The notes under the pieces were generated by a model, which did not search any database, was not told the origin of the DNA, and saw nothing but the letters and a program-made list of their open reading frames with translations. The position numbers were made by a program, and so were the translations under genes. From Ruminococcus flavefaciens (lineage in GTDB: Bacteria; Bacillota; Clostridia; Oscillospirales; Ruminococcaceae): DNA of 64,000 bases. This document shows positions 1 to 64,000 of this stretch, piece by piece. The stretch is from positions 1-64,000 of the forward strand of contig CACWHY010000003.1 of assembly GCA_902760805.1 (NCBI GenBank), read 5' to 3'. How positions within the stretch are numbered: position 1 is the first letter of the stretch; the number at the start of each line of letters is the position of its first letter.

Positions 1-59
1 TTGTTTTCTCTCAGCATTTTGCTCAGCTCCCTTCCTCTATATTATACCACATAAATGAG

Positions 60-88
60 AAAAAGCCCAGCTTTTACTGGACTTTTTC
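60..88 (-). terminator. Rho-independent terminator of the LytTR regulator gene
   Basis: The leftward transcript forms a stem between AAAAAGTCCAG and CTGGGCTTTTT (one G.U pair) that runs into a T tract. It lies about 40 bases after the LytTR gene's stop. A second perfect hairpin at 98-120 (AAAGCTCCC/GGGAGCTTT) sits between the stop and this element. Confidence 0.7.
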
Positions 89-125
89 GACAGACTGAAA
101 GCTCCCATATCGGGAGCTTTTGCTT

Positions 126-914
126 TTATTCGCTGAAATCCATCTGCGCCTTGCTGCGCTGATCCGGATAAGGCATGATCCAGTATTTGGACAGGAAGCG
201 CTGGTACTCCTCCTTAACGTAGTCCGCCTTGCCCTTGGCGATCGGAACTGCGCTGTCAGCGTACCTCATGGTGATCTGATCTGAGGTCATGTGGGAGATG
301 AACACTGAGTTCACCACATAGCTTCTGTGGGGTGCAAAGAAATTCGGATAGGGAGCTAAGATCTCCAGGAAATCCTTCATAGGACCTGAGGTCTCAACAA
401 CTGTTCCGTTGTGAAGGAAAATGTCGATAACTCTTCCAGTTACCTTTGCGAAAACGATAGAGTCAACAGCAAGGGTCTGGAAATCTCCACGGATATCCTT
501 GATCTGGATACGCTTGTGGGGGTGAGCTAAGATCTCCTCACAAATATCATCCATCATAGGGAAGAAATCCCTCTGATTGAACAAATCGTTCACATAACGT
601 CTTGGCTGGACGAAAACAGTCTCATAGGTGCCGTCCTCCACCAAGTGGAAGTAAACGAAAGGCACATAGGGATCATATTTACGGATCTCACGGGAAACAT
701 CAAGTCCGGTCTTGTGTACACCGGGGTACATACCGAAGGCCATATTCAGGAAAACGATGTCGAAGCGCTGTTCCTTAGCTGCCTCTACAAGATCCTGAGG
801 TGAGGAAAAATACTGAGTTACGGCTTCATTTTCTCTATGGCCGAAGTATTCCCTTACCAGCTCTTTCATTCTGCCAAGTCTGATGCCGTCATCATCGCAA
901 AATGCAATATTCAT
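126..914 (-). CDS. LytTR-family response regulator
   Basis: This 262-residue protein looks like a two-component response regulator of the AgrA/LytR type. An N-terminal receiver (about 1-120) begins MNIAFCDDDG, the acidic pocket used for phosphoryl transfer, and is followed by a LytTR DNA-binding domain (about 140-245) with the typical phrases VDSIVFAKVTGRVIDIF and FFAPHRSYVVN. Such proteins are normally activated by a membrane histidine kinase; none lies next to it here, so its partner is elsewhere or upstream of the window. The start is supported by AAAGGGTGG just upstream of ATG and by a consensus promoter further upstream. Its target genes cannot be told from the sequence. Confidence 0.88.
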   Translation of the reverse strand: MNIAFCDDDGIRLGRMKELVREYFGHRENEAVTQYFSSPQDLVEAAKEQRFDIVFLNMAFGMYPGVHKTGLDVSREIRKYDPYVPFVYFHLVEDGTYETVFVQPRRYVNDLFNQRDFFPMMDDICEEILAHPHKRIQIKDIRGDFQTLAVDSIVFAKVTGRVIDIFLHNGTVVETSGPMKDFLEILAPYPNFFAPHRSYVVNSVFISHMTSDQITMRYADSAVPIAKGKADYVKEEYQRFLSKYWIMPYPDQRSKAQMDFSE

Positions 915-990
915 AAAACCACCCTTTTATCATTTTTTCATCGTCATTCTCATCTGTCTGATACATGAAACTCTGTTTTATGCCCCTTAA

Positions 991-1019
991 ATTATATAAC
1001 ACCAGGGCTTGTTTGTCAA
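991..1019 (-). promoter_or_regulatory. Promoter of the LytTR regulator gene
   Basis: On the minus strand, TTGACA (1014-1019) and TATAAT (991-996) are separated by exactly 17 bases, a full vegetative sigma consensus. The predicted leader is about 70 bases. The rest of the 301-base gap 915-1215 holds only the terminator near 1150-1188 and no convincing gene. Confidence 0.8.
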
Positions 1020-1149
1020 TAATTTAATACGAAAAAATGGAGATTCATGCAAAACAAACAAATATTATCTCAAAAAACCCATCACATTTCCATAACATGG
1101 CGCTCATACTACACAATCGGGTAGGTATAATTTCGCTTCCCTTAGCCAA

Positions 1150-1188
1150 AAAAATACCGAGCCTGAGATCGTGGCTCGGTGTTTTTTA
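1150..1188 (-). terminator. Bidirectional terminator after the Na+/Ca2+ exchanger gene
   Basis: Perfect 8-bp stem ACCGAGCC/GGCTCGGT (1156-1163 with 1173-1180), with an A-run on the left and a T-run on the right, so it can stop transcripts from either side. It lies about 30 bases beyond the stop of the exchanger gene. Confidence 0.75.
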
Positions 1189-1215
1189 TCAGGGTAACGC
1201 CGGAGGGTCCGCCTC

Positions 1216-2154
1216 TCAGCGCTTTATCAGATAGACTGTGTAGCCTGCATAGATCGCCAGCATGAGGGCTCCCTGCCAGCGTACCAGCTTTTTCTTCGGG
1301 GCGCACATGGCTAAGACCAGCACGCTCATTATGATAAGGGCAGCGGTGTCGATAGTATTCTCCATAGTGAAGCCCATAGGCGAGATCGTTGCGGCAATTC
1401 CCAGAACGAACAGGATATTGAAAATATTGGAGCCGATAACGTTTCCCAGAGCCATATCCACCTCATTTTTCCTTGCGGCGACTATACTTGTCACCAGCTC
1501 AGGAAGGCTCGTTCCCAGGGCAACCACAGTCATTCCGATGAGGTTATCCGACATTCCGAAGCTCTTTGCGATGTCCGAGGCGCCAACGACTACCATTTTT
1601 CCGCCGGCAGCGATAGCAGCTATTCCCAACACGATGTACAGCGCACACTTCCAGCCGGGCAGGATCTTGTAGTCCTCACCGCCCTCCGCAGAGGCACGGG
1701 CTTTGAGGGCTCCACTGACCATGATGTAAAGGAAGGCTGCAAAAACGATCAAAAGGCCGATCCCGCCCAGGCGTGGGATATTTCCCATAATCCCGCCGAT
1801 CCCCAGGAGAAGTCCTGCAACGACGATGGAGAACGGGAAGTCCCTCTTCAGCGACTCACGGCTTATGGCCAGCGGACTGAGCAGTGCGCAGACTCCGCAG
1901 ACCACCATGAGGTTGAAAATATTCGAGCCCACGGCGTTGCTTATGGAAAGGTCGTTCTTACCGGCGATCGAGGCACTGACGCTGACGGAGGTCTCCGGCA
2001 GGCTCGTTCCCATGGCAACAATGGTCATTCCGATGATAAGCGACGGCACCTTCAGCATTTTCGCAACGCTTGAGCTTCCGTCAACAAAGAAGTCGGCGCC
2101 CTTGATCAGAAGAACAAAACCGACTATCAGCAGTACATATTTCAGCATTTTCAT
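1216..2154 (-). CDS. Calcium/sodium antiporter (CaCA family, YrbG-like)
   Basis: A 312-residue, very hydrophobic protein with the two inverted halves typical of the K+-independent Na+/Ca2+ exchanger family. Each half carries the ion-binding alpha-repeat: GTSLPETSVS with AVGSNIFN near 50-85, and GTSLPELVTS with VIGSNIFN near 210-250. About ten membrane helices are expected. The length matches bacterial YrbG-like proteins (about 310-330). It probably exports Ca2+ in exchange for Na+ across the cytoplasmic membrane. The gene is monocistronic, with its own extended -10 promoter upstream and a terminator downstream; the ion specificity is inferred from the family. Confidence 0.9.
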   Translation of the reverse strand: MKMLKYVLLIVGFVLLIKGADFFVDGSSSVAKMLKVPSLIIGMTIVAMGTSLPETSVSVSASIAGKNDLSISNAVGSNIFNLMVVCGVCALLSPLAISRESLKRDFPFSIVVAGLLLGIGGIMGNIPRLGGIGLLIVFAAFLYIMVSGALKARASAEGGEDYKILPGWKCALYIVLGIAAIAAGGKMVVVGASDIAKSFGMSDNLIGMTVVALGTSLPELVTSIVAARKNEVDMALGNVIGSNIFNILFVLGIAATISPMGFTMENTIDTAALIIMSVLVLAMCAPKKKLVRWQGALMLAIYAGYTVYLIKR

Positions 2155-2180
2155 GTCCCCTTTTTTTCTTTATATTACCT

Positions 2181-2209
2181 ATTATAGCACGTCCACGGCC
2201 AAAAATCAA
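2181..2209 (-). promoter_or_regulatory. Promoter of the Na+/Ca2+ exchanger gene
   Basis: Minus-strand TTGATT (2204-2209), 17-base spacer, TATAAT (2181-2186) preceded by TGC, an extended -10 element. The leader is very short (about 20 bases), which leaves little room for RNA-based control. Confidence 0.75.
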
Positions 2210-2468
2210 CCGCAGGAGCCCCCGGAGCCGACCTGCCGCTCATTTCCGTGAAAGCTGCACAAAAATAGGACAGCCTTCTCCGGGAAAGGGCTCCATTTCC
2301 CCGCTCAGATCAGCCTTAGCAGCCACCATTAGTTGTGCAGTTTCGACAAGTTTTCAGACCTCCGGGGAAAACACGCCCCCCAGGCCTTGACAAAATGCAC
2401 CAAAAAACTCCTCTTGAGGCTATAATTCCAGACTTATCGGAGAAAATCCCACAAGGTGCTGTTTCCTC

Positions 2469-2497
2469 TTGATTTGAGGGAGAAAATGTGCTAAAAT
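2469..2497 (+). promoter_or_regulatory. Promoter of the ArsB/NhaD-type permease gene
   Basis: TTGATT (2469-2474) and TAAAAT (2492-2497) are 17 bases apart, and TG precedes the -10 by one base (extended -10). The leader is about 70 bases and contains a small GCCGG/CCGGC hairpin before the GGAGG site. A better-looking TTGACA at 2387 has no -10 at the proper distance. Apart from the two promoters, nothing else is recognisable in the 419-base gap 2155-2573. Confidence 0.6.
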
Positions 2498-2573
2498 TTG
2501 AAATGTATGCGGTCTTCTACGGAATGGCCGTGATCTTACGCCGGCGCTGACCGGCCTTCGGAGGTATATTTTT

Positions 2574-3926
2574 ATGACAGCAGCACAGATCTTTGCCGTC
2601 GTTATCTTCGTGGCGATGTTCGTTCTCATCGTCCTTGACAAGATCGAGCGGCATTTCGTTACTCTCGGCTGCGGAGCGCTCACGCTTACCGTTGTTTTCG
2701 GCATCTGCATGAGAAGCGGCTCTGCGATCTGGGACACCATCGCCATCAAGGGCTTTGCTACCAAGGAATTCTGGTATCAGGTCACTGAGAGCGAGAGCAA
2801 AGGCATCAACTGGGCCACGATCCTGTTCATCGCAGGCATGATGGTCATGGTAGAGGGCATGGCTAAGGCCGGATTTTTCCGGTGGCTTTGCATGAAGATC
2901 GCCTTCCTCGTTAAATGCAAGACTATCCCGATCTTCATCACCTTCATGGTAATGAGCGCTGTTCTCTCAATGTTCATCGACAGCATCACCGTTATCATGT
3001 TCCTTGCGGCTGTAACTATCGAGCTTGCTCAGCTGCTGAAATTCAACCCCGTCCCCATGATCCTCTCTGAGATCTTCTGCGCAAACCTGGGCGGCTCAGC
3101 TACCATGTGCGGAGATCCCCCCAACATCATCGTGGGAACATCCCTGGGCTTCTCATTCTTCGACTTCCTGACGAATACCGGCCTTGTGGCTGGTATATGC
3201 CTGGTAGTCTCCGTGATCTTCTTCTACATCGTTTTCCACAAGGAGATCGCAGGCGGCACCGACAAGCCCGTTGACATCTCTAAGCTCCCTCAGCCCAGTG
3301 AGGCTATCACCAACAAGAAGGACTTCATCATCAGCAGCATTATCTTCGGACTTGCTGTTGTGCTCCTTATCACTCATGCGACCACTCACCTGACAGTTGC
3401 AACTATCGGTCTGGCTATCGCAGTCCTGACGCTGATCACTTCCGGAAAGGACGCCCTTGAGCTCATCAAGAAGGTGGACTACAAGACCCTCCTCTTCTTC
3501 ATCGGACTCTTCGTAGTAGTGGGCGGCCTTGAAGAGACCGGTATCCTCAAGCTGATTGCAGACTTCATCGGTCGTATCAGCGACGGCAACGTTAAGCTGA
3601 TGATCGCGATCATCCTCTGGGTATCCGCTATCGCCAGCGCCTTCGTGGACAATATCCCCTTCGCAGCAACTATGGTGCCGATCATCCAGAGCCTTTCTGC
3701 TTCTGCGGGAGTTCCTATCGAGACTCTTGCATGGGCACTGTCTCTTGGTACCGACATCGGCGGAAGCGCTACTCCTATCGGAGCCTCCGCAAACGTTGTG
3801 GGCACATCTGTTGCCGCTAAAAACGGCCACCCGATCAGCTGGGGCAGATACTGCAAGAAGCTGGCTCCCGCAACGGTCATCGTTCTTGCTATCTCAACAG
3901 TTTATCTGTTCGCAAGATACTTATAA
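2574..3926 (+). CDS. ArsB/NhaD (ion transporter superfamily) membrane permease
   Basis: A 450-residue polytopic protein of the ArsB/NhaD/SLC13-like ion transporter superfamily, with about eleven membrane segments. Two symmetric signature loops are visible: GGSATMCGDPPNIIVG near 165-185 and GGSATPIGASANVVG near 395-410, each the broken-helix substrate-binding motif of the family. The second half also carries DNIPFAATM. Members move Na+/H+, arsenite or dicarboxylates; the sequence alone does not say which. It starts at ATG after GGAGGTATATTTTT, has its own extended -10 promoter, and a cytidylate-kinase-like gene follows 45 bases later. Confidence 0.85.
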   Translation: MTAAQIFAVVIFVAMFVLIVLDKIERHFVTLGCGALTLTVVFGICMRSGSAIWDTIAIKGFATKEFWYQVTESESKGINWATILFIAGMMVMVEGMAKAGFFRWLCMKIAFLVKCKTIPIFITFMVMSAVLSMFIDSITVIMFLAAVTIELAQLLKFNPVPMILSEIFCANLGGSATMCGDPPNIIVGTSLGFSFFDFLTNTGLVAGICLVVSVIFFYIVFHKEIAGGTDKPVDISKLPQPSEAITNKKDFIISSIIFGLAVVLLITHATTHLTVATIGLAIAVLTLITSGKDALELIKKVDYKTLLFFIGLFVVVGGLEETGILKLIADFIGRISDGNVKLMIAIILWVSAIASAFVDNIPFAATMVPIIQSLSASAGVPIETLAWALSLGTDIGGSATPIGASANVVGTSVAAKNGHPISWGRYCKKLAPATVIVLAISTVYLFARYL

Positions 3927-3971
3927 TATAAGTCTACAAACTGCAAAGTTTATCATAAAGGAGGAACAACC

Positions 3972-4577
3972 ATGGCACAGCTCATTATTTCAGTAGGTCG
4001 AGAGTTCGGAAGCGGCGGAAGAGTCATCGCCGAGGAGCTCGCTAAGAGATTCAACATCCCGATCTACGACAGACACCTCATCACCGAGATTGCTGAGAAA
4101 ACAGGACTTTCCCCCGAGGAGATCGAGAAGTACAACGAAAAGCCCAAGCACATTATCATCTCTCGCAAGGTAAGAGGCTACAGCAACTCCATCGAGGACA
4201 ACATCGCCGAGATGCAGTTCAACTTCATTCGTGAAAAGGCCGAGAGCGGCGAGTCATTCGTTGTTGTCGGACGCTGCTCCGAGTCAAAGCTGAAGAACTT
4301 CAGCGGCCTCGTTTCAGTGTTCATCTTAGGCGATATGGACGCTAAGATCCAGCGTGTAATGAAGATCTACGAAATGGACGAGCATGACGCTCGTGAGTTC
4401 ATCGAGAAGAAGGACAAGAAGAGAAAGCGCTATCATAACTACCACGTCGGCCTCCACTGGGGAGATTCTCGTCTTTACGACCTGAGCATCAACAGCAGCC
4501 GCCTTGGTATCGAGGGCACTATCGACTACCTTGAGCAGTACATCAAGGCCAGAGCAGCCCTGGAAGAGAGCAAGTGA
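3972..4577 (+). CDS. Cytidylate kinase-like P-loop protein
   Basis: A 201-residue member of the cytidylate-kinase-like family (Cytidylate_kin2 type). The N-terminus IISVGREFGSGG is the modified P-loop of this family, in which the usual GKGT is replaced, followed by the family phrase PIYDRHLI and a conserved GRCSE near 95-100. These proteins are distinct from true Cmk and are widespread in Clostridia, often encoded beside transporters; their substrate is not established. A strong AAAGGAGG site precedes ATG. The gene lies 45 bases after the permease gene and probably shares its transcript, which ends at a strong hairpin. Confidence 0.85.
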   Translation: MAQLIISVGREFGSGGRVIAEELAKRFNIPIYDRHLITEIAEKTGLSPEEIEKYNEKPKHIIISRKVRGYSNSIEDNIAEMQFNFIREKAESGESFVVVGRCSESKLKNFSGLVSVFILGDMDAKIQRVMKIYEMDEHDAREFIEKKDKKRKRYHNYHVGLHWGDSRLYDLSINSSRLGIEGTIDYLEQYIKARAALEESK

Positions 4578-4581
4578 TACA

Positions 4582-4615
4582 AACCGCCACGGGAACGGCC
4601 TGTGGCGGTTTTTCA
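4582..4615 (+). terminator. Terminator after the cytidylate kinase-like gene
   Basis: Perfect 9-bp stem AACCGCCAC/GTGGCGGTT (4582-4590 with 4602-4610) followed by a T-run, a few bases after the stop codon. Confidence 0.85.
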
Positions 4616-4659
4616 TTAGCCAGATCACAGTGAATTATACAATTATTTTCAAAAAGCCC

Positions 4660-4688
4660 TTTACTTTTTTGCTTTTATGTGGTAAAAT
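4660..4688 (+). promoter_or_regulatory. Promoter of the acyl-CoA synthetase-thioesterase operon
   Basis: TTTACT (4660-4665), 17-base spacer, TAAAAT (4683-4688). Transcription would begin near 4695. This rules out a start for the downstream gene at 4679 and supports ATG at 4754. Confidence 0.65.
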
Positions 4689-4753
4689 ATACTTATGATT
4701 TACTGCTTTACAGCTTTTACAGCGTAAAGCTATCGGAAAGGACAGTTTTTGTT

Positions 4754-6388
4754 ATGCCAATCACAGAATTTCTTGAAAGAAATGCCGAGCTCTACGGCAA
4801 TGACGTCGCTCTGGTAGAGGTCAACCCCGAGATCACTGAGGTACGCCGTGTGACCTGGAAGGAGTATGAGCTCATCGAGCCAAACCCGGAATGTAACTAT
4901 CGCCGTGAGATCACTTGGAAGGTCTTCGACGAAAAGGCCAACCGCTTCGCTAACCTCCTGCTGGAGAGAGGCGTAAAAAAGGGCGACAAGGTAGGTATCC
5001 TGCTGATGAACTGCCTGGAGTGGCTGCCCATTTACTTCGGTATCCTCAAGACCGGCGCCCTGGCCGTGCCGCTGAATTTCCGCTATACCTCCGACGAGAT
5101 CAAGTATTGCCTTGACCTTGCTGAGGTGGACGTGCTCATGTTCGGCCCCGAGTTCATCGGAAGAGTTGAGGAAATTGCTGACGAGATCAGCCGCAACCGC
5201 CTGCTGTTCTATGTGGGAGAGGGATGCCCCTCCTTCGCTGAGCACTACGACAGCCACGTTGCGAACTGCTCAAGCCAGGCTCCCGACATAAAGCTCACTG
5301 ACGATGACTACGCCGCTATCTACTTCTCATCGGGAACTACAGGCTTCCCCAAGGCTATCCTCCACAAGCACCAGAGCCTTGTCCACTCCGCTAAGTGCGA
5401 GCAGGCTCACCACGGCCAGACCCGTGATGACGTGTTCCTCTGTATCCCTCCCCTGTACCACACCGGCGCTAAGATGCACTGGTTTGGAAGCCTCTACTCC
5501 GGAAGCAAGGCCGTTATCCTCAAGGGCGTAAAGCCTAAGTTCATTATCGAGACAGTCTCCAACGAGCTTTGTACCATCGTTTGGCTGCTGGTGCCTTGGG
5601 CCCAGGACATCCTGGACGCTATCGACCGTGGTGACATCGACCCCAGCAAGTATGACCTTGCTCAGTGGAGACTCATGCACATCGGCGCTCAGCCTGTTCC
5701 TCCCTCGCTTATCGCACGCTGGAAGGAGCACTTCCCCAACCATCAGTATGACACCAACTACGGCCTCAGCGAGTCTATCGGACCCGGCTGCGTTCACCTG
5801 GGCGTGGAGAATATCCACAAGGTAGGCGCTATCGGCAAGGCTGGCTACGGCTGGCAGGTTAAGATCTGCGACGAGAACTTCAATACCGTTGAGCGTGGCC
5901 AGGTGGGCGAGCTCTGCGTTAAGGGCCCCGGCGTTATGACCTGCTACTACCGTGACGAAAAGGCCACAGCAGACACCCTCAAGGACGGCTGGCTCCTCAC
6001 CGGAGATATGGCTCAGGAGGACGAGGACGGCTTCATCTACCTGGTAGACCGCAAGAAGGACGTTATCATCAGCGGCGGCGAAAATCTCTACCCCGTTCAG
6101 ATCGAGGACTTCCTCCGCTCACACCCAGCTGTCAAGGACGTGGCTGTTATCGGACTTCCTGACAAGCGCCTGGGCGAGATCGCTGCGGCTATCATCTCTA
6201 TCAAGGAGGACTCTACCTGCACTGAGGACGAGATCAATACCTTCTGCCAGAAGCTGCCCAGATATAAGCGTCCCCACAAGATCATCTTCGCCGATGTTCC
6301 CAGAAATCCCACCGGAAAGATCGAAAAGCCAAAGCTCCGCCAGATCTACTGCGGAGAGAGTCTTGTGGCTAAGCAGATAAAAAACTGA
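4754..6388 (+). CDS. AMP-dependent acyl-CoA synthetase (class I adenylate-forming ligase)
   Basis: A 544-residue ANL-superfamily enzyme that activates a carboxylic acid with ATP and transfers the acyl group to coenzyme A. Visible core motifs: the phosphate loop YFSSGTTGFPK (about 190-200), YGLSES, GWLLTGDMA, the hinge DRKKD (about 432-436) followed by ISGGENLYPVQIE, and the catalytic lysine region GKIEK (Lys about 522). The length fits medium/long-chain acid CoA ligases; the chain length preferred is not evident. ATG 4754 follows GGAAAGGAC and lies after the predicted transcription start, whereas the longer frame does not. A PaaI-like thioesterase follows in the same operon. Confidence 0.9.
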   Translation: MPITEFLERNAELYGNDVALVEVNPEITEVRRVTWKEYELIEPNPECNYRREITWKVFDEKANRFANLLLERGVKKGDKVGILLMNCLEWLPIYFGILKTGALAVPLNFRYTSDEIKYCLDLAEVDVLMFGPEFIGRVEEIADEISRNRLLFYVGEGCPSFAEHYDSHVANCSSQAPDIKLTDDDYAAIYFSSGTTGFPKAILHKHQSLVHSAKCEQAHHGQTRDDVFLCIPPLYHTGAKMHWFGSLYSGSKAVILKGVKPKFIIETVSNELCTIVWLLVPWAQDILDAIDRGDIDPSKYDLAQWRLMHIGAQPVPPSLIARWKEHFPNHQYDTNYGLSESIGPGCVHLGVENIHKVGAIGKAGYGWQVKICDENFNTVERGQVGELCVKGPGVMTCYYRDEKATADTLKDGWLLTGDMAQEDEDGFIYLVDRKKDVIISGGENLYPVQIEDFLRSHPAVKDVAVIGLPDKRLGEIAAAIISIKEDSTCTEDEINTFCQKLPRYKRPHKIIFADVPRNPTGKIEKPKLRQIYCGESLVAKQIKN

Positions 6389-6439
6389 TCACCGACATTC
6401 GAGGACTGACAGAGATCCAAATTTCCAGGAGTGATAATA

Positions 6440-6832
6440 ATGACAGACCTTGAAAAAGTCAGACAGCAGTTCGCCGGCGACCGCTTTGCTACAGAAAACG
6501 GCATGATCGTGGAGGAAGTCGGCGACCACTACGCTAAATGCAGCGTGGAGCTCACCGACCGCCATTTCAACGCCATGGGCGGAGTTATGGGCGGCGTCCA
6601 CTACACGCTGGCGGACTTCGCCTTCGCTGTGGCCTCAAACTGGCAGAAAATGCGTACCGTGGGGCTGAGCTGCTCCATAAGCTACGTTGGGCCGGTCCGT
6701 GGCAAGAAGCTGATCGCTGAGGCACGGCTGATAAAAGACGGCCGCAGCACCTGCTCCTACAACGTTCAGATCCGTGACGACCTGGACAACATCGTAGCGG
6801 TGGTGCAGTGTGTCGGTTTCAACAAGGCATAA
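6440..6832 (+). CDS. PaaI-type hotdog-fold thioesterase
   Basis: A 130-residue single hotdog domain of the PaaI/YbgC-like thioesterase group. The central helix region HFNAMGGVMGGVHYTLADFAFA is characteristic: asparagine and glycines at the active site, with an aspartate in the ADFA stretch. It probably hydrolyses an acyl-CoA, perhaps the product of the acyl-CoA synthetase encoded just upstream, with which it forms a two-gene operon. ATG 6440 has CAGGAG eight bases upstream; a GTG nine bases earlier would overlap that site. The gene ends in a strong terminator shared with the convergent cellulase gene. Confidence 0.85.
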   Translation: MTDLEKVRQQFAGDRFATENGMIVEEVGDHYAKCSVELTDRHFNAMGGVMGGVHYTLADFAFAVASNWQKMRTVGLSCSISYVGPVRGKKLIAEARLIKDGRSTCSYNVQIRDDLDNIVAVVQCVGFNKA

Positions 6833-6869
6833 AAAATGCTGCGTAACGAAAATGTTACGCAGCATTTTT
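6832..6869. terminator. Bidirectional terminator between convergent genes
   Basis: A 16-bp perfect stem AAAAATGCTGCGTAAC/GTTACGCAGCATTTTT with a six-base loop, A-rich on the left and T-rich on the right. It serves both the thioesterase gene and the oppositely oriented cellulase gene. Confidence 0.92.
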
Positions 6870-6870
6870 G

Positions 6871-9249
6871 TTATTTTTCAGGCAGCTTTGTGATCAGCTT
6901 TGCATCGTATTTCTGGATAGAAAGAGCGTCGATTCCGGAAATTCCCTCTTTTCCGTCAACGTCAGCCTGCTTCTTTCCCTTTTCTGTCAGCGGGTACTTC
7001 TTGGGAAGCGCCACATACTGAAGGATAGCAACTGCGTCCTGGAGGTCGACCTTTCCGTCATCGTTGGCGTCGCCCCAGAGGATGTCATCCTTGCCTGTGG
7101 GAGTAACAGCGGTCGTAGTCGTGGGAGCTGTTGTCACGGGAGCCTTTGTGGTAGTGACCTTAGGCTCGGTCTGGGGAGCATCGCCCATTCCGTCAGCAGT
7201 TGTTCCGTCAGGCTCTGTGCCGTAGTAGAGCTCGCCGTTGATGTATGTGGGAGTGTAGATAGCCTTTACACCGCTGATAACTGTCTTCTCAACAGGCTCG
7301 GTGTCGGGGCTGCTGGATGAAAGATAGGTCGTGGTCACAGTTTTGGGATTGCCGGCTTCGTCCACCAGCTCAGCATGAGAGGGATCGTTGGAAGCGTCCC
7401 AGAAGCGCTGATACTCGGGGCAAACCAGAGCGATCATGATCTCGCACTGCTGTCTTCCCTCAGATACAGGCATTACAGCTCTTCCGTCGGGGAGAGTGAC
7501 CTCGATGTAGTAGATGTTCTTTCCGGCCTTTGTGTAGGGAGTTACCGGTGAGATAACTGCGGCAGCAACGCCGTCCTTGCCGTACATACTTCCGGCCTGG
7601 TCACGGTCGCAGCGAACAACCACTTGTGTGGGGTCGTAGCCGTGCTCCACTACCTCAGTAAGATCCATGTAGTAGCGGAAGGAGATGTTGTCCTGGATCC
7701 TTGCAGGCCAAGCGGAGTGGTTAGTGATCTTGAAGCTGAGACTTGTTCCGCTGTCGTCATCGCCCTTAACGCTGACCTCAGTGAAGAACTCGGGTCCGTC
7801 GTGAGCCTCAACGGGGGGGAAGTTAGGATCTGTCTCGCCGCCGTACTTGTCGATCATCTTACAAAGAGCAGCCGTGTAGCCGGCATTGTAGTCGGTAGCT
7901 ACCTCGTTGTTGATGTAGTTGTTTCTGTCGTCAATGTAGGAGCCGTCCTGATTGGGGCCTCCTACCAGAGCACCGTAGAGAACGTGGCGGTTGTCCAGGG
8001 GGAAGTAAAGGTCGTTCTTCCAGGAGCCGTGAGCTGTTCTGTGGTGAGCGTTGTGGGCAGGCTTGTCGCCGTAGCCGACAACGAAGCTCTGACCGGTGGG
8101 GTTGTCGCCCAGAACGTAGTTCACCTGATCCTCATAGAGCTGCTCATAGGCGGAATTGCTTCCTCCCTTGAGAACTGTATCACAGGCGACTGCTGTAATG
8201 AATGCAGAGGTCTCAGCATATCTTGCACAGCCCCATGTGTGGACATACAGCAGCTTGTCGTTGACCTTTGGGCACTCGTTGAGCAGGTAGTCAAGGTGCT
8301 TCTTCACACGTCCGATATAGAACTCGTCCTTGCTGTTGATAGCATAGAGCAGGATACCGCCCTGAGAGGTATCGTCCCAGCAGTGTGACCACTTGTACAC
8401 CAGCTCAGATGTGCCGTTCTCGTTGCCAAGATGCTTGATGAGCTCCTTGGCCTTATCCAGGTAGGTCTCGTCCTCTGTAGCGATATACAGCCAGTTTGCA
8501 GCGTAAAGGAGCTCGTCATAGAAATGACTTGAGCGGTAGAAGCCCGAAGCATCACTGTTGTTGTATACCTCGTCGCTGGGATTGGTGCAGGCCACCTCAA
8601 AGATGTGCTTTGCGTGCTTGAGGTAGTTGTCCAGCTTGCTCTGGTCAACTCTGCCCTTGAGAGCAGCGCTTCCGGCAGCAAGAGCAGCGGCCATTTCGCC
8701 GAATACAGCCGAGCAGCCCTCTGAGGACTTCAGTGCAGCACGGAAATCGGCATAAGTTCCGCCGGAATCCTCAACACCGTTCTGGAGCATCTCAACAGGG
8801 CCCCACCAGGTGTGATCCTTCTGTCCGATACCCACCTGATAAACGATCTCATCGCCCTGATCACAGGCAGCAAGGTAGTCCAGGACGAACTCCAGGTTGT
8901 TGACGTAATTCTCCATTTCTCCGCACTTCTCGATACCCTCGGGATACTGATACAGACCCCAAGCAAGGAGAGAAGCGGAATAGCCCATAGGCAGGTTGAA
9001 CTTAACGTGGTCTCCGGCATCGTACCAGCCTCCAAGCACCTCATCAGTCATGGTGGAATCGGCACGCCACTCAACACGGTTCCAGTCCGGCAGAGGTCCT
9101 GCCTGCTGGCACTCATAGAAATAAAGCGACTTTTGCAGAGCTTCAGCGTAGTTTGCACTGAACGCAGCAGCATCTGCCTTTGCAGGAACAGTAACCGATC
9201 CTGCAAGCATTACCGCACTTAAAACGGCGGCAGCGGCTTTTTTGAACAT
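6871..9249 (-). CDS. Secreted GH9 endoglucanase with CBM3c and dockerin
   Basis: A 792-residue cellulosomal cellulase. Order: signal peptide (1-26, ending VPAKADA); GH9 catalytic domain (about 28-475) with the catalytic aspartates in GGWYDAGD (Asp77/Asp80), the signature histidines in AHNAHHRTAHGS and the acid Glu449 in NNEVATDYNAG; a CBM3c-like module (about 490-640), which in this family feeds cellulose chains to the catalytic site; a Thr/Pro linker; and a C-terminal dockerin (about 725-792). The first dockerin repeat is canonical (GDANDDGKVDLQDAVAIL); the second (DVDGKEGISGIDALSIQ) departs at the fifth calcium position. It is expected to be secreted and docked onto a cohesin scaffold. The gene is monocistronic with its own promoter. 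Confidence 0.95.
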   Translation of the reverse strand: MFKKAAAAVLSAVMLAGSVTVPAKADAAAFSANYAEALQKSLYFYECQQAGPLPDWNRVEWRADSTMTDEVLGGWYDAGDHVKFNLPMGYSASLLAWGLYQYPEGIEKCGEMENYVNNLEFVLDYLAACDQGDEIVYQVGIGQKDHTWWGPVEMLQNGVEDSGGTYADFRAALKSSEGCSAVFGEMAAALAAGSAALKGRVDQSKLDNYLKHAKHIFEVACTNPSDEVYNNSDASGFYRSSHFYDELLYAANWLYIATEDETYLDKAKELIKHLGNENGTSELVYKWSHCWDDTSQGGILLYAINSKDEFYIGRVKKHLDYLLNECPKVNDKLLYVHTWGCARYAETSAFITAVACDTVLKGGSNSAYEQLYEDQVNYVLGDNPTGQSFVVGYGDKPAHNAHHRTAHGSWKNDLYFPLDNRHVLYGALVGGPNQDGSYIDDRNNYINNEVATDYNAGYTAALCKMIDKYGGETDPNFPPVEAHDGPEFFTEVSVKGDDDSGTSLSFKITNHSAWPARIQDNISFRYYMDLTEVVEHGYDPTQVVVRCDRDQAGSMYGKDGVAAAVISPVTPYTKAGKNIYYIEVTLPDGRAVMPVSEGRQQCEIMIALVCPEYQRFWDASNDPSHAELVDEAGNPKTVTTTYLSSSSPDTEPVEKTVISGVKAIYTPTYINGELYYGTEPDGTTADGMGDAPQTEPKVTTTKAPVTTAPTTTTAVTPTGKDDILWGDANDDGKVDLQDAVAILQYVALPKKYPLTEKGKKQADVDGKEGISGIDALSIQKYDAKLITKLPEK

Positions 9250-9318
9250 AGTAACACTCTCCTCTCATATATATTAGGGAACGAAAAGTCCCCTTCCTCA
9301 CGGGTTACTATTTACTTA

Positions 9319-9347
9319 ATTCTACCATATTTCCGCACAAACGTCAA
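9319..9347 (-). promoter_or_regulatory. Promoter of the GH9 cellulase gene
   Basis: Minus-strand TTGACG (9342-9347), 17-base spacer, TAGAAT (9319-9324), about 70 bases upstream of the start codon. The leader contains AGGAGAG before ATG. No operator-like palindrome was seen in the spacer. Confidence 0.75.
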
Positions 9348-9382
9348 GGCCGATCTGCTTTTTCGCAAGATGTGGCAGGCCG

Positions 9383-9411
9383 TTGCGTTTTGGCAAAGAT
9401 CATGATATAAT
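9383..9411 (+). promoter_or_regulatory. Promoter of the lipase-GNAT-macrodomain transcript
   Basis: TTGCGT (9383-9388), 17-base spacer, TATAAT (9406-9411) with TGA directly before the -10 (extended). It is divergent from, and close to, the cellulase promoter. Transcription would start near 9418, so the lipase start at 9463 is preferred over the in-frame ATG at 9424. Confidence 0.75.
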
Positions 9412-9462
9412 TAGTGTAACAAAATGAGCGAGGACAGAGATCTCATTGAAGGAGCGAGAGCC

Positions 9463-11625
9463 ATGAAAAGTTCTTCCAGATCACGAATTACAGCCTCTCT
9501 TTTGGGAGCTGCACTTGCCGGAGCACCATTTGGAGCGATCCCGGTAAGGGCGGAGGACGACAGCCTTTCTGCGGTGATCACCACTACCGACGGCGACAAG
9601 GTCAGCGTCAAGCTGAATGAAGAGATGTTCCTTGGGGACAGCTCTGTCTATGATCACGATATTGGTATGCTGACCGTTGCTCTGGCCAGCTGCGCCTACA
9701 ACAACAGCTCCACACCAGGTCAGGGAAAATACATCGCCGACGCTTATGAGGTGCTGGGCTTCTCCAAGGAAAAGACTGCTCTTTTCAGCTACAGCGCCGC
9801 CGAGAGGAACGATCCTTACGGCATGAGCGAGATGCAGGGAGACTCTCAGGCATTCACTATCGCAAGCCGTCAGCTGGGCGAAACTACCCTGCTTTCCATT
9901 ACATTCAGAGGTACTGACTCCACGATCCAGGAGGACGTGAACACCGACCTGATCTCAGCCTTGGCTGTGCCTTATCTTGACAGTCTGGCAGGCACGGGAT
10001 TTGCGGAATTCAGCAAAAAAGCCGCCCGGGGACTTGCGGCCTACATCGAAAACGAGCCGGAGATCGCTGAGGCTGCAAACGAGGATAAGCTGAAGATCCT
10101 GGTCACCGGACACAGCCTTGGCGCCGCCGGAGCAAACCTATTCGGCACCTATCTGGACAGCGGCGAATTTGAGCTGGGAAAGGTCTCGGCCGACGATATT
10201 TTCGTCTACACCTACGCCTGCCCCACCACCTGCGCTGAGATACCGGCGGACATCGACTACAGCAACATCATAAACATCATGAACCGCAGCGACATCGTTA
10301 CTGAGCTGCCCGGCACATTCCTCATCGACGTCGACATCGCCAACGGTCAGGTGAAGTACGCTGAGGGCTTTGCGGCCGGTCAGAAGCGGCTTTTCGACTC
10401 CCACGAAAACAAGAGCATCGTTGACTGGTCAGGCCACCACCCAGACCGCTACATACACAGCCTTGAGGAGGAGCTGACGCCGGAAGACTTCCCCACTGAC
10501 CGGCTGGAGGAGGGCTATTCTCCCCTGCTGGCGGACACCTCTGCTCAGCTGATCCAAAAGGTGACGGAGGACGCCGAGATCGGTGCTCAGTCTTTGGGAG
10601 ACATAGGCTGCTCACCAAAAACCGTTACCTCATTCAGCACCTCCTGGGGCAGCTGCTATGCAGGGCTTTTCCCGGAGGAGAAGCTGGTGATCGTCTGCGG
10701 AGAGAGGACAGACCAGGATCCTGCGGAAGCACCTGCACTGGAGGAACTCCGTGAGGAGATAGAAAGCGGCCTTGAGGACTTCCTCAGCGCTCAGGACTGT
10801 AAGGAGGGCTTCCGGCTCTTCGTGACCGGTGAAGACCTTATGGGAGGCGCTTTGGAGCTGCTGGCGGCGGATCTTCTGGACAGCGGAAGAGCCTCCTCCG
10901 CCTATGGCTACACCTTCGCTGCCCCTGCCCTTGGGCGGGAGAGCTGCGCCTCGTCGGTCTACAGTATCCACGACGTTTCCGAGCTGGTGACGGAGGGAGC
11001 TCTTGACCGTGAGATCATCGCCGGACGTGGCGGAAGGCTGATCTTGGCCAACGGCGCCGACAGCTTCTCACAGTTCACTAAGGCTCATCTCAGCGGCGAA
11101 GCGCCTTCCCCCGTGGAGGAAAGCGACATTCTCGTTTCCGTGAAGGGACCGGTCTACGCCGAGGTCAAGCAGGACGGAAAGGTCGTGGGCAAGGCGGTGG
11201 AGCCCGGCGACGGCCGGGACGTGACCCCTGTTCCTGCCATTGAGTCCGGGGAGAGCCAGTTCATTTTTCTGCCCTCTGACGGCAGCTGCAACCTCAGGCT
11301 CACCGGCCGCAGTCAGGGCAGTCTTGACCTGACCGCAGAGCAGCTCTCAGGAGGCGGCGTGAAGCAGGTCTCCGGCGCTTCGATCGAGACTCGTAAGGTC
11401 ATGGAGCTCAGGCCGGAAAGCGGTACTTCCCCGGCGGAGATCCCTCTCTACGTCCTTGACAGCGAGGGGCAGCCGGAATTCGTCGTTCAGCCTGACGGCT
11501 CCGAGAAAAAGTACCACGATCCCCGAAAAACAGCGGCTGCCGCTGCCGGGGGAGCCGGTGCTGCAGCTGCTGTAGGAGGATCTGCGGCCTTCGTCATAAG
11601 GAGGAAGAAAAATGCGAAAAGCTGA
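9463..11625 (+). CDS. Secreted, membrane-anchored class 3 lipase-like protein with a degenerate second lipase half
   Basis: 720 residues. A signal peptide (1 to about 31) is followed by an alpha/beta-hydrolase of the class 3 lipase type: oxyanion-loop phrase TFRGTDS and nucleophile elbow VTGHSLG with Ser218. The second half repeats the same layout in decayed form: VIVCGERTDQ aligns with the FRGTD region, and LFVTGEDLMGGALELLAADLLDSG aligns with the GHSLG helix with Asp458 in place of serine, followed by YGYTFAAPALG. The C-terminus is an Ala/Gly-rich membrane segment ending RRKKNAKS, without a sortase motif. ATG 9463 has AAGGAG nine bases upstream and gives a clean signal peptide. Its stop overlaps the next gene by 14 bases. 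The substrate is unknown. Confidence 0.82.
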   Translation: MKSSSRSRITASLLGAALAGAPFGAIPVRAEDDSLSAVITTTDGDKVSVKLNEEMFLGDSSVYDHDIGMLTVALASCAYNNSSTPGQGKYIADAYEVLGFSKEKTALFSYSAAERNDPYGMSEMQGDSQAFTIASRQLGETTLLSITFRGTDSTIQEDVNTDLISALAVPYLDSLAGTGFAEFSKKAARGLAAYIENEPEIAEAANEDKLKILVTGHSLGAAGANLFGTYLDSGEFELGKVSADDIFVYTYACPTTCAEIPADIDYSNIINIMNRSDIVTELPGTFLIDVDIANGQVKYAEGFAAGQKRLFDSHENKSIVDWSGHHPDRYIHSLEEELTPEDFPTDRLEEGYSPLLADTSAQLIQKVTEDAEIGAQSLGDIGCSPKTVTSFSTSWGSCYAGLFPEEKLVIVCGERTDQDPAEAPALEELREEIESGLEDFLSAQDCKEGFRLFVTGEDLMGGALELLAADLLDSGRASSAYGYTFAAPALGRESCASSVYSIHDVSELVTEGALDREIIAGRGGRLILANGADSFSQFTKAHLSGEAPSPVEESDILVSVKGPVYAEVKQDGKVVGKAVEPGDGRDVTPVPAIESGESQFIFLPSDGSCNLRLTGRSQGSLDLTAEQLSGGGVKQVSGASIETRKVMELRPESGTSPAEIPLYVLDSEGQPEFVVQPDGSEKKYHDPRKTAAAAAGGAGAAAAVGGSAAFVIRRKKNAKS

Positions 11626-12334
11626 TCTGCTGCCGGAGCTGCCTATGCCGAGCTTCTGCTCAGTTTACCCGGAGTCTGTTGCTGAGGGAGCTATGAGCGG
11701 CCAGATCTTCCTGCCGGATAATGACGAAAGATCTGCGCTGGTATGGCATTTTTGCGGCTTCGGCTTCATTTTGGGAGAGCCGGACGCCGAATTTCTGGAA
11801 GAGATCCTGCGGCTGATGCTCACCGGCGAAAGGCGGCTGGTGCTGTTCTCGGACAGCATGGCGGTGGAGGCATTTTTCCGCAGCCAAAAGGAGATCCAGG
11901 ACGGAAAACGGCTGTTTTTCCGCTATGAGGGAGGACTTCCGGAAGCAGATCCCAGCTTGCTGCCGATAAACCGTGAGCTGCTCCAGACCATGGACGGCAA
12001 GGTGGTGCCACGGATCTTCTGGGAAAACCCGGAGGAGTTCCTCAAAAACGGAATGGGCTTCTGTGAAGTCCGTGAGGGCAAACCGGCGGCGTGGGCTTTT
12101 TCCGCAGCCGTAAGCCGAAAAGAGCTGGACATCGGCGTGGAAACTGCTCCCGGCTTTCAGCGTCAGGGGCTAGCCTTGAAGACTGCCGGTGCCATGATCC
12201 GCTTGGCCATGAAGACCGGCAGAGATCCGGTCTGGGCCTGTGCCGAGACAAATGCAGGATCTCGAAAAACTGCCGAAAAATTGGGATTTATCCAGAGCGG
12301 GAGCTGCCTTACATTTCAGAAAAGATCAAACTGA
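11612..12334 (+). CDS. GNAT-family acetyltransferase
   Basis: A 240-residue protein whose C-terminal half is a GNAT fold: VETAPGFQRQGLA is the acetyl-CoA pyrophosphate-binding loop (R/Q-x-x-G-x-A type), and CAETNAGSRKTAEKLGF is the terminal motif. The N-terminal half (MRKADLLPELPMPSF onward) has no clear motif and resembles the two-domain GNAT proteins of Firmicutes. The acceptor substrate is unknown. It begins inside the 3' end of the lipase gene, with AAGGAGGAAGAAAA before ATG, so the two are translationally linked, and the macrodomain gene follows 18 bases after its stop. Confidence 0.8.
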   Translation: MRKADLLPELPMPSFCSVYPESVAEGAMSGQIFLPDNDERSALVWHFCGFGFILGEPDAEFLEEILRLMLTGERRLVLFSDSMAVEAFFRSQKEIQDGKRLFFRYEGGLPEADPSLLPINRELLQTMDGKVVPRIFWENPEEFLKNGMGFCEVREGKPAAWAFSAAVSRKELDIGVETAPGFQRQGLALKTAGAMIRLAMKTGRDPVWACAETNAGSRKTAEKLGFIQSGSCLTFQKRSN

Positions 12335-12352
12335 CCCGAAGGAGGGAACGTT

Positions 12353-13432
12353 ATGCCACTTATCATTGTCAGGAACGACATCACAAAAATGGCCTGCGAC
12401 GCTATCGTAAACACCGCAAATTCCTCGCTGCTTGGGGGCGGAGGAGTTGACGGGGCGATCCACCGTGCCGCCGGGCCCGGGCTGCTGGCGGAGTGCAGAA
12501 CTCTGGGCGGCTGCGAAACCGGTCAGGCCAAGATCACCGGGGGCTACGACCTTCCGGCCAAGTACGTTATCCACACTGTGGGACCCATTTGGAACGGCGG
12601 AGGCCACGGCGAGGCTCAGCTCCTGCGCTCCTGCTATGCCGAGAGCCTGCGCCTTGCTGAGGAAAACCACTGCCAGTCCGTGGCATTTCCCATGATTTCC
12701 ACGGGAGTTTACGGCTACCCCAAGGACGAGGCCTTCCGCATTGCCGCCGACACCATCGAGGACTTCCTCAGATTCCACGAAATGGCCGTTTATCTGGTGG
12801 TCTTCGGAAGAGACTCACTCATGGTCAGCCAGGAGAGATTTGCCGATATACAGCAGTTTATCGACGATAATTATGTGGACGAGCACTCCGATGACCAGCT
12901 GGAGAGGCGCAGACGTGTACAGGGCTCCATGATGTGCAACGCAATGCCTGTCATTCCTCCTCAGGAGCCGAAAAAGAAGGCGAAAAAGCCCCTCCTGGGC
13001 GGGATCTTCGCCAGCCAGGATGAAGCCGCAGCGCCCTCCCTGCCAGTCTGCGAGGAGGCTGAGGCCGGGCTGGAAGAGGCTCTCTCCCAAATAGATGAGA
13101 GCTTCTCACAGATGCTTCTGCGGAAGATCGACGAGCTGGGAATGACCGACGTTCAGTGCTACAAAAAGGCCAACATCGACCGCAAGCTCTTCTCAAAGAT
13201 CCGCAGCGATGTCCACTACCGCCCCAAAAAGGCCACCGTTATCGCCTTTGCTGTAGCTTTAGAGCTGGACCTTGACGAAACCAAGGATATGCTCATGAAG
13301 GCTGGATTTGCCCTTTCTCACAGCAGCAAATTCGACATTATCGTGGAGTATTTCATCGCCCGGGGCAACTACAACGTCTTCGAGATCAACGAGGCGCTGT
13401 TCTCCTTCGACCAATCACTGATCGGTCAGTAA
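12353..13432 (+). CDS. MacroD-type macrodomain protein with C-terminal helical (HTH-like) domain
   Basis: 359 residues. The N-terminal 1-175 is a MacroD-type macrodomain that binds ADP-ribose: [17 protein letters not shown] (Asn20/Asn23 and the Gly loop 28-34) and the phosphate loop STGVYGYP (116-123). Such domains remove ADP-ribose from acidic residues or deacetylate O-acetyl-ADP-ribose. A charged linker (about 180-250) leads to a helical C-terminal domain (about 252-359) with [19 protein letters not shown], which reads like a lambda-repressor-type helix-turn-helix, then [18 protein letters not shown]. The gene sits 18 bases after the GNAT gene and immediately before the vWA and ADP-ribosyltransferase genes. 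GAAGGAGG precedes ATG. DNA binding by the C-terminal domain is inference. Confidence 0.85.
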
Positions 13433-13435
13433 TTT

Positions 13436-13479
13436 GTCGCCCGAAAAGCGACCAAAGGCCTCCTTCGCCGTGGTATACT
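13436..13479 (+). promoter_or_regulatory. Promoter with overlapping inverted repeat ahead of the vWA-ART pair
   Basis: TATACT at 13474-13479 is preceded by TGG (extended -10); the -35 at 13451 is weak. A perfect inverted repeat GTCGC-N7-GCGAC spans 13436-13452, covering the -35 position. Upstream, 13409-13427 is a second near-palindrome (8 of 9 pairs around a central C) within the last codons of the macrodomain gene. Either could be an operator; the first could also be a short hairpin. Confidence 0.5.
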
Positions 13480-13523
13480 TTAGTTACAGTAGAAAAAACC
13501 ACGACCAAAATGGAGGTAATATC

Positions 13524-14177
13524 ATGAAAAACAACATCACTGAAATGGTTTTCATTCTGGACAGAAGCGGCTCTATGGGCGGTCTGGAGTCCGACACGAT
13601 CGGCGGCTTCAACGGACTTATCCAAAAGCAGCGGAAGGAGGACGGCGAGGCATACGTTTCCACGATCCTCTTCGACAACGTGAGCGAGGTGCTCCACGAC
13701 AGAGTTCCCCTCAGCCAGATAAAGCCCATGACCGACGAGGAATACACCGTTCGGGGCTGCACCGCTCTGCTGGACGCTATCGGCGGAGCTATCCACCACA
13801 TCGGGAATTTCCACAAATACGCCCGCAATGAGGACGTTCCGGAGCACACCATGTTCGTCATCATCACCGACGGCATGGAGAACGCCAGCCACCGCTACAC
13901 CTATGACCAGATCAAAAAAATGATCTCTCGTCAGAAGGAGAGATACGGCTGGGAATTCCTGTTCATCGGCGCAAATATCGATGCTGCGGAGGTTGCCGGA
14001 AGAGTTGGCATCGCCCGTGAGAGAACAGCGAACTACCGCTCTGACAGCATGGGAACTCAGGTGCTCTACGAGTCTCTGGCAGCTCCCATGACCGCCATGC
14101 GCAAGGGCTGCGCAATAGATCCGAATTGGGCTGAGGAGATCGAAAACGACCTGGCCAAGAGGTCCCCAAAGCCCTGA
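13524..14177 (+). CDS. von Willebrand factor A (TerY-like) domain protein
   Basis: A 217-residue cytosolic protein consisting almost only of a vWA domain. The metal-ion-dependent adhesion site is complete: DRSGSM (Asp13, Ser15, Ser17), GCTALLD (Thr80) and ITDGMEN (Asp116). It has no signal peptide or membrane segment, which fits the TerY-like intracellular vWA group seen in stress and conflict operons. ATG 13524 has TGGAGG nine bases upstream; the longer frame starts before the predicted promoter. The ADP-ribosyltransferase gene follows after 22 bases and must share the transcript. A role as a Mg2+-dependent adaptor for the module is inference. Confidence 0.85.
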   Translation: MKNNITEMVFILDRSGSMGGLESDTIGGFNGLIQKQRKEDGEAYVSTILFDNVSEVLHDRVPLSQIKPMTDEEYTVRGCTALLDAIGGAIHHIGNFHKYARNEDVPEHTMFVIITDGMENASHRYTYDQIKKMISRQKERYGWEFLFIGANIDAAEVAGRVGIARERTANYRSDSMGTQVLYESLAAPMTAMRKGCAIDPNWAEEIENDLAKRSPKP

Positions 14178-14199
14178 ATATTCAAAAAGGAGAGAGATC

Positions 14200-14952
14200 A
14201 TGCTTACAAGTGACCAGCTTCGTGCAGTTAGGTACTACATCGGCGACGTTTCGGGGAATGACCCCTTCTGGAGCCAGCCAAAGGCCTATTTGGTGCTCAA
14301 TTCCCTGCTTTTCCCCGGCATCGAGACAGAGAAAGCTCGTGCTGCTGAGGGAAAGCTCCTTGACCCGGAGCTCCTCTCAGACACCGGGCGACTGCTAAAG
14401 GTCTACCGGGAGCTGTTCTCGGCTTTTCGCCAGAATACTGCGGAAAATACACTGCTGACCTATCGTGTGGAGCGCTGGTCAGACCACCTTGTCAACCGTT
14501 CCGCCGGAAGAACAGTCTCCTTCACCTCCACCTCTGCCGCCGGATTTCTCAGCGAATACCGTGACCGTTCCGGCATCGCCCTGCTGAGATTTAAGATCCC
14601 GGCCGGAACTCCCTGTCTCCACATGGCAAGGATCCTGCCGGAGTACGCAAAATCTCAGGAGGCCGAGGTGCTGCTGCCGCCCTTCATGGAGCTGAGCTAC
14701 AGAGAGCTGTCCATGACCGAGGAGGAGCTCAAGATCTTAGACTCAGACGGCCAGCCTCCTAAGGGCTGCTTTGAGGTGACCTGCGGAAAAGCAAGACTGC
14801 CGGAGCTTGATACAGCGGAGCTCCCACAAGAGGGCGCAGATGCCGGAAAACGCCTGTACACCGCCCTTTGCAGCGGAAGATCTCCCTCGCCGGAGGACAT
14901 TTCCGCCTATATTGAATGGAAGGGAGCCTTCCACAGGATCCTCCAAAAATAA
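14200..14952 (+). CDS. Putative ADP-ribosyltransferase (R-S-ExE type)
   Basis: A 250-residue cytosolic protein. The central region carries the three landmarks of the R-S-E ADP-ribosyltransferases in order: Arg89 in LTYRVERW, the Ser-Thr-Ser at 110-112 in SFTSTSAAGF, and Glu154-x-Glu156 in QEAEVLLPPF, where the last glutamate would be catalytic. The phrase EVLLPPF is very close to EVLIPPF of vertebrate arginine-specific ARTs. It should transfer ADP-ribose from NAD+, with the ExE form pointing to arginine acceptors. No secretion signal is present, so the target is probably inside the cell. GGAGAGAGATC precedes ATG; it is cotranscribed with the vWA gene and ends in a terminator. The family is called from motifs only. 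Confidence 0.72.
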   Translation: MLTSDQLRAVRYYIGDVSGNDPFWSQPKAYLVLNSLLFPGIETEKARAAEGKLLDPELLSDTGRLLKVYRELFSAFRQNTAENTLLTYRVERWSDHLVNRSAGRTVSFTSTSAAGFLSEYRDRSGIALLRFKIPAGTPCLHMARILPEYAKSQEAEVLLPPFMELSYRELSMTEEELKILDSDGQPPKGCFEVTCGKARLPELDTAELPQEGADAGKRLYTALCSGRSPSPEDISAYIEWKGAFHRILQK

Positions 14953-14954
14953 TG

Positions 14955-14982
14955 AAAGGGAGCTCAAACGGCTCCCTTTTTT
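14955..14982 (+). terminator. Terminator after the ADP-ribosyltransferase gene
   Basis: Perfect 9-bp stem AAAGGGAGC/GCTCCCTTT (14955-14963 with 14971-14979) followed by more T residues, three bases after the ART gene's stop. The right arm lies inside the last codons of the convergent AraC gene, so it may stop both. Confidence 0.85.
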
Positions 14983-15749
14983 CTGTATCCGGTGGGTGTG
15001 ACCCCGACGATCTTTTTGAACTGGCGCATGAAGTGCTCCTCGTTTTCATAGCCGCACATTGCTGCCACCTGAGAGACTGTACAGGCGGTCTCAGAGAGGA
15101 TCTCCTTGGCCTTCTCGATCTTGCCTGAGATCACGTCCGTCATGCAGGAAACGCCGAAAACTTCCCGATAAATGTGCTGAAAATAGGATCTGGACATACT
15201 CACGTCTGCCGCCATGGTGTCCACATTCCATTTCATCTGAGGGTTGCGGTAGATCTTCTCACGGAGCTCGATCAGGGCATTGTAATGGGGATCGGTGGTC
15301 TGCTGGATCTCCTCCCGGCCGGCGCAGCTCTCCCCCAGCTTCATGAGCAAAGTTCTCATCAGCAGGTCAAGCACTTTGATCCGCCGTGAGCTGAGAGAGT
15401 AGAATTCCTCGGCGATATTGCGGAAAAGCTGGCCTGTCAGCTCCGGGTCAGTGGACCGCACGGGCTCATTCAGCGTAAGTCCCAGGGACTCGATCAGGTC
15501 TGAGTCGTCCTCAGCGCTGAAGGTCAGCCAGTCCATGGTCAGGTAGCCCTCGCCGGAGGAGTATTCCACCGGAGCGCTGCCGTCAAATAGGGCGAATGTG
15601 GCGGAAGGCAGCCTTAGTCTGGCGCCGCCGGAGCTTAGAATGAAGGGGCTGTGGCTGAATATCAGGAGGAAACTGCCGGGCTGGCCGGGGGAAGAGAAGC
15701 TGTATCCCGGCTCAAAAACCGAGCGGCAGCCAATGCTCTGGATCAACAT
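14964..15749 (-). CDS. AraC-family transcriptional regulator
   Basis: 261 residues. The C-terminal 100 residues are a paired helix-turn-helix AraC domain: MSRSYFQHIYREVFGVS in the first HTH, and SQVAAMCGYENEEHFMRQFKKIVGVTPTGYRK as the family signature. The N-terminal part (about 1-110) looks like a small beta-rich cupin-like sensor domain, ending in a helical linker. The effector is not evident. ATG has AGGAG upstream, and the gene follows the 3-methyladenine glycosylase gene by four bases, so they share a transcript. An Ada-like link to alkylation damage is possible from that pairing but is inference. Confidence 0.87.
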   Translation of the reverse strand: MLIQSIGCRSVFEPGYSFSSPGQPGSFLLIFSHSPFILSSGGARLRLPSATFALFDGSAPVEYSSGEGYLTMDWLTFSAEDDSDLIESLGLTLNEPVRSTDPELTGQLFRNIAEEFYSLSSRRIKVLDLLMRTLLMKLGESCAGREEIQQTTDPHYNALIELREKIYRNPQMKWNVDTMAADVSMSRSYFQHIYREVFGVSCMTDVISGKIEKAKEILSETACTVSQVAAMCGYENEEHFMRQFKKIVGVTPTGYRKKGAV

Positions 15750-15753
15750 ACGA

Positions 15754-16272
15754 TCACTCCTTTTTCGCTATAAATCGCCATTCTACGGACTTCCAAAAGT
15801 CGCCGGCGTAGTCAACTCCCACCCTTGGAGCAGTCAAGATCTCCGGCCGGAAACCGTTGTCCTCCAGCCAAAGCTCCGGATCGTCCGTGGCGGAATTGCC
15901 GTTGAAGCTGCCGGTTATCTGGAGGAATTTGGTCAGCTTGGCAGGGCCGTCGTGAACAGCCCCGGCACGGATCAGCACACCCTGCGGCTGGCCGGCCTCG
16001 CCGGTGATCACGTTCAAAAGCCAGTGGATCCCGTAGCAAAGGTAGACGTAAAACCGCCCGCTTTCGCCGAAAAGCAGCTCAGTTCGGGGCGTTCTGCCCT
16101 TCGATGCGTGGCAGGCCAGGTCCTCGGCGCCGCCGTAGGCCTCGGTCTCGGCAATGCGCTCCCGGAGGATCCTGCCGTCGGGAAGTCTCCGCACAAGGAG
16201 CTTCCCCACCAGGTCAGGGGCGACCTCCAAGACCGGCCTGTGGAAGAATTCTCTGGTAAGTTTCTCACTCAT
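15754..16272 (-). CDS. DNA-3-methyladenine glycosylase (AAG/MPG family)
   Basis: A 172-residue base-excision repair enzyme that removes alkylated purines. Recognisable are the N-terminal LTREFFHRPVLEVAPDLVGKLLVRR, the catalytic glutamate in IAETEAYGG (about 40-48), the nucleotide-flipping tyrosine region GRFYVYLCYGIHWLLNVIT, and GVLIRAG. It is somewhat shorter than typical members (about 190-205): the region after AKLTKFLQITGSFNG is compressed, while the C-terminal APRVGVDYAGDFW is retained. It lies two bases after rqcH and four bases before the AraC gene, a tight operon. Confidence 0.92.
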   Translation of the reverse strand: MSEKLTREFFHRPVLEVAPDLVGKLLVRRLPDGRILRERIAETEAYGGAEDLACHASKGRTPRTELLFGESGRFYVYLCYGIHWLLNVITGEAGQPQGVLIRAGAVHDGPAKLTKFLQITGSFNGNSATDDPELWLEDNGFRPEILTAPRVGVDYAGDFWKSVEWRFIAKKE

Positions 16273-16274
16273 AA

Positions 16275-18026
16275 TTATACTCTCAGTTGTTGCTCAAGTT
16301 CAATGTCAGGCTTCACAAAAGCAGTCTTGTAATTGGTGAAGATCACCTTTCCGGGCTTGGCGCCGGAGGGCTTTTTTACAAATTTCGCAAGGCAATAGTC
16401 CACCGGGACCAGGTTAGAATTTCGGCCACGGCTGTTCACCGCAGCGATCACAGCAGCCTCCTCGATAGTCTTGTCGGGGACCTCTTCGCCCTCGGCAACG
16501 ATAATGACATGGGAGCCGGTAATAGTCTGAGTGTGCAGCCAAATATCCGATTTTTCGGCAAATTTTAAGGTCAGCCAATCATTCTGATGATTGTTTCTTC
16601 CAACAAAAATGGTGAAGCCGTCGCTGGATCTGTACTCCACCGGAGGAAGAGCCTTGGGCGGTTTCTGCTTGCTTCCGCCAGCTCTGATGTAGCCCTGCTC
16701 GCTGAGCTCAAGGCGCAGCTGGATAATGTCGTTCTCAGAGGAAGCTCTGGTCAAAGCGTCAAAAACGCTCTCCAGGTAGGCAAGTTCCTCCTGACCCTTT
16801 TCGATCTGGTCGGCCAATTTTTCCTCAGCGGTAACGCATTTTTTATACTCCGAGTAATAATGCTGAGCGTTCTGCGCAGGAGTCTTCCTAACGTCAAGAG
16901 GGATCTCGACCAAAGGGCAGCCCTCCTCATAGAAATTCTCCAAATTTGCCGAAACATCGCCTTTTGTCAGACGATACATATTCGCCGAGATCAAGTCTCC
17001 GCAGAGCTTGAAGTGCTCCTTCTCAGCGCAGGCCGCCAGCTCGCCCTGCTGCACGGAAATTCGCCTTGACGTGCGCTCCGTCAGGTTGACCAGCAGCTTG
17101 AAAAGGTCGTTGGCACGCTGTTTTGTCCGGGCTGCCCGGTCTCGCTCGTAGTAAAAAAAATCCAGCAGCTCCGATGCCGACGGCAGCTCACGAGTGAGCA
17201 TGAGCGTGCCGAATTGCGACAGCCGAATGAAGCTGAAATCCTTCAGCAGACCGTCCTTGTCCAGCACCACCGAGAAGCAGCACTGACCATCAGTCAGCTG
17301 CTCACGGGTGCGTTTTATAGCGAATATCAGGCGGTCGGACTGATCCTGTGTGAGCTGATCCGACTGGATGTGCGCCCCCCGTCCGGCAAAAAATGTCCAC
17401 TCACGGGCAAGGATCGGCGAGATCCCCTCGCAGCTCCGGATCAGCGCCTTGGAAAGCTCGGCAGGCGCCTCCTCCGAAAGCCGACCGAGGATCTCCTCGG
17501 GCTGACAGGTGAGGAAACAAAGCCGGTCGTCACGGGGCGGCAGCGTGTACCTCATGCCCGGCAGCACCATTCTCTGGCGAGACATTTCCTCGTCAACTCG
17601 CTTGATGCTGTCGATCACACGGCCGTCGCTGCCGATCACGATCAGGTTTGAGCACCGCCCCATGATCTCGCAGGCCAGTGTCACGGTCACCACGTCGCCC
17701 AACTCGTTAACGCACTCGAAGTCGAGAAATAGGATCCGCTCAAGGCCGTCCTGCCGAACAGCAGTCAGCCTGCCGCTGCCAAGGTGCTTGCGCAGCAGCA
17801 TACAAAACATGGGCGGCACCTGGGGATTGTCCACCTGTTTTTCCGTGATGTGGACTCTTGCACTGCCTGCATTTGCCGAAATATAGAGCTTTTTCGCTCC
17901 TTGCCTGGTCCTTAGTGCAATGACGATCTCCTCACGGGAGGGCTGGTGGATCCTGTCCACACGGCCGCCGATAAGCGGCTCAAGCTCTTTTTTCACTGCG
18001 TAGAGAAATGCTCCGTCCAGAGCCAT
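16275..18026 (-). CDS. rqcH: Ribosome quality control protein RqcH (NFACT family)
   Basis: A 583-residue NFACT protein, formerly annotated as fibronectin-binding protein. The N-terminal NFACT-N domain starts MALDGAFLYAVKKELEPLIGGRVDRIHQPSREEIV; helix-hairpin-helix and coiled-coil regions occupy about 180-430; the C-terminal NFACT-R domain contains FTIFVGRNNHQNDWLTLKFA and DIWLHTQTITGSHVII. RqcH binds stalled 50S subunits and recruits tRNA-Ala to add C-terminal alanine tails that mark nascent chains for degradation. Length agrees with the family (about 570-590). The gene heads the rqcH-glycosylase-AraC operon. Confidence 0.93.
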   Translation of the reverse strand: MALDGAFLYAVKKELEPLIGGRVDRIHQPSREEIVIALRTRQGAKKLYISANAGSARVHITEKQVDNPQVPPMFCMLLRKHLGSGRLTAVRQDGLERILFLDFECVNELGDVVTVTLACEIMGRCSNLIVIGSDGRVIDSIKRVDEEMSRQRMVLPGMRYTLPPRDDRLCFLTCQPEEILGRLSEEAPAELSKALIRSCEGISPILAREWTFFAGRGAHIQSDQLTQDQSDRLIFAIKRTREQLTDGQCCFSVVLDKDGLLKDFSFIRLSQFGTLMLTRELPSASELLDFFYYERDRAARTKQRANDLFKLLVNLTERTSRRISVQQGELAACAEKEHFKLCGDLISANMYRLTKGDVSANLENFYEEGCPLVEIPLDVRKTPAQNAQHYYSEYKKCVTAEEKLADQIEKGQEELAYLESVFDALTRASSENDIIQLRLELSEQGYIRAGGSKQKPPKALPPVEYRSSDGFTIFVGRNNHQNDWLTLKFAEKSDIWLHTQTITGSHVIIVAEGEEVPDKTIEEAAVIAAVNSRGRNSNLVPVDYCLAKFVKKPSGAKPGKVIFTNYKTAFVKPDIELEQQLRV

Positions 18027-18065
18027 ACAATCAATCCTTTGCTAAAAATTAGTCGTTATACATGG

Positions 18066-18875
18066 TCAAATATTGCGGTATGTCAGCAGCTCAAAATCTG
18101 TAGTGACCCTCAATTCCGTCAACTGACGTAGTCGTTCCTGCTCTGCCGCTCCTGTCTTATAATAGTAGGGAGTCATGGTAAACAGACTCCAGATCTCCTG
18201 CTGAGTGCTGAGAGCAATCTCGTTGGTGATCCTTTCACTTCCTAAGAATTCAAAGCCTTCCAGCTCATAGGGCTTCACTTCGTTTTTGTAGGGAGTGTCA
18301 TAAATGGCGGTTTTTAACTCCCACAGATGCTCTGCGGAAGGGATCGCCATGATCATGACACCGCCGGGCTTTAGAACTCTCCGAAACTCATCTCCGCAAT
18401 AGGGCGCAAAAAGAGTCACCAAAATATCACAGCTAGAGCTGATCACAGGAAGGTGGAAAACGCTTCCCGCCGCAAAAGCTGCTCCGCATTTGCGCTTGGC
18501 CGCAAAGTCCACCGCAGTCTTCGAGATATCGATCCCAGTTACGTCCACCGCAATTTTTGAACGGTCAATAATTGCCGAAGTGTAGTAGCCCTCTCCGCAG
18601 CCTGCATCCAGGATCACACAGTCCTCAGAAGAAAACTCTGCCACTTTCCGGCAAAGCGCAGCCCTCAACGGCTCATAATGGCCGGCCTCAAGGAAGTCTC
18701 TCCGGGCGCTGACCATCAGCTTGTTGTCGCCATGAACACCGCCGGCGTGGTTAGAAAGCAGCAGGTTAACGTAGCCGCTTCGTGCCGCATCGAAGCTGTG
18801 GCGGTTGGGGCAATGGTAGGTTTTTCCCGATATTTCCAGCTTTTCGCCGCACACCGGACAAGCAAGTATGCTCAT
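18066..18875 (-). CDS. RlmA-like 23S rRNA (guanine-N1) methyltransferase
   Basis: 269 residues. An N-terminal zinc ribbon (CPVC at 6-9, and a Cys-x4-His-type partner in YHCPNRHSFD) precedes a class I SAM-dependent methyltransferase domain with the cofactor loop VILDAGCGEGYYTSAI (about 88-103) and LFAPYCGDEFRRVLKPGGVMI. The phrase FDAARSGYVNLLL after the zinc ribbon is typical of RlmA(I)/RlmA(II), which methylate G745 or G748 in helix 35 of 23S rRNA. Which guanine is modified cannot be read from the sequence; RlmA(II) would affect tylosin sensitivity. It lies nine bases after the TrmK-Nif3 gene. Confidence 0.85.
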   Translation of the reverse strand: MSILACPVCGEKLEISGKTYHCPNRHSFDAARSGYVNLLLSNHAGGVHGDNKLMVSARRDFLEAGHYEPLRAALCRKVAEFSSEDCVILDAGCGEGYYTSAIIDRSKIAVDVTGIDISKTAVDFAAKRKCGAAFAAGSVFHLPVISSSCDILVTLFAPYCGDEFRRVLKPGGVMIMAIPSAEHLWELKTAIYDTPYKNEVKPYELEGFEFLGSERITNEIALSTQQEIWSLFTMTPYYYKTGAAEQERLRQLTELRVTTDFELLTYRNI

Positions 18876-18884
18876 GCTCCCACC

Positions 18885-20342
18885 TCACACATAGCGGCAG
18901 GGGTCGATCGAAAGCTCTGCGATCTCCACATCGAGCTGCGGGAATTTCTCCTCGATAACACGGCGCAGCTCCCACAAAACAGGGTTTTCTGTGTGGAAAT
19001 GGCCGCAGTCTATCAGCGCAATATGGCTGTTATTCGCATCGATCCACACATCATGCTTCACGTCGCCGGTGATCAGTGCATCGCAGCCCTTATCTATCGC
19101 AAGCTCCAGCATCGAGCCGCCTGAGCCCGAACAGAAGGCTATCCTCGATACGCACCTCATGCAGCTCCTTGCAAGTCTCACATACTCGCAGCCAAAGATA
19201 TCTCTTACAGCCTCAGCGAGCTTTTCGGGGAGGATCTTTTCCTTCAGCGTGACTATCCAGCCGAGATTATTTCCTCCGCCAAGTTCTTCAAACGGCATCG
19301 GATCGCCGTCAAGCTCAAAGCGCTCTGATAGTTTTTTCAGAATAACTCCGTTGGTTCCGCCTGGTGCGATATCTACATTGGTGTGCATACATAGCGCTGC
19401 AATATCGCTGTAGATAAGTCTGTAAACGGGGTCATGCCTGCTTATTCTTCTGCGAGGCTCGAATATGACAGGGTGATGCGAAATAATGAGGTCACTGCCC
19501 TTCCCCTCCGCTTCAGACACCGCCTGAAGCGATATATCAAGACTGAGCAGTACCCGGCAGCAGGTCATCGTTGTGTTCTCCACCAGCAGGCCGGAGTTGT
19601 CCCATTTTTCCTGCAAGGCGAAGGGATAGAGTGAATCGAGGAAGTCGTATAGCTCCTGTATGGCGATCTCCTCCACGCCGTTTTTCATCTTATAGCTAAG
19701 AGCAAAATAGTGCTGAGCTTCCTCATTTTTGCCAGCTTTTTTCAGAGACTCAGCTACTCTGTTCAGTCTTTCAGCCTCACGCTCACGGTACTTCTGAGCC
19801 GTCTCATCAGTGTCATCAAAGAAGCCGTAAAGCGCCTCAAACTCCGTAAGATAGCGGAATTCCGGGTCGTACTCTGCGCACATCACCACATAGATCTTGT
19901 CGCCGACCTCCACCGCCTTCTCCTCAGTTATACTGAGCTGGTAACGGTAGAGCGTTTTACGGAGATGCTCCGGCTTGGTCATGGGCTGGAGTATCCACCG
20001 CACATTTTCCTGATCATAGCGATCTGCCGGCAAAGCCCCGATTATTTCAGCGATGGTCTCGCCGCCCATTCCGGCTATGACGATGTCGGTCACGCCCTCC
20101 AGCGGAACATTTTCCAGGCCGTCCGACAGGATCAGCTCTACTTTGTCAGAGATCCCGGCAGCCTCAACAGTTCTCCTAGCGGACTCCAAGGGCCCCTCCT
20201 TGATGTCGGAGGCGATCACACGCTGGCACCTTCCGCTTTTTACGAGCTGGGCAGCCAAATGAGCGTGATCAGTTCCCACATCAACGGCAACGCCCCTTCC
20301 GCTGACCATCTGTTCAATAGTTTTCAGTCTTTCATCAAGCAT
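18885..20342 (-). CDS. Fused tRNA (adenine-22-N1) methyltransferase and Nif3-like dinuclear metal protein
   Basis: 485 residues in one uninterrupted frame. Residues 1 to about 225 are TrmK-like: VAVDVGTDHAHLAAQLV forms the SAM loop, with IASDIKEGPLESAR and VIAGMGGETIAEII. Residues about 230-485 are a Nif3/DUF34 protein: KWDNSGLL, ISHHPVIF with metal-binding histidines, and near the end ALITGDVKHD and DCGHFHTENPVL with the remaining metal ligands. In Bacillus these are two neighbouring genes (trmK/yqfN and yqfO); here they are joined by a short helical linker, and the extra middle domain found in YqfO is missing. The Nif3 function is not settled; some members act as GTP cyclohydrolase I-like or metal-insertion proteins. 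Confidence 0.88.
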   Translation of the reverse strand: MLDERLKTIEQMVSGRGVAVDVGTDHAHLAAQLVKSGRCQRVIASDIKEGPLESARRTVEAAGISDKVELILSDGLENVPLEGVTDIVIAGMGGETIAEIIGALPADRYDQENVRWILQPMTKPEHLRKTLYRYQLSITEEKAVEVGDKIYVVMCAEYDPEFRYLTEFEALYGFFDDTDETAQKYREREAERLNRVAESLKKAGKNEEAQHYFALSYKMKNGVEEIAIQELYDFLDSLYPFALQEKWDNSGLLVENTTMTCCRVLLSLDISLQAVSEAEGKGSDLIISHHPVIFEPRRRISRHDPVYRLIYSDIAALCMHTNVDIAPGGTNGVILKKLSERFELDGDPMPFEELGGGNNLGWIVTLKEKILPEKLAEAVRDIFGCEYVRLARSCMRCVSRIAFCSGSGGSMLELAIDKGCDALITGDVKHDVWIDANNSHIALIDCGHFHTENPVLWELRRVIEEKFPQLDVEIAELSIDPCRYV

Positions 20343-20420
20343 TTTGTACTCCGTTCTCAGGCATCAGGCCTGACAAAAATACAGGCGCACTGCATTAGCA
20401 GCACGCCGCATTTCCCGATT

Positions 20421-20624
20421 TTAAGCCTTCTGAGCGAAGTGCTCGTTGAGCTTCTTCACGAGGGCGTCAGGATCTGTACCGTGAACGGCGCAGGCCTCCT
20501 CGATTGACTCGCCTCTTGAAGCAGGGCAGCCCAGGCAGTGCATTCCGATCTCGAGGAAGTAAGGAGCCACCTCAAAATCAGCATCGAGAATATCACCGAT
20601 GATAGTTTCCTTTGTGATCTGCAT
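20421..20624 (-). CDS. DUF1858 small cysteine-containing protein
   Basis: A 67-residue protein of the DUF1858 type. It starts MQITKETIIGDILDADFEVAPYFLEIGMHCLGCPAS; the CLGC motif (about 30-33) is the hallmark and suggests redox or metal chemistry, as in the domain found with hybrid-cluster and iron-sulfur proteins. The complete protein is just this domain. AAAGGATG lies before ATG. It is encoded between the TrmK-Nif3 and zinc-ribbon genes. The exact role is unknown. Confidence 0.85.
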   Translation of the reverse strand: MQITKETIIGDILDADFEVAPYFLEIGMHCLGCPASRGESIEEACAVHGTDPDALVKKLNEHFAQKA

Positions 20625-20685
20625 TTCAAATCATCCTTTCATATTTAATTATTTTACTGTCTAGTAATAAAATGTCTATATAACC

Positions 20686-20713
20686 CAATGGCACAGCCGT
20701 AGCTGTGCCATGC
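20686..20713. other. Perfect hairpin without T-run
   Basis: ATGGCACAGC-cgta-GCTGTGCCAT: ten perfect pairs with a four-base loop, in the gap between the zinc-ribbon gene and the DUF1858 gene. Neither side has a T tract, so it is not a standard intrinsic terminator; RNA processing or a 3'-end stabiliser is more likely. Confidence 0.55.
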
Positions 20714-20727
20714 GGATATACAATTGA

Positions 20728-21006
20728 TCAAGCCTCAGAATTGAGCTTTGCGAAACACTCGCTGCAATAAACAGGTCTGCCGTCCTTGGGCTCGAAAGGA
20801 ACCTTAGCCTCACCGCCGCAGTTAGCGCAAACGCCTGTGTACATTACTCTCTCAGCACGGCCAGCGTTCTTTCTTGCGTCACGGCAGCTCTTGCATCTCT
20901 GGGGCTCATGCTCAAAACCTTTTTCAGCATAAAACTCCTGCTCACCTGCTGTGAAAACGAACTCGTTTCCACAATCCTTGCAGATCAATGTCTTGTCTTC
21001 GTACAT
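20728..21006 (-). CDS. Zinc-ribbon domain protein
   Basis: A 92-residue soluble protein with three CxxC pairs plus one more: CKDC (about 9-12), CKSC (about 38-41), CANC (about 59-62) and CSEC (about 80-83), enough for two treble-clef or zinc-ribbon modules. The first half, with LICKDCGNEFVFTAGEQEFY, matches the probable zinc-ribbon family common in Clostridia; the second half resembles the CxxCxxC-type SSB-like or ferredoxin-like zinc tail. No enzyme motif is present. GGTATAGGAAA precedes ATG. A structured leader lies between it and the SigH-like gene. Confidence 0.82.
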   Translation of the reverse strand: MYEDKTLICKDCGNEFVFTAGEQEFYAEKGFEHEPQRCKSCRDARKNAGRAERVMYTGVCANCGGEAKVPFEPKDGRPVYCSECFAKLNSEA

Positions 21007-21097
21007 TTTCCTATACCTCGCTTAAAATATTTGGACCACGGCCGGACTTTCACCGGCACCTTTGCTATAAACAACGCTCTTGAGTTAAGCTACCCGG
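21007..21097 (-). other. Structured leader of the zinc-ribbon gene (candidate regulatory RNA)
   Basis: The 91-base gap after the sigma gene folds, on the minus strand, into a GCCGG-TGAAAGT-CCGGC hairpin closed by GGACC/GGTCC-like outer pairs, with a second small arm (GCTT/GAGC). The hairpin resembles the P4 arm of cobalamin riboswitches, but the CCCGCCACTG and B12-box segments are missing; it also looks superficially tRNA-like. Called only as a candidate. Confidence 0.3.
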
Positions 21098-21709
21098 TCA
21101 CATATTCAGCTTCTGCTCTCGAAGGAGCTTCTTTATCTTGCGCCTTGAGCGCTGCATTGCGTTATCCACCGATTTTTCGGTGATCCCCAGCTTTTGGGCA
21201 ACAGCTTTGTAGCTCATTCCGCCGACGCAAAGATCGAAGACTCTCAGCTCAGAGGCTGAAAGCACAGAGCAGATACTGCTCCATAATTCTGAAAAAAACT
21301 CTTTACTCAGATAAATGCTCTCGGGTGTTTCTTCGGCCGACAACTCTCCGGCAGCTTCTTCGTCGAAACTTTCGTGCTTATCTGCATTCCGTTTCAGCCT
21401 GACCTTGCAGGACTTCATACGGTTGACAACACAGATCTCAGCGAAGGTAGCGAATTTGGCTCCCCGGGAAGGGTCGTAAGAGCTGATGGCCTTCATCAGG
21501 GCGATAAGCCCTTCAGAGCGCAGGTCATCGCAGTCTGAAGCTGGATTCGCAAGGATCTCTGATTTGATCATAACGAGCTTAGCATAGCGCTGCATAAGGC
21601 TATCCATAGCCGTTCTGTCGGTCTTAGCCAGAGCGCAGAGCTCCTCATCAGTAAGGCCATCTGATCCTTTTTTATTCTGATCCATATCAAGCAAGATATC
21701 CACCAACAT
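21098..21709 (-). CDS. SigH-like RNA polymerase sigma factor
   Basis: 203 residues with sigma-70 regions 2 and 4. Region 2 holds DLRSEGLIALMKAISSYDPSRGAKFATFAEICVVNRM, and region 4 holds LSASELRVFDLCVGGMSYKAVAQKLGITEKSVDNAMQRSRRKIKK. Overall it is closest in style to SigH (Spo0H), which controls entry into stationary phase and sporulation in Firmicutes, though the acidic insert (HESFDEEAAGELSAEE) is unusual. The start is uncertain: an ATG at 21709, a TTG 15 bases further in with GGTGG upstream, and an ATG at 21685 are all in frame. It is monocistronic or leads into the zinc-ribbon gene. Confidence 0.8.
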   Translation of the reverse strand: MLVDILLDMDQNKKGSDGLTDEELCALAKTDRTAMDSLMQRYAKLVMIKSEILANPASDCDDLRSEGLIALMKAISSYDPSRGAKFATFAEICVVNRMKSCKVRLKRNADKHESFDEEAAGELSAEETPESIYLSKEFFSELWSSICSVLSASELRVFDLCVGGMSYKAVAQKLGITEKSVDNAMQRSRRKIKKLLREQKLNM

Positions 21710-21747
21710 TCAGAAACTGTTGTAAATCTATAAAGAGTGAATTTTAC

Positions 21748-21777
21748 CTGACGCCCCGGAGATCTCCGGAGCGCCAG
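21748..21777. other. Long hairpin between the DivIVA-like and sigma genes
   Basis: A 30-base near-perfect palindrome, CTG-CGC-CCGGAGA paired with its mirror and two G.U wobbles. There is no T-run on either side, so a weak terminator or an RNA-processing site is possible after the DivIVA-like gene. Confidence 0.5.
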
Positions 21778-21790
21778 AGTAACATCGTTT

Positions 21791-23353
21791 TTACTGGTCT
21801 GTATCCTTAGCAGCCTCAGCCTCAGCAGCCTTCAGCAGCTCGGACATATCGAAGTTGAATCCAGCAGACTTCTTAGGCTTGTTCTCCTGAGCGGGAGCCT
21901 GAGCCGGTGCGGGATTCTGGGCAGGCTTTGCATAAGAGCCAGCGCCGGGATTGCTGTTGTTAGCAGGGGTATTTCCCTTATTATAGCCGCCTGAGCCCAG
22001 TGCAGCGAAAGGATCGCCGTTGTTGTCGGGCTTCTTAGCGCCGATGTCATCAAGAGTTGCAGAGGGAGCCTTTGCAGCCTCAAAGCCAGCCTGCGGAGCA
22101 GCAGCCTTCTTAACGTCGCCGTCGTCTATGCCAACAGCCAGTCTAGCCTCACCGATAAGGCTCTGAGCCTCGCCCATGCGGTCAGTAGCCTGAGCAGTGA
22201 GCTTGTTCATAGCAGCGGTGATATCGCCAAATCTAGCGTTTACGCTGTCGATCTCGTTAATGAGCATCTTGCGGACTGTAGCAGACATCTCGTTGATCTT
22301 GTCAGCCTTCTTATTGGCGTCGTCAACGGTAGTCTTAGCCTGGGCATTAGCCTCATTTATAGCAGCCTGAGCGGCTGTATTAGCGTTATTGATGGTCTTC
22401 TCAGCAGTAGCATTAGCCTCGTTGAGGATCTGCTCAGCCTTCTCGCTGGCCTCTCTGGTGGTCTTCTGAGCCTCCTGCTCGGCCTGGATCTTGAGCTGTG
22501 TAACAGTCTTCTGAGCCTCAGCGAAGAGTGTGCCCATCTGAGCGGCAGGATTAGCGGCAGTCTCCTTGAGCTGAATGATCTCAGCATTGAGCTTGTCGAT
22601 CTCCTCATCCTTCTTAGCAGCAGCGGAAGCGGCCTCCTTGGTCAGCTCCTCGATCTTGCTGTCCTTAGAATTGAGCTGAGCTGTAACGTCAGCGACCTCC
22701 TTAGACTTAGCCTGGAGCTCGCCTGTGATCTTAGCGATCTCCTCCTTAGCCTTCTGGAGCTCTGCATCAGCGGCAGCATTTCCAGCAGGAGCAGCGGAGG
22801 CGTTATTAGCCTTCTGCTCAGCAGCCTTGAGCTGATTTCTCAGGCTGTCGATCTCCTTCTTAGCAGCCTCAAGAGCCTGAGCAGCCTGGGCATTAGCCTG
22901 TGCGTTGCCCTGAGCGGGAGCTGCGGCAGCCTTCTGCTCGGCAGCCTTGAGCTGATTTCTGAGATTTTCGATCTCCTTCTTAGCAGCCTCAAGAGCCTGA
23001 GCGGTCTGAGCGTTGATCTGAGCAGCATTGCCCTGAGCAGGAGCAGCACCGCCAGCCTTCAGCTGAGCGATGACCTTCTGGTCAGCCTCGATCTGCTTTT
23101 TCAGATCCTCGTTCTCCTTCTTGGCATTTCTGAGGGCATTATTGGAAGCGTTCAGTTTTTCCTGAAGGCTATCCACCTGATTTCTGTACTTGATAAGTTC
23201 CTGAGGGTCCGCAGGGCCGGTCTCACGAGCCTCCTTCAGCTCATTCTGAAGAGTATCGATCTTGGAATTGAGTTCGTCGAGGTATGTAAGAACATCCTCC
23301 TTAACAAATCCACCGCCGATCTTCGTGGTTCTTAAAACGGTTGGTTCGTCCAT
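21791..23353 (-). CDS. DivIVA-like coiled-coil cell-division protein with internal repeats
   Basis: 520 residues. The first 45 residues (TTKIGGGFVKEDVLTYLDELNSKI) resemble the DivIVA/GpsB N-terminal membrane-binding segment and lead into a coiled coil that spans about 25-370. Inside it, the block AQALEAAKKEI-LRNQLKAAEQKA occurs twice in tandem, separated by an Ala/Pro/Gln-rich spacer; a later stretch is rich in Ala, Asn and Thr. The C-terminal third is Pro/Asn/Gly-rich and ends in an acidic FDMSELLKAAEAEAAKD tail. ATG 23353 has GGAG upstream; the earlier ATG overlaps that site. It follows ftsZ but has its own promoter. Polar or septal scaffold function is inferred. Confidence 0.7.
   Translation of the reverse strand: MDEPTVLRTTKIGGGFVKEDVLTYLDELNSKIDTLQNELKEARETGPADPQELIKYRNQVDSLQEKLNASNNALRNAKKENEDLKKQIEADQKVIAQLKAGGAAPAQGNAAQINAQTAQALEAAKKEIENLRNQLKAAEQKAAAAPAQGNAQANAQAAQALEAAKKEIDSLRNQLKAAEQKANNASAAPAGNAAADAELQKAKEEIAKITGELQAKSKEVADVTAQLNSKDSKIEELTKEAASAAAKKDEEIDKLNAEIIQLKETAANPAAQMGTLFAEAQKTVTQLKIQAEQEAQKTTREASEKAEQILNEANATAEKTINNANTAAQAAINEANAQAKTTVDDANKKADKINEMSATVRKMLINEIDSVNARFGDITAAMNKLTAQATDRMGEAQSLIGEARLAVGIDDGDVKKAAAPQAGFEAAKAPSATLDDIGAKKPDNNGDPFAALGSGGYNKGNTPANNSNPGAGSYAKPAQNPAPAQAPAQENKPKKSAGFNFDMSELLKAAEAEAAKDTDQ
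22800..23030 (-). repeat. Tandem coding repeat within the DivIVA-like gene
   Basis: Two copies of a roughly 120-base unit encode AQALEAAKKEI-LRNQLKAAEQKA followed by an Ala-Pro-Gln-Gly-Asn spacer. The copies are nearly identical in DNA (stretches such as gcctcaagagcctgagc and gccttgagctgatttct recur), so the duplication is recent or kept homogeneous. Confidence 0.85.
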
Positions 23354-23424
23354 AGTACACTCCATTTCCCCGCAAGCAACTGCGGAACAATTTACTGAAA
23401 GCCTTTTTTACAGGCCTTAAATAA

Positions 23425-23453
23425 ATTATAACATATTTATTTCTCTAATTCAA
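23425..23453 (-). promoter_or_regulatory. Promoter of the DivIVA-like gene
   Basis: Minus-strand TTGAAT (23448-23453), 17-base spacer, TATAAT (23425-23430). A second TATAAT lies about 30 bases upstream without a good -35. It separates expression of this gene from ftsZ. Confidence 0.7.
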
Positions 23454-23556
23454 CTATTATAATGTAGAATTTTTATGGTGATTTTAGTGCATATTACAAC
23501 AAAAATCTTCGCCTAATATACAAAACGTAATATTTACAGTAAACGGAGTTAACAAA

Positions 23557-23587
23557 AGAGCGGCTTTCCAAACCGGAAAACCGCTCT
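23557..23587 (-). terminator. Terminator after ftsZ
   Basis: Stem AGAGCGGTTTTCC/GGAAAGCCGCTCT (13 positions, one G.U pair) with a five-base loop, followed on the minus strand by TTTGTT. It ends the ftsZ transcript before the DivIVA-like gene. Confidence 0.85.
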
Positions 23588-23603
23588 GAAGGTACCGAAA
23601 TAA

Positions 23604-24737
23604 TTAGTTGCCAAGCATCTTGAAGATATCGTCAAGGTCATAGTCCTGACTTGTAGAGGGCTTAGCAGCATTGTTATCGCCAAGTCCAAGGCCGTCGATG
23701 AGGGGATTATCGATCTGGATAACATCCTCCTCGCTCTCATTGCCAACACCGAATTCATCGGACTCGTCATCAAGAGGAGCACCATCCTCGAAGCCGGCAG
23801 CGATAACTGTGATAGTCATCTCGTCCTGCATATCCTCCTTGAAAGCTGTACCGAAGATGAACTCAACGCCGTCAGCAGCAGTATCTGTGATCATCTTTGT
23901 AGCTGCATCAACATCAGAGGAGAGGATATCCTCGCTCATAGCGATATTGATAAGGAGTCGCTTAGCGCCGGAGATAGAAGTCTCAAGCAGCGGGCTGGAA
24001 ATAACAGCACTTGCAGCTTCCTTTGCCTTGTCCTTGCCTGAGCCGTGGCCGATAGCCATGTGAGCGTAGCCTGCGCCCTTCATGATAGTAGAAACGTCTG
24101 CGAAGTCAAGATTTATGTAGCCTTCCTCAACGATGAGGTCGGAAATGCTCTTCACACCGGTCTTGAGGACATCATCTGAAAGAGCGAATGACTGCTTCAT
24201 TGTGAGCTGCTGCTTTCCATCGAGGAGCTTCTCGTTAGGAATAACGATAAGAGAATCAACGTACTTTCTCAGCTCAGCGATACCTTTTTCAGCCTGAGCC
24301 ATTTTCTGCTCTCTCTCAAAGAGGAAGGGCTTAGTAACGACTGCGACTGTGAGAATATCCATTTCCTTAGCGATCTTAGCAACTACAGGAGCAGCTCCTG
24401 TACCTGTACCGCCGCCCATTCCAGCGGTGATGAAGATCATATCAGCGCCCTTGAGGTGAGCCTCGATCTCATCTCTGTTCTCCTCAGCACTGCGCTGACC
24501 GATCTCAGGCTTATTGCCTGCGCCTCTGCCCTTAGTGAGCTTAGCGCCGATCGGGATCCTTGTAGTAGCCTTTGACTTATTGAGAGCCTTAGCGTCAGTG
24601 TTGATAGCGATATATTCGATGTTATTAACGCCGGACTCGACCATGCAGTTCACAGCGTTTCCGCCGCCGCCGCCTACGCCAATGACCTTTATATTAACAT
24701 CGGGTTCCATAGCTTCCTCGTAATTGAAATCTGACAT
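23604..24737 (-). CDS. ftsZ: Cell division GTPase FtsZ
   Basis: 377 residues, the tubulin homologue that forms the division ring. The N-terminal nucleotide-binding loop [17 protein letters not shown], the tubulin signature [11 protein letters not shown] (about 106-115) and the synergy-loop region [22 protein letters not shown] are all intact. An acidic linker (about 320-360) leads to the conserved C-terminal peptide [13 protein letters not shown], which binds membrane anchors such as SepF or FtsA. No ftsA lies beside it, so SepF is the likely anchor. ATG has AGGAGGAG upstream. A dedicated promoter lies in the gap before the gene, and a strong terminator follows it. Confidence 0.98.
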
Positions 24738-24814
24738 CTTAAAAACTCCTCCTATTATTATTTATCCTCGATTTATTTCTATAGGATCGATATCATGCTA
24801 TAAATACACATACA

Positions 24815-24843
24815 ATTATATCAAAATTTTTCAGTTTTTGCAA
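24815..24843 (-). promoter_or_regulatory. Promoter of ftsZ
   Basis: Minus-strand TTGCAA (24838-24843), 17-base spacer, TATAAT (24815-24820) preceded by TGA (extended -10). The leader is about 75 bases. Confidence 0.75.
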
Positions 24844-24921
24844 TAGCTCACAAAATTTTTTTGAAATTCTGCAAATCTGACAATTCCGGGACGGTTTTGC
24901 ACAGCATTTTGTACATATTAC

Positions 24922-26019
24922 TTACTGATCATAGTATATCTGGTCGTCGCCGTAGTCGATATTATCGCCGCCGAAACCGTTATCATCAGGGACCGCAAGA
25001 TCATCATAGTCGTTTATGCCGTCGCCGTCATTGTCAGCCCAGGGAGTTTCGCTGTCGTCGTATATTCCCCAGCCATCATCGCCCTCGGCAGGCTCGACGT
25101 AGCCGCTGCCGTCATCGTAGCCGCCGTAATCAACATAGGGCGGATCAGTTTCGGGCTCTGTGGGGAAGATAAGGTTGCCGTCTGAGTCCGTGGGGGGCTC
25201 AGTAGGAAGAACGATACCGGGGATACTTGCCGGATCATCGGTGGTTCTGAAGCTGCACTGGTTGGATCCGATCATAGTCAGATAGCCCTGCTTGCCCTTG
25301 ACGCTCTCGTCGTTCATGACATTCTCGGCAAGCTCCAGCTTATACTCAACGTCGGTCCAGTTGCCCATGCGGAAGATCATTCCGCTTTCGTAAGTTACGA
25401 TTATATCAGAGGGATTAGACAGCTCGATCGCCGAGATACCGTCGTTTACGTCACTTTTCTCGTAACGGCTGACCAGCTGCTCGAAGACCTGGCCCTTCTG
25501 CTCGTCAAGAGAGGTGAGCACCTTTCCGGGAGTCATCTCGTCCGGCTCAAAGCCATAGATTATCGGGATGCCCTTGGTGTAGAAATTGTTGTCCGCCAAG
25601 ATCTTGCCCTTCCTGCTGACCAGGAGAACGCCCTTGTCGTATCGGACATTGAAGGCCGGCACGCAGCGAGTCACCTTGATCCTGAGAGTCGAGGGGAAGT
25701 CCCTGTGGACGTCGGCAGTCTCAACATACAGCAGCTTATCAAGGATCTGCTGCTCGCTTTTGTCCGTATCTATGCGGAAAAGGTTATCTCCCACCCTTAT
25801 GCCTGAGGCCTCTACGATCTCCATATAGGTATAGGTCTCGGACTCGCCGGAAATAACGATCTCGTTTATATTAAAAAGGAATGTGAAGCACAATGTTGCT
25901 CCGGCAGTAAGTGCAAGAATGAACACGATAAATGCGTACCACGTCATCTTGCGCTTGCGGCGGCGCATACGCTTGCCGCTGTTCTGCCGTTCGATATTGG
26001 TTTTCTCAACGTCGTTCAT
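24922..26019 (-). CDS. ftsQ: Cell division protein FtsQ/DivIB with an acidic C-terminal tail
   Basis: 365 residues. A basic cytoplasmic N-terminus (KRMRRRKRK), one membrane helix (about 28-50), then a POTRA domain (INEIVISGESETYTYMEIVEASGI) and a FtsQ/DivIB beta domain (about 120-240). It joins the FtsL/FtsB subcomplex at the septum. Odd is a long, very acidic, Tyr/Asp-rich tail (about 255-365) that carries DNDGDGINDYDD, a thrombospondin type 3-like calcium-binding sequence, absent from ordinary FtsQ. It is last in the leftward dcw run before ftsZ, 22 bases after murA. Confidence 0.88.
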   Translation of the reverse strand: MNDVEKTNIERQNSGKRMRRRKRKMTWYAFIVFILALTAGATLCFTFLFNINEIVISGESETYTYMEIVEASGIRVGDNLFRIDTDKSEQQILDKLLYVETADVHRDFPSTLRIKVTRCVPAFNVRYDKGVLLVSRKGKILADNNFYTKGIPIIYGFEPDEMTPGKVLTSLDEQKGQVFEQLVSRYEKSDVNDGISAIELSNPSDIIVTYESGMIFRMGNWTDVEYKLELAENVMNDESVKGKQGYLTMIGSNQCSFRTTDDPASIPGIVLPTEPPTDSDGNLIFPTEPETDPPYVDYGGYDDGSGYVEPAEGDDGWGIYDDSETPWADNDGDGINDYDDLAVPDDNGFGGDNIDYGDDQIYYDQ

Positions 26020-26040
26020 ATTTTCTCCAAACGCCGCAGC

Positions 26041-27294
26041 TCACACCCTGCGGATATCTCCGCCAAGGCTCGCTGCCGCCTCCTCAATTTTTTCGTATCC
26101 TCGGTCGATGTGGTGCAGGCCGGTGATCACCGTTTCGCCCTGTGCAGAAAGAGCCGCAGCCACCATAGCTGCACCGCCCCTCAGGTCAGTTGCCTCCACC
26201 TCAGCACCATGCAGGGAGCGTACTCCCCGAACAACAGCCACCTTTCCCAGCACCTGGATGTCCCCGCCCATTTTGTTCAGGGCATCTGTATGGCGATAGC
26301 GGCAGTCGAAGATGTTCTCCTCGAAAACGCTGGTGCCGTCGGCAGTACACAGCGCCGCCATGAGCACAGCCTGTGCATCTGTGGGAAATCCCGGATGAGG
26401 CATGGTCCTTATCCGCTCCCGGACGCATTTCAGCCGTCCGCCGCTGCGCAGGTAAATGCTGCTGTCCTTTGTATAAATGCTGCACCCGGTCTGTTCGAGC
26501 ACCGAAAGGAAGGGCTCCATTTCCGGGACGCAGGCATTGTTAAGTATGAGCTCTCCTCCGGCAGCCGCCGTCATGGAGAGGTATGTCGCACCGGCTATCC
26601 TGTCCGGCATGACGGTGTGATCGCAGCCGTGGAGCTGCTTTGTTCCGCTGATAACGATCCTGCTGCCGCCGTCCCCCTTGATCTGAGCTCCGCAGGCTCT
26701 CAGGAAGGAGCACAGGTCGCAGATCTCAGGCTCACGGGCAGCGTTGTTCAGCACAGTCTCGCCCTCAGCGCAGGCTCCGCAGAGGATAACGTTCTCCGTA
26801 GCGCCCACTGACGGGAATGGAAGGCTGATCTTCGCTCCGTGGAGGTGCTCGGCCTTGCAGACTATCTGTCCGCCGGCGTCGCTTACCGAAACTCCCATTT
26901 TCCGCAGAGCTGCCAGGTGCATATCGATCGGCCGGGGACCCAGCTCGCAGCCGCCGGGGACGCTAACTGTACACTCCCCCATTCGGCCGATAATGGCTCC
27001 CATGAACATGATCGATGAACGCATCTGCCGCATAAGGCTCTCCGGGATCTCAGTTGCATTTATCCCAGAGGGGTCTGCGGTAACGGTGTTTCCGGAGAAG
27101 CTGCACCTGCACCCAAGGCAGTTGAGGATCCGTGCTGCCGAATATACATCGGTCAGCCGAGGGCAGTTCCTCAGTACACACTCCCCTTTGCAAAGAACGC
27201 AGGCCGCCATGATCGGCAGGGCGCTGTTTTTGCTGCCCTGGAGCTTCAGCTCGCCATGGAGCCGCCTGCCTCCGTTGATTATAAGTTTCTGCAT
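26041..27294 (-). CDS. murA: UDP-N-acetylglucosamine 1-carboxyvinyltransferase
   Basis: 417 residues. MurA transfers enolpyruvate from PEP to UDP-GlcNAc, the first committed step of peptidoglycan synthesis. The pattern LQGSKNSALPIMAA at the N-terminus and VPGGCELGPRPIDMH with the catalytic, fosfomycin-sensitive cysteine (about 115) are intact, and the C-terminus has GGAAMVAAALSAQGETVI. ATG at 27294 is one codon inside the longest frame, with GGGGTGG before it. The placement between murG and ftsQ is usual for Clostridia; a second paralogue elsewhere is likely but not visible. Confidence 0.95.
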   Translation of the reverse strand: MQKLIINGGRRLHGELKLQGSKNSALPIMAACVLCKGECVLRNCPRLTDVYSAARILNCLGCRCSFSGNTVTADPSGINATEIPESLMRQMRSSIMFMGAIIGRMGECTVSVPGGCELGPRPIDMHLAALRKMGVSVSDAGGQIVCKAEHLHGAKISLPFPSVGATENVILCGACAEGETVLNNAAREPEICDLCSFLRACGAQIKGDGGSRIVISGTKQLHGCDHTVMPDRIAGATYLSMTAAAGGELILNNACVPEMEPFLSVLEQTGCSIYTKDSSIYLRSGGRLKCVRERIRTMPHPGFPTDAQAVLMAALCTADGTSVFEENIFDCRYRHTDALNKMGGDIQVLGKVAVVRGVRSLHGAEVEATDLRGGAAMVAAALSAQGETVITGLHHIDRGYEKIEEAAASLGGDIRRV

Positions 27295-27351
27295 CAAACC
27301 ACCCCACAGCTTTTTGTGTATACTATGCCGGGGAGGGGTTTTTGGTGAATT

Positions 27352-28494
27352 TTACTTTTTGCCCTTGGCGATCAGCTTATCGATGACCGCTAAGATCCTC
27401 TCGTTCGTGTCGGAGAGGTGGAGAGCTCCGGCAGCCTCGCCCATGGAGGCCACTTTTGCCGGGTCAGAGCTGAGCTTCTCGATCTCGCTGATGATGCGCT
27501 CGTTGGAGGCGTCCTTCTGCTCGATAACGATAGCAGCTCCTGCCTTGCCCAGCACCATAGCGTTGTGGTACTGGTGATTTCCCGCAACTATAGGCGACGG
27601 GATCAGAATGGAGGCCTTGCCTGCTGCCTCAAGCTCAGCTAGAGTAGAGGCTCCGCTTCGGCAGACCACAAGATCAGCCGCCGCAAGACAAACGTCCATG
27701 TCATTTATGTACTCAGTTATCCTGAGCCTGTCGTTTTTGAGAGGGATGCCTGCCTCCTTCATTGCCTGAGGGAAGCTGTCCTTGCCCATTCCGCCGTAGC
27801 CATGGATATGGTTGATCTTCAGGCCCTTGCCGACGTGCCACTTTATGGCCTCGGTCATGGTGGAATTGATACAGCCGGCTCCCAGGCTTCCGCCGAAGGA
27901 AAGGATCGTGAAGCTGTCATCGAAGCCCAGTTTTGCTCTTGCCTGAGACTTGCTCAGCTTCTCGGAGATAGTGCTCCTGACAGGAAGTCCGGTAACGCTG
28001 TACTCGAACTTATCCTTGTCCATGAAGTTCAGAGCCTCCTTAACGGTGAGCATAACGTAGTCAACTTCCTTGGCCAGCAGCTTGTTAGTCACTCCCGGAT
28101 AGGCGTTCTGCTCATGGATAGCTGAGGGAATGCCCATTCGTGCGGCCTTTCTGATAACGGGACCGGCAGCATAGCCGCCTGTTCCGATAGCGATGTCAGG
28201 CTTAAAACCGGCCACGATCTCCTTGGCACGCTTGCCTGATGTGGCAAGATATGTCACCGCCTTGATATTTCTTCCGATATTTTCAAGGGAAAGGCTCCTC
28301 TGGAAGCCGGCCACCTTGATCGTCTCAAGCCTGAAGCCGGCCTGAGGCACAAGTCTGGCCTCCATTCCCTTGGGAGTGCCTGCAAAGAGGAACTCCGCAT
28401 CGGGATATTTCGATTTGATGATGTCTGCGATAGCAAGACCGGGATTGATGTGTCCGCCGGTGCCTCCGCAGGCGATCAGAACTCTCAAACTCAT
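27352..28494 (-). CDS. murG: Undecaprenyl-PP-MurNAc-pentapeptide GlcNAc transferase
   Basis: 380 residues. MurG adds GlcNAc to lipid I to make lipid II on the cytoplasmic face. The N-terminal glycine loop IACGGTGGHINPGLAIAD, the second G loop SFGGSLGAGCIN, and VVCRSGASTLAELEAAGKASILIPSP with the UDP-sugar-binding region are all present. AAAGGAG lies eight bases before ATG. It lies 15 bases downstream of ftsW and is cotranscribed with the dcw genes. Confidence 0.96.
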   Translation of the reverse strand: MSLRVLIACGGTGGHINPGLAIADIIKSKYPDAEFLFAGTPKGMEARLVPQAGFRLETIKVAGFQRSLSLENIGRNIKAVTYLATSGKRAKEIVAGFKPDIAIGTGGYAAGPVIRKAARMGIPSAIHEQNAYPGVTNKLLAKEVDYVMLTVKEALNFMDKDKFEYSVTGLPVRSTISEKLSKSQARAKLGFDDSFTILSFGGSLGAGCINSTMTEAIKWHVGKGLKINHIHGYGGMGKDSFPQAMKEAGIPLKNDRLRITEYINDMDVCLAAADLVVCRSGASTLAELEAAGKASILIPSPIVAGNHQYHNAMVLGKAGAAIVIEQKDASNERIISEIEKLSSDPAKVASMGEAAGALHLSDTNERILAVIDKLIAKGKK

Positions 28495-28509
28495 TTCGCA
28501 ATGCTCCTT

Positions 28510-29811
28510 TTATGCGTTCTGGGGCTCATCTAAGCCCTCCTCAGGCTCCGGACGGCGTTTGGTCTTGGCCTTTGGCTTGTTGTCCTCGTCCTCCTCCGGG
28601 TAATACCGCTGCTGGGAGATGTTGAGCATGATGCCCATTTCCACCAGCTGCATGATAAGCGCCGTTCCTCCGTAGCTGAAGAATGGCAGGCTGATACCGG
28701 TATTAGGGATAAGGTTGCTGACAACGGCCAGGTTGAGGACCGTCTGTATGCCGATCTGTGTGGTGATGCCAACTGCGATGAGCATCCCAAAGCGGTCCTT
28801 GCAGCGCACAGCAATGGAGAAGCCCTCAATGATCAGCAGCAGGAATACTATTATTATGGCCAGAGCTCCCACGAAGCCCAGCTCCTCACAGACGATAGGG
28901 AAAACGAAGTCGTTCTTAGTCTCGGGAAGATAGAGGTACTTCTGGCGGGAATTTCCCAGTCCTAAGCCGAAAAGTCCGCCCGATCCGATAGCGATGATCG
29001 AGTTGGCGGTCTGCCATGTGTCGCCGAGAACATCAGCAAAGGGATCCTTCCAAGATCTCATTCTGACCTGAACGTAGCTTCCCGGGATACTCGCCTGCCA
29101 GGAAACATAGGCGATAGCGGCGCCTATAGCGACGGCTCCCAGAGCCAGGAAGTGCTTTTTGTTGACTCCTCCGCAGAGGATCAGCGCAACAGCGATCGCT
29201 GAGATCAGCATGATACCTGAGATGTGCTTCTCCAGTGCGATGAGCACAACGTAAACTCCCAGAAGAAGGGCGTATTTCACGATACCTGTCATGAAGGTGT
29301 TCATCTTCTTGCCGTCACGCTCCATGCTGTAGGCGAAGAAAATTATCAGCGCCAGCTTTGCCAGCTCTGAGGGCTGCAAATTCACAGGACCGATCGTGAT
29401 CCAGCGCTTAGCTCCCATGGTACCGCCCTCGTCGTTACCGATAGCCAGCACCACGATCAGCAGTATGGCCACCAGGAAGTAGAAAAGTCCGGCAATGTTG
29501 AAATTATGGAGCAGCGGCAGCCTGATCTTCTTGAAATTGTGGTAGTCCATTTTCATGAAGAAGATCATTCCCACGAAGCCTACGATAGCGTGCTTGGCCT
29601 GATTTTTTGCGTAAAACAGACCGTCGCCGTGTTCGCTGTAGGCCCATGCGTAGCTGGCGGAGGCCATCATGACCAGTCCCACCACCAGCAGTATCATAAC
29701 GTATGCGAAGAAGGAAAGGCTTATGTCGCTGGTCTTGCTGTCGCCCAGATAGGCACGAAACAGACCCACAGTGTCCTTCTTACGTTTCTTTTTTGCAGCA
29801 GAAGTTGCCAT
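28510..29811 (-). CDS. ftsW: Septal peptidoglycan glycosyltransferase FtsW
   Basis: 433 residues, a SEDS-family protein with about ten membrane helices that polymerises lipid II at the septum together with its class B PBP. Conserved segments are visible: GAKRWITIGPVNLQPSELAKLALIIFFA, GNSRQKYLYLPETKNDFVFPIVCEELGF, and the C-terminal NTGISLPFFSYGGTALI. The C-terminal cytoplasmic tail is charged and Pro/Lys-rich. ATG 29811 is chosen because AGGAGG sits five bases before it; the longer frame adds eight residues without a site. Confidence 0.94.
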   Translation of the reverse strand: MATSAAKKKRKKDTVGLFRAYLGDSKTSDISLSFFAYVMILLVVGLVMMASASYAWAYSEHGDGLFYAKNQAKHAIVGFVGMIFFMKMDYHNFKKIRLPLLHNFNIAGLFYFLVAILLIVVLAIGNDEGGTMGAKRWITIGPVNLQPSELAKLALIIFFAYSMERDGKKMNTFMTGIVKYALLLGVYVVLIALEKHISGIMLISAIAVALILCGGVNKKHFLALGAVAIGAAIAYVSWQASIPGSYVQVRMRSWKDPFADVLGDTWQTANSIIAIGSGGLFGLGLGNSRQKYLYLPETKNDFVFPIVCEELGFVGALAIIIVFLLLIIEGFSIAVRCKDRFGMLIAVGITTQIGIQTVLNLAVVSNLIPNTGISLPFFSYGGTALIMQLVEMGIMLNISQQRYYPEEDEDNKPKAKTKRRPEPEEGLDEPQNA

Positions 29812-29854
29812 AAAGCCTCCTAAATTGCTCTGCATCCAAACCGCAGGCAGTTGA

Positions 29855-30895
29855 TCATTTGTATGTCAGCAAAGTGATTATTCCCAGAATACCGAAGATG
29901 ATACCGGTCAGTGAGAAGGTTATCACGATCTTGTACTCGCTGAAGCCGCTCATCTCGAAGTGGTGGTGGATAGGCGTCATCTTGAAAATTCGCCTGCCCT
30001 CGCCGTATTTTTTCTTGGTGTACTTGAAATACAGCACCTGCATGACCACTGAGAGCGCCTCCAGGATATAGACCATAGCCACTAAAACAAGCAGCAGGTG
30101 CTTGTGGAGGACCAGTCCCACGCCGGTGACTGCGGCGCCAAGGAACATGGATCCTGTGTCGCCCATGAAGCACTTGGCAGGATTTAAGTTCCACAGAAGG
30201 AAGCCCAGACAGCCTCCAGCCAGTGCCATGGTGAAGAATGTGATCTCGTCCGCACGGATTATTGAGGCAGCTACTGTGAACACCAGCATAGCTGCGAAGG
30301 TCACAGATCCGCAAAGGCCGTCAACGCCGTCGGTGAGATTAACTGCATTTGTCAGGTAAATGATAACGGGAATGAGAATGATGTAGTAGAACACTCCCAG
30401 GGAAGGAGTCACCCAAAAGCCGAAGTCAAGCCTTGTGGAGGAGTCCCCTGCCTTTGAGAGAAGGTAGAGGAAGCCCAGCGAGAAGACCACCTGAAGAACG
30501 ATCTTCTGCATAACGCTAAGTCCGTCGTTGTGCTTTTTTGTGACCTTGATGAAGTCATCAATGAAGCCGATAAGTCCGAACAGCGCTGCGAACACGATGA
30601 CCCCCAGCAGTCTGTAGAATGCGTGGTGTGTGGCGGTGTCCGTAACGTCCGGAGAGGTCTTCAGCCGCCAGATCCAATAGCCGGCGATCGCAGTTATCAC
30701 AGATGAGATGATGAACATGAAGCCGCCCATTGTGGGAGTTCCCTGTTTCTTGGCGTGCCACTGAGGGCCGTCCTCGGTCTTGATTGGCTGGCCGAACTTC
30801 AGTCTGTGCAGAAAAGGCACCAGCACGATGCCGGAAACTCCTGCGATAGCAAAGGACAGAAGTGCCGTCAGCAGATTAACGATCCATAAAGTCAT
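29855..30895 (-). CDS. mraY: Phospho-N-acetylmuramoyl-pentapeptide-transferase
   Basis: 346 residues, about ten membrane helices. MraY joins UDP-MurNAc-pentapeptide to undecaprenyl phosphate, making lipid I. Visible signatures are GTPTMGGFMFI, FIDDFIKVTKKHNDGLS with the catalytic aspartates, NAVNLTDGVDGLCG, and the C-terminal PIHHHFEMSGFSEYKIV. It sits between murE and ftsW; murF, which usually precedes it, is missing. Confidence 0.96.
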   Translation of the reverse strand: MTLWIVNLLTALLSFAIAGVSGIVLVPFLHRLKFGQPIKTEDGPQWHAKKQGTPTMGGFMFIISSVITAIAGYWIWRLKTSPDVTDTATHHAFYRLLGVIVFAALFGLIGFIDDFIKVTKKHNDGLSVMQKIVLQVVFSLGFLYLLSKAGDSSTRLDFGFWVTPSLGVFYYIILIPVIIYLTNAVNLTDGVDGLCGSVTFAAMLVFTVAASIIRADEITFFTMALAGGCLGFLLWNLNPAKCFMGDTGSMFLGAAVTGVGLVLHKHLLLVLVAMVYILEALSVVMQVLYFKYTKKKYGEGRRIFKMTPIHHHFEMSGFSEYKIVITFSLTGIIFGILGIITLLTYK

Positions 30896-30935
30896 TTATT
30901 CTCACAACTCCCGTAGTTTTTGAAATTGCCGCTCA

Positions 30936-32369
30936 TTAGAGCAGCTTGAGCCCCTCTGCAACGACCTCACGCTCGTCGAAGTGGATATGCTCATTGCCTG
31001 CAAGGATCTGATAATCCTCATGGCCCTTGCCTGCAAGAACTATTATATCATCTTTTTCAGCGATTTTCAAGGCATGATAGATAGCTTCACGACGGTCTGT
31101 GACCACATCATAGGGAACATCAGTCCCTTCAAGGCCAACAAGGATGTCCTTGATGATCAGCTCAGGGTCCTCATTTCGGGGATTATCCGAGGTAACGATC
31201 AGTCTGTGGGCGTACTTTGCCGCAGCCTGAGCCATTTTCGGGCGCTTAGCAGCGTCACGGTTGCCTCCGCAGCCGAAGAGACAGATAAGTCTTCCGGCGG
31301 TGTATTCCCGCACGCTCCTGAGAACGTTCTCGATAGCGTCGGGAGTGTGTGCGTAATCGCAGATAACTGTGAAGTCACGTCCTGTGGGAATCACCTCACA
31401 CCTGCCCTTAACGCCGTTGTAGTTCTCGATAGCGCCAAGTATAGCCTCGAAGGACAGGCCTTCTCTCAGGCAGACTGCGATAGCCGCAGTCAGATTGGAC
31501 ACATTGAACAGTCCTGGGATCCTGGTCTTCACAAGGTGGGACTTGCCTCCGGAGCAGAACCAGAAGCTGCTGCCGGTGGACTTTATCTTGATGCCGTCTG
31601 CGTAGAAGTCAGCATTCTGCTTGATGCTGAAGGACTTCTTCTCGCAGCTCACCTCGCCGAAGAGGCGGCTGCCGTAGTCGTCGTCGATGTTGATGATAGC
31701 CGTATCGCAGATGTCGAAGAGCATCTTCTTGGCCTGATAGTAGTCCTCCATGTCCTTATGGTAGTCCAGGTGATCCTGAGTCAGGTTGGTGAACACCGCT
31801 GTCCGAAACCATGAAGCGCCGATCCTGTTCTGCACCAGTCCAAAGGAACTCACCTCCATAACAACATACTCGCAGCCTGCCTTCACCATTTTGTCCAGCA
31901 GAGCCATGAAGTCGTAGGTCATGGGAGTGGTGTTGTCTGTGTGGAGAACCTGGTCCCCGATCTCGTTCTGGATAGTTCCCACAAGTCCGGTCTTATGGCC
32001 GGTGGTCATGAGGATATGCTTGATAACGCTGGTAGTGGTGGTCTTTCCATTCGTGCCGGTAACTCCCAGCATTTTCAGCTTGCGCTCAGGATGCCCGAAC
32101 CAAGCCGAGCAGAGCTTTCCGTAGAAAAACCGTGTGTTGTCCACGATGATCTGCTTCTCGCCCAGACCAAGGTCACGCTGGCACACAACTGCCGCAGCAC
32201 CCTTCTCCAGCATTTCAGCAGCGGCATCGTGGCCGTCGAAGCTGTTTCCCTTGATGCAGACGAAAAGGCTTCCCTTCTGCACCTTTCTTGTGTCGTCAGT
32301 AATGGAGGTTATCTCTGTCTCGCCGATAGAAGTAACGGCGCCGTTTTCAAGAAGATCTGATAGTCTCAT
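30936..32369 (-). CDS. murE: UDP-MurNAc-L-Ala-D-Glu:diaminopimelate ligase
   Basis: 477 residues, an ATP-dependent Mur ligase that adds the third stem residue. It has the ATP loop GVTGTNGKTTTTSVIKHI, the carbamylated-lysine region, and the DNPRNEDP motif that marks meso-diaminopimelate-specific MurE rather than the lysine type. The organism therefore probably has a diaminopimelate-type wall. AAGGAGGAACAAC precedes ATG. It lies 20 bases after the PASTA PBP gene. Confidence 0.95.
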   Translation of the reverse strand: MRLSDLLENGAVTSIGETEITSITDDTRKVQKGSLFVCIKGNSFDGHDAAAEMLEKGAAAVVCQRDLGLGEKQIIVDNTRFFYGKLCSAWFGHPERKLKMLGVTGTNGKTTTTSVIKHILMTTGHKTGLVGTIQNEIGDQVLHTDNTTPMTYDFMALLDKMVKAGCEYVVMEVSSFGLVQNRIGASWFRTAVFTNLTQDHLDYHKDMEDYYQAKKMLFDICDTAIINIDDDYGSRLFGEVSCEKKSFSIKQNADFYADGIKIKSTGSSFWFCSGGKSHLVKTRIPGLFNVSNLTAAIAVCLREGLSFEAILGAIENYNGVKGRCEVIPTGRDFTVICDYAHTPDAIENVLRSVREYTAGRLICLFGCGGNRDAAKRPKMAQAAAKYAHRLIVTSDNPRNEDPELIIKDILVGLEGTDVPYDVVTDRREAIYHALKIAEKDDIIVLAGKGHEDYQILAGNEHIHFDEREVVAEGLKLL

Positions 32370-32389
32370 GTTGTTCCTCCTTATTTTGC

Positions 32390-34801
32390 TTAATCCTGGT
32401 TTGAATTTACGATGAATTCAAGCTCGATAGTGGTACCCTTCGCCACCTTTGATCCCGGAGGTATGGACTGTGAGTTTACCACAGCGTCCTCACGGGTGAC
32501 AGAGGCTCCCCTTGCAACGTAGTTCAGCTCGCTGTAAACGATAGACTCGTTAGCATAGGTCGCAGAAAGTCCCACAAGGTCGGGCACCTCTCTCAGATAG
32601 TCGTCAGAGGAAGCGTAGTCAGCCTCGGTAAACAGCCAAACTGTTCCGTCCTTGGACATACTTGAGCCTGTCAGCGGAGACTGAGCGATGATGTTCGGTC
32701 CCTCGCCTACGATGTTGTACTTTACGCCAAGGCCGTCAAGAGTTGCCTTTGCGTCGTTGATAGAGCCCTGGAGCAGCGGCACCTTAACGTCAAGGTTTGC
32801 AAGCTCCTCGTCGGAATACTCCGGATTTATGCCCATATAGGGCAGAACATCGGTAAGGATGTCTCTTGCGGTAGGAACAGCCACCTTGCTTCCGTAATAG
32901 CCGATATTCTTGTTAGGCATATCAGCCATTACCAGCAGGATGATCTGGGGGTCGTCAGCAGGAGCGAAGCAAACGTAGGAAGCTGCGTACTCCTGAGCAT
33001 CGGCGTCCTCCTCCTGGTCCTTTTCCATGATAAGACCCTGAGCAGTGATGGACAGACGCTGTGCAGTACCGGACTTTCCTCCGATAGAATAGCCCTTTAT
33101 GGTAACATTTCCGCCGCCGTTTCCGCTTACTACCTTCTCAAGAGCGTCCCTCATCTTAGCTGAGGTCTCCTCAGAGACCACCTGACGCTTGACGGTGCGC
33201 TCGTTTTTGAGGACAACATTTCCGTCCTCGTCAACAATTTTGTCAACTACATATGGCTGGAGCAGATAGCCGCCGTTTATAGCGGCACAGTAGGAATTGA
33301 TCATTTCGATAGGCGTTATAGTTTCGCCCTGTCCGAAAGCACTAACTGCCAGGTCAACGTTGGTCATCTCGTCGGCAGTATACTCGATACCTGCGCTCTC
33401 CGCAGGGAGATCGATGCCGGTGCGCTCTCTAAGACCGAATGCGTCGAAGTAATAGCAGAACTTCTCAACGCCCAGTCTGCGGCCGATCTCGATGAAGGCC
33501 GGGTTGCAGGAATTTGTAAGAGCCTGCTGGAAGGTCTGGACGCCGTGTCCGCCGGTATCGTGGCACTTGATAGGAGCCAGAGCGCCGGGGAGCTCCACCT
33601 GTCCATAGCAGACGAAGCTGTCATGATCTAAGTCGATGAGGTTTTCCTCGATAGCAGAAGCGCTGGTAACTACCTTGAAAACCGATCCGGGCTCATAGAC
33701 CTCGGTGATGCACTTGTTCTTCCACTGGAGCTCTCTTGCCTCGGCCTTAGCTTCGTCAAGCGCCTCAGTGCTGGTCCCAGGTGTCGCCTGGAGCTCGCTG
33801 AGGTGTTGCAGCAGCACCGGGTCGGCTATGGTATACGGATCGTTCAGGTCGAAGCTGGGGCAGGTAGCCATTCCGTAGATAGCTCCGGTCTTAGCGTCCA
33901 TAAGTATCGAGCAGGCACGGTTTTTCACCTCAAAGGTGGTGACCATCTCCTGCAAGTATTTCTCCAGAATGTACTGGATATTCATGTCGATAGTCAGGTA
34001 AACGTCATTGCCGTTCTTAGCAGGGTAGGTCTTTGAGTAACGATACGGCAGCTCATTTCCGTGAGAGTCGGTAGCCGAGATCGTTCTGCCGTCAGTTCCT
34101 GCTAGGTAATCGTCATAATAGGCCTCGATACCGTAAGCGCCGTAGCCGTCACCTGCTGTGAAGCCGATGACTGAGGCAGCCAGGTCGTCCTGTGGGTAAT
34201 AGCGCTTGGTGTCCTCCTCCACGTTAAGGCAGGTCAGACCGTACTGGCTGAAAAATCCCAGCAGCTCGTCAGAAACAGGCTTCTCCACCTGATCCTGGAG
34301 CACGCTGTACTGGCTGTTCTCCTCCATAGCGGCTGAGACCTTCTCCGGCTTGATATTCAGCCGTGAGGCAAGGAGCTGCACGGCCTCCTCACGGAAAGCG
34401 GCAGCGGACTCCGGCAGCTGATCCTGCTCAACGCCGTTCTCGTCATAAACAGGCTCATAAGTACCTGTTCGCTTATCCTCATTGCGCTTGTCGATACGCT
34501 TCTGGAGTGTCTCCATGTCCTCTCTGAAGCGCTGGGGGTCCAGAAAGACCTTATATACAGAGGCGCTCTTTGCAAGGGGAGTTCCCTTAGCGTCGTAGAT
34601 TGAGCCTCTATGAGCAGAAATGGTTATGGACCCGAAATGCTGGGCGTTGGCCATTTCCTGATATTTTCTGTTGTTAAGCACAGATATGTTGAAGAAGTTT
34701 GCCGTGACTGCGGCAAAAAGCAGTGAAAAAGAGGCGGTCATAACGGCCTTAGTCCTGAATTTCATTGCCTTTGAAGGGGTATTGTTAGCCAAGGCACTCA
34801 T
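32390..34801 (-). CDS. PASTA-domain class B penicillin-binding protein (FtsI/SpoVD type)
   Basis: 803 residues: a short cytoplasmic tail, one membrane helix (about 22-42), a dimerisation domain, a transpeptidase domain and two C-terminal PASTA domains (about 665-735 and 735-795). The transpeptidase has Ser373-x-x-Lys376 (GSVFK), TNSCNPAF with the SxN motif, and GKSGTAQ as the KTG-type motif. By position after ftsL it is the division transpeptidase, partner of FtsW; SpoVD-like sporulation PBPs share this build, so the two roles cannot be separated by sequence alone. Its 353-base leader is structured and may control it. Confidence 0.93.
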   Translation of the reverse strand: MSALANNTPSKAMKFRTKAVMTASFSLLFAAVTANFFNISVLNNRKYQEMANAQHFGSITISAHRGSIYDAKGTPLAKSASVYKVFLDPQRFREDMETLQKRIDKRNEDKRTGTYEPVYDENGVEQDQLPESAAAFREEAVQLLASRLNIKPEKVSAAMEENSQYSVLQDQVEKPVSDELLGFFSQYGLTCLNVEEDTKRYYPQDDLAASVIGFTAGDGYGAYGIEAYYDDYLAGTDGRTISATDSHGNELPYRYSKTYPAKNGNDVYLTIDMNIQYILEKYLQEMVTTFEVKNRACSILMDAKTGAIYGMATCPSFDLNDPYTIADPVLLQHLSELQATPGTSTEALDEAKAEARELQWKNKCITEVYEPGSVFKVVTSASAIEENLIDLDHDSFVCYGQVELPGALAPIKCHDTGGHGVQTFQQALTNSCNPAFIEIGRRLGVEKFCYYFDAFGLRERTGIDLPAESAGIEYTADEMTNVDLAVSAFGQGETITPIEMINSYCAAINGGYLLQPYVVDKIVDEDGNVVLKNERTVKRQVVSEETSAKMRDALEKVVSGNGGGNVTIKGYSIGGKSGTAQRLSITAQGLIMEKDQEEDADAQEYAASYVCFAPADDPQIILLVMADMPNKNIGYYGSKVAVPTARDILTDVLPYMGINPEYSDEELANLDVKVPLLQGSINDAKATLDGLGVKYNIVGEGPNIIAQSPLTGSSMSKDGTVWLFTEADYASSDDYLREVPDLVGLSATYANESIVYSELNYVARGASVTREDAVVNSQSIPPGSKVAKGTTIELEFIVNSNQD

Positions 34802-35154
34802 CCTTTCTCATACTCTCCCCGAAGGCATCGCCATTCCCGGCCGGGGAGGACCGGGAGGCTTGTTGTTCCAGAAATAAAGAAGGCGGGTAACTTTTCGCCC
34901 CGCCTATGAACATCTTCTTTTTTTATGTGATGTCCTTTTCTTTGATACGACGTAGGTCCGATCGCTGCTCAAAGCGTGGTGAGACCGCCCTGCCCCGGCC
35001 CGTTTCAACGCTCACAGGCCGGGGAGGATGATCCCGGTATTCCGAATCACCCGTTGTATCTCCGTGTTCTACTATCACTACGGCTGTTTTTTTTTATCGC
35101 CGTTAGTATTTGAAAATAATACAGGCAGGTCCTTTTATTATATTTATATTGGCA
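34802..35154 (-). ncRNA. Structured leader between ftsL and the PASTA PBP gene (candidate regulatory RNA)
   Basis: No gene fits this 353-base gap. On the minus strand it contains TCCTCCCCGGCC twice (35028-35017 and 34850-34839) and the complementary GGCCGGGG once between them (35000-34993), so that segment can pair with either copy. The second copy can also pair with CGGGGAG (34821-34815) just before the ribosome site. A separate hairpin AGGCGGG/CCCGCCT (near 34880-34905) is flanked by T-rich sequence, like a terminator. No known riboswitch class was recognised. Confidence 0.45.
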
Positions 35155-35670
35155 CTACCCTCTGAAATATTCCACGCAGCTGTCGATGAAGCCCTTGATC
35201 TTTGAGACAAGGCCCTTATCCTGCTGGGGGATACTTACAACGTCATCGGTCTGGATGCGGATATATTTTATCTGCGAGCTGTCTATTTTTTGCATACCAA
35301 GCTCATTTTCCGCATATTCCTCGACGTTTTTAGCAGACATTCTGCTTTCGAGCTCTGACTGAAGGCGAACATTCTCTGCCTCCACCAGCTCAAGCTGATT
35401 ATTCAGCTCCGCCACCTGATTATAGACAGTATTTCTTCTGTCGAAGGTGTAGATAACGGTGCCAAGCAGCGCCGCCGCAATAACAGATATCAGGATTATA
35501 GAGAACAACGAGCCGCTTTTAGCGCCGTTTTGCTTAACGCTGATATTATCCTGCCGGCTCTTTTCAGAGCCCTTCTCGTCTTCGTCCTGGTTTTCAGGTA
35601 CGTCGTCGTACTCGTCACTGTAGCGTGTGCTGCGATAATAGTTTACAGAGTTCGGCTCAGGCATGATCAC
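35155..35670 (-). CDS. ftsL: Cell division protein FtsL-like
   Basis: 171 residues with a long charged cytoplasmic N-terminus (about 1-60), one membrane helix (about 58-80) and a short coiled coil (QVAELNNQLELVEAENVRLQSELESR), the build of FtsL/septum formation initiator proteins. Placement between rsmH and the division PBP gene supports FtsL. GTG at 35670 is used because AGGAG lies six bases before it; this start overlaps the rsmH stop (GTGA), so the two are translationally coupled. The C-terminal QQDKGLVSKIKGFIDSCVEYF region is unremarkable. Confidence 0.85.
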   Translation of the reverse strand: MIMPEPNSVNYYRSTRYSDEYDDVPENQDEDEKGSEKSRQDNISVKQNGAKSGSLFSIILISVIAAALLGTVIYTFDRRNTVYNQVAELNNQLELVEAENVRLQSELESRMSAKNVEEYAENELGMQKIDSSQIKYIRIQTDDVVSIPQQDKGLVSKIKGFIDSCVEYFRG

Positions 35671-36599
35671 TGCTCGCTCCTTTCTATTATTCTCAGTTTA
35701 GCACTCCTGCTTCTGTTGTTGCTGTCAAGCTCCTGCTGATCAGCTTCGATAGGTTTTTTGTTCACAAGTTTGCCCTGCGGCTTGCGTCCGCATACACACT
35801 GGGGGAAATCCGGCGGACAAATGCAGCCCTTACACCAACCGGCAAATCGCTGTTTAACGATGCGGTCCTCTAATGAGTGGAAGGTGATGACGGCCAGTCT
35901 GCCATGAGGTTTAAGGCTTTCAAAGGCGGCATCAAGGCCTGTATCAAGGTGGTCGAACTCCAGATTAACTGCGATGCGCAGGCTCTGAAAGACCTTCTTG
36001 CAGGGATTTTTGTCCCTTCTGGCCTTTTGCGGAACGCTTTCTCTGATAATGTCAGCCAGCTGAGAGGTAGTCTCGATAGGAGCTGTCTCTCTTGCAGCGA
36101 TGATATTTGCAGCGATCCTGCGGGAGAATTTCTCCTCGCCGTACTCGAACATTATCCTCGCAAGCTGCTCTTCTGAGTAGGTGTTCACGATATCTGCGGC
36201 GGTCTGGCCCTCCTTGCTCATACGCATATCAAGAGGTGCATCTCCGTGATAGGAAAAGCCCCTGCTCTCCTCATCGAGCTGATAGGACGAAACGCCCAGA
36301 TCCATAAGTATCCCATCGACCTTATCTATGCCAAGCTCATCCAGCACGCTTCTTATCTCGGAGTAATTCCGATGTATAACGGAAGCATTTTTGAAAACCG
36401 AAAGCCTTTCCGAAGCAGCTTTTATCGCATCGGGGTCACGGTCAAGAGAGATGAGTCTTCCCTTCTCGCCAAGGCGGGAAGCGATGGCGTAGGAATGGCC
36501 GCCTGCGCCAGCGGTACAATCAACATAGATACCGTCCGGGCGGATGTCCATACCATTGATGGTCTGGTCAAGTAAGACTGGGATATGCCTAAATTCCAT
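35667..36599 (-). CDS. rsmH: 16S rRNA (cytosine-1402-N4) methyltransferase
   Basis: 310 residues (MraW). It methylates C1402 in the ribosomal P site. Visible are HIPVLLDQTINGM at the N-terminus, the SAM loop YVDCTAGAGGHSYAIA, GILMDLGVSSYQLDEESRGFSY, and the C-terminal HSLEDRIVKQRF. Near the C-terminus are several cysteines (CKGCICPPDFPQCVCG) as in many Firmicute homologues. It follows mraZ by about 60 bases in the leading part of the dcw operon. Confidence 0.96.
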   Translation of the reverse strand: MEFRHIPVLLDQTINGMDIRPDGIYVDCTAGAGGHSYAIASRLGEKGRLISLDRDPDAIKAASERLSVFKNASVIHRNYSEIRSVLDELGIDKVDGILMDLGVSSYQLDEESRGFSYHGDAPLDMRMSKEGQTAADIVNTYSEEQLARIMFEYGEEKFSRRIAANIIAARETAPIETTSQLADIIRESVPQKARRDKNPCKKVFQSLRIAVNLEFDHLDTGLDAAFESLKPHGRLAVITFHSLEDRIVKQRFAGWCKGCICPPDFPQCVCGRKPQGKLVNKKPIEADQQELDSNNRSRSAKLRIIERSEQ

Positions 36600-36659
36600 A
36601 CTACAACTCCTATACTTTTGGCCTTAGTGCAAAAACGCCCAGGCGCAGTGATAGGAGGC

Positions 36660-37097
36660 TTAGAAAACAAAGCCTGCCATAGCAGCCTTGTAAGCCTCCG
36701 GATCTATAATCTGAGAATCTACTGTGAGCTTCGCAGGGTTCCAGATCTCGGCCTTGTTGTAGTTACCGATTACAGTTACCTCACCCTCGATGCCGGCATA
36801 CTCACGAAGCATAGCAGGGATAAAGATACGACCCTGCTTATCGGGAGACTGCTTTTCAGCACCGGCCAGGATGACTCTTCTGATCTCGCCGCCGATGTCG
36901 CCGGGTATCTCATAGAGCTTGGCACTGTATTCTTTGAAATCCTCAACAGAATAAACAGCGATATACTGCTTATCTATCTCGGGGCCTTTGCAGAGGTAGA
37001 ATTCCGGTCCCAGAACGTCACGAAGCTTATTGGGGAAGCTCATACGGCCTTTTGCATCGATACTTGGACTATAAGTACCACAAAGAGGCTCTCTCAT
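36660..37097 (-). CDS. mraZ: Transcriptional regulator MraZ
   Basis: 145 residues with two tandem SpoVT/AbrB-like halves: YSPSIDAKGRMSFPNKLRDVLG and AEKQSPDKQGRIFIPAMLREYAGI, each ending in the DxxGR-type turn. MraZ forms a ring and binds repeats in its own promoter to tune the dcw operon. It is the first gene of the leftward cluster. CGAGGAGAAG precedes ATG. The promoter region contains an 11-base repeat pair but not the classical TGGG series. Confidence 0.95.
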   Translation of the reverse strand: MREPLCGTYSPSIDAKGRMSFPNKLRDVLGPEFYLCKGPEIDKQYIAVYSVEDFKEYSAKLYEIPGDIGGEIRRVILAGAEKQSPDKQGRIFIPAMLREYAGIEGEVTVIGNYNKAEIWNPAKLTVDSQIIDPEAYKAAMAGFVF

Positions 37098-37190
37098 ATG
37101 CTTCTCCTCGCTTTCCTGCGGCTTTGGTGGAACGAATCACCCTGAAATGGAAAAAATCACATTTCAATGCCTTTTTTTACCTCTATGACT

Positions 37191-37219
37191 ATTATACCCC
37201 ATAATAGCCTTAACATCAA
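37191..37219 (-). promoter_or_regulatory. Main promoter of the dcw cluster (mraZ)
   Basis: Minus-strand TTGATG (37214-37219), 17-base spacer, TATAAT (37191-37196). The leader of about 85 bases has a GAAATG/CATTTC hairpin (37144-37165). Upstream in the same 378-base gap lie two copies of GATCACCTTTT thirty bases apart (37347 and 37377) and the terminator of the preceding gene. Confidence 0.78.
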
Positions 37220-37346
37220 GCAGTACACTTGACAAAATATTTCAGCAAAACAAAGGCGATTTTTGGCGATTTTGTACAAAAATCTGCCTAAACCAGCAGG
37301 TCTGCGAAACAAATGTTTCGATTTTTTAGCAATTTTCTTCACCCAC

Positions 37347-37390
37347 GATCACCTTTTGGGGGTAAAACTAGGTAAAGATCACCTTTTTGG
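37347..37390. repeat. Direct repeat upstream of the dcw promoter
   Basis: GATCACCTTTT occurs at 37347-37357 and 37377-37387, thirty bases apart, that is, close to three helical turns. It lies about 130 bases upstream of the mraZ promoter and could be a binding site for a dimeric regulator. Confidence 0.4.
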
Positions 37391-37414
37391 CTCCTTTCAT
37401 CCAAAAACGGAAAA

Positions 37415-37465
37415 TAAGCCTCCGGACAGAGCGTTTTTCCGCAGCTGTCCAAAGACTTATTTTCT
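37415..37465 (-). terminator. Imperfect terminator after the SpoIID-domain gene
   Basis: Minus-strand stem centred on GGACAG/CTGTCC with flanking AAG-C and GG-CTT pairs, followed by TATTTTCCGTTTTT. The stem is imperfect and the T tract interrupted, so partial read-through into the mraZ region is possible. Confidence 0.5.
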
Positions 37466-37475
37466 TTTGTTCTTA

Positions 37476-38783
37476 TCACTCAGCGCCCGCAGTCTCTTCT
37501 TCTGTATCAGCAGGCTGTTCCTCGGATGAGCTCTCCTGAGAGCTTCCGGAGGTATCAGACTCGCCCGTCTCCTGGGCAGTCTCTTCAGCAGGCGCAGCCG
37601 GAGCAGGCCTGTAGGTGTAATATACATTGAATTTCGACGTTTTCAGTCCCATTGCCAGCTTGAACTCATATCCTCTAACAATGAGCTGGTCGTCGATGTT
37701 GACTAAGGTAACGTAACCGGTCTCCTCGGAATAGTTAGGCTGGATCCATCTTCCGGGGTCGTCGCCCAGCTTAACGTTGTAATTCCTCTCGATCATATTC
37801 TTGATCTGTTCATCAGTGAAATATGTGACCGTACCGTAATGCGGATCCAGGGCAGCGTCATAATCGCTGGAAACGCTCCTCAGGTAAGGGATATCTGCCC
37901 AGAACACCTCATAGCAGTTAGCTGTGATACCGCCGCTGGAGGCTGTGAACATTGTCAGCGCATAGTCGTCCTCGTAGTACAGTGCCTCGCCTAATACCTC
38001 CTGGCAAGCGTCGATAACGTTCTGAGGAGGATTTGCCTTGCAGCGCAGATCGCTGCCGTTATTTCCATTATACTTACAATATGTATAAGCGGCAACCGCC
38101 TGAGCCTTGATAGCCTCATAGTTCATGGAGCCGCCCACCTCGTTGAACACGACCTGAGGAAGCATTTCCATAACGCTTCCGGTAACGCCGTTGATAGTGA
38201 GTTCCTCGTCCTCAGCAAGACCTGTATTCATAAGGTAAGTGCCGGGGTAGTAGTGGAACAGGATATCCTGATAGTTCCAGCCGCTGTAATCGGCGTAGAA
38301 ATTCGCACCGTTCTGGCTCATGCCGACGCCGTGTCCCCAGCCGTAGGTAACGATAGCGAACTCACCGGGCTGAGCGTCGATGTAGGGCTCATTTTCCACA
38401 TAAGGGATATCGCCGACGTAACCGCCGGTGGTGATCAGCTCAACAGGTGTCGGCTCAACATCAGCCTCGGTCTTTTTCTTCTTTTTCTCCTCCTTAGGCT
38501 TGTTTTTGGCCTCAGGGGGAGCCTCATAGCTGATCAGGGAAAGGCTGTCGTCGTAAAGGCTGAGCTCAGCCTTATACCACTCCGGCTCCTCCTCTTTTTC
38601 AGCCTCCTCGCCGGGAGCTGTAGTGGGCTGAGTAGTGGCCTCCTCAGTAGAGTCAGCTGTTGCAGCCTCAGTTGAAGGAGCAGTAGTGCTCTCCTCTGCA
38701 TAAGCGTATCCGGAGGCACCCACCAGCATCATCATTCCTGCCAGCATAGCGGCGCTGCGCTTGAAAGTATGTCGTATATCCAT
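37476..38783 (-). CDS. SpoIID/LytB-domain protein with circularly permuted blocks
   Basis: 435 residues from ATG 38783 (GGAG nine bases upstream; a start five codons earlier is also possible). A signal peptide ending YAYAEE precedes a low-complexity Thr/Glu/Lys stretch. The conserved blocks then occur in an unusual order: GWGHGVGMSQNGA (148-160) with HYYPG, normally the C-terminus of SpoIID, comes first; then NEVGGSMNYEAIKAQAVAAYTY (about 214-235) with the conserved glutamate, and TASSGG (about 280-285). The family cleaves glycan strands as a lytic transglycosylase. The C-terminus is Ser/Glu-rich. It follows two class B sortase genes. Whether it acts in sporulation or in vegetative wall turnover is open. 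Confidence 0.8.
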   Translation of the reverse strand: MDIRHTFKRSAAMLAGMMMLVGASGYAYAEESTTAPSTEAATADSTEEATTQPTTAPGEEAEKEEEPEWYKAELSLYDDSLSLISYEAPPEAKNKPKEEKKKKKTEADVEPTPVELITTGGYVGDIPYVENEPYIDAQPGEFAIVTYGWGHGVGMSQNGANFYADYSGWNYQDILFHYYPGTYLMNTGLAEDEELTINGVTGSVMEMLPQVVFNEVGGSMNYEAIKAQAVAAYTYCKYNGNNGSDLRCKANPPQNVIDACQEVLGEALYYEDDYALTMFTASSGGITANCYEVFWADIPYLRSVSSDYDAALDPHYGTVTYFTDEQIKNMIERNYNVKLGDDPGRWIQPNYSEETGYVTLVNIDDQLIVRGYEFKLAMGLKTSKFNVYYTYRPAPAAPAEETAQETGESDTSGSSQESSSEEQPADTEEETAGAE

Positions 38784-38820
38784 TGTGACCATCTCCATTC
38801 CGCCCCAAGGGGGCTCAGGG

Positions 38821-39741
38821 TCAGTTTTCGGCGCTTTCCTCGTTTTTCTCGGACTGCGCCTTTATGTATTCATCGGTATGCTTGACAGAGGAAAGGTCCC
38901 CTGCCACCTCGCCGTCTCTCAGTCTTCTGGCGACCACAAGGAAACGTGAGTTGTCCTCGTCGGCATAGCAGGTAGAGAGCGTCAGCAGCTTATCGCCGGG
39001 CTGAACGTCGATACCGGTATCTATCATTTGTCTGGAGTGTACCTGCTCTAAATAGCTGTTGAACTCCTCGGGAGTATCCAGCTCCTCCATATCCCAGTAA
39101 ACGAAATCCGTGTACCAGTTTCCGCTGGTGATAAGGAAGGCGAAGATAACGTAATCGTAATCACGATAGTTTGAGCTGAGCTCGATAAAGGGAGCCTGCT
39201 CATAGAACTCATAGTCCTGGCGGTATCTTCTCAGTGAGCCGAACATGGTATTGTTCGCCATGTTGTGGCCGTAGATAACGATATTCTCGGACTGATCCTC
39301 CTCGATACTGCCGAAATTGTCACGCCAGTCCATGAAGAGGGTGCCTTCACGGAGGTAGTTCATATCAAGGCCGTGATCCAGGTAGAAAGAGTTGTATTCA
39401 AGAGCCTGACCGCCGTACATGGCAACTCCCTCAGGGATCTCGCCGGGGTCTCTGACAACGGGATAGTCCACCTGGGTGTTGTCGATCTTGATCCAGCCGT
39501 AGATGTCCTTGTTCTTCTTCAGCAGCATCTTAGCACGCTCGGTCATTCCGCTCTCAGAGGGAACGTACTCATACCTGGGCAGAGTAGGCGGCTCAGTTGC
39601 AGGCGGCTCAGTTGTCTCAACGATGCTGCTGACGGTGGGAACGCTGTCGTCCTCATGATTTAGGACAACAGCTCCAATGGCAAGTCCAATGGCCGCAATA
39701 CCGGCTGCGGCAGCCGAAATGATCTTTGCTTTTTTATTCAT
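38821..39741 (-). CDS. Class B sortase
   Basis: 306 residues: one N-terminal membrane helix (about 5-27), a Thr/Pro/Glu stretch, then a sortase beta-barrel. The catalytic histidine lies in VIYGHNMANNTMFGSL, the cysteine is Cys258 in LTLSTCYAD, and the arginine is in FLVVARRL. The class B inserted helix (WDMEELDTPEEFNSYLEQV) is present. Sortases join surface proteins to the wall or build pili; no sorting-signal substrate is encoded nearby. GAGGAG before ATG overlaps the end of the preceding sortase gene, so they are one transcript. Confidence 0.9.
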   Translation of the reverse strand: MNKKAKIISAAAAGIAAIGLAIGAVVLNHEDDSVPTVSSIVETTEPPATEPPTLPRYEYVPSESGMTERAKMLLKKNKDIYGWIKIDNTQVDYPVVRDPGEIPEGVAMYGGQALEYNSFYLDHGLDMNYLREGTLFMDWRDNFGSIEEDQSENIVIYGHNMANNTMFGSLRRYRQDYEFYEQAPFIELSSNYRDYDYVIFAFLITSGNWYTDFVYWDMEELDTPEEFNSYLEQVHSRQMIDTGIDVQPGDKLLTLSTCYADEDNSRFLVVARRLRDGEVAGDLSSVKHTDEYIKAQSEKNEESAEN

Positions 39742-39744
39742 TGC

Positions 39745-41304
39745 TTACTCCTCAGCTTCATCATCTTCGTCGGGTCCATAGGGAACGAACTCGGCATCAG
39801 GGTCGTATTTTTCATCAGGTCGTGAATTGTAGTACATGGTAGGATACTTGATGTTAGGATTTTCCCAGCTTTTGGGAGCCCAGTTCTCCACATCCTCGAA
39901 GGTGCGGACCTGTCTTGCCATGATGATGAGCCTTCCCCTGTCGCCCAGAAGAGTGTTGCAGGTAGAAAGAGTCAGGATCTGATCGCCGTACTTCACGTCA
40001 ACGTCATTGAGCCTTATCGAGCGGCGCTTGGCCTCGTTCACGAAATCGTAGAAATCCTCCTCGGAAGTGAAGTCCAGATGATTCCAGCAGTCGTACTTCG
40101 TAGGAGACTCGTCCTCAGCGTCCACGATGAAAAATGCGAATATTTTATATGTGTAATACTCGTAATTTGAATTGAAATGGATCAGGGGGTGCTGATCGTA
40201 GTAATCGGCGTTGCGCTGGTAGTATTTCAGCGAGCCGAACATACTGTCATCAGCCATATTGTGGCCATAGACCACAAGGTTGCCGGAGTTGTCCTCCTTC
40301 AGATGGCCCTGATTGTCCACATCGTCGAAGTGGTTCCTCCAATCAAGGAACAGCGCTCCGGCACGGGACTCCTCCCCACGGAAATTCAGGTCGAGGTACT
40401 TTGAGTTGTCCTTGGTCTGCATAACGGGGATGTCTATGGGAGTTCCCTCAATGGTCATGAAGCCCACGATCTCGTCGTTGATGTCCAGCAGCTTTTTTGC
40501 CGCATCGAGAAGGACGTAGGTCTTGTTGCGCTTCATTTCCTGAGTTTCCTCAGTGTCGTTGTAGACCGGCTCATAGATATGGTAGATGTCGGCAACATCC
40601 TGGCTCTTTCTGCGATTCATCCACAGATCCAGGTAGTAGTCAGACACCATATAGCCGCAGACCACGATCGCTGCGACGGAGCCTAAGAAGACCAGCTTGC
40701 GGACACGCTCCAGGATACTGTCGCCCTTCTGCGGGAACAGTCCCCTGATGCTCTGTCCAAGGGTCTTTTTCTTCTTTTTCTTCTTTTTCTTGCCGGAAGG
40801 TCTTGGCGGCTCGGGAGCAGCCGCTGTCTCGGCAGCCTGAAAAGGCGGTGCAGCCTGAGTCTGGCTGGGCGGTATGGGAGCCGCCTTCATCGTGCGCCTT
40901 ACCGGTCTTGGGGGAGGAACAGGCTTTACAGTGACCGGCGGATCCTCAGGGACAGTCTCCGCTGGGGGCTCCTCCGGGGGAGCTTCCGCCTCCGGTATGA
41001 GCTCCGGCGCAGGCTCGGCCTCGTTCTCTTCCTCGGCCTCTTTCGCAGCTTCCTCTGCTGCCTCCTCAGCCTCGGCAATGATCTCCTCCACAGCAGAAGC
41101 CGCCTTGGAGTCCTTTTCCTGCTTGATCTTTGCAAGTCTTTCCGCAAGTTCGGTCTGCCATTCATCGGCAGCTTCGGCCTTGGGAGGCTCTGGAGCGGGC
41201 TCCGGCTCAGAATGTATAGCGCTGCGGATAGCCTTTATCCGTGCAGCACGCTTTTCTGCCTCAGAGAGCTCATTCTCCTGAGGCTGGTTGATATTGTCAG
41301 TCAT
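39745..41304 (-). CDS. Class B sortase with a long cytoplasmic N-terminal region
   Basis: 519 residues. The C-terminal half is a class B sortase: VVYGHNMADDSMFGSLKYY, Cys449 in LTLSTCNTLLG and RLIIMARQVR, followed by a 60-residue acidic tail. Unlike its neighbour, it carries about 200 residues before the membrane helix, rich in Glu, Ala and Pro, then a run of ten lysines just before the helix (about 210-235). Such a tail would lie in the cytoplasm and is unusual for a sortase. GGAGG before ATG sits next to a hairpin that could mask it. Confidence 0.85.
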   Translation of the reverse strand: MTDNINQPQENELSEAEKRAARIKAIRSAIHSEPEPAPEPPKAEAADEWQTELAERLAKIKQEKDSKAASAVEEIIAEAEEAAEEAAKEAEEENEAEPAPELIPEAEAPPEEPPAETVPEDPPVTVKPVPPPRPVRRTMKAAPIPPSQTQAAPPFQAAETAAAPEPPRPSGKKKKKKKKKTLGQSIRGLFPQKGDSILERVRKLVFLGSVAAIVVCGYMVSDYYLDLWMNRRKSQDVADIYHIYEPVYNDTEETQEMKRNKTYVLLDAAKKLLDINDEIVGFMTIEGTPIDIPVMQTKDNSKYLDLNFRGEESRAGALFLDWRNHFDDVDNQGHLKEDNSGNLVVYGHNMADDSMFGSLKYYQRNADYYDQHPLIHFNSNYEYYTYKIFAFFIVDAEDESPTKYDCWNHLDFTSEEDFYDFVNEAKRRSIRLNDVDVKYGDQILTLSTCNTLLGDRGRLIIMARQVRTFEDVENWAPKSWENPNIKYPTMYYNSRPDEKYDPDAEFVPYGPDEDDEAEE

Positions 41305-41317
41305 CGGGTCTCGCCTC

Positions 41318-41358
41318 CATCAGTATATTTGGTGCTGAGAGGTAATACTGATGTTACC
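41318..41358 (-). promoter_or_regulatory. Possible RNA switch before the sortase-SpoIID operon
   Basis: In the leader, CATCAGTAT (41318-41326) pairs perfectly with ATACTGATG (41345-41353), right against the GGAGG site. The same ATACTGATG region is also the loop of GGTAA/TTACC (41341-41345 with 41354-41358), so the two folds exclude each other. Confidence 0.4.
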
Positions 41359-41417
41359 TGCTCAGAGCGGCGGCATATCGTCAAAAGGGTATAGCTCGCC
41401 CCTCTTCGCCACTTTTA

Positions 41418-41447
41418 ATTCTACATCATTTGTAACCATTTTGTCAA
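41418..41447 (-). promoter_or_regulatory. Promoter of the sortase-sortase-SpoIID operon
   Basis: Minus-strand TTGACA (41442-41447), 18-base spacer, TAGAAT (41418-41423). The leader is about 105 bases, long enough for the hairpins described above. Confidence 0.7.
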
Positions 41448-41550
41448 GATTTCCGGACAAAGTTTCACAGACTTACCTTCTTTAAGGGAATATTCCCCTG
41501 ATTTATCAGCAGATCAAACAAAACTTTGCCGCCGATCTTGTGCAGTTAGC

Positions 41551-42729
41551 TCAACCGCCAAAGCTAAAGGTCTTCAGCTCAGTTTCCTCAACAGCCTTCT
41601 GGATAAGGGGCTCGAAGTCGAAGCTGTTCTGCGCCTTTTCGATGTCCTCCACCTTCGGACGGACCTTGGGGTGACGGGGAGTGAACACTGTGCAGCAGTC
41701 CTCATAGGGCAGCACTGAGGTATCGAAGGTGTCGATCTTTCGTGCGATCTCGATGATCTCGGTCTTGTCCATACCAACGCAGGGGCGGAAAACAGGGATC
41801 CGGCAAACTGCATCTGTGCAGGCGATAGCGGCCATGGTCTGGCTTGCCACCTGACCCACGCTCTCGCCGGTGATCAGTGCAAGACAGCCCTCCTTCTCGC
41901 AGATCCTCTGAGCGATCTCCATCATGAGCCTTCTCATGATAACGGTGAAGAACTCCTCGGGGCAGTTGTCCTTGATAGCCTCCTGTATCTCGGTGAAGGG
42001 CACGCAGTGGAAGGCGATACCTCCGCAGTAATCCGTCAGCTTCTGGCAGAGCTGCTCCACCTTGAGCTGAGCACGGTCAGAGGTGTAGGGCGGGCTCACA
42101 TAGTGGATAGCGGAGATGTGGACTCCCCTCTTTGCCATCATATAGCCGGCAACGGGGCTGTCGATACCGCCGGACAGCAGGAGCATGGCCTTGCCGCTGC
42201 TTCCAACGGGAAGTCCGCCTGCGCCCTTGATGTTCTCGGCGTGAACGTAGGCGTTGGTGTCACGGATCTCCACAGTCACGATGATCTCGGGATCTTTCAC
42301 GTCAACGGTCAGGTGGGGGAACTTCTCCAGCAGGATACCGCCCAGCTCTGCGCAGATCTCAGGGGACTTCATGGGGAAGGCCTTGTCTGCACGCTTAGCG
42401 GCGACCTTGAAGGTCTTTGCGCTGCTGAGGATCTCGCTGAGGTAGTCTATGCTCTTCTCGGTGATGTCGGCGAAGTCCTTCTCGCAGACGCAGGCACGGC
42501 AATATGCGGCAATTCCGAAGATCTTGCCAACACGCTCAGCCACGTCCTCCAGCTCGATGTCCTCGTCAAGAGGGGTTATGTAGGTGGTGGACTGGGCGCT
42601 GGTCAGCTGAAAATGGCCAAGTCCCTTCAGTCTGCGCTTGATATTCTTGATGAGGATGTCCTCAAAGGTCTTCTTGTTCAGACCCTTGAGAGCCATCTCG
42701 CCGTATTTTACAAGTATGATCTCTTTCAT
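41551..42729 (-). CDS. thiI: tRNA 4-thiouridine synthase ThiI
   Basis: 392 residues. N-terminal ferredoxin-like and THUMP domains (about 1-165; ILVKYGEMALKGLNKKTFE at the start) are followed by a PP-loop ATP pyrophosphatase domain with LLSGGIDSPVAGYMMAKRG. The C-terminal rhodanese domain of the E. coli enzyme is lacking, as is normal in Firmicutes, where sulfur comes directly from a partner cysteine desulfurase. That desulfurase is the first gene of this operon. ThiI makes 4-thiouridine at position 8 of tRNA and may supply the thiamine thiazole. AGGAGAAG precedes ATG. Confidence 0.95.
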   Translation of the reverse strand: MKEIILVKYGEMALKGLNKKTFEDILIKNIKRRLKGLGHFQLTSAQSTTYITPLDEDIELEDVAERVGKIFGIAAYCRACVCEKDFADITEKSIDYLSEILSSAKTFKVAAKRADKAFPMKSPEICAELGGILLEKFPHLTVDVKDPEIIVTVEIRDTNAYVHAENIKGAGGLPVGSSGKAMLLLSGGIDSPVAGYMMAKRGVHISAIHYVSPPYTSDRAQLKVEQLCQKLTDYCGGIAFHCVPFTEIQEAIKDNCPEEFFTVIMRRLMMEIAQRICEKEGCLALITGESVGQVASQTMAAIACTDAVCRIPVFRPCVGMDKTEIIEIARKIDTFDTSVLPYEDCCTVFTPRHPKVRPKVEDIEKAQNSFDFEPLIQKAVEETELKTFSFGG

Positions 42730-42770
42730 TTTTCTTCTCCTATACTATTTATAATATATAAAGCGTTTGC

Positions 42771-43151
42771 TCAAACAGTAAGCTCGACCTTGATCCCGTC
42801 CGGGCCAAGAACGCAGCTCTCATAGTAGCCGTCGCCGGTAACTCTTGGACCGCTGACCACCTCGTAGCCGTCTGCCAGCAGAAGAGCTGTCAGGCTGTCC
42901 ACCTTCTCCCGGCTGCCAAGGGAAAACGCAACATGGGCGCAGCCGATCCTTGGAACGTCTGTCGAGTCTGCAACTCCCGGCTTGGTCATGATCTCCAGTC
43001 TCGCACCGCCCTCAAAAGTCAGGAAATACGAGGAAAAACCGGCCTTGGGGTTGTGGTAAAGGCTATTTGAGGAAGCTCCGAAATACCTCTGGAAGAAGCT
43101 CCTGGAGCGCTCCAGATCCCTCACATACATGGCCATGTGCTCGATCCTCAC
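42771..43151 (-). CDS. VOC-superfamily (glyoxalase-like) protein
   Basis: 126 residues with the paired beta-alpha-beta-beta-beta modules of the vicinal oxygen chelate fold. It starts MRIEHMAMYVRDLERSRSFFQRYFG and has RIGCAHVAFSLGSREKVD in the middle and YYESCVLGPDGIKVELT at the end. His5, His53-like and the terminal Glu could bind a metal ion. No substrate can be named. It starts at GTG one base after the cysteine desulfurase stop, with GAGGGG upstream, so it is coupled to it, and thiI follows 41 bases later. Confidence 0.88.
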   Translation of the reverse strand: MRIEHMAMYVRDLERSRSFFQRYFGASSNSLYHNPKAGFSSYFLTFEGGARLEIMTKPGVADSTDVPRIGCAHVAFSLGSREKVDSLTALLLADGYEVVSGPRVTGDGYYESCVLGPDGIKVELTV

Positions 43152-43152
43152 G

Positions 43153-44283
43153 CTATCCCCTCACTCTTTCAACGCCTTCTGCCAGTGCCCGACAGAACTG
43201 TTCCAGCTCCTCCGGGGTGGTGTCGGCGGTCATGCTTATGCGGAGAGCGCTGTCTGCCAGCTTCCCCGTAACGCCGAACTGTCCCAGCACTCCGCTCTGC
43301 TGTCCCTTGGAACAGGCCGAGCCGCTGGAAACGTAGATCTCCTTGCTTTCCAGGAAATGCAGCATGATCTCAGAGCGCTTTCCTGCGGCGGAGATATTCA
43401 CCACATAGGGCGAGCCGTCCTCCGGGGAATTCACCGAAATCCCGGGGATCTGCTCCAGCTTCTCCAGAAGGGACTTCTTCAGGCCGGAGACCTTCTCCCA
43501 GCGCTGGGAAATGGTGGGCGAGAGCTTCTCGGCCGCTGCTCCGAAGGCTGCGATCAGGGGAACGCTCTCTGTGCCGGAACGGATGCCCTTCTCCTGCTTG
43601 CCGCCGGTAACGATCGGCAGCACACGGACTCCCTTGCCGATATACAGCGCTCCAACGCCCTTCACGCCGTGGATCTTGTGGGCGCTGAGGGAGATCAGGT
43701 CTGCGGAAAGTGTCTTTGCCTTGATCGGCAGCTTCATGTAGCCCTGAACGCAGTCCGTATGGGTGATGATCTCCGGAAAGCGCTTTTTCACTGCGGAAAA
43801 AGTCTCCTTCACCGGCAGGATATGGCCGGTCTCGTTGTTCACCAGCATCATGGTCAGCAGAACAGTGTCCTCATCGCAGGCAGAAATGAAGTCCGCCGCA
43901 TAAAATCGGCCGTCCTCCCGGGGAGAGATCCTCTCCACCGTAAAGCCGGAGCCCTCCAAAGCGGAAAGAGTCTCCTCAACTGAGGCGTGCTCCACCGAAG
44001 AGGCCACGATCTTCTTCCGCTTTTTTCCGTAAGCAGCACTTGCTCCCCGAAGAGCAAGGTTGTTGCTCTCGGTGGCTCCGGAGGTGAAGATGATGTTTTC
44101 CGGAAGAGCTCCCAGGGTACCGGCGATGATCTTTCGTGCGCCGTCCACCGCAAGCTGAGCCTCCAACCCCGCCCTGTGGAGGGAGGAGGGATTGCCGTAG
44201 TTTTCGGTCATTGCAGCCACTGCCGCCGCCACTGCTTCTTGGCAGGGCTTTGTAGTTGCTGCGTTATCGAGATAAACAGACAT
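43153..44283 (-). CDS. Cysteine desulfurase (NifS/IscS-like)
   Basis: 376 residues, a PLP-dependent enzyme that takes sulfur from cysteine. The PLP lysine is in SLSAHKIHGVKGVGALYI (about 200), with GNPSSLHRAG near the N-terminus and the sulfur-carrying cysteine in SSGSACSKGQQSG (about 325). It resembles the NifZ-type enzyme that in Bacillus serves ThiI; here it heads the desulfurase-VOC-thiI operon, so it is probably the sulfur donor for tRNA thiolation. No scaffold gene (iscU/sufU) is nearby. It has its own strong promoter. Confidence 0.93.
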   Translation of the reverse strand: MSVYLDNAATTKPCQEAVAAAVAAMTENYGNPSSLHRAGLEAQLAVDGARKIIAGTLGALPENIIFTSGATESNNLALRGASAAYGKKRKKIVASSVEHASVEETLSALEGSGFTVERISPREDGRFYAADFISACDEDTVLLTMMLVNNETGHILPVKETFSAVKKRFPEIITHTDCVQGYMKLPIKAKTLSADLISLSAHKIHGVKGVGALYIGKGVRVLPIVTGGKQEKGIRSGTESVPLIAAFGAAAEKLSPTISQRWEKVSGLKKSLLEKLEQIPGISVNSPEDGSPYVVNISAAGKRSEIMLHFLESKEIYVSSGSACSKGQQSGVLGQFGVTGKLADSALRISMTADTTPEELEQFCRALAEGVERVRG

Positions 44284-44318
44284 TGTTCAACCACCTAACT
44301 AAATATACAGTACCTTTA

Positions 44319-44347
44319 ATTATAGCACATTTTCGCAGACAATGCAA
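44319..44347 (-). promoter_or_regulatory. Promoter of the cysteine desulfurase-thiI operon
   Basis: Minus-strand TTGCAT (44342-44347), 17-base spacer, TATAAT (44319-44324) preceded by TGC (extended -10). Confidence 0.75.
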
Positions 44348-44388
44348 GGATCTTCCGCCTGAATATTTGAATGAGCGCTCACAAAGGA

Positions 44389-44418
44389 TTTGCCTTTTTC
44401 CGGAAAGTGTGATATAAT
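44389..44418 (+). promoter_or_regulatory. Promoter of the YfhO-NUDIX operon
   Basis: TTGCCT (44389-44394), 18-base spacer, TATAAT (44413-44418) with TGA before it. Transcription would begin near 44425, after the first in-frame start of the longest frame, which supports the later ATG at 44450. Confidence 0.72.
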
Positions 44419-44449
44419 GAAATCAACTATGAAAAAAATGGAGGAAAGT

Positions 44450-46957
44450 ATGAAAGCTCCCAATATCCCTCGCCGCAGGGAAGGCCTCCTGCCGGCATTT
44501 CTCATCGGCTTTGCCGCCATGATGATCACACTTATCCCATATATGCTCCTAGAGCGTGGAAACTTCATCTACTACGGTGATTTCAACGCCCAGCAGATCC
44601 CATTCTACAGTCTGCTCAACGACGCCATTCGCAGCGGACAGTTCAGCTGGAACTGGTTTACGGACCTTGGCTCCGACCTGATGACCTCCTACTCCTTCTA
44701 TCTGATCGGCAGCCCGTTTTTCTGGCTGACCGTGATCCTGCCAAGAGCCGCTGTGAACTTCTCCATACCTGTCATACTGGCAATCAAGCACGGCGTTGCC
44801 TCACTGACTGCATACATTTATATAAGGCGCTTCGTCCGCAGCCGCCACGCCGCCCTGACCGGAGCTCTGCTGTACGCCTTCTCCGGATTTCAGGTGTTCA
44901 ACATCTTCTTCAACCACTTCCAGGACGTGACAGCGCTCTTCCCCCTCATGCTCATCGCAATGGAGGAGAACATCAACAACGGCCGCCGCGGATATTTCGC
45001 AGCAAGCGTGGCTCTCATGGCGATAGTTAACTACTACTTCTTCACCGGCCAGTGCGTATTCCTGGTGATCTACTACCTGATCAGGATGAGCTCGCCGGAC
45101 TTCCGCACAAGCTGGAAGAAATTCTGGCTGCTGGCTCTGGAGGCTGTTCTGGGAACTATGATCGCCGCCTTCGTGCTGCTGCCTACCTTCCTGCTCATCA
45201 CGGGCAACTACCGCATAAATCAGCGCCTTTACGGACTGGACATGGTGCTCTACAGCGAAAGAACGATCATCCCAAGAGTTATCGAGACTCTGTTCATGCC
45301 CGTTGACGTTCCTGCAAGACCCAATCTCTTCCAGTCAGACACCGCAAAATGGGCATCTATCGGCGGATACTTCCCCCTGTTCTCCATGGTGGGAGTCCTG
45401 ACATTCATCAGGAGCCGGAAAAGCCACTGGGCAAGCCGCATGGTGATCTTCTGCGGAATATGCGCTGCCATACCGATCCTCAACAGCGCTTTCCAGGCAC
45501 TGAACGGTTATTACTACGCAAGGTGGTTCTATATGCCGCTGCTGATCATGGCAATGATGACAGCTCAGACTCTTGACGAGGAGGGCACAGACGTTCGCCC
45601 GGCAGTCAAGGCCACCGCCGCAATGCTGGCAGTCTTCACAGTGATAGCTGTCCTCCCCAAAAAGGACGGCGAGAAGCTGGTCTGGCTGAAGATCCCCCGC
45701 TGCCCCTGGTATTTCTTCCTTTCTCTGGGAATTGCCGTGGCCGGTCTTATCGTTACGATCGTGATCTTCCGCAGAAAGCGCCTGGGGCTCTCCTTCAAGC
45801 GAGCATCACTGTGGATGACGGCTCTTTTCTCCATGATCTGTGTCCTCAGTACAACTCTCTACGGAGCGGTCACTCCCAAGGACGCCGAGAAATACATCGA
45901 CTGCGCCATAAACGGAAAGTCCGGCGTTTACGAGGCTGTTTCTCCGGACAACTTCTTCCGAGCCGATATCTCCGAGAACTGCGACAACTACCCAATGCTC
46001 TGGGGACTGCCCTCCATGAGAGCCTTCCAGAGCGTGGTCAACACCTCGATCATGGATTTCTACGCTGAGCTGGATATTCCCCGAAACGTAGCCTCACGGC
46101 CGGACGTTTCACACTACACTCTCAGGGGACTTCTCTCCGTAAAATACTACTACAAGGAGATCAAGGATGACCCTGACGGAAGCTCCGTTCAGCCCGTATC
46201 TACGTCAAATTCCGAGATCCTTGGCAGCAGGGCCGACATTCCCACAGAGCTGCCGGGCTTTGAGCTCGTGGGCAAAAACGACTTCTTCGAGATCTACGAG
46301 AACACCCTGTACATCCCCATGGGCTTCGGCTACGACACCTATATCACCGAGGACAAGGCCGCTCAGAAGGGCAAGGCTAACCGTGAAAGGATCCTCATGA
46401 AGGCTCTGGTGCTCACCGACGAGCAGGCTGAAAAGTACGGCGATATGCTGACTGAGGCCTCCAACACCGTTCAGTCCACTCTCACAAAGGGCTCCTACAT
46501 CACCTACTGCAAGGAAAAACAGGCAAACGCCTCCACCTCCTTCACCTACGACTCGAAGGGCTTCACCTCCAAGATCACTTTGGAGAAGCCTGAGCTGGTA
46601 TTCTTCAGTGTGCCCTACAGCTCCGGCTGGAGCGCCACTGTCAACGGCGAAAAGGTGGACGTAGAGAAGGTCTCCTACGGATTTATGGCAGTTCCTGCTG
46701 CCGCCGGCGACAACGAGATCGTGTTCAGCTACAAGACTCCCGGCCTGAAGGAAGGCCGCCTGATCACCGCTGCCGGACTGCTGATACTGATCGCATACCT
46801 GCTGATCTGCCGGAAAAAGAAGAATACCGGGGAATCCCCCACAAAGCACTGCTACGGATACGACTCCGCCCACAAGGTCAGAGGCGCCCAGATCTACGCA
46901 GCAAGCCTTACCAAAAAAGCAAATAAGCATAAGGAGGACGATGACAATGCATCTTGA
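44450..46957 (+). CDS. YfhO-family multi-pass membrane protein
   Basis: 835 residues with about a dozen membrane helices and a large C-terminal extracytoplasmic domain followed by one last helix (about 775-795). The pattern matches the YfhO family (GT-C-like fold), proposed to act in glycosylation of lipid-linked or wall polymers. The N-terminal loop after the first helix has FIYYGDFNAQQIPFYSLLNDAIRSG, with an aspartate where GT-C enzymes place a catalytic acid, and GWSATVNGEKVDVEKVSYGFMAV is the family's C-terminal signature. ATG 44450 follows GGAGGAAAGT. The last codons overlap the NUDIX gene. Confidence 0.87.
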   Translation: MKAPNIPRRREGLLPAFLIGFAAMMITLIPYMLLERGNFIYYGDFNAQQIPFYSLLNDAIRSGQFSWNWFTDLGSDLMTSYSFYLIGSPFFWLTVILPRAAVNFSIPVILAIKHGVASLTAYIYIRRFVRSRHAALTGALLYAFSGFQVFNIFFNHFQDVTALFPLMLIAMEENINNGRRGYFAASVALMAIVNYYFFTGQCVFLVIYYLIRMSSPDFRTSWKKFWLLALEAVLGTMIAAFVLLPTFLLITGNYRINQRLYGLDMVLYSERTIIPRVIETLFMPVDVPARPNLFQSDTAKWASIGGYFPLFSMVGVLTFIRSRKSHWASRMVIFCGICAAIPILNSAFQALNGYYYARWFYMPLLIMAMMTAQTLDEEGTDVRPAVKATAAMLAVFTVIAVLPKKDGEKLVWLKIPRCPWYFFLSLGIAVAGLIVTIVIFRRKRLGLSFKRASLWMTALFSMICVLSTTLYGAVTPKDAEKYIDCAINGKSGVYEAVSPDNFFRADISENCDNYPMLWGLPSMRAFQSVVNTSIMDFYAELDIPRNVASRPDVSHYTLRGLLSVKYYYKEIKDDPDGSSVQPVSTSNSEILGSRADIPTELPGFELVGKNDFFEIYENTLYIPMGFGYDTYITEDKAAQKGKANRERILMKALVLTDEQAEKYGDMLTEASNTVQSTLTKGSYITYCKEKQANASTSFTYDSKGFTSKITLEKPELVFFSVPYSSGWSATVNGEKVDVEKVSYGFMAVPAAAGDNEIVFSYKTPGLKEGRLITAAGLLILIAYLLICRKKKNTGESPTKHCYGYDSAHKVRGAQIYAASLTKKANKHKEDDDNAS

Positions 46958-47486
46958 CGAGAAAATGATCTCCACTGACACCGTATACGAAGGACGGATC
47001 TTTACTATAACCCACGACATGGTCACTCTTGAGGACGGCTCACAGGCTGACCGTGACGTGCTCCACCACAGCGGCGGAGTCTGCGTTGTTCCGGTGACTG
47101 AGGACGGTCAGGTCTATCTGGTGAAGCAGTTCCGCTATCCTCACGGTGCTGTCACCACCGAGATCCCTGCCGGAAAGCTGGAAAAGGGCGAGGATATTGC
47201 TGAATGCGGCCGCCGTGAGCTCCTTGAGGAGATCGGCTGCACCTGCGAGGAGTACACCTATCTTGGGGCAGTCCTCCCCACTCCTGCCTACGATACCGAG
47301 GTGATCCACATCTACATGGCTCAGGGTCTGAAAAAGGCTCAGCAGCACCTTGACGAGGGCGAATTCCTTGACGTGGAGAAGGTGCCTCTCACCGAGGCGG
47401 TCGAAATGGTCATGGACGGCCGAATAACTGACGCAAAAACTCAGATCGGTCTGCTGAAAGCAGCAAGGCTCCTGGGAAAAAAATAA
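46947..47486 (+). CDS. NUDIX hydrolase, ADP-ribose pyrophosphatase type
   Basis: 179 residues. The NUDIX box is complete: GKLEKGEDIAECGRRELLEEIG (REL-EE core) with the metal-binding glutamates. The phrases VCVVPVTEDGQVYLVKQFRYP and TEIPAGKLEKG, and the length, are those of ADP-ribose pyrophosphatases (NudF), which split ADP-ribose to AMP and ribose-5-phosphate. ATG 46947 lies nine bases after AGGAGG; an ATG at 46941 is only three bases from that site. It overlaps the YfhO stop, so the genes are coupled. It ends at the terminator shared with spoVG. Confidence 0.9.
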   Translation: MHLDEKMISTDTVYEGRIFTITHDMVTLEDGSQADRDVLHHSGGVCVVPVTEDGQVYLVKQFRYPHGAVTTEIPAGKLEKGEDIAECGRRELLEEIGCTCEEYTYLGAVLPTPAYDTEVIHIYMAQGLKKAQQHLDEGEFLDVEKVPLTEAVEMVMDGRITDAKTQIGLLKAARLLGKK

Positions 47487-47496
47487 AGAGCAACAG

Positions 47497-47530
47497 AAAA
47501 AGGACTGCGCCGAAACGCAGTCCTTTCATT
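47497..47530. terminator. Bidirectional terminator between the NUDIX gene and spoVG
   Basis: Perfect 11-bp stem AAAGGACTGCG/CGCAGTCCTTT (47499-47509 with 47516-47526), with an A-run before and T-rich sequence after. It serves both convergent genes. Confidence 0.88.
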
Positions 47531-47547
47531 TTTGCATATATGTACTG

Positions 47548-47850
47548 TTAAACTAAGTCGTCACTGTCAGGGTCTTCGCTCTCCGCCTCAACCATAGCAA
47601 GCTGTTTTTCATAAGCCTCGAGGATGCTTTCCTCAAAGAGCTTTCTTGCAGAGGGAGAGATGGGATGAACGATGTCACGGAAGATGCCGTTTTCATCTTT
47701 TCTGCTGGGCATAGCCACAAATAAGCGCTCATCACCCTGAACGACCTTAATGTCATGAACGGCCAGCATATCGTCGATAGTTACTGAAACTACTGCACGA
47801 AGTCTGCCTTCAGACATGATCTTTCTGATCTTGACATCTGTAATTTCCAT
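47548..47850 (-). CDS. spoVG: Septation regulator SpoVG
   Basis: 100 residues, a small nucleic-acid-binding protein that begins MEITDVKIRKIMSEGRLRAVVSVTIDDMLAVHDIKV and carries RLFVAMPSRKDENG and RDIVHPISPSARK, all diagnostic. It influences division-site choice, capsule and sporulation genes in Firmicutes. ATG 47850 follows GAGGAGG, so the longest frame is six codons too long. It is monocistronic, with a sigma-A type promoter rather than an evident SigH one. Confidence 0.96.
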   Translation of the reverse strand: MEITDVKIRKIMSEGRLRAVVSVTIDDMLAVHDIKVVQGDERLFVAMPSRKDENGIFRDIVHPISPSARKLFEESILEAYEKQLAMVEAESEDPDSDDLV

Positions 47851-47944
47851 ATGTTTTCCTCCTCGCATTAAAATACGAACAATAGGCAGAAAGTAAAAGA
47901 TTTTTTCTTTATGATTTTTTTAATCGCCGCCACTGTCATAGAAT

Positions 47945-47973
47945 ATTATAACTCATTAACTCAAAAAATGCAA
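47945..47973 (-). promoter_or_regulatory. Promoter of spoVG
   Basis: Minus-strand TTGCAT (47968-47973), 17-base spacer, TATAAT (47945-47950). In Bacillus spoVG is SigH-dependent; here a vegetative consensus is visible and a SigH-type GAAT -10 was not. The 387-base gap 47851-48237 also holds the murC promoter and the LexA-like site; the remainder is A+T-rich with no gene. Confidence 0.72.
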
Positions 47974-48120
47974 TAGTTATTTTGAATAATTAAAAAAATA
48001 TTTTTTACGGCAACGTGTTAAAGTGATAAACCTGTGAAATTTGTGAGAAATATTCCTGATAACTCCAACTAAACTGCTAGGAATTCAGGGCTTTTCCGAC
48101 GTCATGCCAGGAATTTTTAC

Positions 48121-48132
48121 GAACATTTATTC
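48121..48132 (+). promoter_or_regulatory. Probable LexA operator upstream of murC-lexA
   Basis: GAACATTTATTC, preceded by C, matches the Firmicute LexA box GAAC-N4-GTTC at seven of eight defined bases. It ends eight bases before the -35 of the promoter that drives murC-lexA, the place expected for autoregulation. Confidence 0.5.
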
Positions 48133-48140
48133 AAATTCGC

Positions 48141-48169
48141 TTGCAATAAGCTCTGAAATATAGTATAAT
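48141..48169 (+). promoter_or_regulatory. Promoter of the murC-lexA-zapA operon
   Basis: TTGCAA (48141-48146), 17-base spacer, TATAAT (48164-48169). Transcription would start near 48176, giving a leader of about 60 bases. Confidence 0.78.
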
Positions 48170-48237
48170 ATAAATTGTATAGTTATTTTTTGGGGAGGCA
48201 GAGTCCTGCTCTATCAATCAACGGAAAGGTGATCGTT

Positions 48238-49656
48238 TTGGACATCAATATATTAAGCGGTAAAAAACACATCCACTTCATCGGTATCGGCGGCTCGGGA
48301 ATGTATCCCCTTGCTCAGATCCTTCACGGCCAGGGCTACTACCTGACAGGCTCCGATAACAATGAGACCGAGACCCTGGACGCAGTCAGAAAAATGGGGA
48401 TCCCCGTTTTCATCGGCCAGCGCAGCGAAAACATCCAGGGCGCTGACCTTATCGTCCACACTGCCGCTATCATGGAGGATAACCCCGAGCTCATGGCTGC
48501 TAGAGCCAGCGGCGTTCCCGTGCTTGAGCGTGCCGACCTTCTGGGTATCATCACAAGCTGGTACGACAGAGCTGTATGCGTTTCGGGAACTCACGGCAAG
48601 ACCTCCACGACCTCAATGATAACCCAGATCCTCTACACCGCAGGCATCGACCTTTCAGCCTACATCGGCGGAAAGCTCCCCTGTATCGGCGGAAGCGGCA
48701 TTGCCGGAAAGAGTGATATTCTGGTGTGTGAGTCCTGCGAGTTCGAGGATCACTACCTGAAGCTGTTCCCCGACATCTCAGTTATCCTCAACATCGATGC
48801 AGATCACCTTGACTACTTCGGAACGCTGGAGAACGTTATGGCCTCCTTCCGAAAATTCGCAGAGAATACCTCAAAGCTCCTCATCGTCAACGGCTCTGAC
48901 CAGAACACAATGAAGGCTCTTGAGGGCATCGAAAAGGAGCTCATCACCTTCGGAAAGGACTCCTCCTGCGACTATTATCCTGAGAACGTAAGGCACGAAA
49001 ACGGCCTTCTTACCACATTTGACGCTATGTACCGGGGCGAAAAGTTGGGAACTATCACCCTCCACGTTGCCGGTATCCACAATGTGCTCAACTCTCTGGC
49101 TGCGATTGCTGCTGCAAGAGAGTGCGGTGCGGACTTTGCCTCTATCCAGAAGGGTCTGGACGAGTTCCGTGGAGCAAAGCGCCGCTTCGAGAAGCTGGGC
49201 TTCGAGAAGGGTATCACTGTTGTTGATGACTACGCTCACCACCCCACTGAGCTGGAGGCTACTCTCCGGGCTGCTATGGAGATGGATTTCCGCAAGGTCT
49301 GGGCAGTTTTCCAGCCATTTACCTTCAGCAGGACAAAGCTGCTTCTGGACGACTTCGCAAGAGTCCTCCAGATCCCGGATCACGCCGTGCTCACCGACAT
49401 CATGGGCAGCCGTGAGAAGAACACCTACGGCATCTTCACACGCCACCTGGCCGAAAAGATCCCCGGCTGTATCTGGTTCCCTCAGGACGAGACCGCTGAG
49501 TGGACAGACCAGCGCAAATACGAGAATTTCCAGCAGATCTGTGACTATATCTGCCAAAACGCTCAGTCCGGAGACCTTGTGATCACTCTGGGCTGCGGCG
49601 ACGCATACAAAATCGCTAAGATGATCCTTGCCAAGCTATCGGAGGAAGATGTATAA
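48238..49656 (+). CDS. murC: UDP-N-acetylmuramate:L-alanine ligase
   Basis: 472 residues. MurC attaches L-alanine to UDP-MurNAc, the first stem residue. Typical are HIHFIGIGGSGMYPLAQIL at the N-terminus, the ATP loop VSGTHGKTSTTSMITQIL, and GGKLPCIGGSG. The start is called as TTG 48238, because the near-perfect ribosome site AAAGGTGATC lies immediately before it; the GTG inside that site is less likely. The gene lies outside the dcw cluster and heads an operon whose next gene, lexA, overlaps its stop by one base (TAATG). Confidence 0.94.
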   Translation: MDINILSGKKHIHFIGIGGSGMYPLAQILHGQGYYLTGSDNNETETLDAVRKMGIPVFIGQRSENIQGADLIVHTAAIMEDNPELMAARASGVPVLERADLLGIITSWYDRAVCVSGTHGKTSTTSMITQILYTAGIDLSAYIGGKLPCIGGSGIAGKSDILVCESCEFEDHYLKLFPDISVILNIDADHLDYFGTLENVMASFRKFAENTSKLLIVNGSDQNTMKALEGIEKELITFGKDSSCDYYPENVRHENGLLTTFDAMYRGEKLGTITLHVAGIHNVLNSLAAIAAARECGADFASIQKGLDEFRGAKRRFEKLGFEKGITVVDDYAHHPTELEATLRAAMEMDFRKVWAVFQPFTFSRTKLLLDDFARVLQIPDHAVLTDIMGSREKNTYGIFTRHLAEKIPGCIWFPQDETAEWTDQRKYENFQQICDYICQNAQSGDLVITLGCGDAYKIAKMILAKLSEEDV

Positions 49657-50237
49657 TGCTGAAAGACAAAGAGATCGAGGTTTTCAACTATATAAAAAGC
49701 CGCCTCTCAGAAGGCATCTCGCCCTCAGTCCGTGAGATCATGGACGCAATGGGCTTCCGCTCCACCTCTACCGCCCACCGCTACATCGAGGCGCTGGTCA
49801 AAGAGGGACTTATCGAGAAATCCGGCAACCTCAACCGCTCACTGAGGCTGCCAAACAGCGCTTCTGCCTCAGTGCCGATCCTTGGCACTGTTACTGCCGG
49901 TCAGCCTATCACCGCCATTCAGGACATCACCGGATACCTGGGCTTTGAGGCTCCCGGAAAGGATCCCGAGGACCTTTTCGCCCTGAGAGTCCGTGGCGAA
50001 AGCATGATCAACGTGGGTATCCTCGACGGCGACATCGTCATCGTAGAGCGTGTCCCCTACGCTGAGAACAACGACATCGTAGTCGCCCTCGTTGACGGCG
50101 AGGAGGCCACTGTCAAGCGTTTCTTCAAGGAAAAAGGCCACTACCGCCTTCAGCCTGAGAACGACACCATGGAGCCTATCATAGTGGAGGACTGCCAGGT
50201 GCTGGGCAAGGTCATCGGCCTGAAAAGATACTACTGA
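49656..50237 (+). CDS. lexA: LexA repressor
   Basis: 193 residues. A winged-helix N-terminus (SEGISPSVREIMDAMGFRSTSTAHRYIEAL) and an S24 autoprotease domain with the cleavage site Ala81-Gly82 (TVTAGQP), Ser116 in RGESM and Lys154 in ATVKRF. It represses SOS genes until RecA-stimulated self-cleavage. It begins in the murC stop and is followed 42 bases later by zapA, so damage-responsive control is linked with wall and division genes. A LexA-like box overlaps the operon promoter region, suggesting autoregulation. Confidence 0.96.
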   Translation: MLKDKEIEVFNYIKSRLSEGISPSVREIMDAMGFRSTSTAHRYIEALVKEGLIEKSGNLNRSLRLPNSASASVPILGTVTAGQPITAIQDITGYLGFEAPGKDPEDLFALRVRGESMINVGILDGDIVIVERVPYAENNDIVVALVDGEEATVKRFFKEKGHYRLQPENDTMEPIIVEDCQVLGKVIGLKRYY

Positions 50238-50279
50238 AAACAGCGCAGATCTGCGCTTACATAAAGAAAGGAAAAAACT

Positions 50280-50645
50280 ATGCTCAACGATGTTAAAGTA
50301 ATGATCTGCGGCAAGGAGTTCAGGCTCCGCACCGCTGAATCCCCTAACTATGTCTTCTCTCTGGCAAGAGCGCTGGAGGCTAAGATCGAGGACATCATGA
50401 ATTCCGGCAGCGGCTCTTCGCCCTATACAGCCTCGATCATGGTGGCTCTCAGCCTTCTCGACGACCTTAACAAGTCCAGCCAGCGCCTCGACAGTATCCG
50501 CACTCAGACCAAGGAGTACGTTGACGAAGCCGGCAAGACCCGCATCGAGCGTGACGCTGCTCTCAAGGAGATCGAGGTGCTCAGATCCAAGATCGAACAG
50601 CTGGAGAATATGGTCAAGCTCAAGCAGCTCAAGGACAGCATCTAA
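50280..50645 (+). CDS. zapA: Cell division protein ZapA
   Basis: 121 residues: an N-terminal beta-strand region (NDVKVMICGKEFRLRTAESPNYVFSLARALEAKIEDIM) and a C-terminal coiled coil (KTRIERDAALKEIEVLRSKIEQLENMVKLKQL). ZapA bundles FtsZ filaments and stabilises the ring. It follows lexA in the operon, and its stop overlaps the start of the U32 peptidase gene (TAATG), an arrangement common in Clostridia. AAAGAAAGG precedes ATG. Confidence 0.93.
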   Translation: MLNDVKVMICGKEFRLRTAESPNYVFSLARALEAKIEDIMNSGSGSSPYTASIMVALSLLDDLNKSSQRLDSIRTQTKEYVDEAGKTRIERDAALKEIEVLRSKIEQLENMVKLKQLKDSI

Positions 50646-52672
50646 TGCCTGAGATCCTTGCTCCTGCCGGAAGCCTGGAGACTCTCAGAGCCGCCATCAG
50701 ATCCGGCGCAGATGCTGTTTACGTTGGCGGAAAGCGCTTTTCTGCCCGGAGCAGTGCTGCCAATTTCACCGATAAAGAGCTAAGCGAGGCTCTCAGATAC
50801 TGCCACCTTTACGGCGCCAAGCTCTATCTGGCGGTGAATACGATCATTTCCGACAGCGAGGCCGAGCTGTTTGCGGAGTACATAAGACTGACCTCGAAGC
50901 TAGGCGTGGACGGCTATATCGTCCAGGACTGGGGCGCTGTGACGATCATTCGCAGGGCTGTCCCGGACGCTGTGATCCACGGCTCCACACAGATGTCGGT
51001 CCATACCGCCGCCGGCGCAAGGCTCCTGAAAGAGCTGGGCTGTGCAAGAGTCGTACCCGCCCGTGAGCTGGACAAAAACGCCCTCGCCCGGATCTGCCGG
51101 GAGGACATCGAGACCGAGGTCTTCGTCCACGGGGCCCTTTGTATGTCAGTCTCAGGGCAGTGCTATATGTCGGCAATGATCGGATCCCGTTCAGCCAACA
51201 GAGGTTGCTGCGGACAGGCTTGCCGTCTGCCGTTTTCGGCGGTGGGAGCTCCAGGAAGAGCCGCACTCTCCCTGAAGGATCTGTCTCTGCTGCCCATTGC
51301 TGATGAGCTGAAGGAGATCGGTGTTGACTCACTGAAGATCGAGGGCAGGATGAAGCGCCCGGAGTACGTCGCTTCGGCTGTGAACGAGCTGAAAAAGGCT
51401 CTGTCAGGCCAAGATCCGGACATGGAGCTGCTGAGAGGAGTCTTCTCTCGCAGCGGCTTCACCCAAGGCTACTTCACCGGTGTCCGCCGGGATATGTTCG
51501 GCGTCCGGGAAAAGGACGACGTGACTGCCGCTCAGGCTCTGCTGCCTCAGATCCACCAGCTCTACCGCAGCGAAAAAGGCGTAAGACAGGCGTTTTTCCA
51601 GGCAAGGATCCTTCCCGGAGAGCCCGTTGAGATAACGGCTGAGTGCGAAGGGATCTCAGTCACTGTCAAGGGAGAGATCCCGGAAGCCGCCCAAAACCGC
51701 CCCACTGACGCCGCTGCCGTTGAAAAGCAGCTGTCCAAGCTGGGCGACACGGTATTCACCTTTGGTGGACTTGACGCTCAGATCGGCGAGGGACTTTTCG
51801 TGCCGGCAGGCGCTCTCAATGAGCTCCGCCGACAGGCCGCTGACCTGCTCAGTGAAGCGGTCATAGCTGTGGAAACTCCCAGATATACCGTAACACAGGC
51901 TTTTCCGGAGCTTCCAGAGAAGGCGCCGGAAAGAAGCGCTCCCCTTCCCATGCGAGCCATTTGCAGAACTGCTGCTCAGGCTCAGGCCGCCGCTCCCCTT
52001 GCGGAATACGTGGCCGTGCCCATGGAGATCGCAGAAAAATACGATGTTCCCAAGGAAAAGACGATCATCTCGCCGCCCCGCTTCATCACTGACGAGGAGG
52101 CTCTCTCCACAAGGCTGGCCGCTCTCCGTGATCAGGGCTATGACAGGATCTTGTGCCACACGATTGACCACATCGCCCTTGGAAAAGCTCTGGGCTTTAG
52201 GCTCCACGGCAGCTTCACACTGAACGTGTACAACAGCTTTTCCGCCGAATTTCTGCGGAATATCGGCCTTGAGGACTGCATGGTGTCCTTCGAGATGACT
52301 CTCAGGCAGATAAGCGCAATGAGGACAGATCTCCCTATCGGCGCCGTCGCCGCAGGAAGGCTCCCCCTCATGCTCACACGGAATTGCCCAATCAGGAACG
52401 AGGTGGGCTGCGGAAAATGCACCGGCTCACTGACCGACCGCACCGGCCGAAAATTGCCGGTATTCTGCGACAACAGAGAGTTCGCCCAGATCCTCAACAC
52501 CGACTTTTTGTACATTTTGGACCGCCCGGAGGAGCTCTCAGCACTTTCCTTCGCTGCGGCGATCTTCTGGGACGAAACTCCCGAAGCCGTGACCGAGCTG
52601 CTTTCCGGCTCTCGGCCCGATGGACGGCTCACCCGTGGACTTTACCACAGAGGACTTCCGGAGGTATTATGA
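50645..52672 (+). CDS. U32-family peptidase-like protein (RlhA/YhbU-like)
   Basis: 675 residues. The N-terminal U32 domain starts EILAPAGSLETLRAAIRSGADAVYVGG and has the signature EVFVHGALCMSVSGQCYMSAMIGSRSANRGCCGQACR with several conserved cysteines (about 155-195), then SLKIEGRMKRPEYV. The C-terminal half fits DUF3656/RlhA-type extensions and contains further cysteines (NCPIRNEVGCGKC) that could bind an iron-sulfur cluster. RlhA hydroxylates C2501 of 23S rRNA; related proteins act in ubiquinone and other hydroxylations. True protease activity is doubtful. It starts within the zapA stop and ends in the dUTPase start (ATGA). Confidence 0.85.
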   Translation: MPEILAPAGSLETLRAAIRSGADAVYVGGKRFSARSSAANFTDKELSEALRYCHLYGAKLYLAVNTIISDSEAELFAEYIRLTSKLGVDGYIVQDWGAVTIIRRAVPDAVIHGSTQMSVHTAAGARLLKELGCARVVPARELDKNALARICREDIETEVFVHGALCMSVSGQCYMSAMIGSRSANRGCCGQACRLPFSAVGAPGRAALSLKDLSLLPIADELKEIGVDSLKIEGRMKRPEYVASAVNELKKALSGQDPDMELLRGVFSRSGFTQGYFTGVRRDMFGVREKDDVTAAQALLPQIHQLYRSEKGVRQAFFQARILPGEPVEITAECEGISVTVKGEIPEAAQNRPTDAAAVEKQLSKLGDTVFTFGGLDAQIGEGLFVPAGALNELRRQAADLLSEAVIAVETPRYTVTQAFPELPEKAPERSAPLPMRAICRTAAQAQAAAPLAEYVAVPMEIAEKYDVPKEKTIISPPRFITDEEALSTRLAALRDQGYDRILCHTIDHIALGKALGFRLHGSFTLNVYNSFSAEFLRNIGLEDCMVSFEMTLRQISAMRTDLPIGAVAAGRLPLMLTRNCPIRNEVGCGKCTGSLTDRTGRKLPVFCDNREFAQILNTDFLYILDRPEELSALSFAAAIFWDETPEAVTELLSGSRPDGRLTRGLYHRGLPEVL

Positions 52673-53106
52673 AACTGACTTTCAAAAAGCTATCCGACAA
52701 GGCCATCATCCCCACGCGTGCTACTCAGTGGAGCGCCGGGCTGGATCTTTGCGCCTGTCTCGATGAGCCGGTGGAGCTTGCTCCCGGCCAGATAAAAATG
52801 ATCCCTACCGGGCTCACCGCCCAGACTGACGAGGATGACGTAGCGCTGCTGATCTATCCTCGCTCAGGATTGGCCGCAAAGCACGGTATTTCGCTGGCAA
52901 ACTGCGTTGGCGTAGTGGACAGCGACTACAGAGGAGCATGGTTTGTTCCCCTGATAAACAACAGCGGCTCTACCTTCACGGTGGAGCACGGTATGCGTAT
53001 CGCTCAGCTCATCCCCACACGGGTGCTCTTCCCGGAGATAGAGGTCAGCGATACCCTGACAACAACAGAAAGAGGCGCCGGCGGCTTCGGCTCCTCAGGA
53101 CTTTGA
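52669..53106 (+). CDS. dut: Deoxyuridine 5'-triphosphate nucleotidohydrolase (dUTPase)
   Basis: 145 residues with the five dUTPase motifs: AGLDLCACLDE, LIYPRSGLAAKHGI, GVVDSDYRGAW, MRIAQLIPT and the C-terminal ERGAGGFGSSG that closes over the active site. It hydrolyses dUTP to dUMP and keeps uracil out of DNA. The true start is ATG 52669, overlapping the U32 stop by four bases, with GGAGG upstream; the upstream part of the open frame is not coding. Confidence 0.95.
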   Translation: MKLTFKKLSDKAIIPTRATQWSAGLDLCACLDEPVELAPGQIKMIPTGLTAQTDEDDVALLIYPRSGLAAKHGISLANCVGVVDSDYRGAWFVPLINNSGSTFTVEHGMRIAQLIPTRVLFPEIEVSDTLTTTERGAGGFGSSGL

Positions 53107-53157
53107 TGTCCGGAAAGAAAAATATGGGCCGGGTCTTCCGGCAGAATGGAGAATAAA

Positions 53158-53427
53158 ATGAAAAGAGTTCTTTACATGGCCTTCCTTCTCATCGTAGCCG
53201 TCCTTCTGGGCGGACTTATCGGCAACGCTGTTCAGGGTGCATCGGCTCTGAGCTGGCTTGGCTACTACAAGACTTTCGCCTTCGAGCCCGGCACCTTCCT
53301 TGACCTTGACGTGCTGAGGCTTTCCTTCGGCATCCGCTTCAGCGCAAACATCGCTCAGGTGGTGCTCATTGCGATCGGCATCTTCGTTTTCTACAAGACA
53401 GCTCCCAAGCTGATCTCAGGCAAATAA
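53158..53427 (+). CDS. Small membrane protein of the DUF4321 type
   Basis: 89 residues with two membrane helices (about 4-24 and 65-85) and an aromatic extracytoplasmic loop (ALSWLGYYKTFAFEPGTFLDLDVLRLSFGIRFS), the DUF4321 pattern often found beside division or mre genes in Clostridia. No function is established. ATG 53158 is used because GGAG lies six bases before it; the ATG 12 bases upstream overlaps that site. It is the last gene of the murC operon. Confidence 0.82.
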   Translation: MKRVLYMAFLLIVAVLLGGLIGNAVQGASALSWLGYYKTFAFEPGTFLDLDVLRLSFGIRFSANIAQVVLIAIGIFVFYKTAPKLISGK

Positions 53428-53515
53428 TTTTATACAAGATTTTTGCCAATATTTCCCGAGCTTTTTCATCATTGTTAGAAATTCGTCCGGAGGAAGGATT
53501 TCTCAGCGGAAATCG

Positions 53516-53544
53516 TTGTCTAACCGGCGCAATGGTGGTATAAT
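53516..53544 (+). promoter_or_regulatory. Promoter of the mreBCD-mrdA operon
   Basis: TTGTCT (53516-53521), 17-base spacer, TATAAT (53539-53544), 46 bases before the mreB start. Confidence 0.75.
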
Positions 53545-53590
53545 AATCGTATACAAAACAAACAGAACAAAAGATCTAAGGAGCAGTTGA

Positions 53591-54607
53591 ATGTTTACTA
53601 AAGATATAGGCATAGACTTAGGTACTGCCAATACCCTTGTGTATATGCGTGGAAAAGGCATCATCATCAGAGAGCCCTCTGTTGTGGCGGTCAACACCCG
53701 CACAGATAAGGCTCGCTACGTCGGCATGGAGGCCAAGGACGTCATCGGAAGGACCCCCGGCTCCATCGTTGCCGTGCGTCCCCTGAAGGACGGCGTTATC
53801 GCCGACTTCGACATCGCCACTACCATGCTTCAGGAATTCATCCGCAAGGCCCTCAAGGGAACTCTCTTCACTAAGGCCAACGTTATCATCTGTATCCCAT
53901 CAGGTGTAACTGCCGTTGAGCGAAGAGCCGTCCGTGAGTCCTGCAAAAAGGCCGGCGCCAACAACGTCCTCATCGTGGAGGAGCCAATGGCTGCCGCTAT
54001 CGGTGCAGGCCTCCCCACTAATGAGCCCGCCGGCAGCATGATCGTGGACATCGGCGGCGGCACCAGCGAGGTGGCCGTGATCTCTCTGGGAGGCATCGTC
54101 GCTGCAAGAAGCGTGCGCTGTGCCGGAGATGAGTTCGACAACGCTATCATCAACTACATCAAGAAGAAGTACAACCTCCTCATCGGCGAGAGAACTGCCG
54201 AAAACATCAAGCTGGAGATCGGCTCTGCCTTCCCCAGCGACAAGGAGGAAACTATGGAGATCAAGGGCAGGAACCTGCTCAACGGCCTCCCGGAGAACAT
54301 CACTGTCAGCTCTGCTGAGATCCGTGACGCTCTGGTGGAGCCCCTCTCCAGAGTCATCGACGCTATCAAGTCTACCCTTGAGGAGACTCCCCCGGAGCTC
54401 TCCGCAGATATTATCGACCACGGCATTACCCTCGCCGGCGGCGGCGCCCTCCTGAGAGGCCTCGACCGCCTTATCAACCGTGAGACAGGTATGCCCGTGT
54501 ACATCGCCGAATACCCCCTTGACTGCGTTGCCGAGGGAACCGGCAGGATCCTTGAGAACATCAGCGATTATCAGGACGCCCTGACGGACAACGTCAAGTA
54601 TTACTAA
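53591..54607 (+). CDS. mreB: Rod shape-determining actin homologue MreB
   Basis: 338 residues. The phosphate loops [14 protein letters not shown] and [19 protein letters not shown], the adenosine region [15 protein letters not shown], and the family phrase [14 protein letters not shown] are all intact. MreB forms membrane-bound filaments that guide sidewall synthesis, so the cell is probably elongated or has an MreB-dependent mode of growth. AAGGAGCAGTTGA precedes ATG. It heads the mreB-mreC-mreD-mrdA operon. Confidence 0.97.
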
Positions 54608-54617
54608 GGGGGAGCTT

Positions 54618-55493
54618 ATGCGTGATTTCCTGAAAAGCACCAAGTTCAAGGTGCTGCTGGGACTTCTGGCCTTCCTGGTGGGTATCATGATCTACGCCGT
54701 CACCAAGGGCGGATATGCCGTTTCGGGAGCCTCAGTTATAAATACCCTCACAAAGCCTTTTAGGGCAGTCTCCAACGGCGTTGGCATGAAGATCGAGAAC
54801 ACTATAGATAAGATCGAACACGCTGAGGACTACTACGAGGAAAATCAGCGCCTCAAGGCTCAGATCGGCGAGCTCAACAAGCAGCTCACTGACTATGAGG
54901 ACCTGAAGGAAGAGGTCGAGGAGCTGAGAAAATTCGTGGTCATCAAGGAGGAGCACCCGGATCTGGTCATTACCAAGCCTGCTGAAGTGCTGGGCTATGT
55001 CACCAACGACCCATTCAAGTCATTTACCATAGGTCTGGGCTCCGAGGACGGCATTACTCCCTACAGCCCGGTAGTTACCGCCGAGGGTCTGGTGGGCATC
55101 ACAATCGACGTTTCTGCCCATGTGACCACTGTCAGAACGATCCTTTCGCCGGATCTGTCCGTTGCAGCTGTTTGTGCAGCCAGCGGCGGCGACCATGGCG
55201 TTATCGAGGGAACTGTCCTTACGGCTGCCGAGAATACCACCAAGCTCACCCACCTGAGCCCCGACAACGAGCTCAAGGAGGGCGACCTTATGATCACCGC
55301 CGGAAACAGCGGCCTTTTCCCCAAGGACTACTCTATCGGAACTGTGAAAAGCCTGGGATTTGAGGCCAACGGCCTTTCAGCCTGCGCTGTGATAGAGCCC
55401 TGTGTGGACATCTCCAGACTGAGCTCAGTCACCGTTATCACCGATTTCACCGGCAAGAAGGAGGACTCCGATGCGGATCAAGACGCCCCGTGA
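54618..55493 (+). CDS. mreC: Rod shape-determining protein MreC
   Basis: 291 residues: one N-terminal membrane helix (about 12-32), a coiled coil (DYYEENQRLKAQIGELNKQLTDYEDLKEEVEELRKF) and a beta-rich extracytoplasmic domain with PVVTAEGLVGITIDVSAHVTTVRTIL and EGDLMITAGNSGLFPKDYSIGTV. It links MreB filaments to the wall-synthesis enzymes. It is ten bases after mreB; its 3' end overlaps mreD by 23 bases. Confidence 0.93.
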   Translation: MRDFLKSTKFKVLLGLLAFLVGIMIYAVTKGGYAVSGASVINTLTKPFRAVSNGVGMKIENTIDKIEHAEDYYEENQRLKAQIGELNKQLTDYEDLKEEVEELRKFVVIKEEHPDLVITKPAEVLGYVTNDPFKSFTIGLGSEDGITPYSPVVTAEGLVGITIDVSAHVTTVRTILSPDLSVAAVCAASGGDHGVIEGTVLTAAENTTKLTHLSPDNELKEGDLMITAGNSGLFPKDYSIGTVKSLGFEANGLSACAVIEPCVDISRLSSVTVITDFTGKKEDSDADQDAP

Positions 55494-56028
55494 GAAACGG
55501 ATCCTCTATTTCAAGACTACACTGCGGTGGATACTTTACTACCTGCTGATCCTTCTGAGCTTCATCATCATGACATCTGGCACTTGGATGAAGCCGATCC
55601 TTCTGGTGCCGGCAGCTATGTGCATAGCTGTCAGCAACGGTCAGCTGGCCTCCGCATTCACCGGAGCCTTCTGCGGAATGCTCATCGACATCGCCTGCGG
55701 AAGACTTTTCGGCTATAACGCCGTGATACTGGCGTTTTTCTGCGCTCTGGTGAGCCTTATGTTCGAGCTCTACCTCAGACCGAGGTTTTTCAACTACCTG
55801 TGGATCACCGCTGCGGTGGCCTTCGCTCAGTGCTGGCTGGACTACAAGTTCTACTACCAGATCTGGGACCTGGCCGACATCCAGGTGATCTTCCGCACTG
55901 TTACAATGAAGGTCTGGCTGTACACCATGATCTCCGCATTCCTGATCTACCCGCTGTACCGCCTTATCGACCGTCTTCTCCTGCCTAAGATCCACATGAC
56001 CCTGGAGGAGGCTATCCGCACAAATTGA
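55471..56028 (+). CDS. mreD: Rod shape-determining protein MreD
   Basis: 185 residues with about five membrane helices (first near 22-40). It is recognised by place and by the family layout: a hydrophobic protein with GAFCGMLIDIACGRLFGYNAVILAFF, in which GxxxGxxxDxxxG is typical of MreD. The ATG overlaps the end of mreC by 23 bases, with GGAGG upstream. It is followed by an intra-operon hairpin and then mrdA. Confidence 0.85.
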   Translation: MRIKTPREKRILYFKTTLRWILYYLLILLSFIIMTSGTWMKPILLVPAAMCIAVSNGQLASAFTGAFCGMLIDIACGRLFGYNAVILAFFCALVSLMFELYLRPRFFNYLWITAAVAFAQCWLDYKFYYQIWDLADIQVIFRTVTMKVWLYTMISAFLIYPLYRLIDRLLLPKIHMTLEEAIRTN

Positions 56029-56032
56029 TACT

Positions 56033-56059
56033 AAAAGGCGCCGGATCCTGCGCCTTTTC
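56033..56059 (+). terminator. Attenuator-like hairpin between mreD and mrdA
   Basis: AAAAGGCGC and GCGCCTTTT pair over nine bases with an eight-base loop, the stem itself ending in a short T-run, directly before the GGAGG of mrdA. It is weak as a terminator but well placed to reduce mrdA expression relative to mreBCD. Confidence 0.55.
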
Positions 56060-56076
56060 TGCTATGGAGGAATATT

Positions 56077-58200
56077 TTGAAAGCTCTTTCCGATACCATA
56101 AGATCTATCGCCGTTGTTCTCATGGTGGTCTTTCTGGCTGTGCTCACAGGCATGAGGCTGATGAAGATCCAGATCGTCGGCGGCGAGGACATCGTTACTC
56201 CAAAAAAATACGGCCCTGACGCCGTTACCTACACCCGGGAGGTGGCCTCCACAAGAGGCGAGATCGTTGACCTGAGAGGAAATGTCATCATCGCCAACGA
56301 CACTCGCTGCGACCTTGTGCTGCAAAAGGCCTTCTTCCCCGATGATCTGGCTGAGGGCAACAAGACTCTTCTTGCCCTGTACAACGCCCTTGCTCAGCGA
56401 GGCTATGAGTTCAAGGAGAGCATCCCGATCACTAAGGACTCGCCCTACGTTTTCACCGTGAATGACGCCTCCGAGATCGTGGAAAAGCTCAACCTCAACG
56501 TTTACGCAACTGCTGAGAACTGCATCGACAAGCTGATCTCAGACTATCAGATCTCCGAGGACTATTCTGAGGAGGAACAGCGCATCATCGCCGGTATGCG
56601 CTACGAAATGCTGGCTAAGGACTTCTCCCTCAGCAACGACCTGCTCCTCGCCGAGGACGTGGACGAGACAACTGTAGTCGAAATGAAGGAGCTCAGCAAC
56701 TTCTACCGAGGGATCGAGGCCGTTGACGCCTCTGAGAGAGTCATCGTCCGGGGAGATATCCTCCCACATGAGATCGGTACCGTTGGCCCGATCTACGCCG
56801 AGGAATACGAAGAGCTCAAGGAACAGGGCTACGCTCTCAATGACGTTGTTGGCAAAAGCGGCATCGAGCTTGCTATGGAGAAGGAGCTCCGTGGACAGAG
56901 CGGCACCGAAGAGGTCACCATTGTGGACGGCTCTATCGCAGATGTCCGCACTGTAGATGAGACTGTTCCCGGTCAGACCGTCAAGCTCACTGTTGACGGC
57001 GCTTATCAGCTGAAATTACAGGGGATCCTGGACAACTTCCTGAAAAACTACGGCTACTATAAGGGAAATAAAGTCAATAAGGGCGCTCTTGTGGTGCTGG
57101 ACGCTAAGTCAGGAGCAGTCAGAGGAATGGCTACGGCTCCCACCTATAACCTGAAGGACTTCGCCGAAAACTACGATGCCCTTCTCAATGCGGAGAACTC
57201 CCCTATGTTCAACCGCTGCACCTGGGGACAGTACCTCCCCGGCTCGACTTTCAAGACGATCACAGCCACCGCCGGCCTTAACGAAGGCGTTGTGAACGGC
57301 GAGACTTCCTTCGTCTGCAACAGGAACTATGAGTTCTTCGGCCAGCCCTATCAGTGTACCGGTCAGCACGGTCCTATCGCTGTCCGCCGGGCTATCGAGG
57401 TCTCCTGCAACATCTACTTCTATGAGGTCTCACGAAATCTGGGCATCGACAACATAACAAAGTACGCCAAGCTCTACGGCCTGGGCTCAAGCCTTGGCCT
57501 GGAAACAGGCGATGCACCAGGCTTCCTTTGTAACCCTGAGACCTTCGCTGAGCGTGGCCAGCCCTGGTACATCGGTTACGTTATCCAGGCCGGTATCGGT
57601 AACCAGGACTGCGGATTTACTCCCCTCCAGCTGGCAAACGTGGCCTGCACTATCGCAAATCGTGGCAAGCGCTATAAGCCCTATCTGGTGGACAGCCTGT
57701 ACACCTACGGATCAGGAGAGCTCACCAAGAAGACCGAGCCTACAGTTGCCGAACAGATCAGCCTCAACATGGAGGACCTGTACGACTACATCATCGGCGG
57801 AATGATCGACGCCTCCCACAATGTCCCTGTGGCAGCCTATTCCCTGTCAAACCTGGGCTTCGACGTAGCGATCAAGACCGGTACTCCTCAGACCGATATG
57901 AGCGACCTGAGCAAGCAGAACTCAGTGTTCATCGGATTTGCTCCCGCCAACGACCCTGAGATCGCATTCGCCGGAGTTATCGAGGGCGGTGAGTATTCAA
58001 AGTACATGATCCGTGACATTATCCTGGCTTATCAGGAGTGCTATGGACTTGCAGGCGTTAAGCCCACTGCAAAGCTTCCTCCGGAGAACAGAGAAGGAAC
58101 TACCTCGGCTGCTACCACCACCGGAACAACTGCTTCCGGCCAGCCTGCCTCCACTACTGACACAACTACAACCGCTGCGGTAACTACCACAGCCAACTAG
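56077..58200 (+). CDS. mrdA: Class B penicillin-binding protein 2 (MrdA type)
   Basis: 707 residues: cytoplasmic start, one membrane helix (about 10-30), a dimerisation/pedestal domain (about 50-330) and a transpeptidase domain with Ser390-x-x-Lys393 (PGSTFK), VSCNIYF (SxN) and IKTGTPQT (KTG). It has no PASTA domains; the last 40 residues are Thr/Ala-rich. By position after mreBCD it is the elongasome transpeptidase, partner of a RodA, which is not in the window. The start is TTG 56077, six bases after GGAGG. Confidence 0.94.
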   Translation: MKALSDTIRSIAVVLMVVFLAVLTGMRLMKIQIVGGEDIVTPKKYGPDAVTYTREVASTRGEIVDLRGNVIIANDTRCDLVLQKAFFPDDLAEGNKTLLALYNALAQRGYEFKESIPITKDSPYVFTVNDASEIVEKLNLNVYATAENCIDKLISDYQISEDYSEEEQRIIAGMRYEMLAKDFSLSNDLLLAEDVDETTVVEMKELSNFYRGIEAVDASERVIVRGDILPHEIGTVGPIYAEEYEELKEQGYALNDVVGKSGIELAMEKELRGQSGTEEVTIVDGSIADVRTVDETVPGQTVKLTVDGAYQLKLQGILDNFLKNYGYYKGNKVNKGALVVLDAKSGAVRGMATAPTYNLKDFAENYDALLNAENSPMFNRCTWGQYLPGSTFKTITATAGLNEGVVNGETSFVCNRNYEFFGQPYQCTGQHGPIAVRRAIEVSCNIYFYEVSRNLGIDNITKYAKLYGLGSSLGLETGDAPGFLCNPETFAERGQPWYIGYVIQAGIGNQDCGFTPLQLANVACTIANRGKRYKPYLVDSLYTYGSGELTKKTEPTVAEQISLNMEDLYDYIIGGMIDASHNVPVAAYSLSNLGFDVAIKTGTPQTDMSDLSKQNSVFIGFAPANDPEIAFAGVIEGGEYSKYMIRDIILAYQECYGLAGVKPTAKLPPENREGTTSAATTTGTTASGQPASTTDTTTTAAVTTTAN

Positions 58201-58295
58201 ATCCAAAAGATCGGGCGGACGAAATGTCCGCCTTTTTTTCGCTTGCTGGTATGATCGGGGATTTTCCGTCAACAATACTGACGGAGGTGTTAAAC

Positions 58296-59078
58296 GTGAA
58301 GAAAAATTTCTTTTCCGATAAGAAAAAAAGCCCCAAGGGCTTCTATGCAGCTCTTGGCATAAGCGCAGTCATGGTGGGCTCGGCTTGCTTTTTCGCCTAT
58401 GATCAGGGGCAGAAGCTCACCGAGGAATTCCGGGCTCAGACCAGCACTGACAGCGAAGCGCCGGTGGGAGGCAGAGTCACCGGTATACCCAAGGCCACCG
58501 CTCCGGCTGTTAGAGCTACCACCGCAGCCCCCTCGACCCGTGCTGCAATGGTGACGGCTCCCCCGAGGACGACTTCGGCTGCTCCCGTCATCGCAGCAGA
58601 GCCTGCACAGGAGACCGCCGCTGAGGAGCCGCCGGAAGAGCTGGCCGCTGCCGCTGTAAAGCTGGAGGACGTTAAGCCTCCGCTGGCCGACATGACCAAC
58701 ATCATTCAGCCATTCAGCGGCAAGGATCTGGTGAAAAACGAGACTACCGGCTCCTGGCAGACCCACAACGGCACTGACATCGCTGCGGAGGTGGGAGCGG
58801 AGGTCTTTGCAGTTTCCGCCGGTGAGATAAGCGCTGTGATATGCGACCCCCTCTGGGGAGTTACCGTAGAGCTTGACCACAAAAACGGCTTCATTACCAG
58901 GTATTGCGGCCTTGCGGCTGACCTTTGCGTCCAGCAGGGAGACACGGTCTCCGGCGGCGACCTGATCGGGACTGTGGGAGATACTGCCGACATCGAGAGC
59001 GCCCTTGCTCCTCATCTGCACATCGAGGTGCTCCATAACAGCGCCTACATCGACCCTGTAAGCGCATTCAAGTCCTAA
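58296..59078 (+). CDS. M23-family (SpoIIQ-like) membrane protein
   Basis: 260 residues: a short basic cytoplasmic N-terminus (KKNFFSDKKKS), one membrane helix (about 18-36), an Ala/Thr/Pro-rich stalk (about 45-125) and a C-terminal LytM/M23 domain (about 160-255). The zinc-binding motifs are intact: HNGTD (His-x3-Asp) and HLHIE (HxH). The domain phrase WQTHNGTDIAAEVGAEVFAVSAG resembles SpoIIQ, the forespore protein that pairs with SpoIIIAH; a general D,D-endopeptidase is the alternative. GTG 58296 lies eight bases after GGAGG. It follows mrdA by about 95 bases and ends in a terminator. Confidence 0.83.
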   Translation: MKKNFFSDKKKSPKGFYAALGISAVMVGSACFFAYDQGQKLTEEFRAQTSTDSEAPVGGRVTGIPKATAPAVRATTAAPSTRAAMVTAPPRTTSAAPVIAAEPAQETAAEEPPEELAAAAVKLEDVKPPLADMTNIIQPFSGKDLVKNETTGSWQTHNGTDIAAEVGAEVFAVSAGEISAVICDPLWGVTVELDHKNGFITRYCGLAADLCVQQGDTVSGGDLIGTVGDTADIESALAPHLHIEVLHNSAYIDPVSAFKS

Positions 59079-59083
59079 TGCTC

Positions 59084-59124
59084 AGCCATAGCGGCTCTGA
59101 CCTCTCGGAGCGCTATGGCTTTTT
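59084..59124 (+). terminator. Terminator after the M23 protein gene
   Basis: Perfect 10-bp stem AGCCATAGCG/CGCTATGGCT (59084-59093 with 59111-59120) followed by TTTT, a few bases after the stop codon. Confidence 0.9.
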
Positions 59125-59125
59125 G

Positions 59126-59154
59126 TTGACATTGGAGCTGTATCGTGCTATAAT
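59126..59154 (+). promoter_or_regulatory. Consensus promoter of the DUF2262-like membrane protein gene
   Basis: TTGACA (59126-59131), 17-base spacer, TATAAT (59149-59154) with TGC before the -10: a full consensus with extended -10, among the strongest-looking promoters in the window. Confidence 0.82.
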
Positions 59155-59186
59155 TGGTCTTGAAAATCAACAGAAGGTGTGGTAAA

Positions 59187-60176
59187 ATGGCAAAAAAAAC
59201 TCATTCGATACCAGTTCTCCTCATTGCGGTCCTGGCAGCAGTAGGCGCTTTGATCTCCTTTGCAGGAGGACTTTTCTCCTCGTGTGCTCTTATCGGCAAA
59301 AAGATCGTCTGCACGGAAGAGGTCATTGGGATAGTTTATGAAGTTTCCAAGGATCTGGAGGTAAGCGATGATCCGGCGGCGGTGAAATTCCTGGAAAGCT
59401 CCGGAAATAAGCCGAAAATGCACCTGCGTGTGTCTACAGACGGCGTTTTCACCAGGAAAAACCTCTACGCCACCTCCAAGGAGCATGAAGTCCCGGGCTC
59501 ACAGCTTACGATCCACTATTCCGCCAAAAACCCGGATAATTACTACATATACAACTGGTGGAGCCTTTTTCTGCCGCCGATCATATTCACTCTGATCACC
59601 GGCATCATAAGCGCTCTGCTGCTCCAATTCCTCATAAACGACCGCAGAGCCCGCAATTCCGAGGCTGAGATCGACTCTCAGGAGACTCAAGCAGATCCCA
59701 TTCCCCAGGACGACAGGATCTATTTCGACTCGCCCTATGCCAGCTTTATCTACTGCGAGTCCGATGAGAGTTACTACGAAGCCGAGATCGACTGGCCCTA
59801 TAATCCCATAAACGACGAGGTCAAGCTGACGATGTGCTTCGATTCGGACACTCCGGATATGGATAGCCCCAATGAGTGCTATATGAGAGCCGCCAAGCTC
59901 CTTGAGGACAAGCAGCGCACTGACCATGAGGTCAAGAAGCTGGTCACGGACTTCTTCATGGCAAGGCCTGAGCTGCTCACAGAGGGCGCAACTGCGGAGA
60001 GCACCATGGAAGGCCTTTCGCTGACCTCTATCTCCGTTCACAAAAACGGCGAGACTGAGCTGGGCTTCTACTCCTCCCTTACGATCTGCGCAGACAACAT
60101 CATGGTGATCTATAAGCCCGACGGCAAAAAGTCGATCAGCTATCGCACTGACCAGGAGTATACCGAAGAGGTCTGA
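59187..60176 (+). CDS. Membrane protein with DUF2262-like cytosolic domain, function unknown
   Basis: 329 residues. Two membrane helices (about 8-30 and 125-150) enclose an extracytoplasmic loop of about 90 residues that resembles DUF3592-type loops (VIGIVYEVSKD-LRVST-HEVPGSQLTIHYSAKNPDNYYIYN). The C-terminal 150 residues are cytosolic; the region with YYEAEIDWPYNPINDEVKLTM, then MEGLSLTSISVHKNGETELGFYSS, is reminiscent of DUF2262, whose function is unknown. ATG 59187 is chosen because a consensus promoter overlaps the longer frame's start, and AGAAGGTG lies upstream. No operon partner is present. Confidence 0.6.
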   Translation: MAKKTHSIPVLLIAVLAAVGALISFAGGLFSSCALIGKKIVCTEEVIGIVYEVSKDLEVSDDPAAVKFLESSGNKPKMHLRVSTDGVFTRKNLYATSKEHEVPGSQLTIHYSAKNPDNYYIYNWWSLFLPPIIFTLITGIISALLLQFLINDRRARNSEAEIDSQETQADPIPQDDRIYFDSPYASFIYCESDESYYEAEIDWPYNPINDEVKLTMCFDSDTPDMDSPNECYMRAAKLLEDKQRTDHEVKKLVTDFFMARPELLTEGATAESTMEGLSLTSISVHKNGETELGFYSSLTICADNIMVIYKPDGKKSISYRTDQEYTEEV

Positions 60177-60207
60177 TCTAAAACTTACACAGATCGGAAT
60201 TTGTCGA

Positions 60208-60271
60208 GGCTGATGCCCACATCAGCCCGATAGTTCAACGTGAAGGCACGGGGCGATGCAGGCATCGCCCC
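60208..60271. repeat. Pair of hairpins, possible dispersed intergenic repeat
   Basis: Two perfect hairpins in tandem: GGCTGATG/CATCAGCC (60208-60227) and GGGGCGATGC/GCATCGCCCC (60250-60271). The second, with the following CTACA, looks like the GC-rich intergenic repeats scattered in many Clostridial genomes. Only one copy is in this window, so this cannot be confirmed here. Confidence 0.4.
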
Positions 60272-60329
60272 CTACATTTCAAATTCACCGTATATGCTCA
60301 GATCCTGATCTATCTTATCGGTCACGAAC

Positions 60330-60369
60330 AAAGCCCCGAAGCACTTCTTTGTAACGCTTCGGGGCTTTT
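60330..60369 (-). terminator. Terminator after xylB
   Basis: Perfect 13-bp stem AAAGCCCCGAAGC/GCTTCGGGGCTTT with a 13-base loop, A-rich and T-rich on the two sides, about ten bases after the xylB stop. Confidence 0.88.
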
Positions 60370-60381
60370 CTTTACTTTATA

Positions 60382-61905
60382 TCAGAGCGCTGCCAGCTTG
60401 GCGAAGCTGCTCTTCAGTGCCGGATAGATCTCACGGTAGAGCTGGTAGAACTTCTCGTACTCCGGAACATTTGCCGGGTCGGGAGACTGTACCTTGTCAA
60501 CGCCCACGATCTGTGAGCAGGCCTCAGGAACACTGCTGTAGAGCCCTGCACCAACGCTTGCCAGGATAGCAACTCCCAGAGCCGGACCCTCCTTAGAGGC
60601 GGCTGTCTTTACCTCGCAGTTGTACAGGTCAGCCAGCATGGATCTCCACAGAGGAGAGGATCCACCGCCGCCGCAGGCCATCATGTCGCTTACGCTGATG
60701 TTCATTTCACGGAACACCTCAACGCAGTCTCTCAGTGAATAGGTCACGCCCTCCATTACCGCACGGAGCATATCCCGGCGTGTGTGGATAGCGGAAAGTC
60801 CGAAGAAAACTCCTCTTGCGTCAGGGTCAAGGTGGGGAGTTCTCTCGCCCATAAGGTAGGGCAGGTACAGCAGGCGGTTTGCGCCCACAGGCACCTTCTC
60901 AGCCTGCTTGTCCATAAGGTAATACTCGTCAACGCCCATGAGCTTGGCGGTCTCCTTCTCAGTCATGCAGAAGTTGTCCCTAAACCACTTCAGGGAAAGT
61001 CCTGCGCCCTGAGTAACGCCCATAACGTGCCATGCTCCGGGAACAGCAGCGCAGCAGGTGTGGACTCTGCCGGCCTGGTCGATGGAGATATTTGAGGTAT
61101 GTGCAAAAACTACACCTGAGGTACCGATCGTGGTGAAGGCCTTGCCGTCCTCAACAACGCCTGTTCCAACAGCAGCAGCGGCATTGTCACCGGCACCGCC
61201 TACTACGATAGTTCCCTCGCAGAGCCCCAGCTCCTCAGCCATAGCCTTGGTCAGGCCGCCTGTTACCTCGCAGCTCTCATAGACCTTGCCCAGCCAGCTC
61301 TTGTCGATCTCGAAGGCGGAGAGCAGCTCGTCTGACCACTTTCTGTTCGGTACATCGAGCAACTGCATTCCGGAGGCATCAGAAACCTCAGTTGCGAACT
61401 CGCCGGTAAGGATAAATCGCAGGTAGTCCTTGGGCAGCAGGATGTGAGCCACCTTGGAGTAGATCTCAGGCTCGTTGTTCTTTACCCACAGGATCTTAGC
61501 GGCAGTCCAGCCGGTAAGGGCAGGGTTTGCAGTGATCTGCACCAGCTTCTCACGGCCAACTGTGGCATTCATCTGCTCCACTTCAGCGGCAGTTCTCTGG
61601 TCGCACCAGATAATTGACGGACGCAGCACATTGCAGTCCTTATCCAGCATTACTAGGCCGTGCATCTGGCCGGAGATACCGATGCCCTTCACGTCCTCCT
61701 TCTTCACGCCGCTCTGAGCCATGACAGCCTTGATAGTGCCTGTCATTGCGTTGGCCCAGTCAGAGGGCAGCTGCTCTGCATAGCCGTTTTTCGGCTGATA
61801 CATGGGGTATTCTATGGTCTTGGAGGCGATAACGCTTCCCTTTTCGTCAAAGAGGACTGTCTTTGTACCGCTGGTACCGCAGTCCACACCGATAATGTAT
61901 GACAT
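60382..61905 (-). CDS. xylB: Xylulokinase
   Basis: 507 residues, an FGGY-family sugar kinase that phosphorylates D-xylulose. The ATP-binding start IIGVDCGTSGTKTVLFDEKG, the substrate region GISGQMHGLVMLD with IIWCDQRT, and the C-terminal ACGGGGSSPLWRSMLAD are typical. With xylose isomerase (xylA) it channels xylose into the pentose phosphate pathway. ATG 61905 lies seven bases after AGGAG; the longer TTG start overlaps that site. An A+T-rich membrane gene lies between it and xylA, so the usual xylA-xylB operon is split. Confidence 0.96.
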   Translation of the reverse strand: MSYIIGVDCGTSGTKTVLFDEKGSVIASKTIEYPMYQPKNGYAEQLPSDWANAMTGTIKAVMAQSGVKKEDVKGIGISGQMHGLVMLDKDCNVLRPSIIWCDQRTAAEVEQMNATVGREKLVQITANPALTGWTAAKILWVKNNEPEIYSKVAHILLPKDYLRFILTGEFATEVSDASGMQLLDVPNRKWSDELLSAFEIDKSWLGKVYESCEVTGGLTKAMAEELGLCEGTIVVGGAGDNAAAAVGTGVVEDGKAFTTIGTSGVVFAHTSNISIDQAGRVHTCCAAVPGAWHVMGVTQGAGLSLKWFRDNFCMTEKETAKLMGVDEYYLMDKQAEKVPVGANRLLYLPYLMGERTPHLDPDARGVFFGLSAIHTRRDMLRAVMEGVTYSLRDCVEVFREMNISVSDMMACGGGGSSPLWRSMLADLYNCEVKTAASKEGPALGVAILASVGAGLYSSVPEACSQIVGVDKVQSPDPANVPEYEKFYQLYREIYPALKSSFAKLAAL

Positions 61906-61946
61906 TTTCAAACTCCTTTCGTTACTGGGATAAATCAGAATTTATA

Positions 61947-62441
61947 TTACTTCTTCGCAATAAAATTCATATATCCATTTATAGTATGAATTGCAAAAAA
62001 TAATGCTGCTGTCAAAACCAACGGGTAATTTTGTTTCCACAATCCGAAACATAAATAGTAAAGCGGAACGACCGCAATTTGACTTATTACTATCACCCAA
62101 CTGATTTGATGCCCGGTATAATATAACGTCCATCCGATAAAATTTATGAATATCATGACAAGGGTCGATACAAAAAACACTTTATCTCTTGTTGTTTCTA
62201 TTGAGAAAAAGCCTACATCATCTCTAACGATCAGCATCAATAAAACCATTGAAAGCATACCAAACACGCCTTGTATGATCTGGATGCATTTCAATTCATT
62301 TTGCATATTCATTATTGGATTTGATTCAGGTTTAACTAATGGCATTATTATATACGGGATCTCTTGTATCACGAATGCAATAATTCCAATAAATGATATC
62401 CCTAAATAATAGTTCTTAAAAAGATGAGCAATTTTTATCAC
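61947..62441 (-). CDS. Hypothetical membrane protein, A+T-rich, inserted between xylA and xylB
   Basis: 164 residues, not recognised. Five hydrophobic segments are visible (about 12-36, 57-73, 88-107, 112-132 and 137-157), with IAFVIQEIPYIIMPLVKPES as the first loop region, so it is an integral membrane protein. The DNA is clearly more A+T-rich than the genes on either side and uses A/T-ending codons freely, which suggests recent transfer. Start is GTG 62441 with GAGGAT upstream, a weak choice. xylA has its own terminator before it; no promoter of its own is obvious. Confidence 0.6.
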   Translation of the reverse strand: MIKIAHLFKNYYLGISFIGIIAFVIQEIPYIIMPLVKPESNPIMNMQNELKCIQIIQGVFGMLSMVLLMLIVRDDVGFFSIETTRDKVFFVSTLVMIFINFIGWTLYYTGHQISWVIVISQIAVVPLYYLCFGLWKQNYPLVLTAALFFAIHTINGYMNFIAKK

Positions 62442-62512
62442 TATATAATTATCCTCTTTTAATTCATAAATTCCAATCGGTCACAGCATAACACCAAAAC
62501 AAAAGAAACGCC

Positions 62513-62543
62513 CGGACGCCGTCCCCTCGGGGAGAGGCGTCCG
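62513..62543 (-). terminator. Terminator after xylA
   Basis: Perfect 8-bp stem CGGACGCC/GGCGTCCG (62513-62520 with 62536-62543) followed on the minus strand by GGCGTTTCTTTTGTTTT, about 20 bases after the xylA stop. Confidence 0.8.
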
Positions 62544-62563
62544 AACGTCCCTTACAGTTATTC

Positions 62564-63886
62564 TTACAGGCTGAACATGATGTTGTTGATGATAGCCTCA
62601 AGCATCTCCTGACGTCCGCTGGAGAGTGAGTCTGTTACCTCGCCCTTCTCCAGAGCGTACTTCTCAAGCTCAGCGAAGCCCACCTTGCCGTCGATGATGT
62701 CCTTGCCGATGCCTGTTGTCCAGGAAGCATATCTGTCGTCAACGAACTTGTCGATGCGTCCGTCGTCGATGATCTTCTGAGCGATCCTCAGACCAAGAGC
62801 AAATGTATCCATACCGGCGATGTAGCTGTGGAAGATGTCCTCAGGTGTGAAGGAGCCTCTTCTTGCCTTGGAGTCGAAGTTCAGACCGCCGTTTGTGAAG
62901 CCGCCTGCCTTGAGCACCTCATACATACAAAGAGCTGCGTCGTAGATGTTTGTGGGGAACTGGTCAGTATCCCAGCCCAGAAGCGGATCGCCCTGGTTAG
63001 CGTCGATAGAGCCGAAGAAGCCGTTGTCTCTTGCAACTCTCAGCTCATGCTGGAAGGTGTGCTGAGCCAGAGTAGCGTGGTTAGCCTCGATGTTCATCTT
63101 GAAATCCTTGTCAAGGCCGTACTTGCGCAGGAAGCCAAGAACTGTAGCAGTATCGAAGTCGTACTGGTGCTTTGTGGGCTCCTTGGGCTTGGGCTCGATG
63201 TAGAAATCGCCCTTGTAGCCGATAGAGCGTGCATACTCAACAGCCATCTTCATCAGACGAGCCATGTTGTCCAGCTCCAGACCCATGTTTGTGTTCAGGA
63301 GAGTCTCATAACCCTCACGGCCGCCCCAGAAAACATAGCCGTTACCGCCCAGCTTTACAGTTGAGTCGATAGCCTTCTTGATCTGAGCAGCAGCATATGC
63401 GAAAACGTCAGCAGAGGGAGATGTGCCGGCGCCGTGCATATATCTGGGATGATCGAAGCACTTAGCAGTACCCCAGAGGCACTTCATGCCTGTCTCGGCC
63501 TGCTTAGCCTTGATGTAGTCAGTTACCTCGTCCAGCTTGGCATTTGTCTCAGCCAGGTCGCCGTACTCGGGAGAAAGGTCTCTGTCGTGGAAGCAGAAAT
63601 ACTCGATAGACAGCTTATCCATGATCTCGAAAGCAGCGTCCACCTTAGCCTTAGCTCTTGCTGTAGGATCAGCCTCGCCCCAGCTCTTGTCAGCGGTACC
63701 AACGCCGAACATATCTGTTCCGTCGCCGCCCATTGTGTGCCACCATGAAAGGGCAAACTTAAGCTGCTCCTTCATAGTCTTGCCGCCGATGATCTCGTCC
63801 GGGTCATAGTACTTGAATGCCAGAGGGTTGGTGGAGTCCTTGCCCTCGTAGGGGATCTTTCCTATGTTCTTGAAAAATTCGCTCAT
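62564..63886 (-). CDS. xylA: Xylose isomerase
   Basis: 440 residues, the length of the long (class II) xylose isomerases of Clostridia and Bacteroidetes, which convert D-xylose to D-xylulose with two divalent metals. Visible are [30 protein letters not shown] with the active-site histidine and aspartates, [31 protein letters not shown] with the metal-binding glutamate, and [24 protein letters not shown] sits five bases before ATG. The promoter and a palindromic operator lie just upstream. Confidence 0.97.
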
Positions 63887-63910
63887 AATAACCTCCTGAG
63901 TATATTATTT

Positions 63911-63930
63911 AACTTGTACATTAACAAGTT
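63911..63930. promoter_or_regulatory. Palindromic operator of xylA (candidate XylR site)
   Basis: AACTTGTACATTAACAAGTT: perfect 7-bp half-sites AACTTGT/ACAAGTT around six bases, lying just after the predicted transcription start. The shape and place fit a repressor site such as that of a ROK-type XylR, though the match to the Bacillus XylR consensus is only loose. Confidence 0.55.
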
Positions 63931-63939
63931 TTAACCATT

Positions 63940-63945
63940 ATTATA
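63940..63945 (-). promoter_or_regulatory. -10 element of the xylA promoter
   Basis: Minus-strand TATAAT about 55 bases before the xylA start. No good -35 lies at the correct distance, which would fit a promoter that needs an activator. Confidence 0.5.
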
Positions 63946-64000
63946 TCCCCCTACGCGTTCAAATGCGCTAACAATATCTTCTTTTTCTGTCTTTGTCACT

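What the first reader, a model, noticed from the sequence alone, without database searches (positions are those of the whole stretch)
12353..14952. Three-gene ADP-ribose module: macrodomain-HTH, vWA and ADP-ribosyltransferase
Three adjacent genes encode a MacroD-type reader/eraser of ADP-ribose with a helical C-terminal domain, a cytosolic vWA protein with a complete MIDAS, and a small R-S-ExE ADP-ribosyltransferase. Seen directly: the motifs, 22-base spacing of vWA and ART, and a separate promoter for that pair. Known: DarT/DarG pairs a DNA ADP-ribosyltransferase toxin with a macrodomain antitoxin, and TerY-type vWA proteins occur in conflict and stress operons. Inference: the ART modifies a cell or phage target, the macrodomain protein reverses it and may repress the operon, and the vWA protein is an adaptor. 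I know of no described system with this exact trio.
Basis: partly seen in the sequence, partly recalled or inferred. Interest (0 to 1): 0.82.

Follow-up and report, generated by a model that had tools for sequence, protein, structure and literature searches.

The report
Macrodomain regulator controlling a vWA gene
In gut Clostridia an ADP-ribose-binding enzyme is fused to a DNA-binding-like domain and is inherited with a partner gene whose promoter carries a strikingly conserved binding-site-like palindrome, which suggests a switch that reads ADP-ribose; the third gene of the reported trio looks like a local newcomer.

Summary
The macrodomain and vWA genes are a conserved pair: macro (whole or in part) lies upstream of vWA in 72 of 80 named loci. 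The ART is usually elsewhere: it is beside vWA in 3 of 46 examined ART-bearing genomes, and beside the whole pair only in the window and one syntenic relative.

The main finding is new. Between macro and vWA lies the palindrome TGTCGC-N7-GCGACCA, usually 20 nt before a -10 box. A site of this type lies before vWA or an inserted ADP-ribosylglycohydrolase (ARG) in 71 of 80 loci. It recurs where only the macro protein's C-terminal domain, a Cro/C1-like HTH, stands divergent from vWA.

Best reading: macro-HTH is a one-component regulator, probably responsive to ADP-ribose, controlling vWA, sometimes ARG and here the ART. DNA binding, ligand and sign of control are inferred. Against: helix/operator covariation is one evolutionary event, and 8 of 9 loci without the HTH in the fetched stretch still have the site. 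Closest published relatives: ARG-centred anti-ADP-ribosylation systems with Nudix/WYL-HTH regulators.

The parts
12353..13432 (+). macro-HTH protein, 359 aa: MacroD-type macrodomain (about residues 1-165), low-confidence linker (192-237), C-terminal Cro/C1-like helical domain (240-358)
13067..13429 (+). C-terminal HTH-like domain; predicted recognition helix [10 protein letters not shown] (residues 275-284)
13435..13454 (+). operator-like palindrome TGTCGC-N7-GCGACCA, starting 2 bases after the macro stop codon; the only such site found in the window
13471..13479 (+). extended -10 box TGGTATACT, hexamer starting 20 nt after GCGACC; no consensus -35
13524..14177 (+). cytosolic vWA protein, 217 aa, complete conserved MIDAS
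14200..14952 (+). ADP-ribosyltransferase-like protein, 250 aa, R89 / S110-T-S112 / E154-x-E156; likely co-transcribed with vWA; local addition
14954..14980 (+). intrinsic-terminator-like hairpin after the ART

Best explanation
The macrodomain protein is a one-component transcription regulator. Its C-terminal Cro/C1-like HTH binds, as a dimer, the palindrome TGTCGC-N7-GCGACCA centred near -42 of the vWA promoter. Its MacroD-type domain binds (and probably hydrolyses) an ADP-ribose species and sets the activity of the HTH. The target operon carries the vWA protein, in about an eighth of the sampled relatives an ADP-ribosylglycohydrolase (ARG) and, in the window, an ART. Shown here: the gene pairing, the conserved operator-like site with a mostly fixed register to a -10 box, its near-restriction to vWA/ARG promoters in the loci examined, and HTH-like sequence and helices. 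Inferred: that this HTH binds this site, that ADP-ribose is the signal, that the effect is activation rather than repression (site near -42, no -35 box), and that vWA acts as a peptide-binding adaptor on ADP-ribosylated or stress-damaged proteins.
For: Pairing: macro (whole or in part) upstream on the same strand in 72 of 80 named loci; a gene with the macro C-domain beside vWA in 22 of 22 vWA-bearing genomes of the genus sample, own included (one of them, G024, has the C-domain only). Operator: a GTC[GT]C-N7-GCGAC site within 260 bp before vWA or ARG in 71 of 80 loci; 77 sites in these loci against 2-3 in each of 5 dinucleotide shuffles; the best TATAAT match starts 20 nt downstream in 98 of 152 distinct sites; orientation 74:1. 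Where an ARG follows macro first, the site precedes the ARG (12 sites, one shared with a vWA call; not in L160). The site also lies between vWA and a divergent gene with only the C-domain in 5 of 5 such loci, 17-26 bp before that gene's start in the 4 measured, so it does not depend on a macrodomain gene's 3' end. HTH: HTH_3 in 10 and HTH_19 in 6 of 37 members at E<=1 (best E 2.7e-5), hhalign 73% to five XRE proteins with the predicted recognition helices aligned, three controls 0.2-0.4%, helices at 251-261, 266-272, 277-285, 293-302, 307-316. Exact 20-mer in the genus: 34 sites in 31 of 100 genomes against 9 for the reversed control pattern; 29 before vWA, 1 before ARG, 3 elsewhere, 1 not looked at. 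L155, with vWA-ART but no macro hit in its genome, has no site.
Against: No binding or ligand data. Of 9 named loci with no C-domain in the fetched stretch, 8 still have a site (7 GTCGC, 1 GTCTC): L180, L220, L231 and L212 run off a contig end near by, but L195, L227 and L234 have about 8 kb upstream without macro, and their genomes were not searched. G009 has the site before ARG-SIMPL but no macro hit. So the site does not require a neighbouring regulator gene. The helix/operator covariation (DRxLFSKIR: 42 GTCGC, 0 GTCTC, 2 none; DKKTFSKIK: 3, 18, 2; other helices: 4 none) rests on one clade switch, one independent pair, so its Fisher p of 5e-13 is not usable. The C-domain occurs without a macrodomain (L278-L282, L113) and on other proteins (L273, L276), so the macrodomain is not obligatory. 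In 54 of 152 sites the best TATAAT match is at another distance (30 at 25 nt). HTH homology is sub-threshold in Pfam, the window member itself shows none, best PDB sequence hits are not significant (E 0.11), and the structure table was filled by the macrodomain. My odds were lowered from 0.62 to 0.60 after the recount of loci that have the site without a C-domain.
Confidence: 0.6

Rival explanations
1. One reading: a three-gene ADP-ribosylation toxin-antitoxin or defence system in which the ART modifies a target, the macro protein reverses it and represses the operon, and vWA is an adaptor.
For: All three genes are intact and adjacent; the ART has the R-S-ExE residues and is under purifying selection (dN 0.14, dS 0.69 against G423); vWA-ART adjacency is also in G423 and G429; the ART would be under the same operator.
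Against: The ART lies away from both genes, within the stretches fetched, in 43 of 46 examined ART-bearing genomes, often next to resident housekeeping genes. No ART was found in the other 79 of 80 named vWA loci. Five congeners (G008, G021, G031, G035, G037) carry pair and ART at separate places. The L155/G429 genome keeps vWA-ART without a macro hit, unexpected if the ART needed this antitoxin. No ART match at E 1e-5 in the plasmid and phage collections.
Confidence: 0.12
2. The palindrome is an RNA hairpin (terminator or attenuator of the macro transcript), not a DNA operator.
For: In the window and many relatives it starts within a few bases of the macro stop codon, and GTCGC/GCGAC could form a 5-bp stem.
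Against: It also sits between divergent genes (L278-L282), after other genes (Spx-, HD-, YgjP-like) and before ARG. It keeps a mostly fixed distance to the -10 box. The GTCTC variant breaks the stem without a compensating change on the GCGAC side.
Confidence: 0.08
3. The operator is read by a different regulator, and the macro-HTH protein is simply an ADP-ribosyl hydrolase co-inherited with vWA; its C-domain binds the vWA protein rather than DNA.
For: The C-domain tracks vWA even when the macrodomain is missing (L278-L282); Pfam HTH scores are weak; 8 of 9 loci without a C-domain in the fetched stretch, and G009, have the site.
Against: Loci whose C-domain has the DR..FSKI or DK..FSKI helix have the site in 42 of 44 and 21 of 23 cases, those with other helices in 0 of 4 (not independent); divergent C-domain/vWA pairs have the classic regulator-target layout; hhalign puts the variable residues on the recognition helix of XRE proteins.
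Confidence: 0.2

Closest known systems
ARG-centred systems predicted to counter viral ADP-ribosylation (PMC9503650; section 3.8 read in full)
   Same: A one-component TF with an ADP-ribose-type sensor fused to an HTH, an ARG enzyme, a vWA domain proposed as peptide-binding chaperone, Macro and HD proteins as extra parts
   Different: There the sensor is a Nudix or WYL domain, the core is ARG, and the lineages named are actinobacteria, planctomycetes and proteobacteria; here the macrodomain itself is fused to the HTH-like domain, vWA is the main target, ARG is optional (absent at the window locus), the hosts are mainly Clostridia, and an ART is coupled in the window
NrtR, Nudix-related ADP-ribose-responsive regulator (PMC6800001: listing and start of abstract only; passages in PMC9503650)
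   Same: Enzyme-like ADP-ribose-binding domain fused to a DNA-binding domain; palindromic operator (recalled)
   Different: Nudix fold and NAD biosynthesis targets; no macrodomain, no vWA
DarT/DarG toxin-antitoxin (recalled; passages in PMC9503650)
   Same: ART gene near a macrodomain gene
   Different: The ART here is an R-S-ExE type with a PF03496-like match and is not conserved beside macro; the macro protein has an HTH-like C-domain
YmdB / MacroD2 macrodomain hydrolases
   Different: No HTH-like domain in the solved chains; no vWA partner known to me

Membership tests
MacroD-type macrodomain | Macro fold with [10 protein letters not shown] loop and STGVYGYP loop (motifs recalled) | tested here: met
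MacroD-type macrodomain | Hydrolase activity on mono-ADP-ribose or O-acetyl-ADP-ribose | not testable with these tools
   needs a biochemical assay
Cro/C1 (XRE) HTH | Sequence and secondary structure of the HTH with a recognition helix | tested here: met
   (73%, E 3e-5), controls, model helices; weak for single members, PDB sequence hits not significant
Cro/C1 (XRE) HTH | Fold match to solved XRE structures | tested here: inconclusive
   the listed rows cover the macrodomain; the HTH alone was not modelled
ARG-centred anti-ADP-ribosylation system | ARG gene in the operon | tested here: not met
   no ARG among the six proteins scanned at the window locus; ARG lies between macro and vWA in 10 of 80 relatives
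ARG-centred anti-ADP-ribosylation system | Nudix- or WYL-HTH transcription factor | tested here: not met
   the candidate regulator is macro-HTH
ARG-centred anti-ADP-ribosylation system | Peptide-binding chaperone such as vWA in the operon | tested here: met
   vWA with intact MIDAS; the chaperone role itself is untested
DarTG | DarT-type DNA ART paired with a macrodomain antitoxin | tested here: not met
   Pfam gives PF03496-like only and NCBIfam nothing for the ART; macro beside ART in 2 of 46 genomes
R-S-E class ART (PF03496-like) | Conserved R, STS and ExE residues | tested here: met
   invariant in 24 of 24; PF03496 E<=0.01 in 15 of 24
R-S-E class ART (PF03496-like) | R, S and E together in an NAD cleft of the ART fold | not tested
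   structure job for A3 never accepted
MoxR-vWA systems | AAA+ MoxR ATPase beside vWA | tested here: not met
   none among the macro and ART proteins and the three further neighbours scanned (GNAT, lipase, AraC)

The most novel reading that the evidence does not exclude
A new class of bacterial one-component transcription factor, macrodomain-HTH, that senses ADP-ribose (or an ADP-ribosylated product) and switches a small, widespread Clostridial regulon of vWA, ARG and, locally, an ART through the operator TGTCGC-N7-GCGACCA: an ADP-ribosylation damage response whose DNA-binding module can also be swapped onto other sensors.
Probability: 0.5. Interest if true: 0.78.

Novelty: new variant of a known kind. 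Interest (0 to 1): 0.6.

Why it matters
If right, it gives a sequence-defined operator and regulon for a macrodomain fused to a DNA-binding domain, something I found no paper on in four searches, and makes intracellular ADP-ribose signalling in gut Clostridia testable with a gel shift and a reporter. It also supplies a search string (the operator) to find further genes of the response, and would extend a predicted anti-ADP-ribosylation strategy to Clostridia with a different sensor.

Tried and rejected
Trio as a conserved system: rejected. ART as a plasmid- or phage-borne gene: no match in 50,697 phage and 72,556 plasmid records at E 1e-5. RTas1808 (PADLOC, DRT) label of the ART: all 24 ARTs match, but the only reverse-transcriptase match in the window's genome is on another contig, and the PADLOC term gave 0 papers; no reverse-transcriptase system is claimed. 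Covariation of helix and operator as independent proof: rejected after the tree (helix 1 change, operator at least 3, one independent pair). Spx/ArsC-like gene (12 of 80 loci) as a target: the operator lies after it, before vWA. YgjP-like hydrolase as a regular partner: 4 of 80 loci, left open. PDB sequence search with vWA: one chance-level row; with the ART profile: three chance-level VapD rows. Viral-contig scan: 2 distant vWA loci. Fold searches: the rows shown for PDB cover the macrodomain part, and those for viral models look like macrodomain-bearing proteins by their names; neither bears on the HTH part. A Pfam scan of the window macro protein alone gave no HTH.

Full report
OBSERVATION. 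The three ORFs exist at the stated places. The first is a MacroD-type macrodomain with a confident C-terminal helical domain. The second is a vWA protein with a conserved MIDAS. The third is an ART-like protein with R89, S110/S112, E154/E156 invariant in 24 relatives. vWA and ART are 22 bases apart and are followed by a terminator-like hairpin.

IS THE TRIO A UNIT? No. ART relatives were found in 50 of 125 genomes of the genus, in 0 of 39 genomes sampled from other families of the order, and its PADLOC family rings in 1 of 291 genomes of the class sample, the window's own. I looked at the neighbours in 46 of the 50 ART-bearing genomes (22, the window, 23; not G387, G416, G425, G450). The ART is beside vWA in 3: the window, G423 (L338, whole region syntenic) and G429 (L339, the same contig as named locus L155, R. 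flavefaciens RUG14135, without macro there; a search of the L155 genome gave no macro hit). Elsewhere it sits by pfkA-, pdxK- or lysS-like and other resident genes (names by my reading of the sequences). G429 carries a second ART at another locus. The ART shared by window, G423 and G429 is under purifying selection.

THE CONSERVED UNIT. The vWA protein occurs in 83 of 291 genomes of the class sample, 22 of 59 of the genus sample, 215 of 50,697 phage records (214 of them under 60% identity) and 25 of 72,556 plasmid records. In 72 of these 80 the macro protein, whole or in part, lies upstream on the same strand: 38 with gaps of 81-175 bp, 34 with 267-3723 bp; the other 8 are L155, L195, L198, L212, L220, L227, L231, L234, some at contig ends. 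Genes in the larger gaps include an ADP-ribosylglycohydrolase (ARG; PF03747 E 3e-37 for one example) in 10 loci, an Spx/ArsC-like protein in 12, and a TIGR04076 protein in 2. In five other genomes (L278-L282) vWA stands divergently beside a gene that holds the C-terminal domain without a macrodomain.

THE OPERATOR-LIKE SITE. Aligning macro-vWA intergenic regions revealed TGTCGC-N7-GCGACCA. In up to 194 loci, GTCGC-N5-9-GCGAC gave 147 hits (redundant loci included), nearly all with a 7-base spacer and most 58-176 bp before vWA. Without redundancy, 71 of the 80 named loci have a GTC[GT]C-N7-GCGAC site before vWA or ARG; the nine without are L155, L159, L160, L165, L177, L185, L205, L210, L218, of which L159, L177, L185 and L205 have near-matches. 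These loci hold 77 sites against 2-3 in five dinucleotide shuffles. Of 144 sites in a larger, partly redundant set, 124 lie before vWA, 12 before ARG (one shared with a vWA call), 5 before other ORFs and 3 before nothing within 260 bp. The best TATAAT match begins 20 nt after GCGACC in 98 of 152 distinct sites, 25 nt in 30 and elsewhere in 24; with a start 7 nt after the -10 box the common spacing puts the centre near -42, where activators often bind, and no -35 hexamer is present (inference). The exact 20-mer occurs 34 times in 100 congener genomes, 29 of them before vWA; the reversed control pattern occurs 9 times. In resident ART loci two sites were seen, L035 (inside another gene) and L356 (position 462), neither before the ART.

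LINK BETWEEN DOMAIN AND SITE. The C-domain is HTH-like: HTH_3 in 10 and HTH_19 in 6 of 37 members, top PDB sequence hits are two repressor-like chains at non-significant E 0.11 and 0.45, ahead of unrelated chains, hhalign to five XRE proteins 73% with DRKLFSKIR on the recognition helix, while ART, macrodomain and vWA controls give 0.2-0.4%. In the 80 loci the helix DRxLFSKIR goes with GTCGC (42 of 44, 2 none), DKKTFSKIK with GTCTC (18) or GTCGC (3) of 23 (2 none), other helices with none (4 of 4), and 9 loci have no C-domain in the fetched stretch, of which 8 still have a site. The tree shows a single switch of helix, so this is consistent but not independent evidence. The site also lies between the divergent C-domain and vWA genes in all five such loci. 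Against: the 8 loci just named, of which L195, L227 and L234 have about 8 kb upstream without macro (their genomes were not searched), and G009 with a site before ARG-SIMPL and no macro hit. Fusobacterium L271 and Ilyobacter L272, with no macro in the 14.6 kb looked at, lack the site.

MECHANISM. Most likely the macro-HTH protein reads an ADP-ribose signal and controls vWA and, when present, ARG or ART. An ART in an operon under such control could be a writer matched to the eraser/reader, or merely a local passenger; three related species cannot decide. The vWA role as a peptide-binding adaptor rests on published proposals (PMC9503650 section 31 read in full, other passages; PMC7159879 passages).

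NOVELTY. Searches for macrodomain + helix-turn-helix + operator (0 papers), macro domain + HTH + transcription factor, macro domain + vWA domain + Firmicutes and NrtR + macro domain listed no paper whose title or shown abstract describes a macrodomain-HTH regulator; subscription papers are mostly not held. In PMC9503650 the regulators of the comparable ARG systems are Nudix- or WYL-HTH, with Macro as an accessory enzyme. I therefore call it a new variant of a known kind.

Noticed in passing
L313 (G009), 912-3018: Operator-like site directly before an ARG-SIMPL pair, preceded by a YgjP-like hydrolase, in a genome with no macro hit: an orphan operator or a missing regulator.
   Followed up: partly
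L276 1762-4317 and L273 2722-4428: The macro C-domain type is fused to a YgjP-like metal hydrolase (L276) and to an exonuclease-like protein (L273); names by my reading of the sequence.
   Followed up: no
L284 3525-4627: Two tandem small proteins (146-151 aa) with a distant copy of the same C-domain.
   Followed up: no
L199 5409-6104, L268 7657-8316, L313 2341-3018: SIMPL-domain proteins recur beside the module (Pfam for L268, by likeness for the others), in L199 and L313 downstream of an operator-like site.
   Followed up: partly
12 of 80 loci, e.g. L166 7565-7921: An Spx/ArsC-like gene is inserted between macro and the vWA operator in a group of gut Clostridia.
   Followed up: partly
window 14200-14952: The ART matches PADLOC model RTas1808 (labelled DRT) at E 1.3e-37 although the genome's only reverse-transcriptase match is on another contig; the label may mislead automatic defence annotation of Ruminococcus genomes.
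   Followed up: partly
window 6871-9249 (-) and 9424-11625 (+): A large secreted protein that looks like a dockerin-bearing GH9 cellulase (my reading) and a class 3 lipase-like protein (Pfam) lie upstream of the module; GNAT 11612-12334 ends 18 bases before macro.
   Followed up: no
L267 5423-8302 (phage record PV036457.1): A human-gut phage (Ca. Heliusvirales) carries macro-HTH, a 154-aa protein, the operator-like site, vWA and an HD protein in a row.
   Followed up: partly
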